Source of the DNA: Pedobacter aquae | Lineage (GTDB): Bacteria; Bacteroidota; Bacteroidia; Sphingobacteriales; Sphingobacteriaceae | NCBI RefSeq assembly: GCF_008195825.1 | Contig: NZ_CP043329.1 | Location: 310,001 to 374,000, forward strand | Direction of reading: 5' to 3' | Length of the DNA stretch: 64,000 nucleotides | Shown: one piece after another, positions 1 through 64,000 of the stretch | How the letters are laid out: every line of letters starts with the position of its first letter | How positions within the stretch are numbered: position 1 is the stretch's first letter | Translations under genes and position numbers: made by a program | The notes under the pieces: model-generated | The model's database searches: none | Told to the model about the DNA's origin: nothing | Seen by the model: the letters and a program-made list of their open reading frames with translations, nothing else

Positions 1-89
1 CAAATATCAACTCTTTTAGCAGATATTAACTAATTAAATTTTTATTGATTTTATTAAAAATAATTCCTTTTTTTGGATAATATCTACGT

Positions 90-969
90 ATGAATCAAAA
101 ATTTAAAGAATACTTTAGTATTTCTCGTCAGGAATATAGAGGTTTAATAGTGCTTTTTGTACTTCTAGGACTTATTTATACAGCTCCTTATATTTATGAA
201 CGCTTCTTTTTCAAGCCTTTAGAAATAAAAATAGAAACCATTAAGCCCGCTTTAGCTCAAATAGATCGTTATGAAAGTACCGCTTATAACAATCAGGAAG
301 AAGATTTTCATAAACCTGTATTATTTAGGTTTAATCCTAACCATTTACCTGTTGAAGATTGGATAAAGCTAGGGCTTTCAGAAAAACAAGCGCATTCTAT
401 TAAAAAGTATGAAGCCAAAGGAGGCAAGTTTTACAAGAAGGAAGATGTAAAAAAATGTATGCTATTTCTCCGGCTATGTACCAACGTCTAGAGCCTTATA
501 TAGATATTCCAGAAAATAAAAGGAGACTTATACGATTGATAAGAAGAGGGAGTCTTTCCCTAAAAAAGCTTTGATTATGGTTGATGTAAACGATGCAGAT
601 TCATTACAGCTATTAAACATCAAAGGAATAGGACCTGCATTTGCATCTAGAATTATCAAATACAGAAATAGGTTAGGCGGTTTTATCAGAAAAGAGCAAT
701 TATTGGAAGTTTATGGACTAGATTCTGTTAAATATGCACAAATAGAAAATCAGATTTTGGTAGATAAAGAGAAAATTACACCTATCCATATCAATACAGC
801 TGAATTTGCAGATCTGAAGAGGTTTCCATACCTGTCTTATAAACAAATGAACGCTATTATCGCTTATCGTAAGCAGCATGGGGTTTATAAATCTATTACA
901 GATTTAAGTAAAATCCACATCTTAAATCCCGAAATAATCAGTAAAATTGCTCCTTATATCCAACTCTAA
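90..969 (+). CDS. Helix-hairpin-helix (ComEA-like) protein, frameshifted twice
   Basis: Small DNA-binding-type protein with one N-terminal membrane segment (about residues 18-35) followed by repeated helix-hairpin-helix units; the motifs LLNIKGIGPAFASRII and DLKRFPYLSYKQMNAI are typical of ComEA-type HhH domains. It is read as two pieces, 90-491 and from about 541 to 969, with a middle piece open in the third frame (455-574). Adding one A to the A run at 449-455 and one A to the run at 518-521 joins everything into a single protein of about 294 residues, a normal length for Bacteroidota homologues. The stop is directly followed by apt (the A of the TAA is the first base of the apt ATG). Function is inferred from the domain only; the frameshifts are probably sequence errors. 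Confidence 0.75.
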
Positions 970-1496
970 TGATAGAACAACAAATTAAGGAAACCGTAAG
1001 GGATGTTATGGATTTTCCGAAGCCCGGTATCGTTTTTAAAGACATTACGCCTATTCTAAAAAATCAAGAATTATGCACTCAAATTATTGATGCTTTTGTA
1101 GAACGATTATCCGGACTAGCATTTGATGCCATAGCAGGAATAGAAAGTAGGGGCTTTTTATTTGGATTGATGCTGGCTAATAGGTTAAATAAGCCTTTTA
1201 TTCCCATTAGAAAAGCAGGTAAACTGCCTTATAAAACTGTAAAACAAAGCTATAACTTAGAATATGGCTCTGCTACCATAGAAATGCATGAAGATGCTTT
1301 TGAACCAGGAACCAAAATCTTAATTCATGATGACTTATTAGCCACTGGAGGAACCGTTGAAGCTACCTCTTTACTGATACAAAAAATGAAAGGCGAGATA
1401 GCTGGTTTTTCATTCATCATTAGCCTAGACTTTTTAAAAGGTAAGGATTTAATTAAGCCTTATGCTGATAAAGTGGTGGCTTTGGCCGAGTATTAA
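969..1496 (+). CDS. apt: Adenine phosphoribosyltransferase
   Basis: Purine salvage enzyme that makes AMP from adenine and PRPP in the cytoplasm. The 175-residue length is typical. The phosphoribosyltransferase PRPP-binding signature is present as ILIHDDLLATGGT, and the N-terminal VRDVMDFPKPGIVFKDITP and AIAGIESRGFLFG segments are characteristic of Apt. It overlaps the stop of the upstream HhH gene by one base, suggesting translational coupling, and its own end overlaps the convergent XRE gene by 4 bases. Confidence 0.95.
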   Translation: MIEQQIKETVRDVMDFPKPGIVFKDITPILKNQELCTQIIDAFVERLSGLAFDAIAGIESRGFLFGLMLANRLNKPFIPIRKAGKLPYKTVKQSYNLEYGSATIEMHEDAFEPGTKILIHDDLLATGGTVEATSLLIQKMKGEIAGFSFIISLDFLKGKDLIKPYADKVVALAEY

Positions 1497-1858
1497 AATC
1501 TTGTTTTTAATGAAGCATTTCTAACAGATTTATCCATGCTTATTATAAATTGGTCTTCTAAATTATTTCCTATAGCATAATTTCTTTTTGCTACTCTAAT
1601 AATAGCTCTCACGACTTGAGGAAGCCAATCTGTGGTATTATTTTCTAATAACTCGTCTGCTAGAACTAATATTTGGTAAGGTTTAATATTAAATATTTGA
1701 GAAATCTTTATTAATTTTTCGGTATTAATATCGGTTCTTCCTTTTTCAATATTTGCATAAGAGTTAACGGTTAAACCAAGTTTATAAGCCATGAATTCTT
1801 GTTTCAAAGCACTTTCTTTTCTGAAAATACTTGTGATAATTCCAATTTCTTTTTTCAT
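1493..1858 (-). CDS. XRE-family helix-turn-helix regulator
   Basis: 121-residue protein with an N-terminal HTH_3 domain (about residues 15-70): QEFMAYKLGLTVNSYANIEKGRTDINTEKLIKIS is the usual helix-turn-helix pattern, split here across recognition helix and the IEKG turn. The C-terminal half is basic and has no recognised domain. It is convergent with apt (4-base overlap) and divergent from the lipoprotein gene at 1959, so it may control that gene or itself through the roughly 100-base region between them. Target unknown. Confidence 0.8.
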   Translation of the reverse strand: MKKEIGIITSIFRKESALKQEFMAYKLGLTVNSYANIEKGRTDINTEKLIKISQIFNIKPYQILVLADELLENNTTDWLPQVVRAIIRVAKRNYAIGNNLEDQFIISMDKSVRNASLKTRF

Positions 1859-1935
1859 AATAGATAAGATGTGCCAAATATAATAACCTAAATTAAATTT
1901 AGGGTGAAAAAAATGTGAAAGATTGAAGTGTTAAG

Positions 1936-1943
1936 TAGTTTTG
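1936..1943 (+). promoter_or_regulatory. Bacteroidota -7 element upstream of the lipoprotein gene
   Basis: The octamer TAGTTTTG matches the TAnnTTTG -7 consensus of Bacteroidota sigma-70 promoters and sits 15 bases before the ATG at 1959. No clear -33 TTTG is visible at the right distance, so this is only a partial match. Confidence 0.4.
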
Positions 1944-1958
1944 TAAAAAAAAATAATT

Positions 1959-3371
1959 ATGAAAAAACATCAACTTAAAATCACCTTCTTAATTATCTTT
2001 TTTATTTCTATTATAGGTTGTAAAAGAGATAATATTACTACTCCTGAAAACAAATTAGAATCCACAGGACGACTCAAATTCAGTACCAATGATGAGTTTA
2101 GAAGTTTTATGGAAATTTTAAATCAAAAAAGTGAAACTCAATTAGATGAAACTGTAAGTAAATATGCAAATAGAGAAAACTTCAATTCATTTTATAAATT
2201 ACAAAAAGTTATTAGTCAGAGGAAAACTTCTATCCTAAATCTAGAAGAAGTTAATGATACCTCAGAGCCGTTTGAAGATTTAGTACCAGATCCATATTTT
2301 GCTAGTGTGCTAGATAGTAATTTGGAGTTAAGTGTTGAGGGTATAATTTATAAAGTTACCTCTTTCGGCACTTTTATAGTTCAGACAGAAAAATATGATA
2401 GACTATTACTTTTACTTTCAAATTATAAATATTCAAAGAATATAAATTTTAAAAGTCATATCTTTTTTAGTCAAGAGATAGATAAGGATTTTTATAAAAT
2501 CGAAGATGGAATTATCTTATTAGATACATACAGAAGAGTAGAATCAAAAGAGAATGATGTAATTAGTTCGCTGATTTACAATGTTAAAAGGGATAATATA
2601 ACTACTAGTGATACAGGCACAGATGATTGGATTTATCAAAATTTACCGACGATTCACTTCGGAGCAAAAACATTAGCAGGAAAATTATTTGAAGAATTAC
2701 GTGGTAGAGAGGAAATTTACACAGAAAACTTCGAATTAAAGAGAAGAGTCAGAGTGAATTTTTATTGTGCTTCATGGGGCGTTTATTCTGCTGTAGGAGC
2801 TTCTGTAAAAATGCAGAAGAAAAATTGGATTGGATGGTCTGAAACTGCTGCAAATGAATTAAGGTTAGGTTGGGTTAGAGTATTATTTAGGTCAATTACC
2901 TAATAATAATGGGGCTTTACCACATCCCACATATCAAAGATTTACTCCTGTGGATCTTCCAAAATTGACTAAACAATATGTGGAAGTGGATTTATTAGGG
3001 TATCCTTTTACTTTTGATAGGAATAAACAACTACAGGTGGGAATAAAAGAACTTTTTGATTTTGCTAGCGTAAAAATTCCTTCTTTATACCCAAAGAAAG
3101 AAAATGTAAACTATGCTTTTAAAGTGTGGTCTGATTTTACCAAAAAAGTATATCTTTCGTTCAAGAAAGAGATGAAATTATAGCTTATAATGCAGAAAGT
3201 TTATCAAAAGTATTTGATTGGGCCGTTGGAGCGAAAATTACTTCCGATTTCACAAGTATTAATGTAGGTTATGCGCCACTCGACTTTACACTAGAGAATG
3301 CTTCTGTGTTTGGAGTTGCAAAATACGGTAACTCTTGGAGAGGGGCTAGAATAGTTGCACAATTAAAATAA
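1959..3371 (+). CDS. Large secreted lipoprotein of unknown function, frameshifted twice
   Basis: Begins with a lipoprotein signal peptide (hydrophobic stretch ending in IIGC at about residue 21), so it should be anchored in a membrane. No domain is recognised. The first part runs 1959-2903. The same protein continues in another frame from about 2884 (YLGQLPNNNGALPHPTY) to the A run at 3142-3147, then in the first frame again to a TAA at 3369-3371 (FVQERDEIIAYNAESL and so on). The second break is repaired by one extra A in that run. The first, near 2880, needs one base fewer or two more. Restored length is about 470 residues. It is followed after 4 bases by the barrel-like gene at 3376. Confidence 0.65.
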
Positions 3372-3375
3372 TTAT

Positions 3376-3906
3376 ATGAGACAAATCCTTTTAACTTTTA
3401 TGGCCATTATTATATCAAGTAGTATTAGCGCCCAAGACCTTTCTAGAAAAGGCTTTTTTAACAAAACAAAATTAGGCGTAGCCATACGAACCAATACAAC
3501 TCCACCTTATTCTGGTATTTTTGGAGATGAAGGTAATGGTACAGAAATTACAACTATAAATGGTTGGCATTTAAACCAGCATATTTCTTTGGGTTTAGGT
3601 ATAAGTGCATCTACTTATATCAATCCAACTTTATCATCATATCCTATATTTGTAAATACACATTACTATTTTAAAGAAAGCTTTAAAACGCCTTATACTT
3701 TTGCAAATTTAGGCTATGGCATTACATCTAACAGATATAATGGAGGCTTACTATACGAGATAGGTGCAGGCTACAATCTTAAATTAGGGAAGAAAACAGC
3801 CCTAACACCAGAAATATCTTATAAATATCAAGATTTTAGATATAAAACATCTGATGGTAAAATAGCTTTAAGCTCCATAGCATTAGGTATAGGTATGCTG
3901 TTTTAA
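3376..3906 (+). CDS. Predicted outer-membrane beta-barrel protein
   Basis: 176 residues with a cleavable signal peptide ending in SISAQ (about residue 20). The rest alternates polar and aromatic residues in short strands with repeated GLG/GYG/GAG turns and ends in a C-terminal aromatic (GIGMLF), the pattern of a small outer-membrane barrel. It starts 4 bases after the preceding lipoprotein gene, so the two are probably one operon. Specific function not recognised. Confidence 0.65.
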   Translation: MRQILLTFMAIIISSSISAQDLSRKGFFNKTKLGVAIRTNTTPPYSGIFGDEGNGTEITTINGWHLNQHISLGLGISASTYINPTLSSYPIFVNTHYYFKESFKTPYTFANLGYGITSNRYNGGLLYEIGAGYNLKLGKKTALTPEISYKYQDFRYKTSDGKIALSSIALGIGMLF

Positions 3907-3924
3907 ACTTCAATGATTTAGTAG

Positions 3925-3957
3925 AGCGTTTAAGTATTAACAGCTTAAACGCTTTTT
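3925..3957 (+). terminator. Rho-independent terminator
   Basis: Ten-base perfect stem AGCGTTTAAG / CTTAAACGCT around a 9-base loop, followed by a short T run. It closes the 3376 gene just before the next coding region. Confidence 0.75.
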
Positions 3958-3964
3958 GCAACCT

Positions 3965-4651
3965 ATGAAATCTAAAATAATTATTGCCACTTTGTTTGTT
4001 TTACTCTTAAACAAAAGTGCTCAAGCGCAGCATTATTTTTATACACATCTAAAAGTTCCATTTTTTGAATATTTAAATAAGTCAAATAAAGGGCGGCCCG
4101 ACAGAAATACTGATGGAATAGCTTTAAATGCAGGCTATGCTATCCAGTTAATGCCCGATTTTTACCTAGAAACAGGTATTGATTATTTATTAGGAAACTC
4201 TTTAACCAATAAAAGCTACACCGATAATACTTTAACAGAATTAAAATCAGAAACAAGTCTGAGCAATCAAGCATTTTCTTTCCAAATAAGACCTACCTAT
4301 AAAATTTCTATAAATGTGGATGATCAAACCTATTTGGCGCTAGCTTGTGGATTAAATTACCAAAAGCTCTATACAGATGCTTCTTTTAATACGTATGCTA
4401 AGAATAGTCATAACCAAACAAGTACCCAAGAAAAGCAAGCGACTGCTAAAAGCAACTTCTATTTAGCGCTAGAGCCTAAATTGGCTTTAGAATTTAAAAC
4501 AGAAAAGAAAATAGCTTATCGTTTTGGATTTAATTATACCCGTATAAATTGGGATAGAACTATCCAGAAGCTAAATTTTAATGATGTAGCTTATCAACAA
4601 CCCAAGCACAAAACCTCTACCATTTTCTTTTTTGGAGGTTTTGTGTTTTAA
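3965..4651 (+). CDS. Predicted outer-membrane beta-barrel protein
   Basis: Signal peptide of about 20 residues (MKSKIIIATLFVLLL..., cleavage after AQA) followed by strand-like repeats with YLETGIDY, YLALACGLNY and YRFGFNYTRINW, ending FFFGGFVF, consistent with a small porin-like barrel. The ATG at 3965 is preferred over the TTG at 3956, which lies inside the upstream terminator. Function unknown. Confidence 0.65.
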   Translation: MKSKIIIATLFVLLLNKSAQAQHYFYTHLKVPFFEYLNKSNKGRPDRNTDGIALNAGYAIQLMPDFYLETGIDYLLGNSLTNKSYTDNTLTELKSETSLSNQAFSFQIRPTYKISINVDDQTYLALACGLNYQKLYTDASFNTYAKNSHNQTSTQEKQATAKSNFYLALEPKLALEFKTEKKIAYRFGFNYTRINWDRTIQKLNFNDVAYQQPKHKTSTIFFFGGFVF

Positions 4652-4678
4652 AATTATATTTATCAAATATCATCAAAA

Positions 4679-4843
4679 ATGAAATTTATGAAAAACATCA
4701 CCAAAAGAGACTTGAAAGCCTTTTTATTAGGCTTTGCAACAATGCTTTTAATTGAGCTAGCTTTAAATTGGGGCGATTTGGAACGAGGTTTTAAAGATGG
4801 TTACAATGGTGGTAAACCCTATCCTAAAGAGATTGATAAATAG
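4679..4843 (+). CDS. Small single-span membrane protein
   Basis: 54-codon gene reading MKFMKNITKRDLKAFLLGF... with one hydrophobic segment (about residues 14-30) and a polar tail containing GFKDGYNGGK. The layout, a basic N-terminus, one span and a glycine-rich FxDGYN tail, resembles small uncharacterised proteins common in Bacteroidota. It lies in the gap before rpsU on the same strand. Function unknown. Confidence 0.6.
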   Translation: MKFMKNITKRDLKAFLLGFATMLLIELALNWGDLERGFKDGYNGGKPYPKEIDK

Positions 4844-4890
4844 CGTTTTAAATAAATCATTTTAAACTTGCAAAATACAAAGTCACTCGC

Positions 4891-4898
4891 TACCTTTG
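4891..4898 (+). promoter_or_regulatory. rpsU promoter (-7 element)
   Basis: TACCTTTG is an exact TAnnTTTG match, 40 bases before the rpsU ATG. A CTTG at 4867-4870 lies 20 bases upstream, a fair -33 element. Confidence 0.6.
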
Positions 4899-4937
4899 CA
4901 GTCCATTAAAAGTGAATAGAAGGGTGGTATTTAAAAA

Positions 4938-5126
4938 ATGATTATTATCAACGTAAAAGACGGAGAATCAATTGATAGAGCTTTAAAGCGCTTCAAGAAG
5001 AAATTCGAAAAAACAGGTGTTTTAAGAGAACTTCGTAGTCGACAAGCTTTCGAGAAAAAATCGGTAGCTAGAAGAATGGAAGTTAAACACGCTATTTACA
5101 AGCAAGGCTTAAATTTAGAATCTTAA
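4938..5126 (+). CDS. rpsU: 30S ribosomal protein S21
   Basis: 62-residue basic protein of the small ribosomal subunit, needed for initiation complex function. The sequence VKDGESIDRALKRFKKKFEK and the ARRMEVKHAIYKQ tail are diagnostic of S21. It is followed by a hairpin terminator that runs right up to the next start codon. Confidence 0.95.
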   Translation: MIIINVKDGESIDRALKRFKKKFEKTGVLRELRSRQAFEKKSVARRMEVKHAIYKQGLNLES

Positions 5127-5163
5127 TAAATAATATTTTCTTATAAGATTCTTACATTATATA

Positions 5164-5208
5164 AAAACTATTTGTATATTCAGTTTTGAATAAAACAAAT
5201 AGTTTTTT
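5164..5208 (+). terminator. rpsU terminator abutting the xer start codon
   Basis: A 12-base perfect stem AAAACTATTTGT / ACAAATAGTTTT with a 19-base loop, then T residues directly touching the ATG at 5209. Any message reading through would have the ribosome entry region of the recombinase gene folded into the hairpin. Confidence 0.75.
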
Positions 5209-6090
5209 ATGTTTTTAGAGCGTTTTTTCAATTATCTACAGTATGAAAAAAGGTATTCCCAGCATACCTTAACCGCTTATAAAAACGATTTACTTCAATT
5301 TGAAAATTTCCTAACAGAATTTGAGTCAGATTTTCTAACCGTTAATCACCAGCAAATAAGAACATGGATGATTACCTTGTTAGATGATGGTATAGAAGCC
5401 AGATCTGTCAATAGAAAAATATCTACTTTAAGAGCTTTTTACAAATTCTTGGTCAAAGAAGAAATACTTGCCATTAACCCTGTTTTAAAAGTACAAGCAC
5501 CAAAAGTTGCTAAGAAGCTGCCAGCTTTTGTAGAAGAGGCTAAGCTTATTACTTTACTAGATAGCGCTAGTGTTTTTGAAAGTGGTTTTGTGGGTGTTAG
5601 AGATAAATTAATCCTAGAATTATTATTTGGTACTGGCATACGCTTAAGCGAGCTTCTAGGTTTAACCATCAGTGCTATAGATTTAAACAGCCAAACCATT
5701 AAAGTTCTAGGTAAAAGAAATAAAGAAAGAATAGTTCCCATCAACCATTCCCTAGTAAATCAAATAAAAGATTATTTAAGAGAAAGATTGGTTGTTATTA
5801 CAGATACGAATATGACATCCTTTATCGTTACAGAAAAGGGAGAACAAGCTTATGCAAAACTAATTTATAGAATTGTGCATCGTTATTTAAGTTTAGTAAC
5901 CACTCAAGACAAAAAAAGTCCGCACTTATTAAGGCATAGCTATGCAACCTCCTTATTAAACCATGGTGCAGATATTAATGCTATAAAGGAATTATTAGGG
6001 CATGCAAGTTTGGCTGCTACACAAGTATACACGCATAATTCTATAGAGAGAATCAAAACAATTTATAAACAAGCCCATCCAAAGGCTTAA
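5209..6090 (+). CDS. xerC: Tyrosine recombinase XerC/XerD-like
   Basis: 293-residue site-specific recombinase of the Xer type, expected to resolve chromosome dimers. An N-terminal SAM-like core-binding domain (about 1-85) is followed by the catalytic domain. The catalytic residues are visible: Arg in GTGIRLSELLG, the HLLRHSYAT box, LGHAS and the nucleophile Tyr in TQVYTH. Length fits Xer rather than phage integrases. It sits between rpsU and hpf, a chromosomal housekeeping location, so it is not the integrase of the island at 26 kb. XerC versus XerD cannot be decided from the sequence alone. Confidence 0.85.
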   Translation: MFLERFFNYLQYEKRYSQHTLTAYKNDLLQFENFLTEFESDFLTVNHQQIRTWMITLLDDGIEARSVNRKISTLRAFYKFLVKEEILAINPVLKVQAPKVAKKLPAFVEEAKLITLLDSASVFESGFVGVRDKLILELLFGTGIRLSELLGLTISAIDLNSQTIKVLGKRNKERIVPINHSLVNQIKDYLRERLVVITDTNMTSFIVTEKGEQAYAKLIYRIVHRYLSLVTTQDKKSPHLLRHSYATSLLNHGADINAIKELLGHASLAATQVYTHNSIERIKTIYKQAHPKA

Positions 6091-6104
6091 AAACAGGAGG
6101 TAAA

Positions 6105-6443
6105 ATGAAAATCGGAGTTCAATCCATTCACTTCAATGCCGACAAAGATTTATTGGCATTCATTCAGAAAAAAGCAAACAAACTAGATTTGTTTTTCGAC
6201 CAGATTATTGGGGGAGATGTTTATCTAAAACTAGATAATGTCTCGGATGAAGCTAATAAAATAGCGGAAATTAAGCTGATGATACCTGGGAACACTTTAT
6301 TTGCCAAGGAGCAATGTAAAAGTTTTGAAGAAGCAACAGATTTAGCAATTGAATCTCTGCGTAAGCAAATTCATAAGCATAAAGAGAAAATTAAAGCTCA
6401 TGAGAGTAATCATAAACAAATTATTTCTCAAGCTATAAATTAG
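6105..6443 (+). CDS. hpf: Ribosome hibernation promoting factor (short HPF/RaiA)
   Basis: 112-residue protein of the HPF/RaiA family that binds the 30S subunit in stationary phase. Visible features are the beta-alpha-beta-beta-beta-alpha fold pattern, the LLAFIQKKANKLDLFFDQI helix and the basic C-terminal helix SLRKQIHKHKEKIK. It lacks the long-form dimerisation domain. A purine-rich AGGAGG lies just before the ATG, an unusually clear ribosome binding site for this phylum. It starts 14 bases after xerC. Confidence 0.9.
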   Translation: MKIGVQSIHFNADKDLLAFIQKKANKLDLFFDQIIGGDVYLKLDNVSDEANKIAEIKLMIPGNTLFAKEQCKSFEEATDLAIESLRKQIHKHKEKIKAHESNHKQIISQAIN

Positions 6444-6481
6444 CTATATAATTCATTATCAATAGCCTTGTAAGGCACTTA

Positions 6482-6514
6482 ATCGATGATTCAAAAAATC
6501 ATCGATTTTTTTTT
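6482..6514 (+). terminator. hpf terminator
   Basis: Perfect 10-base stem ATCGATGATT / AATCATCGAT with a 5-base loop and a T8 tract, separating the rpsU-xer-hpf group from the tRNA/tuf group. Confidence 0.85.
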
Positions 6515-6523
6515 AAAAAAAAT

Positions 6524-6553
6524 TTTGTTCGAATAGTAATTTTTGTACTTTTG
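6524..6553 (+). promoter_or_regulatory. Promoter of the tRNA-tuf cluster
   Basis: TTTG at 6524-6527 and TACTTTTG at 6546-6553 match the Bacteroidota -33 and -7 elements with 18 bases between them. It lies about 60 bases before the first tRNA and immediately after the hpf terminator. Confidence 0.7.
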
Positions 6554-6613
6554 CAGTCCCTCAAGCACAGGTCTTCTGGGATAAAAAAATAAAGTTCTTT
6601 AATTTCAACAAAA

Positions 6614-6686
<73 letters not shown>

Positions 6687-6695
6687 CTTTAGTGC

Positions 6696-6775
6696 GGGGG
6701 TATCGCATAGCGGCAATTGCGGCGGACTGTAAATCCGCTCCTTCGGGTTCAGTGGTTCGAGTCCACTTACCCCCA
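6696..6775 (+). tRNA. tRNA-Tyr (GTA)
   Basis: About 80 nt, with acceptor GGGGGTA/TACCCCC, anticodon GTA in a CTGTAAA loop, a long variable arm around CGCTCCTTCGGG as expected for a class II tyrosine tRNA, and T-arm AGTGG/CCACT. Confidence 0.95.
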
Positions 6776-6785
6776 CAAGTAACAA

Positions 6786-6858
6786 GCGGAAGTAGCTCAG
6801 TTGGTAGAGCGATAGCCTTCCAAGCTATAGGTCGCGAGTTCGAACCTCGTCTTCCGCT
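6786..6858 (+). tRNA. tRNA-Gly (TCC)
   Basis: 73-nt cloverleaf with acceptor GCGGAAG/CTTCCGC, D-arm AGCTCAGTTGGTAGAGC, anticodon TCC and T-loop TTCGAAC. Confidence 0.95.
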
Positions 6859-6879
6859 CACTTATTAAAAAAATGATAT

Positions 6880-6915
6880 AGCCGCCTGTTTTATAAATTA
6901 GGCAGGGCTTTTTTT
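6880..6915 (+). terminator. Hairpin with T tract inside the tRNA cluster
   Basis: AGCCGCCT pairs with AGGC-AG-GGCT (two-base bulge) and is followed by seven T residues. It lies between tRNA-Gly and the second tRNA-Thr, so it could terminate part of the transcripts before tuf. Confidence 0.55.
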
Positions 6916-6923
6916 GTTTAAAA

Positions 6924-6995
<72 letters not shown>

Positions 6996-7057
6996 CGATA
7001 AGATATAGATTAAGAAAATAAAGTATATAAAATTAACCTACTAATAAGTATAAAATC

Positions 7058-8245
7058 ATGGCAAAAGAAAAATTTGACCGTAGTAAACCACACTTAAACA
7101 TCGGTACAATCGGTCACGTTGACCACGGTAAAACTACATTAACTGCAGCTATAACTAAAGTATTAGCTGATGCAGGTTTATCTGAGGCTCGTTCATTTGA
7201 TTCAATTGACTCTGCTCCTGAAGAAAAAGAAAGAGGTATCACTATTAATACTGCACACGTAGAGTATTCTACTGCTAACCGTCACTATGCACACGTTGAC
7301 TGTCCAGGTCACGCGGATTACGTGAAAAACATGGTTACAGGTGCTGCTCAAATGGATGGTGCTATCCTTGTTGTTGCTTCAACAGATGGTCCAATGCCAC
7401 AAACTCGTGAGCACATTCTTTTAGCTCGTCAGGTTGGTGTACCAGCTCTTGTTGTTTTCATGAACAAAGTAGATATGGTTGACGATCCAGAGTTATTAGA
7501 ACTTGTTGAAATGGAAATCCGTGAGTTATTATCTTTCTATGATTTCCCTGGTGATGACATTCCTGTAATCCAAGGTTCTGCTTTAGGTGGGTTAAATGGT
7601 GATGCTAATTGGGTTGGTAAAATCATGGAATTAATGGATGCAGTAGATAACTTCATTCCAATTCCACCAAGATTAACTGAACTTCCTTTCTTAATGCCTG
7701 TTGAAGACGTATTCTCTATCACTGGTCGTGGTACTGTTGCAACTGGTCGTATAGAAAGAGGTGTTATCAACTCTGGTGAGCAAGTGGATATCTTAGGTAT
7801 GGGTGCTGAGAACTTAAAATCTACAGTTACTGGTGTTGAGATGTTCCGTAAAATATTAGATAGAGGTGAAGCTGGTGATAACGTAGGTTTATTATTACGT
7901 GGTATTGAGAAAACTGATATCCGTCGTGGTATGGTTATCTGTAAACCAGGTTCAGTAACTCCTCACACAGATTTCAAAGCTGAGGTTTACGTATTATCAA
8001 AAGCAGAAGGTGGACGTCACACGCCATTCTTTAACAAATACCGTCCTCAATTCTATTTCCGTACAACAGACGTAACTGGTGAAATCACCTTACAAGAAGG
8101 TGTAGAAATGGTTATGCCTGGTGATAACGTAACAATCAACGTTAAATTGATTAACGCTATCGCAATGGAAAAAGGTCTACGTTTCGCTATCCGTGAAGGT
8201 GGTAGAACAGTAGGTGCTGGTCAGGTAACTGAAATTGTAGCTTAA
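7058..8245 (+). CDS. tuf: Elongation factor Tu
   Basis: GTPase that delivers aminoacyl-tRNA to the ribosome. 395 residues, full length. GTP-binding motifs are GHVDHGKT (residues 19-26), DCPGH and NKVD; domain 2 begins near the [21 protein letters not shown] segment. It is co-directional with the four upstream tRNAs. Codon use is visibly more biased than in neighbouring genes (GGT, CGT, AAC), as expected for a very highly expressed gene. Confidence 0.98.
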
Positions 8246-8266
8246 TTTTAAGCACTATAAATATTC

Positions 8267-8300
8267 GAAAGCTAAGGTATTTATTGCCTTAGCTTTCTTT
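8267..8300 (+). terminator. tuf terminator
   Basis: Eleven-base stem GAAAGCTAAGG / CCTTAGCTTTC with a short loop and T residues, just before tRNA-Trp. Confidence 0.8.
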
Positions 8301-8307
8301 AACAAAA

Positions 8308-8378
8308 ACGGGAATAGTTCAACGGTAGAATAGAGGTCTCCAAAACCTTTGATCAGGGTTCGAATCCTTGTTCCCGTG
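8308..8378 (+). tRNA. tRNA-Trp (CCA)
   Basis: 71-nt cloverleaf with acceptor ACGGGAA/TTCCCGT, anticodon CCA in CTCCAAA and T-arm CAGGG/CCTTG. It lies between tuf and secE, a position conserved in many bacteria. Confidence 0.95.
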
Positions 8379-8392
8379 CTAAAGCAATACAA

Positions 8393-8587
8393 ATGGCTAA
8401 TTTTGCAGAATATATTAAAGAATCTTACACAGAGCTTACTGAAAAAGTAACTTGGCCAACTTGGGGTGAATTGCAGAACAGTGCTATCATAACCTTAGTG
8501 GCTTCTCTTATCATTGCATTGATTATTTTTGCAATGGATGAGTCTGCGGGTAATCTGATTAAATTAATTTATAAGTCATTCGTATAA
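8393..8587 (+). CDS. secE: Preprotein translocase subunit SecE
   Basis: 64-residue single-span subunit of the SecYEG channel. The conserved amphipathic helix KESYTELTEKVTWPTWGELQ precedes one membrane helix (about residues 33-53). It is followed after 11 bases by nusG. Confidence 0.95.
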   Translation: MANFAEYIKESYTELTEKVTWPTWGELQNSAIITLVASLIIALIIFAMDESAGNLIKLIYKSFV

Positions 8588-8598
8588 TATAATCAAAG

Positions 8599-9140
8599 AT
8601 GAGCGACCAACTAAAGTGGTATGTAGTAAGAGCGGTAAGTGGGAAAGAGAAAAAGTTAAGCAATACATAGATGCTGAAATCAGCCGTTTAGAGCTTACTC
8701 ATTTGGTTCCTCAGGTTTTAATACCTATGGAGAAATACTATCAGATGCGTGATGGTAAGAAAATCGCTAAAGAAAGAAACTACTACCCAGGGTATGTTTT
8801 AATAGAAGCTGCTTTAAATGCAGAATTAGAACTAATCATCAAAAATGTAAATAGTGTTATTGGCTTCTTAGGAGATAAAAGCGGAAACGCAGTCCCTCTA
8901 AGACCAGCAGAAGTTAACCGTATCTTGGGTAAGGTTGATGAGATGGCACAACAAGGTGAGATGATTAATATTCCTTATTACGTGGGTGAAAATATCAAAG
9001 TAATGGATGGTCCTTTCAATGGCTTCTCTGGAGTTATTGAAGAGGTAAATGAGGAAAAGAAAAAATTAAAAGTTATGGTTAAGATTTTTGGAAGAAGAAC
9101 TCCTCTAGAACTTAACTATATGCAAGTAGAAAAAGAGTAA
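8599..9140 (+). CDS. nusG: Transcription termination/antitermination factor NusG, frameshifted near the start
   Basis: NusG binds the RNA polymerase clamp and couples transcription with Rho and the ribosome. The true start is the ATG at 8599 (MSDQLKWYVVRAVSGKEKK), which is in a different frame from the rest of the gene. One missing A in the A5 run at 8650-8654 restores one protein of about 181 residues with an NGN domain (about 1-120) and a C-terminal KOW domain (VMDGPFNGFSGVIEEV). Reading the downstream frame alone would give a GTG start at 8616 with an N-terminus that does not match NusG. As an expected core gene in an intact operon, the break is almost certainly a sequence error. Confidence 0.9.
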
Positions 9141-9273
9141 AGTTATGTGCAATTAGGTAGAGCGAATTTCGCAATACGCTATACGCAATCTCTATACTTA
9201 TTAGAAAATGGATATGAGCTCAACAGAAGAATGCTTCCACATTAATTAACGTTGAGAAATAAATAAATAGAAA

Positions 9274-9717
9274 ATGGCAAAAGTAGTCAGTGCGTTAATC
9301 AAATTACAAATCAAGGGTGGCGCTGCAAATCCATCACCTCCAGTTGGTCCAGCATTGGGAGCAAAAGGGGTGAACATTATGGAGTTTTGCAAGCAATTTA
9401 ATGCTCGTACCCAAGATAAACCAGGGAAAGTTCTTCCGGTTGTAATTACTGTTTACGCAGACAAATCTTTCGATTTTATCATCAAAACTCCACCAGTAGC
9501 TATCCAGTTAATGGAAGTTACGAGTATTAAAAGTGGATCTGCAGAACCTAACCGTAAAAAAGTTGCTAGCGTAACTTGGGATCAGGTAGAGGTTATTGCA
9601 AAAGATAAAATGCCGGATTTGAATGCATTCACAGTAGAATCAGCAATGAGAATGGTAGCTGGTACCGCCCGTAGTATGGGTATAAACGTTACAGGAAACG
9701 CTCCCTGGAACAATTAA
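9274..9717 (+). CDS. rplK: 50S ribosomal protein L11
   Basis: 147-residue stalk-base protein that forms the GTPase-associated centre with 23S r[23 protein letters not shown] and the C-terminal [11 protein letters not shown] are diagnostic. A 133-base leader separates it from nusG, the place where L1 regulates translation of this pair in E. coli, though I cannot show a binding site here. Confidence 0.97.
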
Positions 9718-9739
9718 TTAAACAACAAAGTTAAAGACA

Positions 9740-10438
9740 GTGGCTAGATTAACAAAAAATCAAAAGACGGCACTTTCCAAACTTGAAGCTGGTAAAGCTT
9801 ACTCTTTAAAGGAGGCAGCTAACCTGGTTAAAGATATCACAACAACTAAATTTGATGCATCAGTTGATATTGATGTACGTTTAGGTGTTGATCCACGTAA
9901 AGCCAATCAAATGGTTCGTGGTATTGCTACTTTACCACACGGTACCGGTAAGACAGTACGCGTTTTAGCATTAGTAACTCCTGATAAGGAAGAAGAAGCT
10001 AAAGCTGCAGGTGCTGATCACGTAGGTTTGGACGAGTATATTGCTAAGATTGAGAGTGGTTGGACAGATATCGATATTATTATTACTACTCCTAGCTGTA
10101 TGGCTAAAGTTGGTAAACTAGGTCGTATTTTAGGTCCACGTAACTTAATGCCTAACCCTAAGTCAGGTACTGTAACCCAAGAAGTTGGTAAAGCAGTTGC
10201 TGATGTTAAAGGTGGTAAAATCGACTTTAAAGTTGATAAAACAGGTATTATCCATTGCTCAATAGGTAAAGTATCTTTCCCTGCTGATAAAATTTATGAT
10301 AATGCTTTGGAGGTTCTTCAAATCATTTCAAAATTGAAACCATCAGCTGCTAAAGGAACATATTTCAAGAGTATTCATTTATCTTCAACTATGTCTCCTG
10401 GAATTGAAATTGAAACTAAAACAGTAGCGGGAATTTAA
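9740..10438 (+). CDS. rplA: 50S ribosomal protein L1
   Basis: 232-residue protein of the L1 stalk, involved in E-site tRNA release. Conserved segments include [38 protein letters not shown] and the C-terminal [17 protein letters not shown]. The start is GTG at 9740, the only candidate giving the conserved MARLTKNQK beginning; it lies 22 bases after rplK. Confidence 0.97.
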
Positions 10439-10442
10439 GATT

Positions 10443-10961
10443 ATGAGAAAAGAAGAAAAACACGAAGTTGTTTCTGCTTTAGCTGAACAAATGAAAGAGT
10501 ACGGTAATTTCTATATTACTGATACTTCTGATTTAACAGTGGCAAAAATCAATAATATTCGCCGCAAATGTTTTGAGAACGAAATTGGCATTCAGGTTGT
10601 AAAAAACACACTTATCAAAAAAGCTTTAGAGCAATTAGATGGTGATGTTGCACCTTTATTCGATGTTCTTAAAGGTTCATCTTCTGTGATGTTTTCTACA
10701 ACAGGAAACGCACCTGCAAAGCTTATCAAAGCTTTAAGAAAAGAAGGTGATAAACCAGTTTTAAAAGCAGCATATATTGATTTCACTGCATTTATCGGAG
10801 ATAATCAATTAGACGCTCTAGTTAATCTTAAATCTAGAGAAGAGCTTATTGGAGATATCATCGGTTTATTACAGTCACCAGCGAAGAATGTTGTTTCAGC
10901 ACTTCAATCTGGAGGAAACAAATTGGCAGGAATTGTCAAAACTTTACAAGAAAGAGGTTAA
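10443..10961 (+). CDS. rplJ: 50S ribosomal protein L10
   Basis: 172-residue stalk protein that anchors L7/L12 dimers. It contains KEEKHEVVSALAEQMKEYGNFYITD and QVVKNTLIKKAL. Only 4 bases separate it from rplA, so there is no room for a separate L10 leader of the E. coli kind; regulation must differ. Confidence 0.96.
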   Translation: MRKEEKHEVVSALAEQMKEYGNFYITDTSDLTVAKINNIRRKCFENEIGIQVVKNTLIKKALEQLDGDVAPLFDVLKGSSSVMFSTTGNAPAKLIKALRKEGDKPVLKAAYIDFTAFIGDNQLDALVNLKSREELIGDIIGLLQSPAKNVVSALQSGGNKLAGIVKTLQERG

Positions 10962-11021
10962 CCAGATACCTAAAATTTGGAATTAGTATAACAAAAAGTA
11001 AAATTTTAAAAATTAAATATA

Positions 11022-11399
11022 ATGGCAGATTTAAAAGCGTTTGCTGAGCAGTTAGTAAACTTATCAGTTAAAGAAGTAAACGAATTAGCTCAAATTTTAA
11101 AAGATGAGTATGGTATTGAGCCTGCTGCTGCTGTTGCAGTTGCTGGTCCTGCTGCTGCTGGTGATGCACCTGCTGCTGCTGAAGAGAAAACATCTTTTGA
11201 TGTAATCTTGAAAGATGCTGGTGGTCAGAAATTAGCAGTTGTTAAATTAGTTAAAGACTTAACTGGTTTAGGCTTAAAAGAAGCAAAAGACTTAGTTGAC
11301 GGTGCACCTAAAGAATTAAAAGCTGGTGTTGCTAAAGACGAAGCTGAAGCTCTTAAAAAACAATTAGAAGAAGCAGGAGCTGTTGTTGAGATTAAATAA
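11022..11399 (+). CDS. rplL: 50S ribosomal protein L7/L12
   Basis: 125-residue acidic stalk protein that recruits translation GTPases. It has an N-terminal dimerisation helix, an alanine-rich hinge (about residues 36-52, [19 protein letters not shown]) and the conserved C-terminal domain with [19 protein letters not shown]. Confidence 0.97.
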
Positions 11400-11421
11400 T
11401 TAGAATCTCTCTACAAAATAT

Positions 11422-11469
11422 AGCCTTAGACTCCCTCCGTTTAAAAACGGATTGGAGTCTATGGCTTTT
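11422..11469 (+). promoter_or_regulatory. Stem-loop between rplL and rpoB (possible attenuator)
   Basis: AGCC..AGACTCC pairs with GGAGTCT..GGCT around an inner CCGT/ACGG hairpin, followed by TTTT. It resembles a terminator but lies inside the ribosomal protein-RNA polymerase operon, where E. coli also has a partial terminator and processing site. That it attenuates here is inference. Confidence 0.55.
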
Positions 11470-11558
11470 GGTGTATATCACCAATCTTAATGAAAATACT
11501 GAATGGTTGTTCAGTATTAATCGAATTTTCGGTTTAGTTTAACTAAAATTTTAGACCC

Positions 11559-14500
11559 TTGGCAAACAAAAGCAATCAAAGGATAAACTTTGCTCAAAGT
11601 AAGCATGTAATTGATTATCCTGATTTTCTGGATGTTCAAATCCAATCGTTCAAGGAATTCTTTCAGTTAGAAACCACTTCAGATAACCGTCATACAGAAG
11701 GTTTATTTAAAGTTTTTGCTGAAAACTTTCCGATCTCAGACTCGAGAAACATATTTGTTTTAGAATTTCTGGATTACTTTATTGATCCACCTCGTTATGA
11801 TATACAAGAGTGTATTGAGCGTGGATTAACTTATAGTGTACCTCTTAAGGCAAAATTAAGATTGTCTTGTAATGATGAGGAACACGAAGATTTTGAAACA
11901 ATTGTTCAGGATGTTTATTTAGGAACTATTCCTTACATGACACCTAAAGGAACTTTTGTTATCAATGGTGCAGAGCGTGTAATTGTTTCTCAACTACACC
12001 GTTCACCAGGTGTGTTTTTCGGTGTAAGTCGTCATACAAACGGTAGTAAATTATACTCAGCTCGTGTTATCCCTTTCAAAGGTTCATGGATAGAGTTTGC
12101 TACAGACGTTAACAATGTGATGTATGCTTACATAGACCGTAAAAAGAAATTCCCTGTAACTACGCTTTTAAGAGCAATTGGTTATGATTCTGATAAAGAT
12201 ATCTTAGAATTATTCGACTTAGCTGATGAAGTTAAGGTTAGCAAATCAGGACTTAAAAAATATGTAGGTCGTAAACTTGCTGCAAGAGTTCTTAAGAAAT
12301 GGGTAGAAGATTTTGTGGATGAAGATACAGGTGAAGTTGTTTCTATTGATAGAAATGAAATTATTCTTGAAAGAGAAACCATTTTAGAAGATGATCATAT
12401 CGATATGATTGTTGATGCTGGCGTTAAAACTTTAATTCTTTCTAAAGAAGATAGCAACAGCGGAGACTATACTATCATTTATAATACTTTACAAAAAGAT
12501 ACCTCTAACTCTGCTAAAGAAGCGGTAGAACATATCTACAGACAATTACGTAACGCAGAACCACCTGATGAGGAAACCGCTCGTGGTATCATAGATCGTT
12601 TATTCTTCTCAGATAAACGTTATGATTTAGGCGACGTTGGTCGTTACCGTATCAATCGTAAGTTAAAATTAGATACTCCTGTGGAGACTAAAGTTTTAAC
12701 TAAGATGGATATCATTGCGATTGTTAAATACTTGATCAAATTAATTAACTCTAAAGAGGATGTTGATGATATCGATCACTTATCTAACCGTCGTGTTCGT
12801 ACTGTTGGTGAGCAACTTTATGCTCAGTTTGGTGTAGGTTTATCAAGAATGGCAAGAACCATTCGTGAGCGTATGAATATCCGTGACAACGAGGTATTTA
12901 CGCCAACTGATTTGATTAATGCTCGTACCCTATCTTCAGTAATCAATTCTTTCTTTGGAACTAACCAGTTATCTCAATTCATGGATCAAACCAATCCATT
13001 GGCTGAGATTACTCACAAACGTCGTTTATCGGCTTTAGGTCCTGGTGGTTTATCAAGAGAGAGAGCTGGTTTTGAGGTTCGTGACGTTCACTATACCCAC
13101 TATGGTCGTTTGTGTACCATTGAAACTCCAGAGGGACCAAACATTGGTTTGATTTCTTCTCTTTGTGTGCATGCTAAAATTAATAACCTTGGATTTATTG
13201 AAACGCCTTACCGTAAAGTTGTTAACGGTAAAGTAGATGTAGGCCAGCCTGTTATTTATTTAAGTGCAGAAGATGAAGACGGTATGACCATCGCTCAGGC
13301 AAACGCTCAATACGATGAAAAAGGAAATTATGCTGATGATAAAGTAAAAGCAAGATATGAGGGTGACTTCCCGGTAATTGAGCCAGAAAAGCTAGATTAT
13401 ATGGACGTATCTCCTAATCAGATTACTTCAATCGCAGCGTCATTAATTCCTTTCTTAGAACATGATGATGCGAATAGAGCTTTGATGGGATCAAACATGC
13501 AACGTCAAGCTGTTCCTTTATTACGTCCAGAAGCTCCTGTAGTAGGTACAGGTTTAGAAGGTCGTGTTGCTCGTGATTCAAGAACATTGATCAATGCAGA
13601 AGGTAATGGTGTTGTTGAGTATGTTGATGCTAATAAGATTACCATAAAATATGATAGAACAGAAGATGATACTTTAGTTTCATTTGATGGAGAATCTAAA
13701 TCATACAACTTAATTAAGTTTAAGAAAACCAACCAAAGTACTTGTATCAACTTAAAGCCAATTGTTAAAAAAGGCCAAAGAGTTGAAAAAGGTCAAGTTC
13801 TTTGCGAAGGTTATGCTACACAAGATGGTGAATTAGCCCTTGGAAGAAACTTAAAAGTTGCTTTCATGCCTTGGCAAGGTTACAACTTTGAGGATGCTAT
13901 TGTAATCTCTGAAAGAGTTGTTTCTCAGGATATCTTTACTTCTCTTCATATTGAAGAATTTGAATTAGAAGTTCGTGATACTAAACGTGGTGAAGAGGAG
14001 TTAACTCCAGATATCCCTAACGTTTCTGAAGAAGCTACTAAAGATTTAGATGAAAATGGTATCATTAGAGTAGGTGCTGAAGTTAAAGAAGGTGATATCC
14101 TTATAGGTAAAATCACCCCTAAAGGAGAGTCTGATCCTTCACCAGAAGAGAAACTTTTAAGAGCAATCTTTGGAGATAAAGCTGGTGATGTTAAAGATGC
14201 ATCTTTAAAAACTCCACCATCAATTAACGGTGTTGTTATTGATACTAAATTATTCTCAAGAGCTAAGAAAACTTCTAAAGCAGAAGAGAAAGCTCAGTTA
14301 GATAAATTAGAAGCAAGACACGAAAAAGCTGTAAGAGAACTACGTGAGGCCTTAGTAGAGAAATTATTTACTATCGTAAATGGTAAAACTTCTCAAGGTG
14401 TTTACAATGTTTACAAAGAGCTTTTAATAGCTAAAGGCGTTAAGTTTACTCAGAAATTGTTAATGGAATTGGATTATAATCATATTAATCCAACTAAATG

Positions 14501-15359
14501 GACAACTGATGAGGACAAAAACGAATTGATAAAAGCGCTTTTACATAACTTCAATATTAAAGTTAACGAAGAATTAGGTGCTTACCGCAGAGATAAATTT
14601 GCTATCAGTGTGGGTGATGAGCTTCCTTCAGGTATCGTTCAAATGGCGAAAGTTTATGTTGCTAAAAAACGTAAATTAAAAGTTGGTGATAAAATGGCTG
14701 GTCGTCACGGTAATAAGGGTATTGTTGCTCGTATCGTTCGTGATGAAGACATGCCTTTCCTTTCTGATGGAACTCCGGTGGATATCGTGTTAAACCCATT
14801 AGGTGTACCTTCTCGTATGAACCTTGGACAGATTTACGAAACTGTATTAGGTTGGGCAGGTAAAGAATTAGGATTGAAATTTGCAACTCCAATTTTTGAT
14901 GGTGCATCTCATGATGAGGTTGAACATTACGTAAAAGAAGCTGGTGTACCAGAATCAGGAAGAACATACTTATACAATGGCTTAACCGGGGAGCGTTTTG
15001 ACCAACCAACAACCGTAGGTATCATCTATATGTTGAAACTAGGTCACATGGTTGATGATAAAATGCATGCTCGTTCAATAGGACCATACTCATTAATTAC
15101 ACAACAACCATTAGGTGGTAAAGCACAATTTGGTGGTCAGCGTTTTGGTGAGATGGAGGTTTGGGCACTTGAAGCGTTTGGTGCTGCTAACATTCTACAA
15201 GAGATATTAACAGTTAAATCTGATGATGTTGTAGGAAGAGCAAAAACTTACGAAGCAATTGTTAAAGGTGAAAATCTTCCAACTCCAGGCGTTCCAGAAT
15301 CATTCAACGTATTGGTTCATGAACTAAGAGGATTAGGTTTAGATATTACATTAGACTAA
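11559..15359 (+). CDS. rpoB: DNA-directed RNA polymerase subunit beta
   Basis: 1266-residue catalytic subunit of RNA polymerase. The rifampicin pocket is intact and wild type: [12 protein letters not shown] and [14 protein letters not shown], with Asp476, His486 and Ser491 at the positions of E. coli D516, H526 and S531. The C-terminus ([11 protein letters not shown]... [16 protein letters not shown]) is complete. The start is a TTG at 11559 giving [12 protein letters not shown], which fits Bacteroidota RpoB; no ATG is available nearby. Followed after 87 bases by rpoC. Confidence 0.98.
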
Positions 15360-15360
15360 T

Positions 15361-15438
15361 AAGTTCAAGGTTTAAAGTTGAAGGTTTAAAGTTTAAATAC
15401 TTTACTTTCAACTTTGGACTTATGACTTTCAACTTAAA
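15361..15438. repeat. Intergenic TTTAAAGT-type inverted repeat
   Basis: The rpoB-rpoC gap is built of copies of AAGGTTTAAAGTTGAA on the left arm and the inverse (TACTTTCAACTTTGGACTT, CTTTCAACTT) on the right, so it can fold into a long imperfect hairpin. A similar unit lies at 25019-25112, and a simpler tandem version at 52194. Confidence 0.65.
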
Positions 15439-15446
15439 GAAAGAAT

Positions 15447-18400
15447 ATGTCTTACAAAAAGGATAATAAAATAAAAAGTAATTTTACCTCCATTACCATA
15501 AGCTTATCTTCTCCTGAAGCAATTTTGGAAAGATCAAGTGGTGAGGTATTAAAGCCTGAGACAATCAACTACAGAACCTATAAACCAGAACGTGATGGTT
15601 TATTTTGCGAGCGTATTTTTGGTCCGGTGAAAGATTACGAATGCCATTGCGGTAAATATAAGCGTATTCGTTACAAAGGAATCGTTTGTGACCGTTGCGG
15701 TGTTGAGGTTACAGAGAAAAAAGTACGTCGTGAGCGTATGGGACACATTAACCTTGTTGTTCCTGTTGCCCATATCTGGTATTTTAGATCTTTACCTAAC
15801 AAAATTGGTTACTTATTAGGTTTGCCAACTAAAAAATTAGATTTAATCATTTACTACGAACGTTATGTAGTTATTCAATCTGGTTTAATGGCAGATCAAG
15901 GTATCAATTACATGGACTTCTTAACAGAAGAAGAATACCTTGATATCTTAGATAAATTACCTAAAGAAAATCAGTATTTGGATGATAAAGATCCAAATAA
16001 ATTCATCGCTAAGATGGGTGCTGAGGCTTTAGAAGATTTATTAAGACGTCTTGATTTAGATACTTTATCTTACGATTTACGTCATCAAGCTGCTAACGAA
16101 ACTTCTCAGCAACGTAAAAACGAAGCTTTAAAGCGTTTACAAGTAGTTGAAGCTTTCCGTGGATCTAAAGGTCGTATAGAGAATAATCCAGAGTGGATGA
16201 TTGTTAAGATTGTTCCGGTTATTCCACCAGAATTACGTCCATTAGTGCCTTTAGAAGGTGGTCGTTTTGCAACTTCAGATTTAAATGATCTATACAGAAG
16301 GGTTATTATCCGTAATAACCGTTTAAAGAGATTAATGGAAATTAAAGCTCCAGAAGTAATCTTACGTAACGAAAAACGTATGTTACAAGAAGCTGTTGAT
16401 TCATTATTTGACAACTCACGTAAAGTGAATGCTGTTAAAACTGAAGGTAACAGAGCTTTAAAATCATTATCAGATATATTAAAAGGTAAGCAAGGACGTT
16501 TCCGTCAAAACTTACTAGGTAAACGTGTGGATTATTCTGGTCGTTCTGTAATTGTGGTAGGTCCTACCTTAAAATTACATGAGTGTGGTTTACCTAAAGA
16601 TATGGCAGCAGAGCTATTTAAACCATTTATCATCCGTAAGATGATAGAGAGGGGAGTAGTTAAAACTGTTAAATCTGCAAAGAAAATTGTAGATAGAAAA
16701 GACCCTCTAGTTTGGGATATTTTAGAGAATGTATTAAAAGGACATCCGGTTCTTTTAAACAGGGCTCCTACACTTCACCGTTTAGGTATCCAGGCATTCC
16801 AACCTAAATTAGTGGAAGGTAAAGCTATCCAATTACACCCATTAGTTTGTACTGCATTTAACGCGGATTTTGACGGTGACCAGATGGCTGTTCACGTACC
16901 ACTAGGTAACGCTGCTGTTTTGGAAGCCCAAATCTTGATGTTAGCATCGCACAACATTCTTAACCCAGCTAACGGAACTCCGGTAACGGTACCTTCGCAA
17001 GATATGGTTCTTGGTTTATACTACATGACTAAAGGTCGTAAGTCTGAGCCAGGACATCAAGTAAGAGGTGAAGGTTCTATTTTCTATTCTTCAGAAGAGG
17101 TAACTATTGCCTACAATGAGAAGCAAATAGATTTACACGCTTTTATTAAAGTAAAAGCTAAGGTTAAAGGTAAAGATGGTGTAATAGAAGCTAAAACTAT
17201 CGAAACCACAGTTGGTAGGGTATTATTTAATGAAGTAGTACCAGAAGAGGTAGGTTTCATTAATGAATTGCTAACTAAGAAATCTCTTAGAGATATCATT
17301 GGAGAAGTGGTAAAAGTTACTGGTATGGCTAGAGCTGCAAACTTCTTAGATGAAATTAAGACTATGGGATTCCAGTATGCTTTCAGAGGAGGTTTATCTT
17401 TCAACTTGAAAGACTTAAATATCCCTACAGAGAAACATACTTTATTAGAGCAAGCTCGTAAAGAAGTTGAAGAGGTAATGAATAACTATAACATGGGTTT
17501 CATTACGAACAACGAACGTTACAACCAAATCATCGATATCTGGACTCGTATCAATAACAAACTGACATCGCATGTAATGCACCAGTTAACTAACGATAAC
17601 CAAGGATTTAACTCTGTTTACATGATGTTAGATTCTGGAGCTCGTGGTTCTAAGGAGCAAATTCGTCAGCTTTGTGGTATGAGGGGATTGATGGCAAAAC
17701 CGCAAAAATCAGGTTCAGGTGGTGAGATTATTGAGAACCCAATTCTTTCTAACTTTAAAGAAGGTTTATCAGTTCTTGAGTACTTTATCTCAACCCACGG
17801 TGCTCGTAAAGGTCTTGCGGATACAGCGTTAAAAACTGCTGATGCTGGTTACTTAACTCGTCGTTTACATGACGTTGCACAGGATATGGTTATTAAAGCA
17901 CACGATTGTGGTACTTTAAGAGGTATGTTCACTACAGCGTTAAAAGATAACGAGGATATTGTTGAACCACTATACGATAGAATTTTAGGTCGTACTTCAT
18001 TACACGATGTTTACCATCCATTAACCAATGAATTGTTAGTTGGTGCTAATGAAGATATTACTGAAGAAATCGCTAAAACAATAGAAGAATCTCCATTAGA
18101 GGGAGTTGAAATTCGTTCTGTATTAACTTGTGAGTCTCCAAGAGGGGTTTGTGCATTATGTTACGGAAGAAACTTAGCTTCAGGTAAACGTGTTCAGATG
18201 GGTGAGGCAGTTGGAGTAATTGCAGCACAGTCTATTGGTGAGCCAGGTACACAGTTAACGCTTCGTACTTTCCACGTGGGTGGTACTGCATCTAACATTG
18301 CAGCAGAATCTCAAATCAATGCTAAGTTTGATGGTGTTATCGAGTTTGAAAACATCAGAACAGTTGATTACGATACAGAAGAAGGCAAAGTTGAGGTTGT

Positions 18401-19739
18401 ATTAGGTCGTTCTGGAGAGTTTAAAATTGTTGATCCAAATAGCGGAAGAGTTATTGTTACAAATAATATCCCTTACGGTTCTTATTTATATGTTAAAGAA
18501 GGAGCTAAATTAACTAAAGGAGATAAGATTTGTTCATGGGATCCATACAATGCAGTTATTATATCTGAGTTCTCTGGTAAGGTTGAATTTGAATCGGTTA
18601 TAGAAGGTGTTACCTTCCGTGAAGAATCAGATGAGCAAACTGGACACAGAGAGAAAGTGATCATTGATACTAGAGATAAAACTAAAAACCCTGTTGTTAA
18701 AATTGTTGACAAAAAAGGTGGTTCTATTAGAGAATATAACATTCCGGTAGGAGCGCATATTGTTGTAGACGAAGGAGACGAAGTTAAAATGGGTGAAATC
18801 TTAGTTAAGATTCCTCGTACAACTGGTAAAACAAGAGATATTACAGGTGGTTTACCTCGTGTAACCGAATTATTTGAAGCTAGAAACCCATCTAACCCAG
18901 CTGTTATTACAGAGATTGATGGTGTAGTAACTTTAGGAGGTGTTAAACGTGGTAACCGTGAGGTAACTATAGAATCTAGAGACGGACAAGTTAAAAAATA
19001 CTTGGTGCCATTATCTAAACATATTTTAGTACAGGATAACGACTTTGTTAAAGCTGGTATGGCATTATCTGATGGAGCAACTTCTCCGGGTGACATCTTA
19101 TCAATTAAAGGTCCTGCGGCTGTACAAGAGTATCTTGTTAATGGAATTCAAGAGGTTTACCGTTTACAAGGTGTGAAAATTAACGATAAGCACTTTGAGA
19201 CTATTGTTCACCAAATGATGCAGAAAGTAATGATTGAGGATGCTGGTGATACGAAATTCTTAGAAAAAGAAGCGGTAGATAGATTTGATTTCTCTATAGA
19301 GAATGATAGTATCTATGATAAGATGGTAGTTGAAGATCCAGGAGATTCTAATGCTTTAAAACCAGGTCAGATTATTTCTGTACGTAAATTACGTGATGAG
19401 AACTCACAATTGAAACGTAAAGATTTGAAACTGGTTACTGCAAGAGAGGCTCGTCCGGCAACGGCAAGTCCAATGCTACAAGGTATTACTAGAGCATCTT
19501 TAGGTACTAAATCATTTATTTCAGCTGCATCGTTCCAGGAAACTACTAAAGTTCTTAACGAAGCTGCAATTGCTGGTAAACGTGATAATCTATTAGGATT
19601 GAAAGAAAACGTAATTGTTGGTCACTTAATCCCGTCTGGTACAGGTTTAAGAGATTACGAAAGAATTATTGTTGGATCTCAAGAAGAATACGATAAATTA
19701 ATGGCCTCTAAAGAAGAGGAAGAAGAGGTTGAAGCATAG
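15447..19739 (+). CDS. rpoC: DNA-directed RNA polymerase subunit beta'
   Basis: 1430-residue catalytic subunit. The N-terminal zinc site is visible ([21 protein letters not shown], four Cys). The Mg2+-binding motif NADFDGDQM supplies Asp474, Asp476 and Asp478. The second zinc region includes [13 protein letters not shown] and the trigger-loop region [13 protein letters not shown] is present. The acidic C-terminus ends in EEEEEVEA. Transcribed with rpoB; a strong terminator follows. Confidence 0.98.
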
Positions 19740-19760
19740 TAAATCTTTAAAATAATAAAG

Positions 19761-19788
19761 AGCCTGCTAGAAATAGCAGGCTTTTTTT
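19761..19788 (+). terminator. rpoC terminator
   Basis: Perfect 8-base stem AGCCTGCT / AGCAGGCT with a 6-base loop and a T run, 21 bases after the rpoC stop. Confidence 0.9.
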
Positions 19789-19837
19789 GTTTTGTTGACA
19801 GCTTTGTTTATACTTGATATTTTAAGAGCAAAATATA

Positions 19838-20152
19838 ATGGAAGAAGCACAAGATAACCAATTGAACATCGAATTATCAGAAGAAATAGCAGAAGGTGTA
19901 TATTCTAACCTAGCTATTATTACCCATTCTAATAGTGAATTTGTACTAGATTTTATTAGGGTGATGCCTGGTATACCAAAGGCTAAAGTGAAAAGTAGAA
20001 TTGTATTAACCCCAGACCATGCAAAGAGGCTTTTATTAGCTTTAGAAGATAATATCGCTAAGTTTGAAATGATAAATGGCCCGATAAAAGGCGGTGGAGA
20101 ACCTAATAATGGAATGCCTTTTAATTTTGGCGGACCAACCGCACAAGCTTAA
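19838..20152 (+). CDS. DUF3467 family protein
   Basis: 104-residue protein matching the DUF3467 pattern: a beta-rich core YSNLAIITHSNSEFVLDFIRVMPG, then SRIVLTPDHAKRLLLALEDNI, and a glycine-rich tail. Its place after rpoC is common in Bacteroidota, but its role is unknown. It is separated from rpoC by a terminator and so probably has its own promoter. It ends overlapping the convergent miaA stop by 4 bases. Confidence 0.85.
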   Translation: MEEAQDNQLNIELSEEIAEGVYSNLAIITHSNSEFVLDFIRVMPGIPKAKVKSRIVLTPDHAKRLLLALEDNIAKFEMINGPIKGGGEPNNGMPFNFGGPTAQA

Positions 20153-21072
20153 ACATGAGAAGGAGAGGTGATTTCTTTTTCAATAAAGGAAATCACCTCT
20201 TTTTCTTCTTCTGGCTTAAACCAATGTATATTTTCTGTTTTCCTAAACCAAGTAAGCTGTCTTTTAGCAAATCTTCTGGTGTTTTGCTTAATAGCATCAA
20301 TAGCTTTTGGCAGAGTTATTCTACCGTCTAAATAGTCGAATATTTCAGAATAGCCAACGGTATTAAGGCTATTTAAGTGCTTATCATCTTGTAAGGCTTT
20401 TACCTCCTCAACTAAGCCTTGGGCTATCATTAAATCTACCCTTTTATTGATTCTTGCATAAAGTTCTTCTCTTGGTGTATCTAAGCCAATGATGATACTC
20501 TTAAAAGGGCGTTCTTTTTTAAGACCGGTACGAAAAGAAGAAAATGGTTTACCTGTTGCGTGATAAACTTCTAGAGCTCTTATGATACGCTGTGGGTTAT
20601 GAATGTCAACTTCGGCATAATAAGTTGGGTCTATTTCTTGCAACTCGCTCTGTAAAGCGCTTATACCTTTGTTAATGAGTTGATCATTAAGATGTGCTCT
20701 AACTTCTTCGTTTACCGGAGGAAGCTCATCAAAACCATTTAGTACTGCATTGATATATAGGCCAGAACCACCAACCATGACCAAAATATCATGATTTTTG
20801 AAAAGTTGATTTAGGAGCTCTAAAGCCTCTTTTTCGTAAGAACCTACACTTACTTGTTCTTTTATGCTATGCGAATTGATGAAATGATGTTTGGCAGCCT
20901 GAAGCTCTTCATGTGTAGGTTTTGCAGTTCCTATACTCATTTCTTTAAAAAACTGTCTACTATCTGCAGATACAATTTCAGTATTGAAATGCTGTGCAAT
21001 TTTAATAGCGAGGGCAGTTTTTCCTATGGCTGTTGGGCCTGCAATTACAATAAGAACTTTGTCTTTATTCAT
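20149..21072 (-). CDS. miaA: tRNA dimethylallyltransferase
   Basis: 307-residue enzyme that prenylates A37 of tRNAs reading UNN codons. P-loop GPTAIGKT at residues 12-19, then IVSADSRQFFKEMSIGTAKPT with the catalytic Asp/Ser region, VGGSGLYINAVLNG, and the C-terminal NTRRFAKRQLTWFR. One of several tRNA-maturation genes on this strand, with cca and tsaC nearby. Confidence 0.97.
   Translation of the reverse strand: MNKDKVLIVIAGPTAIGKTALAIKIAQHFNTEIVSADSRQFFKEMSIGTAKPTHEELQAAKHHFINSHSIKEQVSVGSYEKEALELLNQLFKNHDILVMVGGSGLYINAVLNGFDELPPVNEEVRAHLNDQLINKGISALQSELQEIDPTYYAEVDIHNPQRIIRALEVYHATGKPFSSFRTGLKKERPFKSIIIGLDTPREELYARINKRVDLMIAQGLVEEVKALQDDKHLNSLNTVGYSEIFDYLDGRITLPKAIDAIKQNTRRFAKRQLTWFRKTENIHWFKPEEEKEVISFIEKEITSPSHV
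20164..20204 (+). terminator. Terminator of the DUF3467 gene inside the miaA end
   Basis: Twelve-base stem AGAGGTGATTTC / GAAATCACCTCT and a T run, lying within the last codons of the convergent miaA. Confidence 0.75.
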
Positions 21073-21086
21073 GCTGTTTTAAACAA

Positions 21087-21110
21087 AAAATCCGGCTTAA
21101 ACCGGATTTT
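21087..21110 (-). terminator. Terminator of the pRiA4b-like gene
   Basis: AAAATCCGG / CCGGATTTT perfect 9-base stem with a 6-base loop between the 21128 gene end and the miaA start. The flanking A/T runs let it work in both directions. Confidence 0.75.
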
Positions 21111-21127
21111 AATATAGTGTTTTATAC

Positions 21128-21748
21128 TTATTCTCTGTCATAATCATCCTGATCGAAGTTTTCATTATCAGAAAACTCATCAGAAAATTCATCACTTTCT
21201 TCTTCCTCGTCTTCCCCTTCTTCTGTATCAGAATTTAGGGCTTCTAATTCATCCTCATCGGCAATTAAAATAGTTTCATCTTCTAAGAAATCTGGATCTT
21301 CATCGCCCGTAATTTCATCAGGTGAACCAATGATATTGCTCAGGATTTTTGGTGCTTCACCTACAGCTTTAAATACCAAAGGATAAGTTTGGGTTGGGTT
21401 ATTCTCTAAAATTTTAATGAGCTCTACATGAAAATCAAAAGGTTTATCAAAATTATAGATGTAATAAAATTTTTGATGTGGGTCATCTATATGGCTGCTT
21501 AATTTTGCATTCTCCATTAAACTTACGCCACGGCTTATTTTTCTTTCATTTGGAAGGTAAGCAATTTCTTCATTTTTTATCCAATGGTCATTACTTACAT
21601 AAAAAGAAGAAGACTTCTCCGGATCATAACCTATAGATTTATGAATTGCATAATGCAAATCTTTAAAAGTTTGATTTGATTTAATATCAATCTCTCTGAT
21701 TACATCATCGTAATCCTCAAAACTTATCCTGAATCTGTAAACTGCCAT
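21128..21748 (-). CDS. Plasmid pRiA4b ORF-3-like protein
   Basis: 206 residues. The first about 140 residues match the PRiA4_ORF3 family (also named IS1096 passenger TnpR-like): YRFRISFEDYDDVIREIDI, then TFKDLHYAIHKSIGYD and YIYNFDKPFDFHVELI. The C-terminal about 45 residues are almost purely acidic (Glu/Asp/Ser). Despite the family name there is no transposon around it; this is a common chromosomal gene in Bacteroidota. Function unknown. Confidence 0.8.
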   Translation of the reverse strand: MAVYRFRISFEDYDDVIREIDIKSNQTFKDLHYAIHKSIGYDPEKSSSFYVSNDHWIKNEEIAYLPNERKISRGVSLMENAKLSSHIDDPHQKFYYIYNFDKPFDFHVELIKILENNPTQTYPLVFKAVGEAPKILSNIIGSPDEITGDEDPDFLEDETILIADEDELEALNSDTEEGEDEEEESDEFSDEFSDNENFDQDDYDRE

Positions 21749-21819
21749 GCTGCAAAAATAATTTTTATGAGGGATTTTTCTTAATTTATTTCACCTTAGT
21801 TGATAAATAAAAAGAAAAC

Positions 21820-23232
21820 CTAATCTAGTTCTTTTTCAATTTTAAGCCCAAGTTCTATGCCTGTTTTTTTCATGAAGTAGAGGGCTTCAGAACGGTTATT
21901 TGATATGTCTCCTTCTAAGATAGCTTCTCTAATCTTGTTTTTAATGATACCAACCTCTTTACCTGCTTCTAAGTTAAAGGTTTTCATAATATCTTCACCG
22001 GTAACAGGGGGCTGCCAATTTCTTATTTTATCTCTTTCTTCAACATCTTTAAGCTTTTGTTTCACCAGCTCAAAATTGTTTCTATATTTTTTAACCTTGT
22101 ACTCGTTTTTGGTAGTCACATCTGCCTGGCATAAGAGCATTAAAGCCTCTGTATGTTCGCCTGCTTCAAATAGCAATCTTCTTACGGCAGAATCTGTTAC
22201 TACCTCTTGCGCCAATACAATAGGACGAAGATGAAGCTGAACCAGTAGCTGCACAAACTTCATTTTATCGTTAAGTGGGAGCTTTAAATCGGCAAATATT
22301 TTAGGAACCATTCTAGCTCCTTTATCTTCATGGCCGTGGAAAGTCCACCCGTGATTTTTCTCAAAACGTTTGGTTGCTGGTTTGGCAATATCATGTAAAA
22401 TAGCCGCCCATCTTAACCATAAATCATCAGATGTTTTGGCAACATTATCTAATACTTGTAAAGTATGGTAGAAATTATCTTTATGTCCCTTACCTTCAAT
22501 CACATCCACACCATAAAGTGCTACCATTTGCGGAAAAATAAGCTTCAATAAGCCAGTATCAAACAAATAATTAAAACCTATGGATGGCTTAGGTGATAGT
22601 ATAATTTTATTAAGTTCATCTGTAATACGCTCTTTTGATACTATTTTAATACGTTCTAAGTTGAGTTTAATAGCATCAATAGCGTCTTGATTAATTTTAA
22701 AATTAAGTTGAGTAGCAAAGCGTATAGCCCGCATCATCCTTAAAGGATCATCAGAGAAGGTCTCATTAGGATTTAAAGGCGTAATGATTTTTTTTTCTTC
22801 CAGATGTTTGATACCATCAAAAGGGTCTACCAATTCTCCATATTGATGTGGATGAAGATGAATAGCCATAGCGTTGATGGTGAAATCTCTTCTTTTTTGA
22901 TCGTCTTCTAAAGTACCATCTTCAACGATGGGTTTTCTAGAATCTGCCCGGTAAGATTCTTTTCTGGCACCAACAAATTCTACTTCTAAATCTTTGTAGC
23001 GCAACATGGCGGTACCAAAATTCTTAAAAACTGATACTTTAGTTTTTAAGATTTTACCTACTTCTAAGGCGAAATTTGGTCCATTACCTATAACTAAAAT
23101 ATCAACATCTTTAGAAGGGCGGTTTAGAAAAATGTCTCTTACAAAACCACCTATAACATAAGTTTCTGCATTTAAGTCGCCAGAAATTTTAGAGATAATT
23201 TTAAATATAGGGTGTTTAAGGTGTTGCTTCAT
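21820..23232 (-). CDS. cca: CCA tRNA nucleotidyltransferase with HD domain
   Basis: Adds or repairs the 3' CCA of tRNAs, which are not CCA-encoded in the five tRNA genes here. The nucleotidyltransferase head shows VIGGFVRDIFLNRPSKDVDILV and RRDFTINAMA, and the RNA- and SrmB-binding region follows. An HD phosphohydrolase domain is seen in DNFYHTLQVLDNVAK...WAAILHDIAKP. The ATG at 23232 (MKQHLKHPIF, about 470 residues) is preferred to an upstream ATG at 23256, which adds eight residues outside the conserved fold. Confidence 0.93.
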   Translation of the reverse strand: MKQHLKHPIFKIISKISGDLNAETYVIGGFVRDIFLNRPSKDVDILVIGNGPNFALEVGKILKTKVSVFKNFGTAMLRYKDLEVEFVGARKESYRADSRKPIVEDGTLEDDQKRRDFTINAMAIHLHPHQYGELVDPFDGIKHLEEKKIITPLNPNETFSDDPLRMMRAIRFATQLNFKINQDAIDAIKLNLERIKIVSKERITDELNKIILSPKPSIGFNYLFDTGLLKLIFPQMVALYGVDVIEGKGHKDNFYHTLQVLDNVAKTSDDLWLRWAAILHDIAKPATKRFEKNHGWTFHGHEDKGARMVPKIFADLKLPLNDKMKFVQLLVQLHLRPIVLAQEVVTDSAVRRLLFEAGEHTEALMLLCQADVTTKNEYKVKKYRNNFELVKQKLKDVEERDKIRNWQPPVTGEDIMKTFNLEAGKEVGIIKNKIREAILEGDISNNRSEALYFMKKTGIELGLKIEKELD

Positions 23233-23329
23233 AATTGATTTGGACAATGCTATCAAAAACTGAATGCATACTCCTGAAATTTTAAAACGCTACCAAAGAT
23301 AATTCTTTAAACTGAAGGCTGAAAGCGCT

Positions 23330-23894
23330 TTATTTCCTAATAAAGGCAAAAGCGCCATTTGCTTCTAATTTCATGATGGTGGATGGCTTTTTAACTTGAT
23401 GATTATCTTGTTCTAATTGCACAATATAATCTACTCCATCTTTAATAATTTGAGGTATTTGAGAGAAATTATGAGAGGTAGGCTGGCCACTTAAGTTTGC
23501 TGATGTAGAAATTATGGGCTTTCTAAACCTTTGTATAAGTTCTTTACAAAAAGGATGTTTGGTTATTCTAATGCCAATGGTACCATCGCTATTGATGGCG
23601 TTTTCTGCTAAATTTTTAGCATCAGAATAAATGATGGTTAAAGGGTTTTCTGCAAATTCTATTAAATCATAAGCAACATCGGGTATTTCTTTTACATAGC
23701 TTGGTAGCTTAGCATCTGTATCTAATAAATAATTAAGCTTTTAAACTCTTCTCTTTTTTAAGCTCAAAAACTTTAGCTACGGCGTCTTTATGGGTAGCAT
23801 CACAACCAATTCCCCAAACTGTATCTGTGGGATAAAGAATTAAACCGCCATTTTTTAAAACTTCTAAAGCCTTATTAATTTCTTCTCTTAGCAT
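23330..23894 (-). CDS. tsaC: Threonylcarbamoyl-AMP synthase (Sua5/YrdC family), frameshifted
   Basis: Makes threonylcarbamoyl-AMP for t6A37 modification of ANN-decoding tRNAs. Reading the minus strand from the ATG at 23894 gives LKNGGLILYPTDTVWGIGCD, the hallmark of the family. The rest (LPSYVKEIPDVAYDLIEF, GTIGIRITKHPFC, PIISTSANLSGQPTS) continues in another frame to the stop at 23330. Two single-base additions, one in the T6 run at 23754-23759 and one near 23733 (plus strand), restore KKREEFKSLNYLLDTDAKL, the family's KRxExK motif, and a protein of about 188 residues. The start overlaps the glycosyltransferase end by 20 bases. Confidence 0.85.
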
Positions 23895-25013
23895 GCTCAA
23901 TAGTTTTTTGATAAACGCTGTTTAAGTTTTTTGCAATACGCTCATCGTTGAAATTTTCTGCGTAAGCTAAGCCTTTTGTAATCATGCTAGCTTGTAAATC
24001 TTTATCTTCTAACACTCTTTCTATAGCCTTAGCAAGCGCAATAGCATCATCAGGATGAATGTATATGCTATTTGGTCCACCAGCTTCTTCTAAACAAGAA
24101 CCTGTTGCGGCAATTACAGGAACCTTACTGTTTAAGGCCTCTACAATAGGTATCCCAAAACCTTCAAATCTGGAAGGGTAAATGAAAATTTTAGCTCCTT
24201 GGTAAATAAGTGGTAAATCTTGAAAAGGAACATTTTCTAAAAAAATAACCTGCTGCTTAAGATGATTTGCTTGAATAAAATCTGTAATTTCTTGTTTATA
24301 AGCAGTTGGTTTACCCACAATAACCAACTTATGGTCTTGAGATGAATGTTTTAAAGCCTTGCAAATAAGCAGTTGGTTCTTACGTGTTTCTATGGTACCA
24401 ACGGATAAAAGATACTGTTGGGGTAGCTTATATTTCTGTTTAATATCTTGTATAGCACTCTCTTCGTGTATTGAAGAGAAAGTAGCATCACAACCTTGGT
24501 AAACTATGTCTATTTTATTGGGGTTGGTATTAAAATATTGAATAATATCTCGTTTTGTTTGCTCGCTAATGGCAATGATACGGTCTGCGTTTTTACAAGC
24601 TGCTTTAAATTTGTAGTGATAAATTTGTCTATCTACCCATTTGAAATAATGCGGAAAACGTAGGAAAATCAAATCGTGGATGGTAACAATACTGGCAATA
24701 TTAGATTTTTAATATTAGCTGGGAGTTCATTACTTAAACCGTGAAAAAGCTCAATACCATCTGTAATTAAAGATTTTGTGAGTTGAAAACTACGCCAATA
24801 AGATTTTAAAATTTTTACAGGAGCGGTTTTAACCGAGATATTAGAAAAAGGCTCTGCCAGGGTTTTCCTAATTTTATTATTGTCTTGTGGTGTGTAAAGT
24901 AAATATTGGTTTTGAGGGTAATACTTAGCCATAATACTAATTACAGCTCTGCTGTAATTACCTAAGCCGGTAAAGTTTTTAAATGCTCTTTTGGCTTCAA
25001 AACCTATTTTCAT
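23875..25013 (-). CDS. Glycosyltransferase family 4 (group 1), frameshifted
   Basis: Predicted GT-B fold glycosyltransferase. The N-terminal half (MKIGFEAKRAFKNFTGLGNYSR...) and the C-terminal half (LLSVGTIETRKNQ, IYPSRFEGFGIPIVEAL) are in different frames. One extra base in the T5 run at 24706-24710 (plus strand) joins them through ASIVTIHDLIFLRFP, giving about 380 residues. The EGFGIPIVEA motif holds the family's E-x7-E nucleotide-sugar pair. Sugar and acceptor cannot be told from context. It overlaps tsaC downstream. Confidence 0.85.
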
Positions 25014-25018
25014 ATTTG

Positions 25019-25112
25019 TTAAGCTTAAAGTAAAAAGTTTAAAGTAAAAAGGTTTTGATTGGTGTTCATCTAAATTCTACTCTTAACTTTAAACTTTCTA
25101 CTTTGAACTTTC
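25019..25112. repeat. Intergenic TTTAAAGT-type inverted repeat
   Basis: The left arm has AAAGTAAAAAGTTTAAAGT and the right arm TTAACTTTAAACTTTCTACTTT, so the whole gap between the glycosyltransferase and dapD can fold back on itself. Same kind of unit as at 15361. Confidence 0.65.
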
Positions 25113-25122
25113 TATTCTAAAA

Positions 25123-25941
25123 CTAAATTGCTACGCTATGTTCTCTTAATGCATCGTTTAATGATGTTTTTTTATCGGTAGATTCTTTTCTTTTACCAAT
25201 AATTAAAGCACATGGCACTTGGTACTCGCCAGCAGGGAATTTCTTGGTATAGCTACCTGGTATAACAACAGAACGCTCTGGAACATACATTTTATGTTCT
25301 ACAGGCTCATCGCCAGAAACATCAATAATTTTAGTTGAAGCTGTTAATACAACATTAGCACCCAAAACGGCTTCTTTACCTACTCTTACGCCTTCTACAA
25401 CAATAGCTCTAGAACCTATAAAGCAGTTGTCCTCAATAATTACAGGAGAAGCTTGAACTGGTTCTAACACACCGCCCAAACCAACACCACCACTTAAGTG
25501 TACATTTTTACCTACTTGTGCGCAAGAACCTACTGTTGCCCAAGTATCAACCATTGTACCTTCATCAACAAAAGCACCAATATTAACATAAGAAGGCATC
25601 ATGATAACGCCTTTTGCTAAATGCGCACCATAACGAGCAATACCATGAGGTACTACACGCACACCTCTTTCTTTATAGTCGGTTTTTAATTTCATTTTAT
25701 CATGAAAAACAAAAGGACCAACTTCAATTTCTTCCATTTCTCTGATAGGGAAATAAAGAATTACTGCTTTCTTTATCCAGTCGTTAACAGCCCAACCATC
25801 TAAAATAGGTTCTGCAACTCTTAGTTCTCCTAAATCTAAATGATGAATAACTTTTTCTATTGCATTACGGTACTCTTTGAAATTTAATAAATTTCTATCT
25901 TCCCATGCATCTTCAACGGCTTTTTTTAGTTCGGCAATCAT
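25123..25941 (-). CDS. dapD: 2,3,4,5-tetrahydropyridine-2,6-dicarboxylate N-succinyltransferase
   Basis: 272-residue enzyme of the succinylase branch of lysine and diaminopimelate synthesis. The left-handed beta-helix hexapeptide repeats run from about residue 100 to 210 (VIMMPSYVNIGAFVDEGTMVDTWATVGSCAQVG, read in segments). The N-terminal helical region AVEDAWEDRNLL and the VVPGSYT-like tail are present. It is the last normal core gene before the island; its start is 74 bases from the left-hand S4 copy, which points away from it. Confidence 0.96.
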   Translation of the reverse strand: MIAELKKAVEDAWEDRNLLNFKEYRNAIEKVIHHLDLGELRVAEPILDGWAVNDWIKKAVILYFPIREMEEIEVGPFVFHDKMKLKTDYKERGVRVVPHGIARYGAHLAKGVIMMPSYVNIGAFVDEGTMVDTWATVGSCAQVGKNVHLSGGVGLGGVLEPVQASPVIIEDNCFIGSRAIVVEGVRVGKEAVLGANVVLTASTKIIDVSGDEPVEHKMYVPERSVVIPGSYTKKFPAGEYQVPCALIIGKRKESTDKKTSLNDALREHSVAI

Positions 25942-25959
25942 ATTAAAATTTTTGTTTGC

Positions 25960-26117
25960 AAATTAAAGGTTTTTTTAGCTAATAATCTGAATTTTGACTT
26001 ATTTTGAGAAGATTTATGGTAGAAAAAGTAAGGATAGATAAATACCTGTGGGCAATAAGGTTGTTTAAAACAAGAACCTTGGCTACAGAAGCTTGTAAGG
26101 CTGGAAGGGTGAAGAAA
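25960..26117 (+). repeat. Left copy of 158-bp direct repeat (5' end of S4 gene)
   Basis: Aligns without gaps to 32569-32726 with 5 mismatches in 158 bases, four of them in the 56 bases before the ATG and one silent change (TTG/TTA Leu) in the coding part. Identity begins at AAATTAAAGG and stops abruptly after GGTGAAGAAA. The two copies bound the island. Confidence 0.95.
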
Positions 26118-26120
26118 TAG
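26016..26120 (+). pseudogene. Truncated 5' stub of S4-domain protein
   Basis: The ATG at 26016 opens 34 codons identical in protein to the start of the intact S4 gene at 32625 ([20 protein letters not shown]...), then hits a TAG exactly where the duplication ends. The S4 RNA-binding fold is cut in its middle, so the product would not be functional. Confidence 0.9.
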
Positions 26121-26271
26121 TTAAATTCAATAGTTAGTTGTTATTGAGATTTCCTAAATCAGCTTGTATTTTTTATTTAAAATCTTCCAATTTCTGATTC
26201 TTAATTTAATCAAACATCTAACGCAAATAGACTGCGTTAACCACATTTACCTTTACTTCATATTTAAGAAT

Positions 26272-28107
26272 ATGTCAGAACTTTTATCTAAATCAGACTA
26301 TAAAATAGGGGCTTCTTGTGCCAAGAAACTCATCTACAAGAAATCAAAATACCCAAGTACGTTAGCTAATAATGAATATATGCTAATGTTAGCAGAAGGA
26401 GGGTACTTGATTGGTAAGTATGCAATATTGCATTTTCCTGAAGGTATAGAAGTAGAGGATGATATTGAATTAGGAGAAATACAAACTACAAACTATTTAA
26501 GGGAACAGGAAAATGTCACGCTTTTTGAAGCTACAGTAGTTAACAATCAAAAAATTATCCGGATTGATATTTTACAAAAGGAAGGTGGAGTACTGAATTT
26601 AATAGAAGTAAAATCAAAGTCTTTTGATAGTGAATCTGGAAATATAAAAAAAGAGTTGAGTTCCGAACTAGAAGATATTGCTTACCAAAAATTAGTTTTA
26701 CAAGATGCTTATCCTAATTTTAAAATTAATTGCTTCCTATTCATCCCGGATAAAAGTAAGTCATTAAAAATAGATAACTTAATTTCTTGGTTTAGTGTTG
26801 ATGAAACTAAAATATCAGAAAATCAAAATTTCAAAAAGCCTGATATAGCTTTTCTTTACAGTCTACATTCTCCTGAGCATCAGTTTTTAATTGAAAAATC
26901 TTTTTTAAGCCTTATTAATGTAAACGACGAGATTGACGATATTTTACCAACAGTAAAACATAAGTCTAACAAATTATTAAATGTTTTAAATTATGGAATT
27001 AATCCAGATGACTTTGAGTTAACGATTAAGTGTTTTTCTTGCGAATATCAAGCTGAAAATAAAAGTGGCTTTAAAGAATGTTGGGGTAAGTTAGCTGATA
27101 TTAAACCGTCTATTTCTTCTTTATATCATTTAGGAACTTTAGGAGGGAAGAAAAACCCAATTGCTGATATAATGATAAAAAATGGGGAGATAAGCTTTTT
27201 TGACTTGAAACCCGAGTATTTCTATAAAGCCAATAAGGTTGATATAGGTAGCAGAGGAGTAAGACAACTAATACAATATGAAAACACTTTAAAAAATACA
27301 GAGTGGTTTTCTAATAGGATGAAGGACGAATTAAAAAGTTGGATATATCCTTTACATTTTATTGATTTTGAAACTTATACTGGTGCAATGCCTCATCATA
27401 AGGGGATGAGACCTTACGAAACCGTAGCATTTCAATGGAGCTGTCACACAATACTAAAGCCTAATACAAAACCAATTCATTCTGAATGGATTAATACAGA
27501 AAAGACTTTCCCAAACTTCAGATTTGCCGAAAGTTTAATGAAACAGATAGGTCATGATGGGACTCCGTTAATGTGGGCCACCCATGAAAATACGGTATTA
27601 AGGGCTATTTTATTTCAAATGGAAGGTTTTAATTATGAAAATGAAGAATTAAGAAATTGGCTTCTTGGAATTACTAAAGATAAACAAGGTGGTAAAGAAG
27701 GTAGGTTAGTAGATATGAATGCCTTTACTTTTAATCATTATTTTCATCCACAGATGGAGGGAAAAACATCTATTAAAAAAGTATTGCCTGCCATTTGGAA
27801 TAATAATGAGTATCTCCATCAGATAGAATGGTTAAAAGAATATGTTGGTTTTGATTTGGCAGGTGTAATAAAATCTCCTTATGATAAACTAAGTGGTTTG
27901 ATGGCTGATTTAGAAGAAATAGAAGCTGTAAAAGATGGAACAGCAGCGATGAAAGCGTATTACGATATGCAGTATGGTTCTACTAGTAAGGATAATATCA
28001 AAAAAGAAACACTTAAAAAACTACTTCTACAATACTGTAAACTAGATACTATGGCTATGGTAATTATTTGGAAATATTGGATGGACAAAGTAAATGACAA
28101 AGGCTAA
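26272..28107 (+). CDS. DUF2779 protein: Cas4/RecB-like nuclease fused to RNase H-like exonuclease
   Basis: About 611 residues from the ATG at 26272 (MSELLSKSDYKIGASC). An upstream in-frame ATG at 26164 would add 36 hydrophobic residues and seems not to be used. N-terminal half: LSKSDYKIGASCAKKL, the start typical of DUF2779 and Cas4-like proteins. The PD-(D/E)XK core is Asp99 (RIDIL) with Glu112-Val-Lys114 (LIEVKSK). Cys16 plus Cys254, Cys257 and Cys270 have the spacing of the Fe-S cluster in Cas4/AddB-type nucleases. C-terminal half: HFIDFET (Asp365, Glu367) and YCKLDTMAMV (Asp592) look like a DEDD/RNase H-fold exonuclease. Substrate unknown; the context suggests DNA processing or defence. 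Overlaps the next gene by 14 bases. Confidence 0.75.
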   Translation: MSELLSKSDYKIGASCAKKLIYKKSKYPSTLANNEYMLMLAEGGYLIGKYAILHFPEGIEVEDDIELGEIQTTNYLREQENVTLFEATVVNNQKIIRIDILQKEGGVLNLIEVKSKSFDSESGNIKKELSSELEDIAYQKLVLQDAYPNFKINCFLFIPDKSKSLKIDNLISWFSVDETKISENQNFKKPDIAFLYSLHSPEHQFLIEKSFLSLINVNDEIDDILPTVKHKSNKLLNVLNYGINPDDFELTIKCFSCEYQAENKSGFKECWGKLADIKPSISSLYHLGTLGGKKNPIADIMIKNGEISFFDLKPEYFYKANKVDIGSRGVRQLIQYENTLKNTEWFSNRMKDELKSWIYPLHFIDFETYTGAMPHHKGMRPYETVAFQWSCHTILKPNTKPIHSEWINTEKTFPNFRFAESLMKQIGHDGTPLMWATHENTVLRAILFQMEGFNYENEELRNWLLGITKDKQGGKEGRLVDMNAFTFNHYFHPQMEGKTSIKKVLPAIWNNNEYLHQIEWLKEYVGFDLAGVIKSPYDKLSGLMADLEEIEAVKDGTAAMKAYYDMQYGSTSKDNIKKETLKKLLLQYCKLDTMAMVIIWKYWMDKVNDKG

Positions 28108-28384
28108 GCGATTAAAAAAGATGAAAGTCATCCAAAAAGAAGTGAAAAAATTTGAAGATAGGCTTTTTCATCATTCGGTGGATTTAATGCTTGATGAAAC
28201 GCCAACATTAAAAAAGTTTTTGGATAGAAATAAGGATTTGTCTTTTTCTCTTATTGAAGATGATTTTAATACTTGTCATCAGGTGTTTACAAAAGCGATT
28301 TACCAACTTTTTATGTTCACAGAAGAAATAAATCAACTTCTTATAGAACTAATAGAAAAAGAAGATGATGATTTACCTTTTTAA
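28094..28384 (+). CDS. Small helical protein of unknown function
   Basis: 96 residues, not recognised. Very basic N-terminus (MTKAKRLKKMKVIQKEVKK), then predicted helices with many Leu/Ile/Phe and an acidic end (EKEDDDLPF). Its start overlaps the DUF2779 gene by 14 bases, which suggests coupled translation and possibly a partner of that nuclease. Confidence 0.65.
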   Translation: MTKAKRLKKMKVIQKEVKKFEDRLFHHSVDLMLDETPTLKKFLDRNKDLSFSLIEDDFNTCHQVFTKAIYQLFMFTEEINQLLIELIEKEDDDLPF

Positions 28385-28413
28385 GAATGAGATAATAATT
28401 TTAAATTATAATT

Positions 28414-29049
28414 ATGGAAGCAAAAAAACTTGTAGATATTGTTTTTGATGGAATTAAAAGTGCTAATACAAAAAACGAGTTAGAAAAACTATTTAGTATC
28501 GATAAACTTGAGTCTAATAGGATGAAAAAGGAAAAGTATCCACCTATTAAATTTGAGATTAACTATTCTGAAATAAAGAAATTCTTAGATAATGAAAATA
28601 ACTTATTAAAAGACTCATCTTTAATTACCGATCCTCTTGCAAAAATACTTTATGCCTTAGTCTGGAAAAATGGTGATTTACAAAAGATAAAACATATTGT
28701 AGAAGGTATTAGAGATATTGATTCATACGATGAAGATATGAAGAATGATGGATTGGTGTTTTATCAATTTGGGAAATATCTAACCAAGAAAAATAATGAG
28801 CCTATTATTGATCAGCATGTCATTAGAGCATTTGCAGTTAGAAATGCCGAAACATACAAAGTAGATATTGATACACTTAGAAGAATGTCACTTCTTAATT
28901 CAGAAACTCATAGAGGTTATATCAATGATTATAAAACTTGGTTGATTTCTGATGAACTCCAATCGTCTTTAAAAAAAGAAACAGATTATATTTATTATAT
29001 CGACCAAATACTATTTGCGCTAGGTAAAACTATCAAGCTAAAAAAATAA
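28414..29049 (+). CDS. Unknown protein with DQHVIRAF motif
   Basis: 211 residues, soluble, no signal peptide. It begins MEAKKLVDIVFDGIKSAN and has a central YQFGKYLTKKNNEPIIDQHVIRAF split region and a basic end. The phrase IIDQHVIRAFAVRN weakly recalls the aspartate-containing helix of HhH-GPD-like proteins, but the rest does not let me assign it. It is the third gene of the island's plus-strand run, 29 bases after the previous stop. Confidence 0.6.
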   Translation: MEAKKLVDIVFDGIKSANTKNELEKLFSIDKLESNRMKKEKYPPIKFEINYSEIKKFLDNENNLLKDSSLITDPLAKILYALVWKNGDLQKIKHIVEGIRDIDSYDEDMKNDGLVFYQFGKYLTKKNNEPIIDQHVIRAFAVRNAETYKVDIDTLRRMSLLNSETHRGYINDYKTWLISDELQSSLKKETDYIYYIDQILFALGKTIKLKK

Positions 29050-29108
29050 ATAAGAACCACACCTTATTTAATCAAACAAATTACTAATTAAAAAACTGTT
29101 AATGAAGT

Positions 29109-29327
29109 ATGCAAGGAAAATTATTTAGTGTGCGCTTAAATAATTATGACCTCTTTTTTGTAATAGCAAATAGCCATTCAGATGCTATTAAAAAGGTAGA
29201 AAGGAGAGTAAATGTTGATCAAATTTTCAAAAATATCATTCATAAAGATGGCTCTTTAGAATTACCTGATGATAAAGACTTAGAGATTTTGGAAGTAACT
29301 AAGCTTAGCGATGAGTTAATCTTTTAA
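29109..29327 (+). CDS. Small protein of unknown function
   Basis: 72 residues: FSVRLNNYDLFFVIANSHSDAIKKVE is a beta-beta-alpha start similar in style to small phage or mobile-element accessory proteins, followed by an acidic C-terminus. Not recognised. It lies 4 bases before the next start. Confidence 0.5.
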   Translation: MQGKLFSVRLNNYDLFFVIANSHSDAIKKVERRVNVDQIFKNIIHKDGSLELPDDKDLEILEVTKLSDELIF

Positions 29328-29330
29328 ATC

Positions 29331-29633
29331 ATGCAATTCAAATATTATAAAGACCAAATCATAGAAGTAGCTTCTTTACTAGAATGTTTTAATGAAGAGT
29401 TGATGGAAAAGCTAATTAATATTGCTTTAGATGGCGAAATGAAAGAGCTAGACGATGTTTACAAGTCGGGTAAATTCAATTTTCAAGTTGAAGAGTTTTA
29501 TCAGTTTGATGATCCTGTACTTAATCAACTTTGCGAATTAAGTGAGCACATAGAAAAGGTTAAAACTTTTTGGAAGATAGCTATCCAAATCAAGAAAATT
29601 TTTATGATATATCAGATGATGTTTAATATTTAA
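29331..29633 (+). CDS. Small acidic protein, paralogue of the 29975 gene; probable 3' frameshift
   Basis: 100 residues as read. Residues about 20-80 align by eye with the protein at 29975 (LINIALDGEMKELDDVY against MLNLATEGELKEISDSF; FDDPVLNQL against IQDPNVNLL). After the T5 run at 29567-29571 the frame as sequenced gives a hydrophobic tail (WKIAIQIKKIFMIYQMM). One extra T instead gives FLEDSYPNQENFYDISDDV with a stop at 29624-29626, which fits the soluble character and the paralogue's length. Function unknown. Confidence 0.55.
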   Translation: MQFKYYKDQIIEVASLLECFNEELMEKLINIALDGEMKELDDVYKSGKFNFQVEEFYQFDDPVLNQLCELSEHIEKVKTFWKIAIQIKKIFMIYQMMFNI

Positions 29634-29645
29634 ATATAATCAATA

Positions 29646-29975
29646 ATGGAAATAACAACTCAACACACCTATTGGACAGGTTATTGTCCAGAATGCGGTT
29701 TAAACGGAGAACAAGTTAAAATGCGTTTAAATCATTATGATTTCTATGAATGTGAGAAATCTAAATTGCAAATAGCAGTTTTTTCTGGTGCACAAGCTAT
29801 TATCATGAAAACCAGAGGATTGGGGAAGTTCAGAAATACAATTAGTTATGGGCATGAAATAGCTAATGAAGAGGTGTTGAGCCCCCAAACAGTAGATAGA
29901 CCACCTTTTAATCATGAAGGAGAAGTTTTTAACGAGCTTGAAGATTTAATTAATTATCTAAATATTTTAAAGTAA
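29646..29975 (+). CDS. Small CxxC zinc-ribbon-like protein
   Basis: 109 residues. The N-terminus contains GYCPECGLNGEQ and, 20 residues on, FYECEKSKLQ: a CxxC knuckle plus a further Cys, so a partial zinc ribbon is possible. No further domain recognised. Its stop overlaps the next ATG (TAATG), so it is co-translated with the 29975 gene, one of the paralogous pair flanking it. Confidence 0.6.
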   Translation: MEITTQHTYWTGYCPECGLNGEQVKMRLNHYDFYECEKSKLQIAVFSGAQAIIMKTRGLGKFRNTISYGHEIANEEVLSPQTVDRPPFNHEGEVFNELEDLINYLNILK

Positions 29976-30247
29976 TGAGCGCTTATAAATTTCAAGTACT
30001 CGAGACCATTGAGGCTTTAGACGAAATAGAAGGTATTCTTTATACTAGAATGCTAAATTTAGCAACAGAAGGAGAGCTAAAAGAAATAAGTGATAGTTTT
30101 GAGATTGGCGATGTTGTGCCATTTAAGTATGAAGATTTAAAGAATATTCAAGACCCAAATGTTAACCTCCTGATGAATATTTTTAATGATGTGGTAAATG
30201 CAAAAGAAAAGTTTAAGAATTTGTTTCCTGATATAAAGGCTATTTAA
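29975..30247 (+). CDS. Small acidic protein, paralogue of the 29331 gene
   Basis: 90 residues, acidic and helical (LETIEALDEIEGILYTRMLNL). It shares the LNLATEGELKEISD and DPNVNLLMN features with the protein encoded at 29331, so the two arose by duplication or form alternative partners. Function unknown. Confidence 0.55.
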   Translation: MSAYKFQVLETIEALDEIEGILYTRMLNLATEGELKEISDSFEIGDVVPFKYEDLKNIQDPNVNLLMNIFNDVVNAKEKFKNLFPDIKAI

Positions 30248-30260
30248 AATATTTTAGAAA

Positions 30261-31450
30261 ATGAAATTGATAACAAATGTTCAAGAATTAGAAAAAATTC
30301 TTAAAGAATTAAAAGCCAATCCAATATTTTATGCTTTTGGTGAGAATAAGGAAAATTTTCATAGTAGTTTTTGGAAATGGATGTTTAATGAAAATGCTAA
30401 AGAAACGATTCTAATTCTTACAGGGATAAATGAGAATGAGGATTTGAATTTGAATAATTCTTTTTTAGAAAGAGAACAAAATGCTTCAAATAGCGATAAG
30501 GAACATAAATATAAGGCTAGGTATGATGTTTTAATAACTATAAATGGTATACGAAAATATATTATCGAAACAAAAGTTAAATCATTTCCTACTTTGGAGC
30601 AACTAAGAAGAATAGAATATGCAACAAAAGATAAACATAAAATTAAGTTCTTTTGTATCCATTTATATCCATCTAATACTTTAGAAAATTTAAAAAGTAC
30701 TCTTAATAATTGGTTTTTTTACGACTTTGAAAGTCTATCCAAAAGAATTAACATTGAAAAGTTCAGTCAAATTAAAAGAGTATATATAGAGGATTACAAA
30801 AAAATGCTTATTGGTTTAAGTGATTTATTTAGATTATTTTCTTTTAATCAGACACGTCCTAATTACGATTTTGTCTGGAAAAACGCTAAAAATCAAGAAG
30901 ATAATTTTGATTTGCAAGCAAAGCTAGAGGAATATAAATTATGGGAATTATTTCTTCACTATAGATCAAAACATTTTTTTATAGCCTTCAAAAAGCAATA
31001 AACGAAAGTGAAGAGATTAGTGATAAAATGAAGAAGTTGTTGGTTTATGAGTCAAGTATCAATAATAAAAAAAGTACTATTTCTATAGGTTATATTTTGC
31101 AGGGTGATAGTGATTTAGTTAATTACAGTCTCAATGAAATAGATCGTAGAATAAATAAATCAAATCAATCAGATACAAAGATTGTTGGAATTCAAATTGA
31201 AGATGAACAATTTAGGCAATTTGTTTTGTCAAAGAAAGATAGTGAAAAGCTTTTTCAGAATATGGAAAAACAAGGTTTCTTTGAGAATTGCCATGACTTA
31301 CAAAAAGATAAACTTTTTTGTAAATATGGAGATACTTTTAAATATAGGTATACTAAGCTTCAGATTAGTGATTTTGACGGTATCCTATACCAAGTAGTAC
31401 AGTATTTTAATAAAGTAGAAAGACTTGAGTCAAATCTTTTACAGATATAA
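30261..31450 (+). CDS. PD-(D/E)XK nuclease family protein (PDDEXK_4-like), frameshifted
   Basis: Predicted nuclease of about 396 residues. Its N-terminus has the ENKENFHSSFWKWMFNENA opening typical of the PDDEXK_4 group, followed by the catalytic core Asp89 (RYDVLITING) and Glu103-Thr-Lys105 (YIIETKVKS). The reading frame breaks in the T7 run at 30974-30980; one extra T gives HFFYSLQKAINESEEISDKMKKLL and joins the second piece (to 31450). The C-terminal half is not recognised. It is convergent with the WYL regulator, 5 bases apart. Confidence 0.75.
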
Positions 31451-31455
31451 TAATC

Positions 31456-32463
31456 TTAGAAATTCTCCAAAGCGTCGATCAACCTTTTTTTAATAGCTTT
31501 TTTAAGGCTTTCAGGGTGTTGAATCACAAGAAAATTGGCATAACCACATATAAGGGTTTCTAATTCTACATTATGTACTACTTGTAATTTGATGTGTAAA
31601 CCTCTTTCATCCTCCTTAATAATTACTTGAGAATGGTGTAAAGGTTGTGTTTTGATATAATTAGAGAAAATGGGTTTTACAATAATTTTTACTTCTTGTA
31701 TGGTATCTGTAGGATTAGAAACACCAATAACATTGCTGAAAAAGCTTTGCGCATTTATATTATTGGCTTGATATATTTCAGTTTTTAAAATTTCTATTTC
31801 CTTTATACGATCTAGGGCATAAGTTTTTAAAAAATCAAAATTTGGATTAAAACCTAAAACATACCAACGATTCTTAAACTCTTTCAATAAATAAGGGTGT
31901 AAAGTATTCTTTTTAATAACTTCACTATCAAATTTTTGATAAGTTATTTTTAGTACTTGTTGGTTCTGAATAGCATCTAGAATATTGTTTATATAATTGG
32001 TTCCTGTAGGTAGGTAAGTGTCCTCAAAATGTATAAACTTATTTAAGTTTTTATATAATTGTATAGTAACTCTATGTTCTAAACTCTCAAAGGCATTTTT
32101 TAAATTATCAAAAAAATGAAAGCCTTTATATTGCTTTAAAGTTTCAATGGCTAGGGCTATATTTCTGATATCATTTTGAGTCAGTGATGCATTTTTGATA
32201 GAATAATTTCTGTCAGAGTAGCTATATAGACCCTTTTTACATACTATTGGGGCATTGTATCCTAAAATATTACTACGTAAAACTTTTATATCATTCTCTA
32301 TGGTTCTTTTGCTAACTGTATTTTTATCTGATCTATATCTTACTTCATCTAAAGCATCAAAGCATGCTTTTGCTAAGTCTTCCCATGTCCACTCTCGATA
32401 AAAATTTTGCAAACATTTATCTATCGTATGATATCTAATTAAAGCATCCAGATTAACAGGCAT
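31456..32463 (-). CDS. WYL-domain transcriptional regulator
   Basis: 335 residues. N-terminal winged-HTH-like region (about 1-75) with SKRTIENDIKVLRSNILGYN, then a WYL core: LKITYQKFDSEVIKKNTLHPYLLKEFKNRWYVLGF, given in overlapping pieces, with the RWYVLGF strand that names this type, and a C-terminal WCX-like domain. WYL proteins bind ligands and control many defence operons (for example BrxR/CapW in BREX and CBASS loci). It is the only minus-strand gene of the island and probably controls it, but no operator was identified. Confidence 0.85.
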   Translation of the reverse strand: MPVNLDALIRYHTIDKCLQNFYREWTWEDLAKACFDALDEVRYRSDKNTVSKRTIENDIKVLRSNILGYNAPIVCKKGLYSYSDRNYSIKNASLTQNDIRNIALAIETLKQYKGFHFFDNLKNAFESLEHRVTIQLYKNLNKFIHFEDTYLPTGTNYINNILDAIQNQQVLKITYQKFDSEVIKKNTLHPYLLKEFKNRWYVLGFNPNFDFLKTYALDRIKEIEILKTEIYQANNINAQSFFSNVIGVSNPTDTIQEVKIIVKPIFSNYIKTQPLHHSQVIIKEDERGLHIKLQVVHNVELETLICGYANFLVIQHPESLKKAIKKRLIDALENF

Positions 32464-32568
32464 AGATTTTCAATATTGTTAGAGTATTTTATAGGCAATA
32501 TAAGTGATTATAGCTAAATTATCTATTTATGAATGAAACTATAACTTTATCGATATCATAAGAATATT

Positions 32569-32726
32569 AAATTAAAGGTTTTTTTAGCTAATAATCTGAT
32601 TTTTGAGTTATTTTGAAAACATTTATGGTAGAAAAAGTAAGGATAGATAAATACCTGTGGGCAATAAGGTTGTTTAAAACAAGAACCTTAGCTACAGAAG
32701 CTTGTAAGGCTGGAAGGGTGAAGAAA
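32569..32726 (+). repeat. Right copy of 158-bp direct repeat
   Basis: Second copy of the block at 25960-26117, 5 mismatches in 158. It contains the upstream region and first 34 codons of the intact S4-domain gene. Confidence 0.95.
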
Positions 32727-33026
32727 GATGGTACCAATATTAAGGCAAGCTATGAAGTTAAGGTGGGTGATGTTTTACAGGTTTCAAAGAATATTGAGAA
32801 GAAGCTAATAAAAGTTACAGCTTTATTGGCTAACCGTGTAGATGCTAAAAAGGCAGTCTTACATTATATGGATATTACCCCTGTAGAAGACACAATTAAA
32901 TTTAAATCTATGTTTAGGATGCCAGTTCTGGAGCGAGATAGAGGAACAGGCAGACCAACCAAAAAAGATAGAAGAGAAATAGACGATTTACAGGATAACT
33001 TCTTCATGGATGAAGATGATGATTAA
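32625..33026 (+). CDS. S4-domain RNA-binding protein (Hsp15-like)
   Basis: 133-residue protein with an N-terminal S4 domain ([23 protein letters not shown], then GRVKKDGTNIKASYEVKVGD). The RIDKWLW-type opening is characteristic of the Hsp15/HslR family that binds free 50S subunits. The C-terminus is basic, then acidic (DEDDD). The ATG at 32625 is chosen because it is the start shared with the truncated copy; a TTG 12 bases upstream is also in frame. Its promoter and 5' end were duplicated when the island arrived. Confidence 0.85.
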   Translation: MVEKVRIDKYLWAIRLFKTRTLATEACKAGRVKKDGTNIKASYEVKVGDVLQVSKNIEKKLIKVTALLANRVDAKKAVLHYMDITPVEDTIKFKSMFRMPVLERDRGTGRPTKKDRREIDDLQDNFFMDEDDD

Positions 33027-33034
33027 AAAAAATT

Positions 33035-34009
33035 TCAAGATTTTCTAACAAAACGTTCTATAATTTCTAATCCTAATAAGGCTTCTTCTAGCGAACATGG
33101 ATTTTCTTCCTCACCTCTAAAATAAGCAATGGTTTTAGTAATCATTGGTCGTTGTATATTAATGGGGTGTTCAAATTCTTCATGAATAGTTTCTCCATTT
33201 TTGGTGATGCTTAGTTTATTACCGAAAATATGGAAAGTTATTTTCCCTCTTGTACCGATAATTTCGCAAAACTCCTTTTCTTGTTCTGGCAATACATCAA
33301 AACACCACAATCCATTAAAAATAACGTTGTTCTCAAATTTAATTTGGCCACATACGATATCATCAGCATCACTTTTTAAAGATTGATTAGTAGATACACC
33401 ATTAAAATAAGTAGGTTTTCCAAAGAAATAAAGCATTAAATCTATAGCATGTGGTGCTAAATCATGAAATAAACCACCACCAGAGATACTTGGGTTTAAG
33501 CGCCAGTTTTCTTCGCTTGCCGCAATCATATCAGAACCACTTCTTTGTAAAGTTTGCAGGTTAACAAATTTTACATCGCCAATAGCCTGCTCATCTAGAA
33601 GTTTTTTTATAGCCTTAAAATAAGGTACTTCTCTTCTGTAGTGCGCTACAACTACTTTTTGTTTGTACTGCTTTTGCGCCTCAATAATAGCTGTACAAGC
33701 TTCCGTATTGATGGTTACAGGTTTCTCAATATAAACTGGTTTGCCGGCTTTTAAGGCTTCAATGGCATAATCATGATGTTGAAGAGGCGGCGTAGCAACA
33801 TAAATGGCATTTATATCATCATCCAAAATTAAGGCAGAAGCATCTTGATACCACTTTTGTATTTGATGTCTTTTGGCATAATCAGCAGCTTTTTCTGCAT
33901 TTCTTCTCATGACCGCTACAACTGTAGAGTGTTCTTGTTTAAAAGCAGGACCACTTTTAACCTCTGTAACATTACCACAACCAATAATTCCCCAATTGAT
34001 ACTTTCCAT
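33035..34009 (-). CDS. Gfo/Idh/MocA family oxidoreductase
   Basis: About 324 residues. N-terminal Rossmann fold with WGIIGCGNVTEVKSGPAF, the conserved EKPVT motif (KAGKPVYIEKPVTIN) and the C-terminal alpha/beta domain with SGGGLFHDLAPHAIDL. NAD(P)-dependent sugar or cyclitol oxidoreductase; substrate not deducible. The ATG at 34009 fits the fold; a start at 34051 would overlap the upstream deaminase gene. It lies one base after that gene's stop, so the two are translationally coupled. Confidence 0.88.
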   Translation of the reverse strand: MESINWGIIGCGNVTEVKSGPAFKQEHSTVVAVMRRNAEKAADYAKRHQIQKWYQDASALILDDDINAIYVATPPLQHHDYAIEALKAGKPVYIEKPVTINTEACTAIIEAQKQYKQKVVVAHYRREVPYFKAIKKLLDEQAIGDVKFVNLQTLQRSGSDMIAASEENWRLNPSISGGGLFHDLAPHAIDLMLYFFGKPTYFNGVSTNQSLKSDADDIVCGQIKFENNVIFNGLWCFDVLPEQEKEFCEIIGTRGKITFHIFGNKLSITKNGETIHEEFEHPINIQRPMITKTIAYFRGEEENPCSLEEALLGLEIIERFVRKS

Positions 34010-34010
34010 C

Positions 34011-34481
34011 TTAATAATCTGTTTTATTGGCTGATAGTTGCCACATTTCAAAAGCTTTTAAGGCTTCGTCTCTTAATAATTGTTGAGAAGGTAATTTCCT
34101 GTCCTCAGGTTTTAAATCTATTTCCTGATAAATAAAATCATCATCAAAATTAATGGCCGCAGCGTCTCTTTTGGTATTAGCATAGTACAATTTGTCTATC
34201 CTAGCCCAATAAATTGCTCCTAAACACATAGGGCAGGGTTCGCAACTGGCATAAATGGTGCATCCTTCTAAAGAAAAGGTATTTAAAGCATGGCAAGCTA
34301 ACCTTATAGCGGCAACTTCTGCATGCGCAGTTGGGTCGTTTGTAGTGGTTACTGTATTTGCGCTTTTGGCTATAATTTGCCCGTCTTTAACGATAACTGC
34401 ACCAAACGGACCACCCAAATTATTTTTAACATTATCTTCAGAGAGGGCAATGGCCATTCTCATAAAATCTTCATGCTCCAT
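34011..34481 (-). CDS. guaD: Guanine deaminase (cytidine-deaminase fold)
   Basis: 156 residues, the length of Bacillus-type GuaD, converting guanine to xanthine. Zinc site: HAE in NDPTAHAEVAAIR and PCPMC in SCEPCPMCLGAIYWARI. The GGPFGAVIVKDG start and the aspartate-rich FDDDFIYQEIDLKPEDR segment are closer to GuaD than to the tRNA deaminase TadA. Together with apt it suggests purine salvage capacity. Confidence 0.85.
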   Translation of the reverse strand: MEHEDFMRMAIALSEDNVKNNLGGPFGAVIVKDGQIIAKSANTVTTTNDPTAHAEVAAIRLACHALNTFSLEGCTIYASCEPCPMCLGAIYWARIDKLYYANTKRDAAAINFDDDFIYQEIDLKPEDRKLPSQQLLRDEALKAFEMWQLSANKTDY

Positions 34482-34492
34482 AGCTGTAAATT

Positions 34493-34523
34493 AAAAAAGC
34501 TCAACATCAAATGCCGAGCTTTT
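34493..34523 (-). terminator. Terminator of the OmpH-like gene
   Basis: AAAAGCTC / GAGCTTTT stem with a 13-base loop, flanked by A/T runs, between the OmpH-like gene end and the guaD start. Confidence 0.65.
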
Positions 34524-34548
34524 GTTTATATCTTAATAATGAGAAATA

Positions 34549-35148
34549 TTACTTCTTATCTTTATTGTATGCTTCGTTTAAGCCTTTGATTACTTCTTTA
34601 GTAACGTCTAAGCTTTCATCAGCAAATAAAATAGCGCTATTACCTTTAGAGTAAGTTAAAACCATTTTATAGCCTTTTTCTTTAGCATAGATTTTTAAAT
34701 AATCAGCAACTTTATCATAAAGTTTCTCGTTTTCTGCCATTTCTTCGCTTTGTAAAGCAGAACCTGCATTTTGCTGATAAGATTGTAATTCTTGTTGTTT
34801 ACGGGCTAAACGTTGCTCGGTATTAGCTCTTTCATCTGCGCTCATACCTTGTGCGCCTTGTTGGTAAGCAGCAACTTCACGTTGGAAAGCAGCGCCTTTA
34901 GTTTTTAAATCAGCTTCAGCTTTTTTTGATTTATCCTCAAATTTAGATTTAATTTCTTTGAAATACTCATAGTTATTTAACAATGAATCTGAGTTTACAT
35001 ATACAACTGTAGCGCCTTTTTCTTTAGCGGCAGATGCCGATGATGTGTTTGTAGCTTTTGTTTCTGTACTATTATTACAGCTTACCACAGCAACAGCTAA
35101 TAATAAGCCTAAACCTGCTTTAGTAATGTTAGAAAAATATGGTGTCAT
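34549..35148 (-). CDS. OmpH/Skp family periplasmic chaperone, lipoprotein form
   Basis: 199 residues with a lipoprotein signal (LLLAVAVVSC, Cys at about residue 24). The OmpH pattern follows: VVYVNSDSLLNNYEYFKEI, a long charged coiled coil (about residues 70-135) and a C-terminal KEKGYKMVLTYSKGN. Skp-like proteins hold unfolded outer-membrane proteins; this membrane-tethered form is common in Bacteroidota. Confidence 0.85.
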   Translation of the reverse strand: MTPYFSNITKAGLGLLLAVAVVSCNNSTETKATNTSSASAAKEKGATVVYVNSDSLLNNYEYFKEIKSKFEDKSKKAEADLKTKGAAFQREVAAYQQGAQGMSADERANTEQRLARKQQELQSYQQNAGSALQSEEMAENEKLYDKVADYLKIYAKEKGYKMVLTYSKGNSAILFADESLDVTKEVIKGLNEAYNKDKK

Positions 35149-35202
35149 TTTAATTTATTTTTACACAAAGATATACTTTCAATAAAAGTATCCTAATAAA
35201 AT

Positions 35203-35241
35203 AAAAAAAGACCTTTCATAATCATCGAAAGATCTTTTTTT
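35203..35241 (-). terminator. Bidirectional terminator after trxA
   Basis: AGACCTTTC / GAAAGATCT stem with one mismatch, flanked by A7 on the left and T7 on the right, so it can end transcription on either strand. It lies just after the trxA stop. Confidence 0.75.
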
Positions 35242-35258
35242 AATATATTATGGATATA

Positions 35259-35579
35259 TTAAGCCATTTGCTTGCTTAATTTTTCTGCTAAAACAGATTT
35301 TGGCACTGCACCAATTTGTTTGTCTACAATTTCTCCGTTCTTGAAAAATAATAAAGCAGGAATATTTCTGATACCAAATTTCATTGAAATTTCTGGATTG
35401 TGGTCTACATTAACTTTACCAACAATAGCTTTGCCATCATATTCTTTTGCTAACTCTTCTACAACTGGTCCAACCATACGGCATGGTCCGCACCACTCTG
35501 CCCAAAAGTCTACCAAAACTGGTTTATCTGATTTTAATACTAATTCTTCAAAGTTAGCATCTGTGATTTCTAAGGCCAT
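35259..35579 (-). CDS. trxA: Thioredoxin
   Basis: 106-residue cytoplasmic disulfide reductase with the active site WCGPC (Cys30, Cys33), the cis-proline segment RNIPALLFF and typical length. Confidence 0.97.
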
Positions 35580-35787
35580 AATATCAATTATTTAATAATA
35601 AATTTCTTTTTTAAGACTTCAAATATACATACCCAAACATTCTGCCACAAATAGATTCTAGTAATCTTACCATAGGATGAAGCTATACTTAAATTAAAGA
35701 TGGTGTTTTTTTCTGATAATCTTTTATAAATGCTGTAATGGCGCACAATTTGTTTATAATAGATTGAGCATAAAATTTTAATTTTTT

Positions 35788-38700
35788 TTGAACAAATACC
35801 TATCACTTTTTTTAAAAACAATTCTCTGGATTTTTGCCGGTATTATTACTTTATTTCTGCTTATAGTGGTTCTTATTCAAGTTCCTGCTATACAAAACGT
35901 AGTGAAAAATGAAGTAGTAAGCTATCTGGAAGGGAAAATAAAAACGCCTGTTCGTATTGCGAAGCTAGAAATTGGCTTACCTAAGAAGATTGTGCTGCGT
36001 GGTGTTTACTTTCAAAGTCAAGAGAAAGATACTTTACTAGCTGGGGATAAACTGGCTGTAGACATTAGTTTGTTTAAATTACTAGACAATAAGCTAGAAA
36101 TTAATAGTATTGCTTTAGAAGGCATAACGGCTCATGTAAAAAGAAATCAAGATTCGGTTTTTAATTTTGATTATATCATTAAGGCATTTGCAGCGCAGCA
36201 GGCCAAAGAGCCAATACCGCAAGATACCAGCGCTACCATGAAATTTTCAATAGCAAAAATTAACCTCGATAAAATAAACGTAAGGTTTGATGATGCTATC
36301 ACTAAAAATAAGCTTAAGGTTTACCTGCATCATTTTGATACAAAAATCAAGAAATTTGATTTAGATAGCTTAGATTTTGATATCCCAAAAATTACCCTAA
36401 ACGGTTTAAATTTAAACCTAAAACAAGGCATTGTAGAAGAACTGGTAAAGAATACCCAAGAAACTGTTGAAGCGGCAGCAAACACTCCATCGTTAAAATT
36501 AAAGTTAGAAGAAATAGATTTTTCTGCCATAAAAATCAATTATAACAATGAAGGCAGCAGCTTAAAAACCTTTTTAGATTTGGGTAAACTAAACGTAGTT
36601 TTTAACAAACTTGATTTTCAAAAGCAGCTCATTAACATAGAGAAATTAGTTCTAAAGCAAACCAAAGGAAGTTTAGCCTTAGGTAAAATAAGTACTAAAC
36701 CAGCTACAGATACTACAAAAAAAAGCCCTCAGCCAGGTTGGAAAGTTGGCTTGCAAGAAGTGGCTATAGCACAAGTTGATTTTAAGTTTGATGATTTTAA
36801 TAGCAAGCCTTTAGAAAGAGGTATAGATTATATGCATCTTGATTTAAAAGGCCTCTTGCTAAATGCAGATGATATTTATTATAGCACCGATACCATTTCT
36901 GGTAAAATAGCAAGTTTAAAAGTTGCAGATAAAAGCGGTTTAAACATTCAGGATTTTAGAACATCGTTTTTTTACGGGCCAAGGTTTGCTTATTTAGAGG
37001 ATTTATACATCAAAACACCAAAATCACTTATTAAAGATGAGATTAAAATCGCTTATCCATCTATTGCAAGTTTATCAAAGAATTTAAATGAATTGTATAT
37101 AGAAGCATCGCTAAATAAAAGTAGTATCGCTTTCGCTGATGTTTTACTGTTTGCACCAGATTTAGCTCAAAATCCTCCATTTAAAGGAAACCCTAATGCT
37201 ATATTAAGGGTAAATAGCACTGTAAAAGGGAGGTTAGATAATCTAAATATCCCTAAACTAGAACTTATTGGAATTGGAAGTACCAATATAGTTGCCAATG
37301 GAAGAATAAAAGGACTTCCAAACGTTGAAAAGGCATTTTTTGATCTTAATATCAGCCAATTTAGCACCAGCGCAAAAGACATCAATAGCTTTATTCCTAA
37401 AGGTACTTTACCGGCTAATATTCAAATCCCTCAACGTTTATCATTAAATGGATTTTTTAAAGGAGCCATAAATAATTTTAATACGCAGTTGTTTCTAAAA
37501 AGTAGCTTAGGAGATGCTCATGTAAAAGCTCATTATGACCAACGCTTTAAAAATAAAGAACGTTACCAAGCTACGGTAGAGGTAAAAGATTTCCATGTAG
37601 GGCAATTGATTAAAAATGATTCTATCGGCAGGATAAGTTTAAAGGCCCAAGTAAGTGGTTTGGGTTTAGATCCTAAAACGATGGTTGCCGGTGTAAAAGC
37701 ACAGGTTTTAAAAGCTCAATACAATGGTTACAATTATCGGGATTTAGATGTTAAAGGAAATATTAAGGCAGGAGTATATCAGGCTACAGCCAATATGGAT
37801 GATAAAAACCTTGATTTTGATTTGATAGCCAAAGGAAGTTTTAATCAGCAGTATCCAAGTTTATCTTTAAAAACCAATATAGATAGCGCCAATTTTGGAG
37901 CTTTAAATCTGTATAAAGGAAGCTTAAAATTTAGAGGTAAAATAGATGCCGATATAGCAACGCTAGACCCTGATTATTTGAATGGGAAAATATCTGTCAA
38001 TAATATGCTTGTTGCAACAGAAACAGAGCGTTTTCCTTTAGATTCTATCAATATCATCTCGAAAGCCTCAGCATCTCAAAATTCTTTAGATATCAAATCT
38101 CCTTTTTTAAATGGAAGTATTAAAGGTAAATATCAGTTTACGCAACTAGCTACAGCCTTAACTAATACCATAGCTAAGTATTATGATACCAGCCAAGGTG
38201 TAGAAAAAGAGCCTGTTAAGCCTCAATATTTTGCTTATCAATTATCGGTTCAAAATCATCCGGTATTAATAGCATTTGTTGCGGGTTTAACCCGGATAGA
38301 GCCTATCCAAATAAACGGTCGCTACAATAGCGAAGGCGATACTATTTTAATGAAAGCCAATATCCCTAAGGTAATTTATGGTTCAAATATCATCACCAAC
38401 GCAGTTTTAAATGTTGCGCCAAGAAATGATAGTTTGGCTTATAGCTTTATTATTGATGAAGTGAAAAGCAGTCAGTTCTTGCTTCCTTATACCGCATTAA
38501 GCGGAAATATTGCTAAAAATATCATCAATTACCGTTTGCAGGTTAAAGATATACAAGATAAAGAACGCTATTTAATTGCCGGAACCATGCAGGCCATTAA
38601 AAGCGATACCGAGTTTAAACTGGCTTTAGAAGGGTTAAAGCTTAATTACGAAAGGTGGCAGATTAATGAAAATAACCTTTTAAGTTTTGGCGAAAGTGGT

Positions 38701-40779
38701 ATTTATGCTAATAATTTCGAGCTTCGTAACCAATCTCAATCTATTAAAATACAATCAGAAACAAGGGGTTTAAATGCACCCATGACGGTTACTTTTGATA
38801 ATTTTAAAATAGAAACCTTAACCAGTATCATCGAGAAAGATTCTTTGTTAATTGGCGGAACCCTAGATGGCGAAGTTTTATTGAAAGATTTAGATCGGGA
38901 TTTCTCCTTTACCTCAGATTTAGCTATTCAAAACTTCAATTTCAGGACAGATACTTTAGGAAACATCAGCCTAAAAGTTAATAACCAACAAGCCAATACT
39001 TTTGCCGCACAGGTGGCCATAACAGGGCAAGGGAATGATGTTAAATTAGATGGTCTCTACCGTACCAATAACAGTAGTTTTGATATGGATTTAGCTATAG
39101 CAAAGCTAAATCTTAAAAGTATAGAAGGTTTTACTTTTGGTAATTTAAAAGAGAGTAGCGGTTATTTAACAGGCGATTTTAAAATATCTGGTACAGCCAC
39201 AGCACCAAAAGTTATTGGCGATTTACAGTTTAACAACGGAGCTTTTAGGGTAGCGCCTTTAAATTCTTATTTCCAATTGCTAAATGATAAAATATCTTTT
39301 ACCCCAGAAGGTATCAATTTCAACAGATTTAGTTTATCAGACTCGGCCAATAATAAACTCACTGTAAACGGAGCAATTTATACAAGCAATTATCAGGATT
39401 ATAGATTTAATGTGGATGTAAATGCCAATAATTTCAAAGCGGTTAGCTCCACAGCTAAAGATAATGAGCTTTATTATGGCGATTTATTTTTAAATACCCG
39501 ATTAAGAATTCGTGGTGATTTAAATCAACCAGAGGTAGAAGGAACACTAAAAATCAATAAAGATACCAGGTTTACCATTGTTTTACCGCAATCAGACCCG
39601 GGTATAGCCGATAGGGAAGGTATTGTAGAATTTATAGACCAGGATAATCCGCAATTGGCAGAAACTTTTGCTTTGCCAGATTCGCTAAACCAAAGTGATG
39701 TTACTGGTATGGATGTTTCTATGAATATAGAGGTAGACCCAGAAGCAGAACTTACCATGATAATTGATAAAGGAAATGGCGATTTTGTAAAACTTAAAGG
39801 CGAAGCAGAGCTTACTGGAGGCATGGATCCATCGGGTAAAATAAGCCTTACCGGGAAATACGAGTTAAAAGAAGGTAGTTATGAAATGTCTTTCAATTTT
39901 ATTAGAAGAGTGTTTACCATTAAAGAAGGCAGTTCTTTAGTTTGGACAGGCGAGCCGACCACCGCTAATGTAGATATCACCGCTATTTATGAAACAGAAA
40001 CAGCTCCTCTAGATTTATTGGATAATCAATTAGGAGGGCAATCTGCCGCAGTACGTAATACCTACAAGCAAGAAATTCCTTTCCAAGTATTGCTCAATAT
40101 GGATGGCGAGTTACTAAAGCCAGAAATTAGCTTTGATATTGTGCTTCCAGAAGGAAATTATAATGTTTCTCAAGATATCATCAGCAATTCAAGAACTCGT
40201 TTAGAGCAGTTAAGGCAGCAGCCATCAGAACTTAATAAACAGGTTTTTGCATTGTTATTGTTAAACAGATTTGTGGGCGAAAATCCTTTTGCAAGCGAAG
40301 CTGGTTCTGGCGGAGTGGAATCAATAGCCAGACAAAGCGTAAGTAAAATTTTATCAGAACAGTTGAACAACCTTGCCGGTGATTTGCTTGGTGGTGTTGA
40401 GTTAAATTTTGATTTGGAAGCAACAGATGATTATACCACCGGACAGCGAGAAAACCGTACCGATTTAAATGTAGGCCTGTCTAAAAGGTTATTAAACGAT
40501 AGGCTTAAAGTTACCATTGGCAGCAATTTTGGTTTAGAAGGTCCTCAACAGGCAAACCGCCAAACCAATAATATTGCTGGTGATATTGCTGCTGATTATC
40601 AGCTTTCTAAAGACGGACGTTATCTGTTAAGAGCATATCGTAAAAATCAATACCAAATGGCTATACAGGGGCAGGTTATAGAAACTGGTTTAGGTTTTAT
40701 TTTAACGATGGATTATAACCAGTTTAAAGAGATTTTTGAGAAATCTAAATCGCCACGAAGAAGAAATAATTCAAGATGA
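35788..40779 (+). CDS. tamB: Translocation/assembly module protein TamB (DUF490)
   Basis: 1663-residue protein with one N-terminal membrane anchor (about residues 8-30) and a very long series of amphipathic beta strands, ending in the TamB/DUF490 domain (about residues 1200-1620; KISLTGKYELKEGSYEMSF, VLLNMDGELLKPEISFDI). TamB-type proteins span the periplasm and are thought to carry lipids or help barrel assembly. The start is a TTG at 35788, as no in-frame ATG precedes the anchor. The last codons overlap the start of the TamA-like gene by 4 bases, showing that the two form one unit. Confidence 0.93.
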   Translation: MNKYLSLFLKTILWIFAGIITLFLLIVVLIQVPAIQNVVKNEVVSYLEGKIKTPVRIAKLEIGLPKKIVLRGVYFQSQEKDTLLAGDKLAVDISLFKLLDNKLEINSIALEGITAHVKRNQDSVFNFDYIIKAFAAQQAKEPIPQDTSATMKFSIAKINLDKINVRFDDAITKNKLKVYLHHFDTKIKKFDLDSLDFDIPKITLNGLNLNLKQGIVEELVKNTQETVEAAANTPSLKLKLEEIDFSAIKINYNNEGSSLKTFLDLGKLNVVFNKLDFQKQLINIEKLVLKQTKGSLALGKISTKPATDTTKKSPQPGWKVGLQEVAIAQVDFKFDDFNSKPLERGIDYMHLDLKGLLLNADDIYYSTDTISGKIASLKVADKSGLNIQDFRTSFFYGPRFAYLEDLYIKTPKSLIKDEIKIAYPSIASLSKNLNELYIEASLNKSSIAFADVLLFAPDLAQNPPFKGNPNAILRVNSTVKGRLDNLNIPKLELIGIGSTNIVANGRIKGLPNVEKAFFDLNISQFSTSAKDINSFIPKGTLPANIQIPQRLSLNGFFKGAINNFNTQLFLKSSLGDAHVKAHYDQRFKNKERYQATVEVKDFHVGQLIKNDSIGRISLKAQVSGLGLDPKTMVAGVKAQVLKAQYNGYNYRDLDVKGNIKAGVYQATANMDDKNLDFDLIAKGSFNQQYPSLSLKTNIDSANFGALNLYKGSLKFRGKIDADIATLDPDYLNGKISVNNMLVATETERFPLDSINIISKASASQNSLDIKSPFLNGSIKGKYQFTQLATALTNTIAKYYDTSQGVEKEPVKPQYFAYQLSVQNHPVLIAFVAGLTRIEPIQINGRYNSEGDTILMKANIPKVIYGSNIITNAVLNVAPRNDSLAYSFIIDEVKSSQFLLPYTALSGNIAKNIINYRLQVKDIQDKERYLIAGTMQAIKSDTEFKLALEGLKLNYERWQINENNLLSFGESGIYANNFELRNQSQSIKIQSETRGLNAPMTVTFDNFKIETLTSIIEKDSLLIGGTLDGEVLLKDLDRDFSFTSDLAIQNFNFRTDTLGNISLKVNNQQANTFAAQVAITGQGNDVKLDGLYRTNNSSFDMDLAIAKLNLKSIEGFTFGNLKESSGYLTGDFKISGTATAPKVIGDLQFNNGAFRVAPLNSYFQLLNDKISFTPEGINFNRFSLSDSANNKLTVNGAIYTSNYQDYRFNVDVNANNFKAVSSTAKDNELYYGDLFLNTRLRIRGDLNQPEVEGTLKINKDTRFTIVLPQSDPGIADREGIVEFIDQDNPQLAETFALPDSLNQSDVTGMDVSMNIEVDPEAELTMIIDKGNGDFVKLKGEAELTGGMDPSGKISLTGKYELKEGSYEMSFNFIRRVFTIKEGSSLVWTGEPTTANVDITAIYETETAPLDLLDNQLGGQSAAVRNTYKQEIPFQVLLNMDGELLKPEISFDIVLPEGNYNVSQDIISNSRTRLEQLRQQPSELNKQVFALLLLNRFVGENPFASEAGSGGVESIARQSVSKILSEQLNNLAGDLLGGVELNFDLEATDDYTTGQRENRTDLNVGLSKRLLNDRLKVTIGSNFGLEGPQQANRQTNNIAGDIAADYQLSKDGRYLLRAYRKNQYQMAIQGQVIETGLGFILTMDYNQFKEIFEKSKSPRRRNNSR

Positions 40780-43064
40780 TGAAGAGATATTTGATAGTTT
40801 TTATGCTTTCTTTCTTGATGTCTGCTTGCAGTAATATCAAGTATTTGCCTAAGGGCGAGCAGCTTTACGTTGGAGCAGAAGTTAACATTACAGATAAAGA
40901 AACTACCAAAAGCGAGCGTAAAAGCTTAACATCTGAGTTAGAAGGCGTTTTAAGGCCAAGGCCAAACTCGAAAATTTTAGGTTTAAGACCTAAACTATTT
41001 TTTTACAACATAGCCGGAACTCCCAAAAAACAAAAAGGTTTAAGAAACTGGCTTAAAAATAAAGTTGGCGAGCCTCCGGTATTGATGAGTCAGGTAGATT
41101 TAGATTATAACGCTTCCATTATCCAAAACCGTTTAGAAAATAAAGGATATTTTTTAGCAGAAACAACTGCTGATTCTACCGAAAGAAACCGAAAAGTAAA
41201 AGCCCAATACTCGGTGCAAACCAAAAAGCAGTATAAAATAAGGAAGGTTGTCTTTCCGCAAGATTCATCGGTAATAACCAAAGCCATTAAAGAAACAGAA
41301 GCCAATACATTTTTAAAAGCCACTGAGGCTTACGATTTGGATAAAATTAAAGCAGAGCGTGAGCGTATAGATGTTCGTTTAAAAGAAAAAGGTTTTTATT
41401 ATTTCGGGCCAGATTATCTGATTGTTAAAGTAGATAGTACCGTTGGAAACCAGCAGGTAGATTTGTTTTTAGAGGTCAAGAAAGAAACTCCGGCAAACGC
41501 TAAACAGGTTTACACTATTAATGATATTTTCATCTATCCAGATTATTCTTTAAGAAAAGAGAGAAGATTAAATAGAGATTCGGCAGTTGTTTATAAAGAT
41601 TTTAAGATTATTGATGATGGCGAACCACTTTTTAAACCTCAGGTTTTTGACCGTACTTTATTTTTCCATAAGGGTGATGTTTATAACCGTACAGACCATA
41701 ATTTGTCGCTCAACAGGTTGGTTAATTTAGGGGTTTTTAGGTTTGTTAAAAATCAATTTAAAGAAACAGATTCTATCCAAAACGTTTTAGATGCCTATTA
41801 CTATTTAACGCCTAGAGAGAAAAAATCTATCCGTTTTGAATTGTTGGGGAAAACAAATTCTGCCAACTATACTGGAACAGAGGTTAATATCAATTGGAGC
41901 AATAGAAATACTTTTAAAGGAGCAGAGCAGTTAACCATTACCGGTTTTGGAGGAGTAGAAACGCAAGTATCAGGACAAAACAAAGGCTTTAATGTTTACC
42001 GCTTTGGTGCTGATGCGAGCTTAATTTGGCCACGTTTTATTACACCTTTTAACATTAAAGGTACTAGTGCTTTTGTGCCCAAAACGAGAGCAACTTTGGG
42101 CTACGAGTTTCAAAACAGAGTAAAATTATATTCTTTAAACACTTTTAAAGGCTCTTTTGGCTATTTATGGAAAGAAGAAATTCGTAAAGAACACCAACTT
42201 AATCTTATTGATGTTACTTATGTGAATTCTTTTAATGTTTCTGATTTATATAGGCGTCAAATTGATAGTATACCTTCATTAGCAAGGGTTATAGAAAAGC
42301 AATTAATTTTTGGTCCAACTTATAGTTTTACCTTTACCAATACCACAGAAACCAATAAGACACATACTTTTTATTACAAGGGCTCTATAGATTTATCGGC
42401 AACGATTACAGGCTTAATTAAAAATGGAAATGTAAAAAGAGGTGATACAGCTACTATTTTAAATGTTCCTTACAGCGAGTTTGCTAAAACCGAGCATGAT
42501 TTTAGGTATTACCTAAGGCTAAATGATAGAAATAGAATAGCTAGTAGAATCATTATCGGGGCGGGTTTGCCTTACGGAAATTCAAGCTCTTTACCTTTCA
42601 TCAAGCAGTTTTTTTCTGGTGGTACAAATAGCATCAGGGCATTTAGAGCTCGCTCTTTAGGTCCGGGTACTTTCCGTTACAATGTTGATGAGGATAGCTT
42701 CTTACCAGACCAATCTGGAGATTTTAAGTTAGAGTTGAATGCAGAATATAGAGCCAAATTATTTTCTATTGTAGAAGGAGCTGCTTTTATAGATGCAGGA
42801 AATATTTGGATGGCTAATGAAGACCCCAACCGACCAGGAGCAGTTTTATCAAAAGATTTCATGAAAGAGCTAGCTGTTGGAACAGGCGTAGGTTTACGTT
42901 TTGATTTATCGTTTTTGATTTTGAGAGGAGATTTAGCGTTTCCTATCCGAAAACCTTATTTACCCGATGGCGAACGTTGGGTTTTAAACCAGATAGATTT
43001 TGGTAATAGAGAGTGGCGCAGAGAGAATTTGGTTTTTAATTTAGCTATTGGATATCCTTTTTAA
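40776..43064 (+). CDS. TamA/BamA-family outer-membrane lipoprotein (TamL)
   Basis: 762 residues. Unlike proteobacterial TamA it starts with a lipoprotein signal (LIVFMLSFLMSACSN, lipobox Cys about 18), the form called TamL in Bacteroidota. POTRA-like repeats follow (about 30-330), then a 16-strand Omp85 barrel with the conserved loop motif SGGTNSIRAFRARSLGPG and C-terminal FNLAIGYPF. Partner of TamB upstream. A perfect hairpin follows the stop. Confidence 0.93.
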   Translation: MMKRYLIVFMLSFLMSACSNIKYLPKGEQLYVGAEVNITDKETTKSERKSLTSELEGVLRPRPNSKILGLRPKLFFYNIAGTPKKQKGLRNWLKNKVGEPPVLMSQVDLDYNASIIQNRLENKGYFLAETTADSTERNRKVKAQYSVQTKKQYKIRKVVFPQDSSVITKAIKETEANTFLKATEAYDLDKIKAERERIDVRLKEKGFYYFGPDYLIVKVDSTVGNQQVDLFLEVKKETPANAKQVYTINDIFIYPDYSLRKERRLNRDSAVVYKDFKIIDDGEPLFKPQVFDRTLFFHKGDVYNRTDHNLSLNRLVNLGVFRFVKNQFKETDSIQNVLDAYYYLTPREKKSIRFELLGKTNSANYTGTEVNINWSNRNTFKGAEQLTITGFGGVETQVSGQNKGFNVYRFGADASLIWPRFITPFNIKGTSAFVPKTRATLGYEFQNRVKLYSLNTFKGSFGYLWKEEIRKEHQLNLIDVTYVNSFNVSDLYRRQIDSIPSLARVIEKQLIFGPTYSFTFTNTTETNKTHTFYYKGSIDLSATITGLIKNGNVKRGDTATILNVPYSEFAKTEHDFRYYLRLNDRNRIASRIIIGAGLPYGNSSSLPFIKQFFSGGTNSIRAFRARSLGPGTFRYNVDEDSFLPDQSGDFKLELNAEYRAKLFSIVEGAAFIDAGNIWMANEDPNRPGAVLSKDFMKELAVGTGVGLRFDLSFLILRGDLAFPIRKPYLPDGERWVLNQIDFGNREWRRENLVFNLAIGYPF

Positions 43065-43083
43065 GGATACTTACATATTTTTT

Positions 43084-43116
43084 AGACAGATTTAAAGTAT
43101 AACTTTAAATCTGTCT
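43084..43116 (+). terminator. tamB-tamL terminator
   Basis: Perfect 15-base stem AGACAGATTTAAAGT / ACTTTAAATCTGTCT with a 3-base loop, followed by a T-rich stretch, 20 bases after the tamL stop. Confidence 0.88.
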
Positions 43117-43241
43117 ATTATTTTATAAATGACTAGTTTATAGTTTTTTATATATTATTTTATACGTTATAAATTTTAAGTTATTTGTAATTGGATTAAA
43201 ATATTTCTATATTTGGACATATTTAAAGTAACACTTTAAAA

Positions 43242-44413
43242 ATGGCCGATTCATCAAAAGAATTTATATTAAGAGCATTAGATAGCGAGTTAAATCGATT
43301 ATCAAAATTATATAGTATCATAGTGGTTACAGGTCCTCGTCAGTCTGGAAAGACTTCCTTGTGTAAGCATCAGTTTCCAAAATATCATTACATCAATCTG
43401 GAAAATCCTACCACCAGAGAGCAAGTGATGGTAGCACCAAAAGCTTTTTTAGAGGAGCATCTTGGCGGATTAATTATAGATGAAGCTCAACATATCCCAG
43501 AGTTATTTTCTTATTTGCAGGTTATTGTGGATGAAAATGAAAAGGCTAAATATGTGTTAACTGGTAGTAGTAATTTTGCTTTATTACAAGGCGTTACTCA
43601 ATCATTAGCAGGTAGAGCGGCCATACTTACATTGTTGCCATTATCGCTAAATGAAATTGGCCAACATAGAAATACCAATACCAACACTTTACTCTTTAAT
43701 GGAGGGTATCCAGCTGTTTGGGCTAAAGGAATTCCGGCAAACGATGTAACACAAAACTATTACAATACTTATATAGAAAGAGATGTAAGACAATTATTGA
43801 ATATTAAAGATATTAATCGTTTTCAAGTTTTTATGAAGTTATGTGCAGGCAGGATAGGCTCGGAGTTTAATGCTTCTTCATTATCTAATGAGATAGGTGT
43901 GTCTGTACCTACAATACAAGAGTGGCTAAATACTTTAGAGGCCTCTTACGTGTTATTTAGGTTGCCGCCTTTCTTTAGAAACATTGGTAAAAGATTAGTT
44001 AAATCTCCTAAAGTATATTTTATGATACAGCATTAGCTTGCTTTTTGTTAGGTATAGAAAACGAGCAACATTTGGATGTTCATCCTTTACGTGGTGCTAT
44101 TTTTGAAAATTTAGTGGTATTAGAGTTTATAAAAAATAGATTTAATAAAGGTAAATTACCTAACCTATATTTTTATAGAGATAAATCCCAACATGAAATT
44201 GACTTAATAGAAGAAAAAGGTTTGCAACTTCATGCTTATGAGATTAAATCGGCTAAAGCTTTTACAAGAGATTTTTTAAATAATCTTAATTATCTAAGAA
44301 AAATTGTTGGACAAGATATGGCGTCTACACGAGTGATTTATGATGGTCCTGATGATTATGAAACATCAGAGAACGGGATTATAAATTTTAGAAATATAAA
44401 GTTTGACAGTTAG
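43242..44413 (+). CDS. AAA-type ATPase with DUF4143 domain, frameshifted
   Basis: About 390 residues when joined. P-loop VVTGPRQSGKTSL (about residues 28-40) and Walker B GGLIIDEAQHIPE, then SSNFALLQGVTQSLAGRAAILTLLPLS, which is typical of the AAA_14 plus DUF4143 family, with C-terminal DUF4143 containing LRGAIFENLVVLEF and YFYRDKSQHEIDLI (nuclease-like). The break is at the T4 run 44028-44031; one extra T gives VYFYDTALACFLLGIE. Such ATPases occur as solitary, patchily distributed genes; function not established. It stands alone between tamL and dnaE. Confidence 0.85.
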
Positions 44414-44461
44414 TTATTAAAAATGAAGGGTCCTAAATGATCAAACCCTTCCATCTCTCTC

Positions 44462-47400
44462 TTAATTCAAAACATAATCTACTTCCAACTCATCAAGCTG
44501 GCTTAAAAGCTCTTTACAAATGTTTATTTGTTTGGTCTTGCTCTGCATATCAACTTTCAAACGGTCTTTTTTATCCAAAATAACAAAGCTCAATTTTTTA
44601 GAACCACTATGGTTTGATATCACTTGATTTAAATTGTGAATAAAATCATCACTTATCTCACTAATATCTACACTGATATCTATTTTGGTTGATTGCTTTT
44701 CCAGAACATCTCTTAAATCGGTAAAATCTGTATAAGATATTTTTGCTCTTTTAGATCCATCTGGGTTAGAAAAATAGCCAACATTACCTTTAATATAGAG
44801 GTAGTTGTTTACGATTAAATGGTGTTTAAATTTTAGATATTCATCTCTGTAAATGGTAAATTCATAAGCATCATCATATCCTTCCAATTTAAAAATTCCC
44901 CAGCCTCTGCCGTCTTTGGTGGTCATGTGTCTGATAGAGGTTACGATACCACCAACTTTAAATTGGAAATCGGCACCTTTTTCAATTTCGTTAAAAACGG
45001 TAAGGTTGCCGCTAGAACAATATTTGTTTAAAACCAATTTATATTCATCTAAAGGATGTCCAGAGATGTAAATACCTACCACTTCCTTTTCTTTGGCCAG
45101 TTTTTCCATGGCGCCCCATTCTTCGCAAGGAGATAAGCTAGGTTCTGCTATTTCTACATTGCTAGAGCCTCCAAATAAACTTCCTTGAGAAGAATTTTCA
45201 TTCTCTTTATGCTTAGCACCATATTTAATAGCCTTTTCAAGTGGCGATGATCCATCACCATCATCATAAAAATATTGAGCTCTATGAGTATTTTCAAAAC
45301 AATCAAATCCGCCTGCTAAAACCAAATTTTCAAGCGCTTTCTTGTTAGCAGCTCTTAAATCAATACGTTTGGCAAAATCAAAAATTGATTTGTATTTGCC
45401 TGTTTTACGGTTTTCTACAATGGTTTCTACTGCACCAGCTCCAACACCTTTAATGGCACCCATACCAAAACGGATGGCGTATTGGTCGTTTACGGTAAAT
45501 TTGTAATAAGATTCATTAACATCAGGACCTAAAACTACCAAGCCCATACGTTTACATTCTTCCATAAAGAAAGTAACTTGCTTAATATCATTCATGTTGT
45601 TTGATAGTACAGCAGCCATATACTCGGCAGGGTAGTGGGCTTTTAAATATGCAGTTTGGTAAGCAATCCAAGCGTAGCAAGTAGAATGAGATTTGTTAAA
45701 AGCATAACTTGCAAAAGCTTCCCAATCTTTCCATATTTTTTCTAATGTTTTAGGATCATGACCTTTTTCTGCTGCTTGCTGCACAAATTTAGGTTTCATT
45801 TTATCCAAAACATCTTTTTGCTTTTTACCCATGGCCTTACGTAAAACGTCGGCTTCACCTTTGGTAAAATCTGCAAGTTTTTGCGAAAGAAGCATTACCT
45901 GCTCTTGGTATACGGTAATACCATAGGTTTCTTTTAGATACTCTTCGCAAGCATCTAAATCGTATTTTATTTCTTCCTCACCATTTTTTCTTCTGATAAA
46001 ACTTGGAATATACTCTAGTGGTCCCGGTCTGTAAAGCGCATTCATGGCTATTAAATCACCAAAAACTGTAGGCTTTAGCTCTTTCATGTACTTTTGCATT
46101 CCGCTTGACTCGTACTGGAATATACCTACCGTTTCACCACGTTGGAAAAGTTCATAAGTTTTTAAATCATCAATAGGGAAAGTATCAGGGTCTAAATCTA
46201 TATCCAACCTATGTTTAACCAGCTTAACGGTATCTTTGATCAGCGTAAGCGTTTTAAGACCCAAGAAGTCCATTTTTAACAGACCAGCGCTTTCTACTAC
46301 CGAGTTGTCAAATTGGGTAACATATAAATCAGAGTCTTTGGCTGTAGCAACAGGAACAAAGTTGGTGATATCGCTAGGTGTAATAATAACCCCGCAAGCA
46401 TGTATACCGGTATTTCTTAAAGAACCTTCTAAAACTTGTGCCTGTTTTATGGTTTCTGCACCTAAATCATCTCCGTTTGCTAGGGCAATCAATTGCTGAA
46501 CGTTTTCCATCTCCTCAGAGCGTAGCGCACTCCTAAGCGCTTGCTCATCCATATTGAAAATCTTATTCAGCTTTAGATTAGGGATAAGTTTAGCAATTTT
46601 ATCAGCCTCAAAAAGCGGTAAATCTAGCACACGGGCAGTATCTCTGATAGACGATTTTGCCGCCATAGTACCATAAGTGATGATTTGAGCTACTTGGCTG
46701 GCACCATATTTTTTAATAACATAATCCATTACTCTACCACGACCTTCATCATCAAAGTCGATATCAATATCGGGCATGGAAACCCTATCTGGATTTAAGA
46801 AACGCTCAAAAAGTAAATCGTAAGCAATAGGGTCTATGTTGGTGATACCTAAACAATAGGCTACTGCCGAGCCCGCCGCAGAACCCCTTCCTGGGCCTAC
46901 AGAAACATCCATTTCTCTAGCTTTGGCGATAAAATCCTGAACAATTAAGAAATATCCCGGGTAACCGGTATTTTCAATGGTCTTAAGCTCAAAATCTAAA
47001 CGCTCTTTAATTTCTGGAGTAATTTCCTCGTAACGTTTAGCTGCCCCTACATAAGTTAAATGAGCAAGGTATTTATTCTCACCTCTTTTACCACCATCAG
47101 CTTCGTCTTCTGGTACTAAAAACTCTTCCGGAATATCAAATTTAGGAAGCAAAACATCGCGGTAAAGCGAGTAAGTTTCTACTTTATCAATCACTTCAGA
47201 GATATTGATGATAGCTTCCGGAACATCCGAAAATAGCTTTTTCATCTCATCGGCAGCTTTGAAATAATACTCGTCATTTGGTAGGGCATAACGGAAACCT
47301 CGTCCGCGTCCTTTTGGTGTAGAAAATTTCTCGCCATCCTTAACGCACAATAAAATATCATGCGGATGGGCATCTTCTTTATTGATGTAATAGGTGTTAT

Positions 47401-48826
47401 TGGTGGCGATAAGTTTAACCTGATGTTTTCTAGCCAAGCTTAATAAAGTTTGGTTTACCCGATTTTCATCTTCCTGATTGTGGCGCATCAGCTCGATATA
47501 AAAATCATCTCCAAAGGTTTTTTTCCACCATATTAAAGCTTCTTCGGCTTGGTTTTCGCCCATGTTTAAAACCTTACTTGGTATCTCGCCATACAGGTTT
47601 CCAGAAAGTACAATTATATCTTCTTTATACTGTTCTATAATTTGTCTATCTATCCTAGGTACATAGTAAAAACCGCTGGTATAAGCGATAGAAGACATTT
47701 TTGCTAGGTTGTGATAGCCTTTTTTATTCTTAGCCAAAAATACCACTTGGTAGCCATTGTCTTTTCTGCTTTTGTCTTTATGGTTATCGCAAACAAAAAA
47801 CTCGCAACCTACAATAGGTTTTATGATGGTTTCTGTAGGTGCTTCACCATTTTCTAAGGCAGCTTTATTTTTTGCTTCAGCGGCTTTATTGTGGTTTAAA
47901 ACATTACTCACAAAATGGAAAGCCCCCATCATATTGGCGTGGTCTGTTATGGCAACAGCGGGCATTTTATATTTAGCAGCTGCTTTAACCAAATCTGGTA
48001 CAGATGCCGTAGATTGTAATATAGAAAATTGCGTATGGTTATGCAGATGTACGAAATCAACATCAGTTAAGCTAACAAAACTATCACTGCTAGTTTGTAT
48101 CGCGTCATTTTGCTGCTGAGTACTTTTTCTAATAGCCTCTGAAGCTTCTTTTAGGTTTATATGTTTTAAACCAACAGGGCGAATAGCTTCTGGATTAGCA
48201 GTTTTAAACTGAGTTAGATAAGCCTCATCAGCCTGAAGCTCTTGTATTGTGAAAACATCTTTTCTAAGAAGTTCAAAAAAGCATCGGGTGGTAGCTTCAA
48301 CATCGGCTGTAGCATTATGTGCTTCGCCAAAAGGTACTTGAAATAAATATTGATGAAGTTCTGTTAAGGTAGGGAGTTTAAACTTTCCACCTCGGCCACC
48401 GGGCAATTGTAAAAGGCTAGCGGTAACTTCTGTACAGGTATCTAAAATGGGTTTACTGTTAAGTTCTGTAGCTATTTGAAAGCGGTGGAACTCACAACCC
48501 ATAATGTTTAAATCAAACTTGATGTTTTGCCCTACAATAAATTTAGCTTGTGCAATGGCCGCATTAAATTTTACTAAAACATCTGCCAAAGGTAAACCTT
48601 GTTCTGTAGCTAGTTCGGTAGAAATACCATGAACTTTCTCAGCATCGTAAGGGATATTAAAACCTTCGGGTTTAATTAAGTAATCCTCATTAGAGAGGAG
48701 GTTCCCCATATCATCATGCAATTGCCATGCAATTTGAATACACCTCGGCCAGTTATCTGTATCGGTAATAGGGGCGTCCCATCTTTTAGGTAATCCAGTG
48801 GTTTCGGTATCAAAAATTAAATACAT
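44462..48826 (-). CDS. dnaE: DNA polymerase III alpha subunit with N-terminal exonuclease domain
   Basis: 1454-residue replicative polymerase, longer than the about 1160 of E. coli DnaE because of an N-terminal DnaQ-like proofreading domain (residues about 1-195, FDTETTG with Asp6 and Glu8, HNATADVEATTR). A PHP domain follows (from about 257: HLHNHTQFSILQ, AITDHANMMGAFHF), then the polymerase core with the PDIDIDF aspartate motif and GPGRGSAAGSAVAY, the tandem HhH, and an OB fold near the C-terminus. Reading frame intact over 4.3 kb. Confidence 0.95.
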   Translation of the reverse strand: MYLIFDTETTGLPKRWDAPITDTDNWPRCIQIAWQLHDDMGNLLSNEDYLIKPEGFNIPYDAEKVHGISTELATEQGLPLADVLVKFNAAIAQAKFIVGQNIKFDLNIMGCEFHRFQIATELNSKPILDTCTEVTASLLQLPGGRGGKFKLPTLTELHQYLFQVPFGEAHNATADVEATTRCFFELLRKDVFTIQELQADEAYLTQFKTANPEAIRPVGLKHINLKEASEAIRKSTQQQNDAIQTSSDSFVSLTDVDFVHLHNHTQFSILQSTASVPDLVKAAAKYKMPAVAITDHANMMGAFHFVSNVLNHNKAAEAKNKAALENGEAPTETIIKPIVGCEFFVCDNHKDKSRKDNGYQVVFLAKNKKGYHNLAKMSSIAYTSGFYYVPRIDRQIIEQYKEDIIVLSGNLYGEIPSKVLNMGENQAEEALIWWKKTFGDDFYIELMRHNQEDENRVNQTLLSLARKHQVKLIATNNTYYINKEDAHPHDILLCVKDGEKFSTPKGRGRGFRYALPNDEYYFKAADEMKKLFSDVPEAIINISEVIDKVETYSLYRDVLLPKFDIPEEFLVPEDEADGGKRGENKYLAHLTYVGAAKRYEEITPEIKERLDFELKTIENTGYPGYFLIVQDFIAKAREMDVSVGPGRGSAAGSAVAYCLGITNIDPIAYDLLFERFLNPDRVSMPDIDIDFDDEGRGRVMDYVIKKYGASQVAQIITYGTMAAKSSIRDTARVLDLPLFEADKIAKLIPNLKLNKIFNMDEQALRSALRSEEMENVQQLIALANGDDLGAETIKQAQVLEGSLRNTGIHACGVIITPSDITNFVPVATAKDSDLYVTQFDNSVVESAGLLKMDFLGLKTLTLIKDTVKLVKHRLDIDLDPDTFPIDDLKTYELFQRGETVGIFQYESSGMQKYMKELKPTVFGDLIAMNALYRPGPLEYIPSFIRRKNGEEEIKYDLDACEEYLKETYGITVYQEQVMLLSQKLADFTKGEADVLRKAMGKKQKDVLDKMKPKFVQQAAEKGHDPKTLEKIWKDWEAFASYAFNKSHSTCYAWIAYQTAYLKAHYPAEYMAAVLSNNMNDIKQVTFFMEECKRMGLVVLGPDVNESYYKFTVNDQYAIRFGMGAIKGVGAGAVETIVENRKTGKYKSIFDFAKRIDLRAANKKALENLVLAGGFDCFENTHRAQYFYDDGDGSSPLEKAIKYGAKHKENENSSQGSLFGGSSNVEIAEPSLSPCEEWGAMEKLAKEKEVVGIYISGHPLDEYKLVLNKYCSSGNLTVFNEIEKGADFQFKVGGIVTSIRHMTTKDGRGWGIFKLEGYDDAYEFTIYRDEYLKFKHHLIVNNYLYIKGNVGYFSNPDGSKRAKISYTDFTDLRDVLEKQSTKIDISVDISEISDDFIHNLNQVISNHSGSKKLSFVILDKKDRLKVDMQSKTKQINICKELLSQLDELEVDYVLN

Positions 48827-49086
48827 GGTAATTATATGCTTGTGTTAATGAGGGGTTTAGTGGAAGAAGATTTTCTGTTCCACTAAGCTCAAATTTACCA
48901 AAAAAAATGTGTGATTTTGAGGTGTTGATAACTTGTTATTGTTAGCAAACATAAACGTAGTTGTGAAGTTTACTGAGTAGTCAATTTCTTAATTGGTCTA
49001 ATTTTTTAATCTTAACTTCTGTTTTAAAATCAATAAGCTTGTAGCGTATGGATTTTAATTTCGTATTGTTCTTCAAAATCAATGTT

Positions 49087-49473
49087 ATGAAAAAACTCAT
49101 GCTCTTATTTATTATCATCACTGGTTTAAGTGCTTGTAGCGATAAATTAGTAGTAGAAAATGATAGCCTTATTGGTGATTGGAATTTAACTTCTATTTAT
49201 GCAGATCCTGGAGATGGTAGTGGTAAATGGAACGATGTAATGATAACCGTTATACAACGTATATCTTTTAAAGCTGATGGTAAGTTTGAAAAAGAAACCA
49301 TATACGGTTTTGATTATGTGAGCTATCAATTAAAAGATAAAGAAAAAATAACTTTTAAAAGCGTAAATGGAGAGGAAGTCACCATGCGTTTTACCATAGA
49401 AGGAGATGTATTAACCATAACTCCGCAATGTATTGAGGGCTGTGGTTTTAGGTTTAGGAAGATGAGAAGGTAG
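49087..49473 (+). CDS. Lipocalin-like lipoprotein
   Basis: About 128 residues from the ATG at 49087 (MKKLMLLFIIITGLSAC). The LSAC lipobox supports this start over one 39 bases upstream. Lipocalin-type pattern SLIGDWNLTSIYADPG, then strands ending in GDVLTITPQCIEGCGFRF. Small secreted lipoproteins of this type are common in Bacteroidota; function unknown. Confidence 0.65.
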   Translation: MKKLMLLFIIITGLSACSDKLVVENDSLIGDWNLTSIYADPGDGSGKWNDVMITVIQRISFKADGKFEKETIYGFDYVSYQLKDKEKITFKSVNGEEVTMRFTIEGDVLTITPQCIEGCGFRFRKMRR

Positions 49474-49553
49474 CTTTTTAGGCAAAAAGAACTCAAGCTT
49501 TGATTTTAGATATTATAAATAATTTTTAAATTAGTTCTACTAACCTAATTTAA

Positions 49554-50045
49554 ATGAAATATATCTACTTATTCTTCTTTTTGAGCTTTATAGCCCATCC
49601 TGTTCTAAGTCAACAGAAAAGTATAAAAAAAGCTAAGCTAGCTGTTGTAAATGTTAACCGTGTTCCGTTCAATATTGATAGGATGAAAGATGGGGCTAAT
49701 GATTTGTCGGCTGGAACTAGTGTTTATAAAGACTATATCTGTAAAGGTAAAATGAATTTTGTGTCTTTTAATTGGTATAGTTTAAAAGCTTCTTCTAATC
49801 CTTTAGCTAATTTAGCCGAGGGTAAAACTTTTTATTTCTTAAAAAAGGATACTTCAGGTAGCTATTACCAACAGATTTTTTTATGTAAAAAGTCGAAGAA
49901 AGATTTATTGCAAATCTCTAAAGCTAATCTGAAAGCTATATTAGGCGCTAAATACAACAGCCATGTTGATGCGCTTAAGAAAATATCAGTATCAGGGGTT
50001 AAAAAGATTGTGCAGCAATATAATATTGATAAAGGAAGTATTTAA
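49554..50045 (+). CDS. Secreted protein of unknown function
   Basis: 163 residues with a clear signal peptide (FFFLSFIAHPVLSQ, cleaved near residue 20) and a basic, lysine-rich mature part. Not recognised. 80 bases after the preceding lipoprotein gene on the same strand. Confidence 0.6.
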   Translation: MKYIYLFFFLSFIAHPVLSQQKSIKKAKLAVVNVNRVPFNIDRMKDGANDLSAGTSVYKDYICKGKMNFVSFNWYSLKASSNPLANLAEGKTFYFLKKDTSGSYYQQIFLCKKSKKDLLQISKANLKAILGAKYNSHVDALKKISVSGVKKIVQQYNIDKGSI

Positions 50046-50279
50046 AAGACGAAGATTTTGCCTTACTTCCTAGCATGTTTAACACATACATCACACAGAG
50101 CAATCCGAAGGAAGAAATTTCTAATTAGAAAATTTAGAGGTTAAACTATCATTCCAAAATAGGATTATCTCTAAATTATACACTAACATGACGATAATAT
50201 GCTCATCTATTTCATAAAAGAATTGCTTTTTATTAACTTCGGGCGACATTTAAATAATTAAACATTTCAATATAAAATC

Positions 50280-51206
50280 ATGAAAATTACGGTAGTAGGA
50301 GCAGGCGCAGTAGGTGCAACCTGTGCAGACAATATCGCTAGAAGAGAATTAGCAGAAGAGTTAATTTTATTAGACATTAAAGAAGGTTTTGCAGAAGGTA
50401 AAGCTATTGATATGATGCAAACTGCTTCATACTTGGGTTTTGACACCAAAATTAAAGGCGTTACCAATGATTATGCTGCTACTGCTGATTCTGAAGTTGT
50501 TGTTATTACTTCTGGTTTGCCACGTAAACCCGGAATGACCCGTGAAGAGTTAATTGGTACAAATGCAGGAATTGTAAAATCTGTAACAGAAAATATCCTT
50601 AAATATTCTCCTAATACCATCATCATTGTGGTTTCTAACCCAATGGATACCATGAATTATTTAACCTTAAAAACTTCTGGTTTACCAAAAGAGCGTATTT
50701 TAGGTATGGGTGGTGCTTTAGATTCTGCTCGTTTTAAATATTATTTAAGCCAAGAGTTAGGTTGCTCTCCGGCAGATTTAAACGCTGTGGTTATTGGTGG
50801 TCATGGCGATACAACCATGATTCCTTTAATTAAACATGCAACTTGGAATAGTATTCCGGTTACAAAATTCTTAAGTCAAGAACAACAAGATAAAATTGTT
50901 GCTGCTACAATGGTTGGTGGTGCTACTTTAACCAAATTAATTGGAACTTCTGCTTGGTATGCACCAGGCGCAGGAACTGCTGCAATGGTAGAATCTATCG
51001 TTCGTGATGAGAAAAAATTAATCTCCTGCGGTGTTGCTTTAAATGGCGAATACGGACAAAGTGATATTTCATTAGTTGTACCAGTAGTTTTAGGTAAAAA
51101 CGGATGGGAGAAAATCTTAAATTTTGATTTATCTGAAGCAGAACAAGCAGAGTTTAATAAGAGCGCTGATGCGGTTCGTAATATGAACAATGTTTTAGAA
51201 TTGTAA
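50280..51206 (+). CDS. mdh: Malate dehydrogenase (LDH-like type)
   Basis: 308 residues. NAD-binding GAGAVGATCADNIA at the N-terminus, catalytic Arg segment SGLPRKPGMTREELIGTN with the second Arg specific for malate, substrate and proton relay NPMDTM and GGHGDTTM (catalytic His). TCA-cycle enzyme oxidising malate with NAD. 234 bases of non-coding DNA precede it and hold no gene I can recognise. Confidence 0.96.
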   Translation: MKITVVGAGAVGATCADNIARRELAEELILLDIKEGFAEGKAIDMMQTASYLGFDTKIKGVTNDYAATADSEVVVITSGLPRKPGMTREELIGTNAGIVKSVTENILKYSPNTIIIVVSNPMDTMNYLTLKTSGLPKERILGMGGALDSARFKYYLSQELGCSPADLNAVVIGGHGDTTMIPLIKHATWNSIPVTKFLSQEQQDKIVAATMVGGATLTKLIGTSAWYAPGAGTAAMVESIVRDEKKLISCGVALNGEYGQSDISLVVPVVLGKNGWEKILNFDLSEAEQAEFNKSADAVRNMNNVLEL

Positions 51207-51248
51207 TAAGGTTTAGCTGTAAAAAGCTAAAACAATAAATCATAAGAT

Positions 51249-51716
51249 TTGAATAATAATCAAGCAAACAACTCTCTTTCAATTAGAGAATTTGTTATAC
51301 CGCTTCAACTTATTAATCTACAAGGCGACGGCTTCCACCTTTTGGTGGAAGTTGTTGTTTACGGGCAAAATTTTAAAGCTGTTTTAGATACCGGAGCTTC
51401 TAAAAGTGCTTTTGATAAAGAAATTGTTGAATCTTTAGCTGTAGATGATATTATTCATATGCCAGACCAACACGCTATTGGTTTAGGTACTACTACCATG
51501 GAAAGGTACGTAGCTCATTTTGCGGAATTAAAAATAGGCGGCCTCATCATTAAAGATTATGAAGCGCCAGTTTTTGACTTATCAGCAGTTAAATATGCTT
51601 ATGAGCAATTAAATCTGCCGCCTGTAATAGGTGTTATAGGTGGAGATATTTTAATGGATTATCACGCTAAAATTGATTACGAATCTTTAACTTTAGTATT
51701 AAAAAGAGCAAACTGA
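51249..51716 (+). CDS. Retropepsin-like aspartic protease family protein
   Basis: 155 residues. The catalytic triad AVLDTGASKSAFD (about residues 45-57) and the second beta-strand hydrophobic-hydrophobic-Gly motif VIGVIGGDILMDYHA identify a retropepsin-type single domain, which would act as a dimer. No signal peptide. Start is a TTG at 51249; no ATG is available before the conserved region. 42 bases after mdh. Confidence 0.78.
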   Translation: MNNNQANNSLSIREFVIPLQLINLQGDGFHLLVEVVVYGQNFKAVLDTGASKSAFDKEIVESLAVDDIIHMPDQHAIGLGTTTMERYVAHFAELKIGGLIIKDYEAPVFDLSAVKYAYEQLNLPPVIGVIGGDILMDYHAKIDYESLTLVLKRAN

Positions 51717-51773
51717 TACAAATCATTTTTTCTGGTTGATATTTTGTTGATGTTTGTTTAAAATAGAAATGCT

Positions 51774-52190
51774 ATGAAAAAAGATATTACAGCTATAGAG
51801 GACATTCAATTATTAGTAGATACCTTTTATGATAAGGCTGTTAAAGACCCACAACTAGGACATATCTTTAATGATGTTGCTAAAGTTAATTGGGAGCATC
51901 ATTTACCTATCATGTATAAATTTTGGGCTTCTGTTTTATTAGGAGAAACGGGTTATACAGGCAATCCTATGGATGCGCATTTCAGACTTAATGAAAAAAT
52001 ACCTTTAACCCATGAAGCTTTTAATAGCTGGAAAAACATATTTATGGAAACCGTAGATGAGTTTTTTGAAGGCCCCACTGCTAATGAAGCAAAAAAGAAA
52101 GCTGTAAGTATAGCAGATTTAATGTTCTATAAAATCCATAATTATGACCAGTCTGCTGGGGTTAATATTGGTAAAGTGAGAAGAGATTAA
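51774..52190 (+). CDS. Group III truncated haemoglobin
   Basis: 138 residues. LVDTFYDKAVKDPQLGHIFND, then WEHHLPIMYKFWASVLLG and the proximal His region MDAHFRL match group III truncated globins. Likely oxygen or nitric oxide handling in the cytoplasm. Followed immediately by a heptamer repeat. Confidence 0.88.
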   Translation: MKKDITAIEDIQLLVDTFYDKAVKDPQLGHIFNDVAKVNWEHHLPIMYKFWASVLLGETGYTGNPMDAHFRLNEKIPLTHEAFNSWKNIFMETVDEFFEGPTANEAKKKAVSIADLMFYKIHNYDQSAGVNIGKVRRD

Positions 52191-52193
52191 TAA

Positions 52194-52242
<49 letters not shown>

Positions 52243-52265
52243 TAGCTTGTGTATTGGCTTTAAAT

Positions 52266-52297
52266 AAAAAACCAGATGAATTTCATCTGGTTTTTTA
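52266..52297. terminator. Bidirectional terminator between globin and gyrB
   Basis: AAAAAACCAGATGAA / TTCATCTGGTTTTTT is a near-perfect palindrome with A and T runs on its two sides, lying between convergent genes. Confidence 0.85.
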
Positions 52298-52374
52298 TTG
52301 CTATTTTAAAATGAATTTCCAAATAGCATTACCAAAAGTACCTCTCTTTTGGATAGCGATTTAGGGTGAGGCTT

Positions 52375-54336
<1,962 letters not shown>

Positions 54337-54388
54337 TTAAATTAGTAATTAATCAAAATTAAGCTTTTTACCCGAATTTGGCTTATAA

Positions 54389-54397
54389 TGTGGATAA
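54389..54397 (-). promoter_or_regulatory. DnaA box upstream of gyrB
   Basis: TGTGGATAA is an exact match on the minus strand to the DnaA box TTATCCACA. A second near-match lies at 54471 in the opposite direction. Confidence 0.5.
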
Positions 54398-54470
54398 ATA
54401 AAAAGCAACCTCGTATTGGTTTTTATATAACTGATAATCAATTATTTATGCGCTTTTTTATAGATAAAAA

Positions 54471-54479
54471 TTATCCACT
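54471..54479 (+). promoter_or_regulatory. DnaA box-like site
   Basis: TTATCCACT, one mismatch from TTATCCACA, 73 bases from the inverted perfect box, in the divergent gyrB-DUF58 gap. Confidence 0.35.
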
Positions 54480-54566
54480 TTTTTGATGTAATATATTTGA
54501 TATTATCTTGTTGAAATATATCCTAAAAATTAACGCTTAATTTATTAAAAAGCACTAGTTTTAAAA

Positions 54567-55490
54567 ATGGCAATTCAAGACATAAAGCAAGAAGATTTAT
54601 TAACTTTTGGAAACCTTGAAATTTTAGCTAACCAAGTTGTAGAAGGCTTTATAACAGGTTTACACAAGAGTCCTTTTCATGGTTTTTCTGTAGAATTTGC
54701 AGAGCATAGGCTGTATAATCCCGGGGATTCTGTTAAGCATATTGATTGGAAATTATTTGCTAGAACAGATAAGTATTTTACTAAAAAATATGAAGAAGAA
54801 ACCAATTTGCGTTGCCAAATTTTAATTGATGCTTCATCTTCTATGTTTTATCCCCCGGAAGGGATAAATAAATTCCAATTTTCAGTGATGTCTGCCGCTT
54901 GTATCATTAATTTATTAAAAAGACAAAGAGATGCATTTGGTTTAACTGTTTTCGCTGAGGACATAGAATTACATACGCCGGCAAAATCTACTCCGGTACA
55001 TCAGAAATATGTTTATCACGAGCTAGAGAAATATTTACAACAAAAATCACATCAAAAAAAGACGCAATTGGTTAAAAATTTACATGCCATAGCAGATCAT
55101 ATCCCTAAGCGTTCTATGGTGGTTTTGTTTTCTGATTTATTTGAGAATGTTCTTCATCATGAAGATTTGGAACACATATTTGCGGCTTTACAACATCTTA
55201 AATACAACAAACATGAAGTTATTATTTTTAATGTTGCTGATGATAAACATGAACTAAACTTCGATTTTGATAACAGACCTCACCACTTTATTGATGTAGA
55301 AACAGGCGAAGAATTTAAGCTGAATCCTAAAGATTATGCGGAAACCTACCAACTAAGGATGGCGCATTACCGAAAAGAAATAGCTTTAAAATGTGGGCAA
55401 TACAAAATTGATTATTTAAATACCAGTTTAGCACAAGGCTATTATCCTACACTTCAAGCTTGGCTGTTGAAAAGAAATAAAATGCTTTAA
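54567..55490 (+). CDS. DUF58 domain protein
   Basis: 307 residues with the DUF58 signature HRLYNPGDSVKHIDWKLFARTD and a von Willebrand-like region (LIDASSSMFYPPEG, with the DxSxS metal site). Members usually act with a MoxR AAA ATPase, but none is next to it here. Transcribed alone on the plus strand, overlapping the convergent mscS end by 4 bases. Confidence 0.85.
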   Translation: MAIQDIKQEDLLTFGNLEILANQVVEGFITGLHKSPFHGFSVEFAEHRLYNPGDSVKHIDWKLFARTDKYFTKKYEEETNLRCQILIDASSSMFYPPEGINKFQFSVMSAACIINLLKRQRDAFGLTVFAEDIELHTPAKSTPVHQKYVYHELEKYLQQKSHQKKTQLVKNLHAIADHIPKRSMVVLFSDLFENVLHHEDLEHIFAALQHLKYNKHEVIIFNVADDKHELNFDFDNRPHHFIDVETGEEFKLNPKDYAETYQLRMAHYRKEIALKCGQYKIDYLNTSLAQGYYPTLQAWLLKRNKML

Positions 55491-56320
55491 TCTTTTAAAG
55501 TTTTGTGCATATGGTATAAATGAAGGTCTCTTTGCGGGAAAGGAATAGAAATTCCTGCTTTATCAAATGCTTTCTTAATTTCTTCTAATTTATCTTGATA
55601 AACATCCCAATATAAATTATTTTCTACCAGAGCCCTCACTTTTATATTAACAGCATTATCTGCTAAAGCGCCAACATATATATAGGGTTTATCTTTATTC
55701 AACACTCTTTCATCAGTAAAAATAACCTCTTTAATAATATTTTTAACCTTATCTATATCGTCCTGATAGCCGATACCAAATAGCCATTCTACAGTACGGT
55801 TTGCTTCAGTGGTGTAATTGATAATCACATCGTTATAAAGTGGTCCGTTTGGGATGATGATGGTCTTATTGTCAAATGTTTTTAAAACGGTATGAAAAAT
55901 CTGAATTTCTGTTACAGAACCAATAACGCCTTGTGCTTCAATTACATCTGTAACTTTAAAAGGCTTAATTAATAAGATTAAAATACCGCCAGCAAAATTA
56001 GATAAGCTACCTTGTAAGGCCAAACCTACAGCTAAACCAGCGGCACCCAAAATGGCTATAAAGGAAGTCATTTCTACCCCTAAAGTAGAAAGCACTGTTA
56101 AAATGAGTAAGATGATAAGAGCATCTTTAAATAAACTGCTCAAGAATACTTGTAAAGAGGGTTCAACACCTTTTTTAATGATGATATTCTTAAACATTCT
56201 TGATAAAAACTTAACAACTTGCCAGCCAATAGCTAGAAGTAATAAAGCTTTAATAATAGTGAGAACAATATCGGCCCCTCGGGCAATAAAAAACTCTTTT
56301 GCGTCTAAAAGGTATTCCAT
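55487..56320 (-). CDS. Small-conductance mechanosensitive channel (MscS family)
   Basis: 277 residues. Three predicted N-terminal membrane helices, the third being the pore helix (ILGAAGLAVGLALQGSLSNFAGGILIL, given in halves elsewhere), followed by the beta domain with VIEAQGVIGSVTEIQIF and TIIIPNGPLYNDVIINY. Releases solutes on osmotic downshift. Confidence 0.92.
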   Translation of the reverse strand: MEYLLDAKEFFIARGADIVLTIIKALLLLAIGWQVVKFLSRMFKNIIIKKGVEPSLQVFLSSLFKDALIILLILTVLSTLGVEMTSFIAILGAAGLAVGLALQGSLSNFAGGILILLIKPFKVTDVIEAQGVIGSVTEIQIFHTVLKTFDNKTIIIPNGPLYNDVIINYTTEANRTVEWLFGIGYQDDIDKVKNIIKEVIFTDERVLNKDKPYIYVGALADNAVNIKVRALVENNLYWDVYQDKLEEIKKAFDKAGISIPFPQRDLHLYHMHKTLKD

Positions 56321-56369
56321 ATCTAGATAAATACCTGCAAAAATGCTTCCAGAAATGAAAATTGAGGCT

Positions 56370-57566
56370 TTATTCTTCTACTTCATCTATAACTTGAAGA
56401 ATTATTTCACAAGCTTTTTTAATTTCGTTAGGAGTGATAATTAATGGCGGGGCAATCCTCATAGCGGTATCACAATGTAAAAACCAATCTATGATAAGGC
56501 CTTTTTCTATGCATTTTGCGCTTACTTGCTCTACTTGTTTAAAACTATTCAGTTGGATAGCCAACATGAAGCCTAGCCCTCTAATTTCTTTTATTTTGGG
56601 GTGTTTTAAGAGTTGTCTGAATAAGTTTTCTTTTTCTTGTACTTGATGAATATAGCCTTCTTCTAAAATAGTTTCTAAGCTTGCTAAGCCGGCAGCGCAA
56701 CTTACCGGATGCCCACCAAAAGTAGTAATATGACCAAGAATAGGGTTTGCTTTAATGCAATCCATAACATCTTTTGAAGCTATAAAAGCTCCAATAGGCA
56801 TACCTCCGCCCATGCCTTTAGCCAATAATAAAATATCAGGTTCTATATTGAAATGCTCAAAGGCAAAAAGTTTTCCTGTTCTACCAAAGCCAGTTTGTAT
56901 TTCATCCAAAATAAGCAAAGTACCAGTTTCATCGCATTTAGCCCTTAAAGCTTTTATGTATGCAGTTTCAGGAACTCTTATCCCAGCTTCACCTTGAATG
57001 GTTTCTAGTATAACAGCTGCTGTTTTAGTGGTAATTTGGTTGATTTGCTGGTACTGATTGAGCTCGATAAAATGAATATCAGGTAATAACGGACGGTAAG
57101 CTTGCTTATAATATTCGTTCCCCATAACACTTAAAGCACCATGTGTACTTCCGTGGTAAGCGTTATTAAATGCAATGATTTCTGTTCGGTTAGTAAATCT
57201 TTTAGCTAGTTTTAATGCGCCTTCTGTGGCTTCTGCACCAGAATTAGTGAAATAAACAGATGATAGTTGCTGAGGTAAAACAGTAGCTAGTTGAGCAGCA
57301 AATTTAACTTGAGGCGTTTGTACAAACTCGCCGTAAACAGTTAAGTGCATATATTTATCTAACTGGTTTTTGATGGCATCAATTACTTTTGGGTGGCGAT
57401 GACCTAAATTGCTTACTGCAAAGCCAGAAACAAGGTCTATATGTGCTTTTCCTTGCGTATCATAGAGGTAAATACCTTCTGCTTTTTCTATTTCTAATAG
57501 GCGTGGGAAATCAGAAGTTTGGGCTGTATTAAGTAAGAATAATTGCTTTTGACTCAACATGTTCAA
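56370..57566 (-). CDS. Class III aminotransferase (acetylornithine-type)
   Basis: 398-residue PLP enzyme. Motifs: VYFTNSGAEATEGALKLA, FNNAYHGSTHGA, LILDEIQTGFGRTG and the PLP lysine in LLAKGMGGGMPIGAF, followed by TTFGGHPVSCAA. Fits the ornithine/acetylornithine/GABA aminotransferase group; context (no arg or lys genes) does not decide the substrate. Confidence 0.88.
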   Translation of the reverse strand: MNMLSQKQLFLLNTAQTSDFPRLLEIEKAEGIYLYDTQGKAHIDLVSGFAVSNLGHRHPKVIDAIKNQLDKYMHLTVYGEFVQTPQVKFAAQLATVLPQQLSSVYFTNSGAEATEGALKLAKRFTNRTEIIAFNNAYHGSTHGALSVMGNEYYKQAYRPLLPDIHFIELNQYQQINQITTKTAAVILETIQGEAGIRVPETAYIKALRAKCDETGTLLILDEIQTGFGRTGKLFAFEHFNIEPDILLLAKGMGGGMPIGAFIASKDVMDCIKANPILGHITTFGGHPVSCAAGLASLETILEEGYIHQVQEKENLFRQLLKHPKIKEIRGLGFMLAIQLNSFKQVEQVSAKCIEKGLIIDWFLHCDTAMRIAPPLIITPNEIKKACEIILQVIDEVEE

Positions 57567-57595
57567 ATATAAACATATTATTAAGCAGCGTAAAG

Positions 57596-58012
57596 CTATT
57601 TACTTTTTAGATGCTTAATCAATTCTTCCCTGAACTCTCTTTCAGCAATGTAAAGCGTCTTAATTTGTTCGGGAGATAAAACCTGTTGAAATCTTCTTCT
57701 GTATTGCTTTTTTAGCTGAAACATTTTCTCATCATAATAAAAATCATCATCAACAAGTTTCTGAGGGTTATTTTTATTGATTTCTCTAGCTTCTTTCTTT
57801 TGGCGTAGTAAAAGGTTAACTTCTTGTAAATAAGATTTATACATGAAGGCAAAGCTTTTTGCGTCTTCTTCATTAAGCTCGAGCTTTTTTAAAACAAATT
57901 CAATTTTTAAGGCTTCAATTCGTTCTCCTTTTTTCTGAGGAGCTTGTGCCTGAGCGAAACTAAAAGATGTTGCAAAAAGTAATATGAGGATAATGAATAG
58001 TAGATTTTTCAT
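57596..58012 (-). CDS. Secreted helical protein (Spy-like sensor)
   Basis: 138 residues with a signal peptide (LLFATSFSFAQ) and a long charged helical region (KKGERIEALKIEFVLKKLEL, then VLSPEQIKTLYIAEREFREEL) reminiscent of the Spy/CpxP-like proteins often encoded with ECF sigma factors. Third gene of the ECF operon, 6 bases after the preceding gene; may act as periplasmic sensor. Confidence 0.7.
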   Translation of the reverse strand: MKNLLFIILILLFATSFSFAQAQAPQKKGERIEALKIEFVLKKLELNEEDAKSFAFMYKSYLQEVNLLLRQKKEAREINKNNPQKLVDDDFYYDEKMFQLKKQYRRRFQQVLSPEQIKTLYIAEREFREELIKHLKSK

Positions 58013-58018
58013 GTGTTA

Positions 58019-58594
58019 TTAATTACTTATTTCCTGACTTATATCGCTCTCAAAGGTAGAAACATCATCAAGATTTTCTATAATTAAGTTTACATCATTA
58101 GCATCAGAATGAAATTTTAAATAATTAACAATTTCTTCATCAGGGATGGTAGATAATTTATGGTCTACCGTTTGGGTATTTTGATAATTTAAATAAATGC
58201 CGAAGCTTAAAGCTAGAAGTAATACCGCTGCCGAAGCATATCTAACAATACTAAGTGTGAAAATTCTTGCTTTTTTACTTGTAGTTTTTGAGATGATTTT
58301 TTCATCAAGAGCTTCAAAATAATAAGAAGGAACTGTAAATAAATCTGAGCTTTCTTGCTTTAAAGCAGCTAATTTAACTTCACTTAATAATTTTTGCGTA
58401 AGATTTTCTTGGTAATTATCTGGCATAGTAAAGCCAGTTTCACTTGTTTGGGGTAGTTTTATTTGGGCAAGAATACCTTCTTGTAGTTGATTGAAGTAAT
58501 TTTCATCTACAGCAAAAGGGTTTCTTTTTAAATCATCATTCAAAAAGGCGCTATCCATATCTCTTTCCTTATTTTCCTTTCTGTCCATATTCAT
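58019..58594 (-). CDS. Probable anti-sigma factor with one membrane span
   Basis: About 191 residues from the ATG at 58594; an upstream TTG at 58615 is less likely. Cytoplasmic N-terminal half, one membrane helix at about residues 125-145 (YASAAVLLLALSFGIYL), short outer C-terminal part. Directly downstream of the ECF sigma gene and before the Spy-like gene, the usual arrangement of an anti-sigma factor; no canonical anti-sigma domain is evident. Confidence 0.65.
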   Translation of the reverse strand: MNMDRKENKERDMDSAFLNDDLKRNPFAVDENYFNQLQEGILAQIKLPQTSETGFTMPDNYQENLTQKLLSEVKLAALKQESSDLFTVPSYYFEALDEKIISKTTSKKARIFTLSIVRYASAAVLLLALSFGIYLNYQNTQTVDHKLSTIPDEEIVNYLKFHSDANDVNLIIENLDDVSTFESDISQEISN

Positions 58595-58619
58595 AATGAT
58601 TGTTTTTTTTAACAAAGGT

Positions 58620-59168
58620 TTAATCTGATGCTAACAAAAATTGTTCTATTTTTTTAACTGCTAAATGATAAGAAGCTTTTAATGCACCAACGCTGGTTCC
58701 CAAGATGTCTGATATTTCCTGAAATTTTAAATCATCATAATACTTCATATTAAAAACTAATCTTTGTTTTTCTGGAAGTATTAATAATGCTTTTTGTAAT
58801 TTCTTTTGTATTTGGTCTCCGGTAAAATAATTATCATCATTTAAGCTTTCGCTTAATTTCTCTGATAGTTCTTCAAAAGAGGAGTTGAATTTGGTTTTCT
58901 TCTTATTTAAGAAAGTAATACTTTCATTAGTTGCAATTCTATAAAGCCATGTATAGAGCTGAGAATCTTGTCTGAAAGAAGCTAAATTTTTCCAAACTTT
59001 AATGAAAACGTCTTGCACAACATCATCAGCATCTTCATGTTCTATAACAATTCTGCGTATGTGCCAATAAATTTTTTGTTGGTATTTATTTAATAGCAAT
59101 TTAAAACCCAGTTCCTGAGTTTGCGGATTATTAAATTTCTCTAGTATTTCTGAATCCTCTATTTGCAT
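58620..59168 (-). CDS. ECF RNA polymerase sigma factor
   Basis: About 182 residues. Sigma-70 region 2 is seen as YWHIRRIVIEHEDADDVVQDVFIKVW plus LYTWLYRIATNE, and region 4 as LPEKQRLVFNMKYYDDLKFQEISDILGTSVGALKAS, quoted in parts. The ATG at 59168 is preferred over one at 59213, because the latter would place the start inside the terminator hairpin of the gene region behind it. Confidence 0.9.
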   Translation of the reverse strand: MQIEDSEILEKFNNPQTQELGFKLLLNKYQQKIYWHIRRIVIEHEDADDVVQDVFIKVWKNLASFRQDSQLYTWLYRIATNESITFLNKKKTKFNSSFEELSEKLSESLNDDNYFTGDQIQKKLQKALLILPEKQRLVFNMKYYDDLKFQEISDILGTSVGALKASYHLAVKKIEQFLLASD

Positions 59169-59183
59169 TTTAACCAAATATAA

Positions 59184-59210
59184 AAAAGCCGAAGCATAAC
59201 TTCGGCTTTT
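59184..59210 (-). terminator. Terminator after the split transketolase
   Basis: Perfect 11-base stem AAAAGCCGAAG / CTTCGGCTTTT with a 5-base loop, separating the transketolase pair from the ECF sigma gene. Confidence 0.85.
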
Positions 59211-59229
59211 CAATAATATGTTTGGAAGA

Positions 59230-60183
59230 TTATTTTCTCTTCATTACTTTTTTGACAGCTTCAATAATATTAGAGCTATCTAGTCCGTATTTTTTCATTA
59301 AGTCTGCTGGCGTTCCGCTTTCGCCGAAGGTATCGTTAACGGCAACAAATTCTTGAGGAGTTGGTAGTTGTGTTGCTAAAAGCTGAGCAACGCTTTCTCC
59401 CAAACCACCATATCTGTTATGCTCTTCGCAAGTTACAATACAGCCAGTTTTTTTAACTGAATTTAAAACAGCTTCTTCATCTAAAGGTTTAATGGTATGT
59501 ATATTAATGATTTCAGCATTAATACCTTCTTCAGCCAGTTTTTCACCAGCTAAAATAGCTTCCCATACTAAATGACCTGTTGCAATAATGGTTACATCAG
59601 TTCCTTCGTTAATCATCCAAGCTTTACCAATTTCAAATTTTTGGTCGGCAGGGGTAAATACAGGAATTACTGGGCGGCCAAAGCGTAAATAAACAGGACC
59701 TTCATGTTCTGCTATAGCTAAAGTAGCAGCTTTAGTTTGGTTATAGTCGCAAGGATTAATAACGGTCATTCCTGGCAACATTTTCATCATGCCAATATCT
59801 TCTAGAATTTGGTGTGTAGCACCATCTTCACCTAAAGTTAAACCAGCATGAGAAGCACAAATTTTAACGTTTTTATCAGAGTAAGCAACAGATTGTCTTA
59901 TTTGATCGTAAACTCTTCCTGTTGAAAAGTTAGCAAAAGTTCCGGTGAAGGGAATTTTTCCGCCTATAGTCATACCTGCAGCTATACCAATCATGTTGGC
60001 TTCTGCAATACCAACTTGTACAAATCTATCTGGGAATTCTTTTTGGAAATCTCCCATTTTCAATGAGCCAATTAAATCAGCACAAAGCGCAACAATATTT
60101 TCATTTTTTCTACCAGCTTCTAGTAATCCGGCACCAAAGCCAGAGCGGGTATCTTTTTTTTCTGTATAAGTATATTTTTTCAT
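59230..60183 (-). CDS. Transketolase, C-terminal (pyrimidine-binding) subunit
   Basis: 317 residues. Pyrimidine-binding domain (GAGLLEAGRKNENIVALCADL, then FVQVGIAEANMIGIAAGM with the conserved Glu) followed by the transketolase C-terminal domain. Forms the active enzyme with the protein encoded just upstream. 28 bases between the two genes. Confidence 0.93.
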   Translation of the reverse strand: MKKYTYTEKKDTRSGFGAGLLEAGRKNENIVALCADLIGSLKMGDFQKEFPDRFVQVGIAEANMIGIAAGMTIGGKIPFTGTFANFSTGRVYDQIRQSVAYSDKNVKICASHAGLTLGEDGATHQILEDIGMMKMLPGMTVINPCDYNQTKAATLAIAEHEGPVYLRFGRPVIPVFTPADQKFEIGKAWMINEGTDVTIIATGHLVWEAILAGEKLAEEGINAEIINIHTIKPLDEEAVLNSVKKTGCIVTCEEHNRYGGLGESVAQLLATQLPTPQEFVAVNDTFGESGTPADLMKKYGLDSSNIIEAVKKVMKRK

Positions 60184-60211
60184 TTTAATTTTCAGTTAAG
60201 GGTAGTGGAGA

Positions 60212-61057
60212 TTAGTAATCGCCAAAAGTTTCTTCTAATTGAGTAAATGCTTCAGCAAGTTGTTCTGCATTTGGTGCAATTCCATGCCATTTATGAGAAC
60301 CTTCCATAAAATCAACGCCTTTACCCATTTCGGTTTTCATCAAAATCATGATAGGTTTACCATTTCCTGTTTTTGATTTTGCTTCTTCTAAAGTAGCTAC
60401 CAATTCAGTCATCTTGTTTCCATCTGTATGCATAACATCCCAACCAAAAGCTAAGAATTTAGCTTCTAAACTAGTTAAATCTAAGACTTTAGATGTTGGT
60501 CCGTCAATTTGTTGGCCGTTAACATCTACTGTACAAATTAAGTTGTCTACTTTATTAAATGGTGCAAACATAGCAGCCTCCCAATTTTGGCCTTCTTGCA
60601 ACTCACCGTCTCCATGTAAAGAGAAAACAATACCTTTATCTTTATTTATCTTCTTAGTTAAGGCAGCACCAATAGCAACAGACATACCTTGCCCTAATGA
60701 TCCAGATGCAATTCTTATTCCTGGTAAATGCTCATGTGTAGTTGGATGACCTTGAAGTCTTGAATTTAGTTTTCTAAAGGTTTTAAGTTCTGCAACGTCA
60801 AAATAACCTGCTCTTGCTAAAACACTATAAAAAACTGGCGAAATATGTCCGTTAGATAAGAAGAATAAGTCTTCTCCGGTACCGTCCATATTAAATTCTG
60901 GGTTGTGCTTCATTACTTTAAAATAAAGTGCAACTAGGTAGTCTGCACATCCTAATGAGCCTCCTGGATGCCCTGATTGGCATTCGTAAACCATCTTAAT
61001 AATATCTCTTCTCACCTGAGAAGCCATTTTTTCTAAGTCGCTGATTTCTTTAGTCAT
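60212..61057 (-). CDS. Transketolase, N-terminal (thiamine diphosphate-binding) subunit
   Basis: 281 residues. ThDP domain with GHPGGSLGCADYLVALYF, SLHGDGELQEGQNWEAAMFA (the GDG...N metal-binding motif) and the SHKWHGIAPN end. Split transketolases are common outside Proteobacteria. Non-oxidative pentose phosphate pathway. Confidence 0.94.
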   Translation of the reverse strand: MTKEISDLEKMASQVRRDIIKMVYECQSGHPGGSLGCADYLVALYFKVMKHNPEFNMDGTGEDLFFLSNGHISPVFYSVLARAGYFDVAELKTFRKLNSRLQGHPTTHEHLPGIRIASGSLGQGMSVAIGAALTKKINKDKGIVFSLHGDGELQEGQNWEAAMFAPFNKVDNLICTVDVNGQQIDGPTSKVLDLTSLEAKFLAFGWDVMHTDGNKMTELVATLEEAKSKTGNGKPIMILMKTEMGKGVDFMEGSHKWHGIAPNAEQLAEAFTQLEETFGDY

Positions 61058-61261
61058 TCTTTGTTATTGTAAAAATTACACTAAAGTAAACATTTTGATG
61101 AAATTGAAGAGATTAGAAATGTTAAGAAATTAACATTTTTATGTTGAAAACTTTATTGTAGATTTGGATAAAATTAAAATAATCTTTGCTACAATAAAAA
61201 AATAAAGATTTTTTATTGTTAAAAATGTTTATAACTTTATGTTGATAACTTAATAAGCTAT

Positions 61262-62053
61262 ATGAATAAATTACTACTTCAGTATACTCTCTCTCTTCGT
61301 TTACTAATTTTTACAGGCTTAACTGTTGTGCAATGTCTCCTTTTGGGAGCAAGTTCTGTTCAGGCACAAGCAGTGGGAGATGTAGGAATAGGAACTAATA
61401 CGCCTTATCAAGGTGCGGCTTTAGATATTTCTTCTAATACAAAAGGTTTGCTTATTCCTCGTTTAACTACTGCGCAAAGAACAACTTTGCAAAATAGTTT
61501 TGGAACTAATCAGGCGGCTGCTAACGGGATGATGATTTACAATACGAGTTCATCTACATTTAACTATTGGAATGGGACACAGTGGAGAGATGTAGGGGTA
61601 GCCTCAACGCCATTAAACGGGACACAGTGGTTTGTTGGTGCTAGTATTCCTCCTGGAGGTTTAGCTCCTAGTTTAAGTGCTTTAGGTAATAGTGGCGATT
61701 TATATTTAGATGGGCTAACGGGTTTTGTTTACGTAAAACAAGGTAGTAGTTGGGTGCCACTAAGAGTTGGTACTGCTAATACTCATGTTAATTTAAAAGG
61801 AATCAAAGCTACATTGCCCATTGAGGCAGGTACTGTCCAAGTTGTGCCTTCATTAAAACAATCTTATACAGTTGTTGGTGCTTTACCTGGTGGTGCTGTT
61901 TCTGTTTCGCCGGATGTTGAACTTCCAGATGGTTTAGTGATTGCCTATGCTAGAGTTTCGGCGGTTGATACCATAGAAATAAAATTTGTTAATGTTACTG
62001 GTGCTGCAATTTTATTGCCTACTGGGAATTTATCTATTGTAGTTACAAACTAA
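61262..62053 (+). CDS. Secreted repeat/adhesin-like surface protein
   Basis: 263 residues with a signal peptide ending in VQAQA (about residue 37). The mature start DVGIGTNTPYQGAALDISS and GLLIPRLTTAQRTTL is a very common motif of Bacteroidota surface and tail-fibre-like proteins; the rest is Gly/Ser/Thr-rich and probably beta-structured. It precedes a T9SS-type protein by one base, so it is probably co-expressed. Function unknown. Confidence 0.65.
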   Translation: MNKLLLQYTLSLRLLIFTGLTVVQCLLLGASSVQAQAVGDVGIGTNTPYQGAALDISSNTKGLLIPRLTTAQRTTLQNSFGTNQAAANGMMIYNTSSSTFNYWNGTQWRDVGVASTPLNGTQWFVGASIPPGGLAPSLSALGNSGDLYLDGLTGFVYVKQGSSWVPLRVGTANTHVNLKGIKATLPIEAGTVQVVPSLKQSYTVVGALPGGAVSVSPDVELPDGLVIAYARVSAVDTIEIKFVNVTGAAILLPTGNLSIVVTN

Positions 62054-62054
62054 G

Positions 62055-63269
62055 ATGAAAAAAAGATTTATACTTTTTTCTCTCATTTTTACTGGAACCG
62101 TTTTTCTCAAGACACAAGCCCAATTTGTAAGTAACGGGCTTTTGTCTGTAAGAAGCAATGGTTTATTGTCTGTTAAGAGTGATTTCATTCTTACTGGTAA
62201 TAATAGCATAATCCTTAATGATGGATTGATTAATATTGATGGTAACTGGATAAATAATTCTGCCGGGGCAGGTTTCAATCCGGTTTCAGCTGGAAGCGTT
62301 GTGCTTTCAGGTGGTAATCAATCTATAAGCGGATTATCTGTAACTCGTTTTCCAGGCTTAACCCTCGCTGGTACAGGAATCAAAACTCTTACTATCAATA
62401 CAGATATTAATGTTGGATTAGACTTAACAGATAGAGAATTTAAACTGGATGATAAAATACTTACTGTTTTAACAGGTAGGGCAGATGCTGTGAAAACAAC
62501 AACTGGTTTTGTAAGTACCAATGCTGGAGGTAAATTTCAAAGATCAACCAATCTTACTGATAGTTATTTATTTCCTTTAGGTTCTGATGAAGGAGGAACA
62601 TTAAGACTTAGTCATCTTGTTGTGAGTCCTAAAGATAATACAGATAATATTTATGGTGTTACTTTTATTAATAGAAATCCTTCTGATGATGGTTATGTAA
62701 CTACCCAAAAGAGGTTTGATGTTAATACCGTAAACGATAAATACTATTATATTTTAGATCATCCTACAGGGAATACTCCGGCAGATTTTACTTTGCTTTA
62801 TAATGCTGTTAATGATGGTAGTTTTAATCAAATTGTAGGTTGGCTTAAGCCGCTAATAGGTTGGGAAAAAGCTGGTATATCCAACTACCAAGGCATTAGG
62901 GGTAATACAAATGGCTTAGACGCTTCTCTAACTTTCTCTTCATTAAAGTCTTTTACAGATATACCGGTAACCTTTGCCGGTACTTTAGCTAATAATGACC
63001 CCTTAACTTTCTTCAACACGTTTACACCTAATGGAGATGGAAAAAATGATAGATGGGAGATTAAAAACATCGATTTATTTCCGGATAACGAACTAATTAT
63101 TCTGAATAGATGGGGAGCAGAAGTGTTTAATATCAAAAATTTTAATAATAGTAAGGCTTGGGATGGTTCTGGCTTAAGCTCAGGAACTTATTATTATTTA
63201 TTGAAAGTTAATGTAAACGGCGAGCCAAAAGTTTACAAAGGATTTATTGCTTTACTTAAAAATGAATAA
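62055..63269 (+). CDS. Gliding/T9SS C-terminal (CHU_C) domain protein
   Basis: 404 residues. Signal peptide (LFSLIFTGTVFLKTQAQ), a beta-rich middle of unknown role, and at about residues 315-404 the CHU_C / T9SS type B sorting domain: FFNTFTPNGDGKNDRWEI, then LIILNRWGAEVFN and GLSSGTYYYLLKVN. It should be exported by the type IX secretion system and attached to the cell surface. The PorP/SprF gene that follows by 3 bases is the usual companion for this class. Confidence 0.9.
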   Translation: MKKRFILFSLIFTGTVFLKTQAQFVSNGLLSVRSNGLLSVKSDFILTGNNSIILNDGLINIDGNWINNSAGAGFNPVSAGSVVLSGGNQSISGLSVTRFPGLTLAGTGIKTLTINTDINVGLDLTDREFKLDDKILTVLTGRADAVKTTTGFVSTNAGGKFQRSTNLTDSYLFPLGSDEGGTLRLSHLVVSPKDNTDNIYGVTFINRNPSDDGYVTTQKRFDVNTVNDKYYYILDHPTGNTPADFTLLYNAVNDGSFNQIVGWLKPLIGWEKAGISNYQGIRGNTNGLDASLTFSSLKSFTDIPVTFAGTLANNDPLTFFNTFTPNGDGKNDRWEIKNIDLFPDNELIILNRWGAEVFNIKNFNNSKAWDGSGLSSGTYYYLLKVNVNGEPKVYKGFIALLKNE

Positions 63270-63272
63270 GAA

Positions 63273-64000
63273 ATGAGAAAAATCCTTTTAAACTTCATTT
63301 TACTAGTAGCTAGTTTAAATGTATGGGCTCAACAAGATGCTCAATACAGTCAGTATATGTTTAATAGTTTAGTTATAAACCCTGCTTACGCTGGATATAA
63401 AGAGACTGTTAACCTAAGCTTACTTTACAGAAACCAATGGGTTGATGTGCCTGGGGCGCCTAAAACTCAATCTTTAGTTTTAGATGCTGCTGTTGCAGAT
63501 GATAAAATTGGTTTAGGTCTTAGTGTTGTTAATGATAAATCAGGTATACAAGATCAATTTTCTGCTTTTGCTAATATCGCTTATCGAATTCCTTTAGCCG
63601 GAGAATCAAGATTATCTTTTGGTTTAGGTGTAGGTTTTACTCAATTAGGAGTTAATGGTAGTGCAGCAATTATAGATGATATTTCTGATACTGAATTCTT
63701 ATCAGGTAATTCAACCGGTTTAGCTCCTGATATCAGATTTGGTATTCATTACAGTACTGAAAAATTATATATCGGTTTATCAGCCATCAACTTAATGGAA
63801 AAAGCTGTAGATTTTAGTACATCATCCCAAACTTTGCAAGTTAAACAAAGCCAAAACTACTTTTTAACAGCAGGTTACTTGGTAGAGGTTTCTGATTTTT
63901 TAAAGTTTAAGCCTTCCATTATGGTTAGGGAAGATGTTAAAGGACCTACAAATTTAGATATCAATAACTTTTTCTTATTGGGAGAACGTATTTGGCTTGG
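63273..64000 (+). CDS. PorP/SprF family type IX secretion membrane protein (partial)
   Basis: Open to the window end, 242 codons visible. Signal peptide (ILLNFILLVASLNVWA) then the family start QQDAQYSQYMFNSLVINPAYAG and barrel-like strands (IGLGLSVVNDKSG, LSFGLGVGFTQLGV). Such proteins anchor T9SS type B substrates at the outer membrane. It starts 3 bases after the CHU_C gene. Confidence 0.9.
   Translation, partial: MRKILLNFILLVASLNVWAQQDAQYSQYMFNSLVINPAYAGYKETVNLSLLYRNQWVDVPGAPKTQSLVLDAAVADDKIGLGLSVVNDKSGIQDQFSAFANIAYRIPLAGESRLSFGLGVGFTQLGVNGSAAIIDDISDTEFLSGNSTGLAPDIRFGIHYSTEKLYIGLSAINLMEKAVDFSTSSQTLQVKQSQNYFLTAGYLVEVSDFLKFKPSIMVREDVKGPTNLDINNFFLLGERIWL

Follow-up and report, generated by a model that had tools for sequence, protein, structure and literature searches.

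The window, i.e., the whole 64-kb stretch of Pedobacter aquae DNA analyzed here (genome G000), carries a pair of 158-nt direct repeats at 25960–26117 and 32569–32726 (both on the + strand), which are 97% identical and have a spacing of 6,609. The direct-repeat search recovered exactly the pair that an earlier note had described as two 158-base copies with five mismatches around a block of accessory genes. This pair is the sole direct repeat of at least 50 nt found in the window by the search, which may miss gapped repeats, and blastn located the 158 bp only at these two sites in the 3.85-Mb single-contig genome. The left neighbor is the conserved gene dapD (tetrahydrodipicolinate N-succinyltransferase; 25123–25941, −; THDPS_N_2, E 2.7e-23). 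The left copy consists of the intergenic region between dapD and an S4-domain protein gene (hereafter S4) and of S4 codons 1–34 (ATG at 26016 to AAA ending at 26117), with TAG directly after at 26118–26120. The right copy consists of a second intergenic copy and the same 34 codons, and runs on into the whole S4 gene (32625–33026, +; 133 aa; PF01479, E 1.1e-10). The earlier claims of a left stub closed by TAG right where the repeat stops and of an intact right copy are borne out; the repeat span (−56 to +101 relative to S4) also bears out that the upstream region and the 5′ end of S4 are duplicated. As stated earlier, the mismatches are mainly non-coding: four lie in the non-coding part (25991/32600, 25998/32607, 26008/32617, and 26011/32620), and the fifth (26081/32690; TTG/TTA) is a silent change at a third codon position.

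The identical arrangement was found in Pedobacter puniceum HX-22-1 (G007, NZ_WKJI01000001). An assembly artefact, a concern raised by the earlier note, was rejected in view of this second assembly and of the window genome being one contig.

Cargo between the repeats

The inserted cargo (26118–32568; 6,451 bp) begins with a gene for a 610-aa DUF2779 protein (26275–28107, +; PF11074, E 1.3e-25) with a presumed DEDD-type 3′–5′ exonuclease domain. We take the IEVKSKS stretch in its N-terminal part to resemble the RecB-like PD-(D/E)XK motif. The relevant part of PMC3985635 presents the DUF2779 family as a presumed 3′–5′ exonuclease that occurs alongside a PD-(D/E)XK-like domain; none of the six titles found in our search of the DUF2779 literature was concerned with defence. 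On the same strand lie ORFs of 96 aa (28094–28384), 211 aa (28414–29049), 72 aa (29109–29327), and 109 aa (29646–29975), all of unknown function, the 211-aa ORF having a P. puniceum counterpart with 83% amino acid identity. Two further ORFs, of 100 aa (29331–29633, +) and 90 aa (29975–30247, +), have P. puniceum counterparts that resemble each other. The next gene, a nuclease-like one (30261–31450, +), is frameshifted into 30261–31001 and 31028–31450, and only its N-terminal part shows a weak HSDR_N match (E 4.2e-4), which is under the Pfam cut-off. In P. puniceum this gene is a single intact frame of 396 aa, whose product has no Pfam match at E 0.01. The last gene, on the opposite strand (31456–32463, −), encodes a 335-aa WYL-domain transcriptional regulator (PF13280, E 3.8e-14).

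In PADLOC, the regulator had matches to two WYL profiles (E 1.3e-23 for WYL) and to a Cas3c profile (E 3.5e-12), and the nine other cargo proteins gave a single match, that of the 96-aa ORF to PDC-M09A (E 0.032). The island may have a role in defence; the window's cargo proteins matched none of the described anti-phage defence systems in PADLOC. A plasmid or phage origin was dropped, since blastn gave no match for the island and its flanks in the plasmid set or for the island in the phage set (the window's own or near-genome records were possibly left out of both sets) and the viral contigs yielded no confirmed relative of the nuclease-like protein. Profile searches with Pfam, PADLOC, NCBIfam, and PHROGs recognized no recombinase family in the island, in keeping with the earlier statement that neither an integrase nor a transposase lies inside. 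A tRNA or tmRNA as the insertion target was also discarded: ARAGORN found none in the loci around the site in P. puniceum (L023) and G004 (L024).

Empty sites and cargo turnover across the family

The genes dapD and S4 form a divergent pair in 113 of the 115 loci examined. In all 14 other genomes of the genus in which the locus was found, the gap between them is 62–76 bp, i.e., empty; the cargo is missing from each of these gaps and present in P. puniceum. Two of the empty-site genomes, G003 and G004, align cleanly over the insertion site. The gap exceeds 500 bp at 34 of the 113 loci of the family (33 of 98 outside the genus), and the cargo falls into 13 groups of loci that have no cargo family in common, as judged across species of the family, not among strains of one species. 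The dapD/S4 gap is thus a hotspot in the family: both the empty site in close relatives and the different cargo elsewhere, which the earlier note had proposed to look for, were found, and most relatives do not carry the same block of genes.

As a control, large gaps were counted for other gene pairs: 34 of 111 dapD–S4 gaps were large, as against 0–7% for 9 of 12 other pairs, with two others reaching 40% and 47% and perhaps being just as variable. One gene family occupies 11 of the 34 large gaps, which may reflect vertical inheritance. Some of the cargo proteins could be named by Pfam, and the ten scanned at other loci included one transposase-associated remnant (G032). No coding dapD stub was found in the 48 gaps of at least 200 bp, where the only repeats were the known intergenic ones at L023 and L133.

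Repeats at the S4 gene and the two copy types

Duplications of the upstream region or the 5′ end of S4 occur in three lineages. When the 115 loci (1,664,038 bases) were scanned for repeats of at least 50 bp with at least 85% identity, a spacing above 150, and E up to 1e-6, just three spaced repeats were obtained, all at the S4 5′ region: 158 bp in P. puniceum (99%), 105 bp in G251 (98%), and 61 bp in G236 (97%). Two features are seen among these cases, which are only three in all, one being common to two species. One is that the intact copy is always the S4-side one. Another is that the spans relative to S4 (−56 to +101 in the window and P. puniceum, −121 to −17 in G251, and +6 to +66 in G236) have no common segment. 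The ORFs of the three cases did not form joint clusters (blastp, E 1e-5). Upstream of S4, a search for promoter-like motifs gave an exact TAnnTTTG, the promoter consensus, in both G251 copies and only looser versions in the window; an accompanying chance figure of about 1e-4 is approximate, since the loci had been selected around S4.

The gene order in G236 is dapD–X–S4 stub–Y–S4, and that in its relatives G284 and G185 is dapD–Y–S4. This order fits a circle made of Y and the S4 5′ end that entered a dapD–X–S4 strain; alternatively, X and the stub may have been placed into a dapD–Y–S4 locus. Apart from G236, one of the 149 genomes (G275) has a homolog of X, which is 48% identical and lies on a different contig from S4; a dapD–X–S4 recipient is hypothetical.

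Several other candidates were set aside. A 92-bp repeat around a DUF2779 gene of G218 has one copy that abuts a stretch of N, and its second copy adjoins IS genes, which are presumably IstB-like. A 46-bp repeat in G032 (82.6%) follows the transposase-associated remnant, and a 24-bp repeat at L177 is short; neither was counted. A further S4 match in G091, on another contig, is a C-terminal one and no stub.

The two copies in the window differ in type: the left copy carries the base of the empty-site genomes G003 and G004 at four of the five mismatched positions. This accords with the earlier suggestion that the copies are not brand new or that the stub came from a related strain. However, there are four positions where the four island copies have one base in common that differs from that of G003 and G004, and the outgroups are mixed at most of the informative positions, polarization of the two copies giving conflicting signals; self-duplication followed by divergence, or conversion between the copies, may therefore also explain the pattern.

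The island ends and the S4 body are more alike between P. aquae and P. puniceum than most neighboring genes are: the identities are 98.1–99.5% at the cargo ends, 100% in the right repeat, and 97% in the S4 body, against 87–93% in pcnB, a glycosyltransferase gene, tad, and tamB. Intermediate values were obtained for the nearest genes, dapD (95.2%) and the oxidoreductase gene at 33035–34006 (94.1%), and the cargo middle is 92.1% identical. Over the whole island, the apparent signal of exchange is modest: the cargo is 95.6% identical, as compared with 94.0% for window positions 1–25000 and 91.1% for 33500–64000, with values of 96–99% in other parts of the window.

Routes of insertion and related systems

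On balance, we lean toward the view that the dapD/S4 gap is an integrase-free exchange hotspot, where DNA of relatives is captured by recombination, some fragments probably as circles via one crossover. Cargo would enter on relatives' DNA that carries it beside S4, with the S4 and dapD flanks supplying the homology. An incoming linear fragment that contains cargo, the S4 upstream region, and the S4 5′ end, and that ends within the S4 5′ region, may circularize, and the circle would then be inserted by a single crossover of the RecA type within the short stretch of homology. Such a single crossover would necessarily put a copy of that stretch at either end of the cargo; in this island, the copy toward dapD is a dead stub and the one toward S4 is intact. 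Each of the two housekeeping genes would retain an upstream region, with its putative promoter, which may explain how these events survive in such a tight gap. An established island could pass between species through ordinary recombination in its flanks.

The stretches of 61–158 bp are short for a RecA-type crossover, and we saw no circle, donor, or intermediate, nor any genome with the island but without the left stub. A precedent is found in E. coli, where, as far as the account in PMC3240628 extends, PCR yielded a duplication product from 56 of 60 recombinants, the duplication being ascribed to recircularized DNA and a single crossover and measuring 109–950 bp in the 14 sequenced; the other 4 looked like products of homology-facilitated illegitimate recombination (HFIR). 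Genes of the DprA and ComEC families were present in all four genomes tested, which lends only weak support because most control genomes have them too (11 and 10 of 14, respectively).

HFIR itself is an unlikely source of the repeats, though it fits several features. One donor end would recombine in S4 or dapD and the other would join illegitimately in the resident S4 or the gap, leaving a stub; this would account for the variable repeat length, the differing copy types, and the fact that only junctions sparing dapD survive, and the G236 order can be read in this way. The process is documented in competent bacteria, but its products, in the same parts of PMC3240628, generally bear deletions, the duplications being those from circles.

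Less probable still is a site-specific element that used a tyrosine or serine recombinase to target the S4 5′ region and carried the 158-bp segment restoring the gene, in the manner of some ICEs at 5′ ends, its integrase being lost or acting in trans. The exact repeat edges, the restoration of an intact gene, and the constant S4-side position of the intact copy are what such an element would give, and the P. aquae genome has five PF00589 matches, four of them above the cut-off. The nearest integrase-like gene (G000:C1:315590-316042; about 5590 in the window), however, looks like a housekeeping gene, since G003, G004, and P. puniceum have what appear, from score and length, to be its counterparts. 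The earlier note had framed the island as an integrative element; this frame is disfavored because the repeats differ in length and span without a common core, unlike an att site, and the island has no recognizable recombinase, and the failure of the ORFs of the three cases to cluster also speaks against it. The accompanying remark that known elements usually duplicate 3′ ends needs the qualification that known integrases do target 5′ ends: in the portion of PMC4701971 concerned, tyrosine-integrase ICEs of streptococci occupy the 5′ ends of ftsK and rbgA. These ICEs resemble the present case in their insertion at a housekeeping gene's 5′ end, their direct repeats, and the gene kept intact, but their repeats are only 12–54 bp, whereas those at S4 are longer and variable.

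Quite improbable, in our estimation, is that the divergent dapD/S4 promoter is a preferred landing place at which an undescribed host process captures foreign DNA and flanks the insert with duplicates of the shared upstream region, the S4 5′ end, or both, sparing both genes and possibly placing the captured genes under the S4 promoter, so that the gap would be a recombinase-free cassette site. The least probable is an unrelated insertion, by a transposon or random end joining without donor homology, with a one-step target duplication as in filled-in staggered breaks: it would yield duplications of variable length, and the G032 gap does hold a transposase-associated remnant (DDE_Tnp_1_assoc, E 4.4e-8) with similar sequence in the G077 gap, but no transposase family is present in the island, repeats of 61–158 bp far exceed the usual target duplications, and the confinement of repeats of at least 50 bp to S4 within 1.66 Mb is left unexplained.

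For the preferred capture of relatives' DNA by recombination, the closest known kind is the minimal mobile element (Saunders and Snyder 2002), in which, as outlined in PMC3082526, two conserved genes flank whole-gene cassettes that differ between strains and are incorporated by homologous recombination. The dapD/S4 pair likewise flanks differing whole-gene cassettes, and the island in the window has no mobility genes of its own recognized by the four profile sets; the present comparison, however, concerns species of a family rather than strains of one species. The new part is the recurring promoter/5′-end duplication: the partial duplication in the three cases has no equivalent in the passages of PMC3082526 on these elements, and our literature search for truncated-copy islands with direct repeats via single crossover found none, a result from which we make no wider claim of novelty.

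Many bacterial hotspots have no integrase, and the insertion route there is mostly inferred from statistics. In the sections of Oliveira et al. (2017; PMC5635113) on recombination-driven hotspots of horizontal gene transfer, many hotspots lack an integrase, the flanking core genes recombine more, and cargo turns over between fixed core genes as at dapD/S4. The mechanism proposed there, double homologous recombination involving both flanks, gives no duplication by itself, whereas the dapD/S4 repeats suggest a single crossover, or else one end joined by homology and the other illegitimately. The insertion scar (a variable duplication, empty sites, and three cases at one locus) would be a concrete footprint of integrase-free capture that can be searched for at other hotspots, and it suggests how a very tight divergent gap may accept foreign DNA with neither gene damaged. 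The integration of recircularized DNA in E. coli, in the account cited above (PMC3240628), likewise surrounds the insert with a variable-length duplication of the homologous locus; that insert was a laboratory plasmid, whereas the events considered here, with repeats of 61–158 bp, are deduced from natural chromosomes.

The 158-bp repeats and the empty site

A repeat search of the window found two direct repeats of 158 bp (25960–26117 and 32569–32726), which differ at 5 positions (4 non-coding and 1 silent) and bound the 6,451-bp accessory cargo (26118–32568) between dapD (−) and the S4-domain gene (+). Each copy comprises the dapD/S4 intergenic region and the 34 initial codons of the S4-domain gene: the left copy meets a TAG immediately past the repeat edge, and the right copy runs on into the intact S4 protein (gene at 32625–33026). 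No second direct repeat of at least 50 nt was reported across the whole window, and blastn placed the 158-bp segment at only two places in the single-contig 3.85-Mb genome, both being the repeat copies. The earlier note, made from the sequence alone, had described this duplication, its left stub, its mostly non-coding mismatches and an island free of integrases and transposases; the repeat search and the sequence agree with it, and no recombinase family was found in the cargo by Pfam, PADLOC, NCBIfam or PHROGs.

Among 18 genomes of the genus, 16 gave an S4-region match (G011 and G014 gave none). The same island occurs in one of them, Pedobacter puniceum HX-22-1 (G007; NZ_WKJI01000001), where the 158-bp copies are 1 base apart. 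At the remaining 14 loci, dapD and S4 stand head to head with a gap of 62–76 bp, and two of these genomes (G003/G004; 89% identity in the S4 region) gave a clean junction alignment over both repeat edges. An empty site in close relatives, which the note had proposed to look for, is thus present.

The left copy carries the G003/G004 base at 4 of the 5 mismatches, where the right copy is different; the fifth is the reverse, with the G003/G004 base in the right copy, and here the left copy has that of 12/12 outgroups. Four more positions show one base in every one of the four island copies and another in G003/G004. Both base types are mixed in the left copy of G007, which suggests later conversion. 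Together, these split mismatches, the island-specific positions and the mixed G007 copy point to no single polarity of the two copies.

Between the two carriers, the identity is 98.1–99.5% at the cargo ends, 92.1% in the cargo middle, 100% in the right repeat and 97% in the S4 body (86% for that of G004). The flanking dapD and the oxidoreductase gene past S4 show 95.2% and 94.1%, and pcnB, glycosyltransferase, tad and tamB show 87–93%. Recent exchange of the island ends together with S4 is likely but not proven; the island-wide contrast is modest (95.6% vs 94.0% for window 1–25000 and 91.1% for 33500–64000), and other conserved stretches reach at most 99%. Window 1501–3500, without a blastn match in the fetched corresponding regions of G007 and G004, is probably another variable region; 43501–44500 has a match in G004 and none in the fetched region of G007.

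The dapD–S4 gap as a hotspot

S4 was found in 297 of 301 family genomes, with double matches in four: both carriers, G236 (with a stub) and G091 (without one). Upstream regions were taken from the 100 non-genus genomes with the most similar S4 (the top 100 of a score-sorted list), giving 115 loci together with 15 from the genus. The divergent pair was found at 113 loci; in the other two, dapD was absent from the fetched stretch. The gaps were ≤100 bp (n = 29), 101–250 bp (n = 40), 251–500 bp (n = 10) and >500 bp (n = 34, of which five exceeded 2,000 bp), and 33 of the 34 large gaps lie outside the genus (33/98 non-genus loci).

Of the 34 large gaps, 4 have no ORF of at least 100 aa; the ORFs in the other 30 form 28 families and 13 locus groups without a shared family. 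Different cargo at this site, a sign of a hotspot proposed in the note, is indeed found. The cargo includes a membrane-protein-like family (11 loci), ADP-ribosylglycohydrolases (5 loci), a secreted-looking 173-aa protein (3 loci), a 70-aa protein (3 loci), glycosyltransferases, an acyltransferase and PAP2. As a control, 12 other common gene pairs at the same loci were scored for gaps of at least 500 bp: dapD–S4 gave 34/111, nine pairs gave 0–7%, and three gave 40%, 47% and 78%, the last having further conserved genes between its members. By this control, the dapD–S4 site is a hotspot, perhaps not the only one nearby.

Self-comparison of the 115 loci (1,664,038 bases; E ≤ 1e-6, low-complexity filter on, identity ≥85%, spacing >150) found six spaced repeats. 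The three of at least 50 bp all touch the 5′ end of S4 or the region upstream of it: 158 bp in G007 (S4 −56 to +101), 105 bp in G251 (−121 to −17) and 61 bp in G236 (+6 to +66). The other three (32–38 bp) are located elsewhere. Under random placement, all three would fall there with a probability near 1e-4, a rough value since the loci were chosen around S4. The G251 repeat covers most of the divergent gap but no S4 coding sequence, and its copies enclose an ORF of 214 aa. In G110 and G278, relatives of G251, the gap measures 143 and 138 bp, respectively. In G236 the order is dapD-X-S4stub-Y-S4 (X and Y, cargo genes), vs dapD-Y-S4 in its relatives G284 and G185: apparently two successive insertions occurred at one site, leaving an S4 5′ stub between the cargo genes.

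Probable mechanism of duplication

The three repeat spans share no segment. Repeats of varying length, the missing common core and a cargo in which no recombinase can be recognised all count against a site-specific element. The note had contrasted this locus with the usual duplication of 3′ ends. The upstream region and 5′ end are duplicated here, but the contrast is not decisive, because known integrases can target 5′ ends of genes, as described in PMC4701971.

A recircularisation route is the most likely fit. In E. coli given linear DNA with one homologous end, PMC3240628 reports duplications in 56/60 clones by PCR (109–950 bp in the 14 sequenced), credited to recircularisation and a single crossover, and an outcome like homology-facilitated illegitimate recombination in 4/60 clones. 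Here, a putative donor fragment running from cargo through into the S4 5′ region would recircularise, and a single crossover of this circle would leave the duplication. Survivors would presumably be selected for a working upstream region for both dapD and S4, and a duplicated gap (74 bp in G003/G004, about 140 bp in G110 and G278) would be one way to spare both genes. DprA- and ComEC-family genes were found in 4/4 tested genomes, yet also in most control genomes.

The locus fits the tested parts of the minimal mobile element definition in PMC3082526, with a mixed picture for flank recombination (island ends and S4 body more alike between the carriers than most neighbouring genes, but a modest island-wide contrast), and resembles the hotspots without mobile elements described by Oliveira et al. 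(PMC5635113). What sets it apart is that the 5′ end of S4 or the region upstream of it has been duplicated repeatedly, a trace that a double crossover in the flanks would not leave.

Cargo of the island

The cargo consists of genes for a DUF2779 protein (PF11074, E 1.3e-25) and a WYL regulator (PF13280, E 3.8e-14), small ORFs with no family assigned and a gene for a weakly HSDR_N-like protein (30261–31450). DUF2779 is a presumed 3′–5′ exonuclease occurring with a PD-(D/E)XK-like domain, according to PMC3985635. The nuclease-like gene is split in the window by a frameshift within a T-rich stretch, and the cause may be recent gene loss, an error in sequencing or variability of the tract; in G007 it is a single intact 396-aa frame, whose product has no Pfam match at E 0.01. 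Relatives of the DUF2779 protein were found in 13/301 family genomes (both carriers included), and those of the nuclease-like protein in 2/301.

Neither dapD nor S4 was found near DUF2779 in the 13 stretches fetched from the other 11 genomes, several of these stretches being short contigs. A WYL gene lies beside DUF2779 in one of them (G215), where the two are convergent and nearly touching (locus L058, 8513–11426). DUF2779 is also near a WYL gene in Sediminibacterium magnilacihabitans: the row there (locus L104, 8069–11866) consists of the WYL gene, a 257-aa ORF without a Pfam match and DUF2779, and suggests a WYL/DUF2779 module with a variable partner. A defence role for such a module can only be inferred, because the sole PADLOC matches below E 0.03 among the island proteins are those of the WYL protein to the WYL and Cas3c profiles. 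The G007 counterparts of two small ORFs (29331–29633 and 29975–30247) resemble each other, perhaps through an old duplication within the island.
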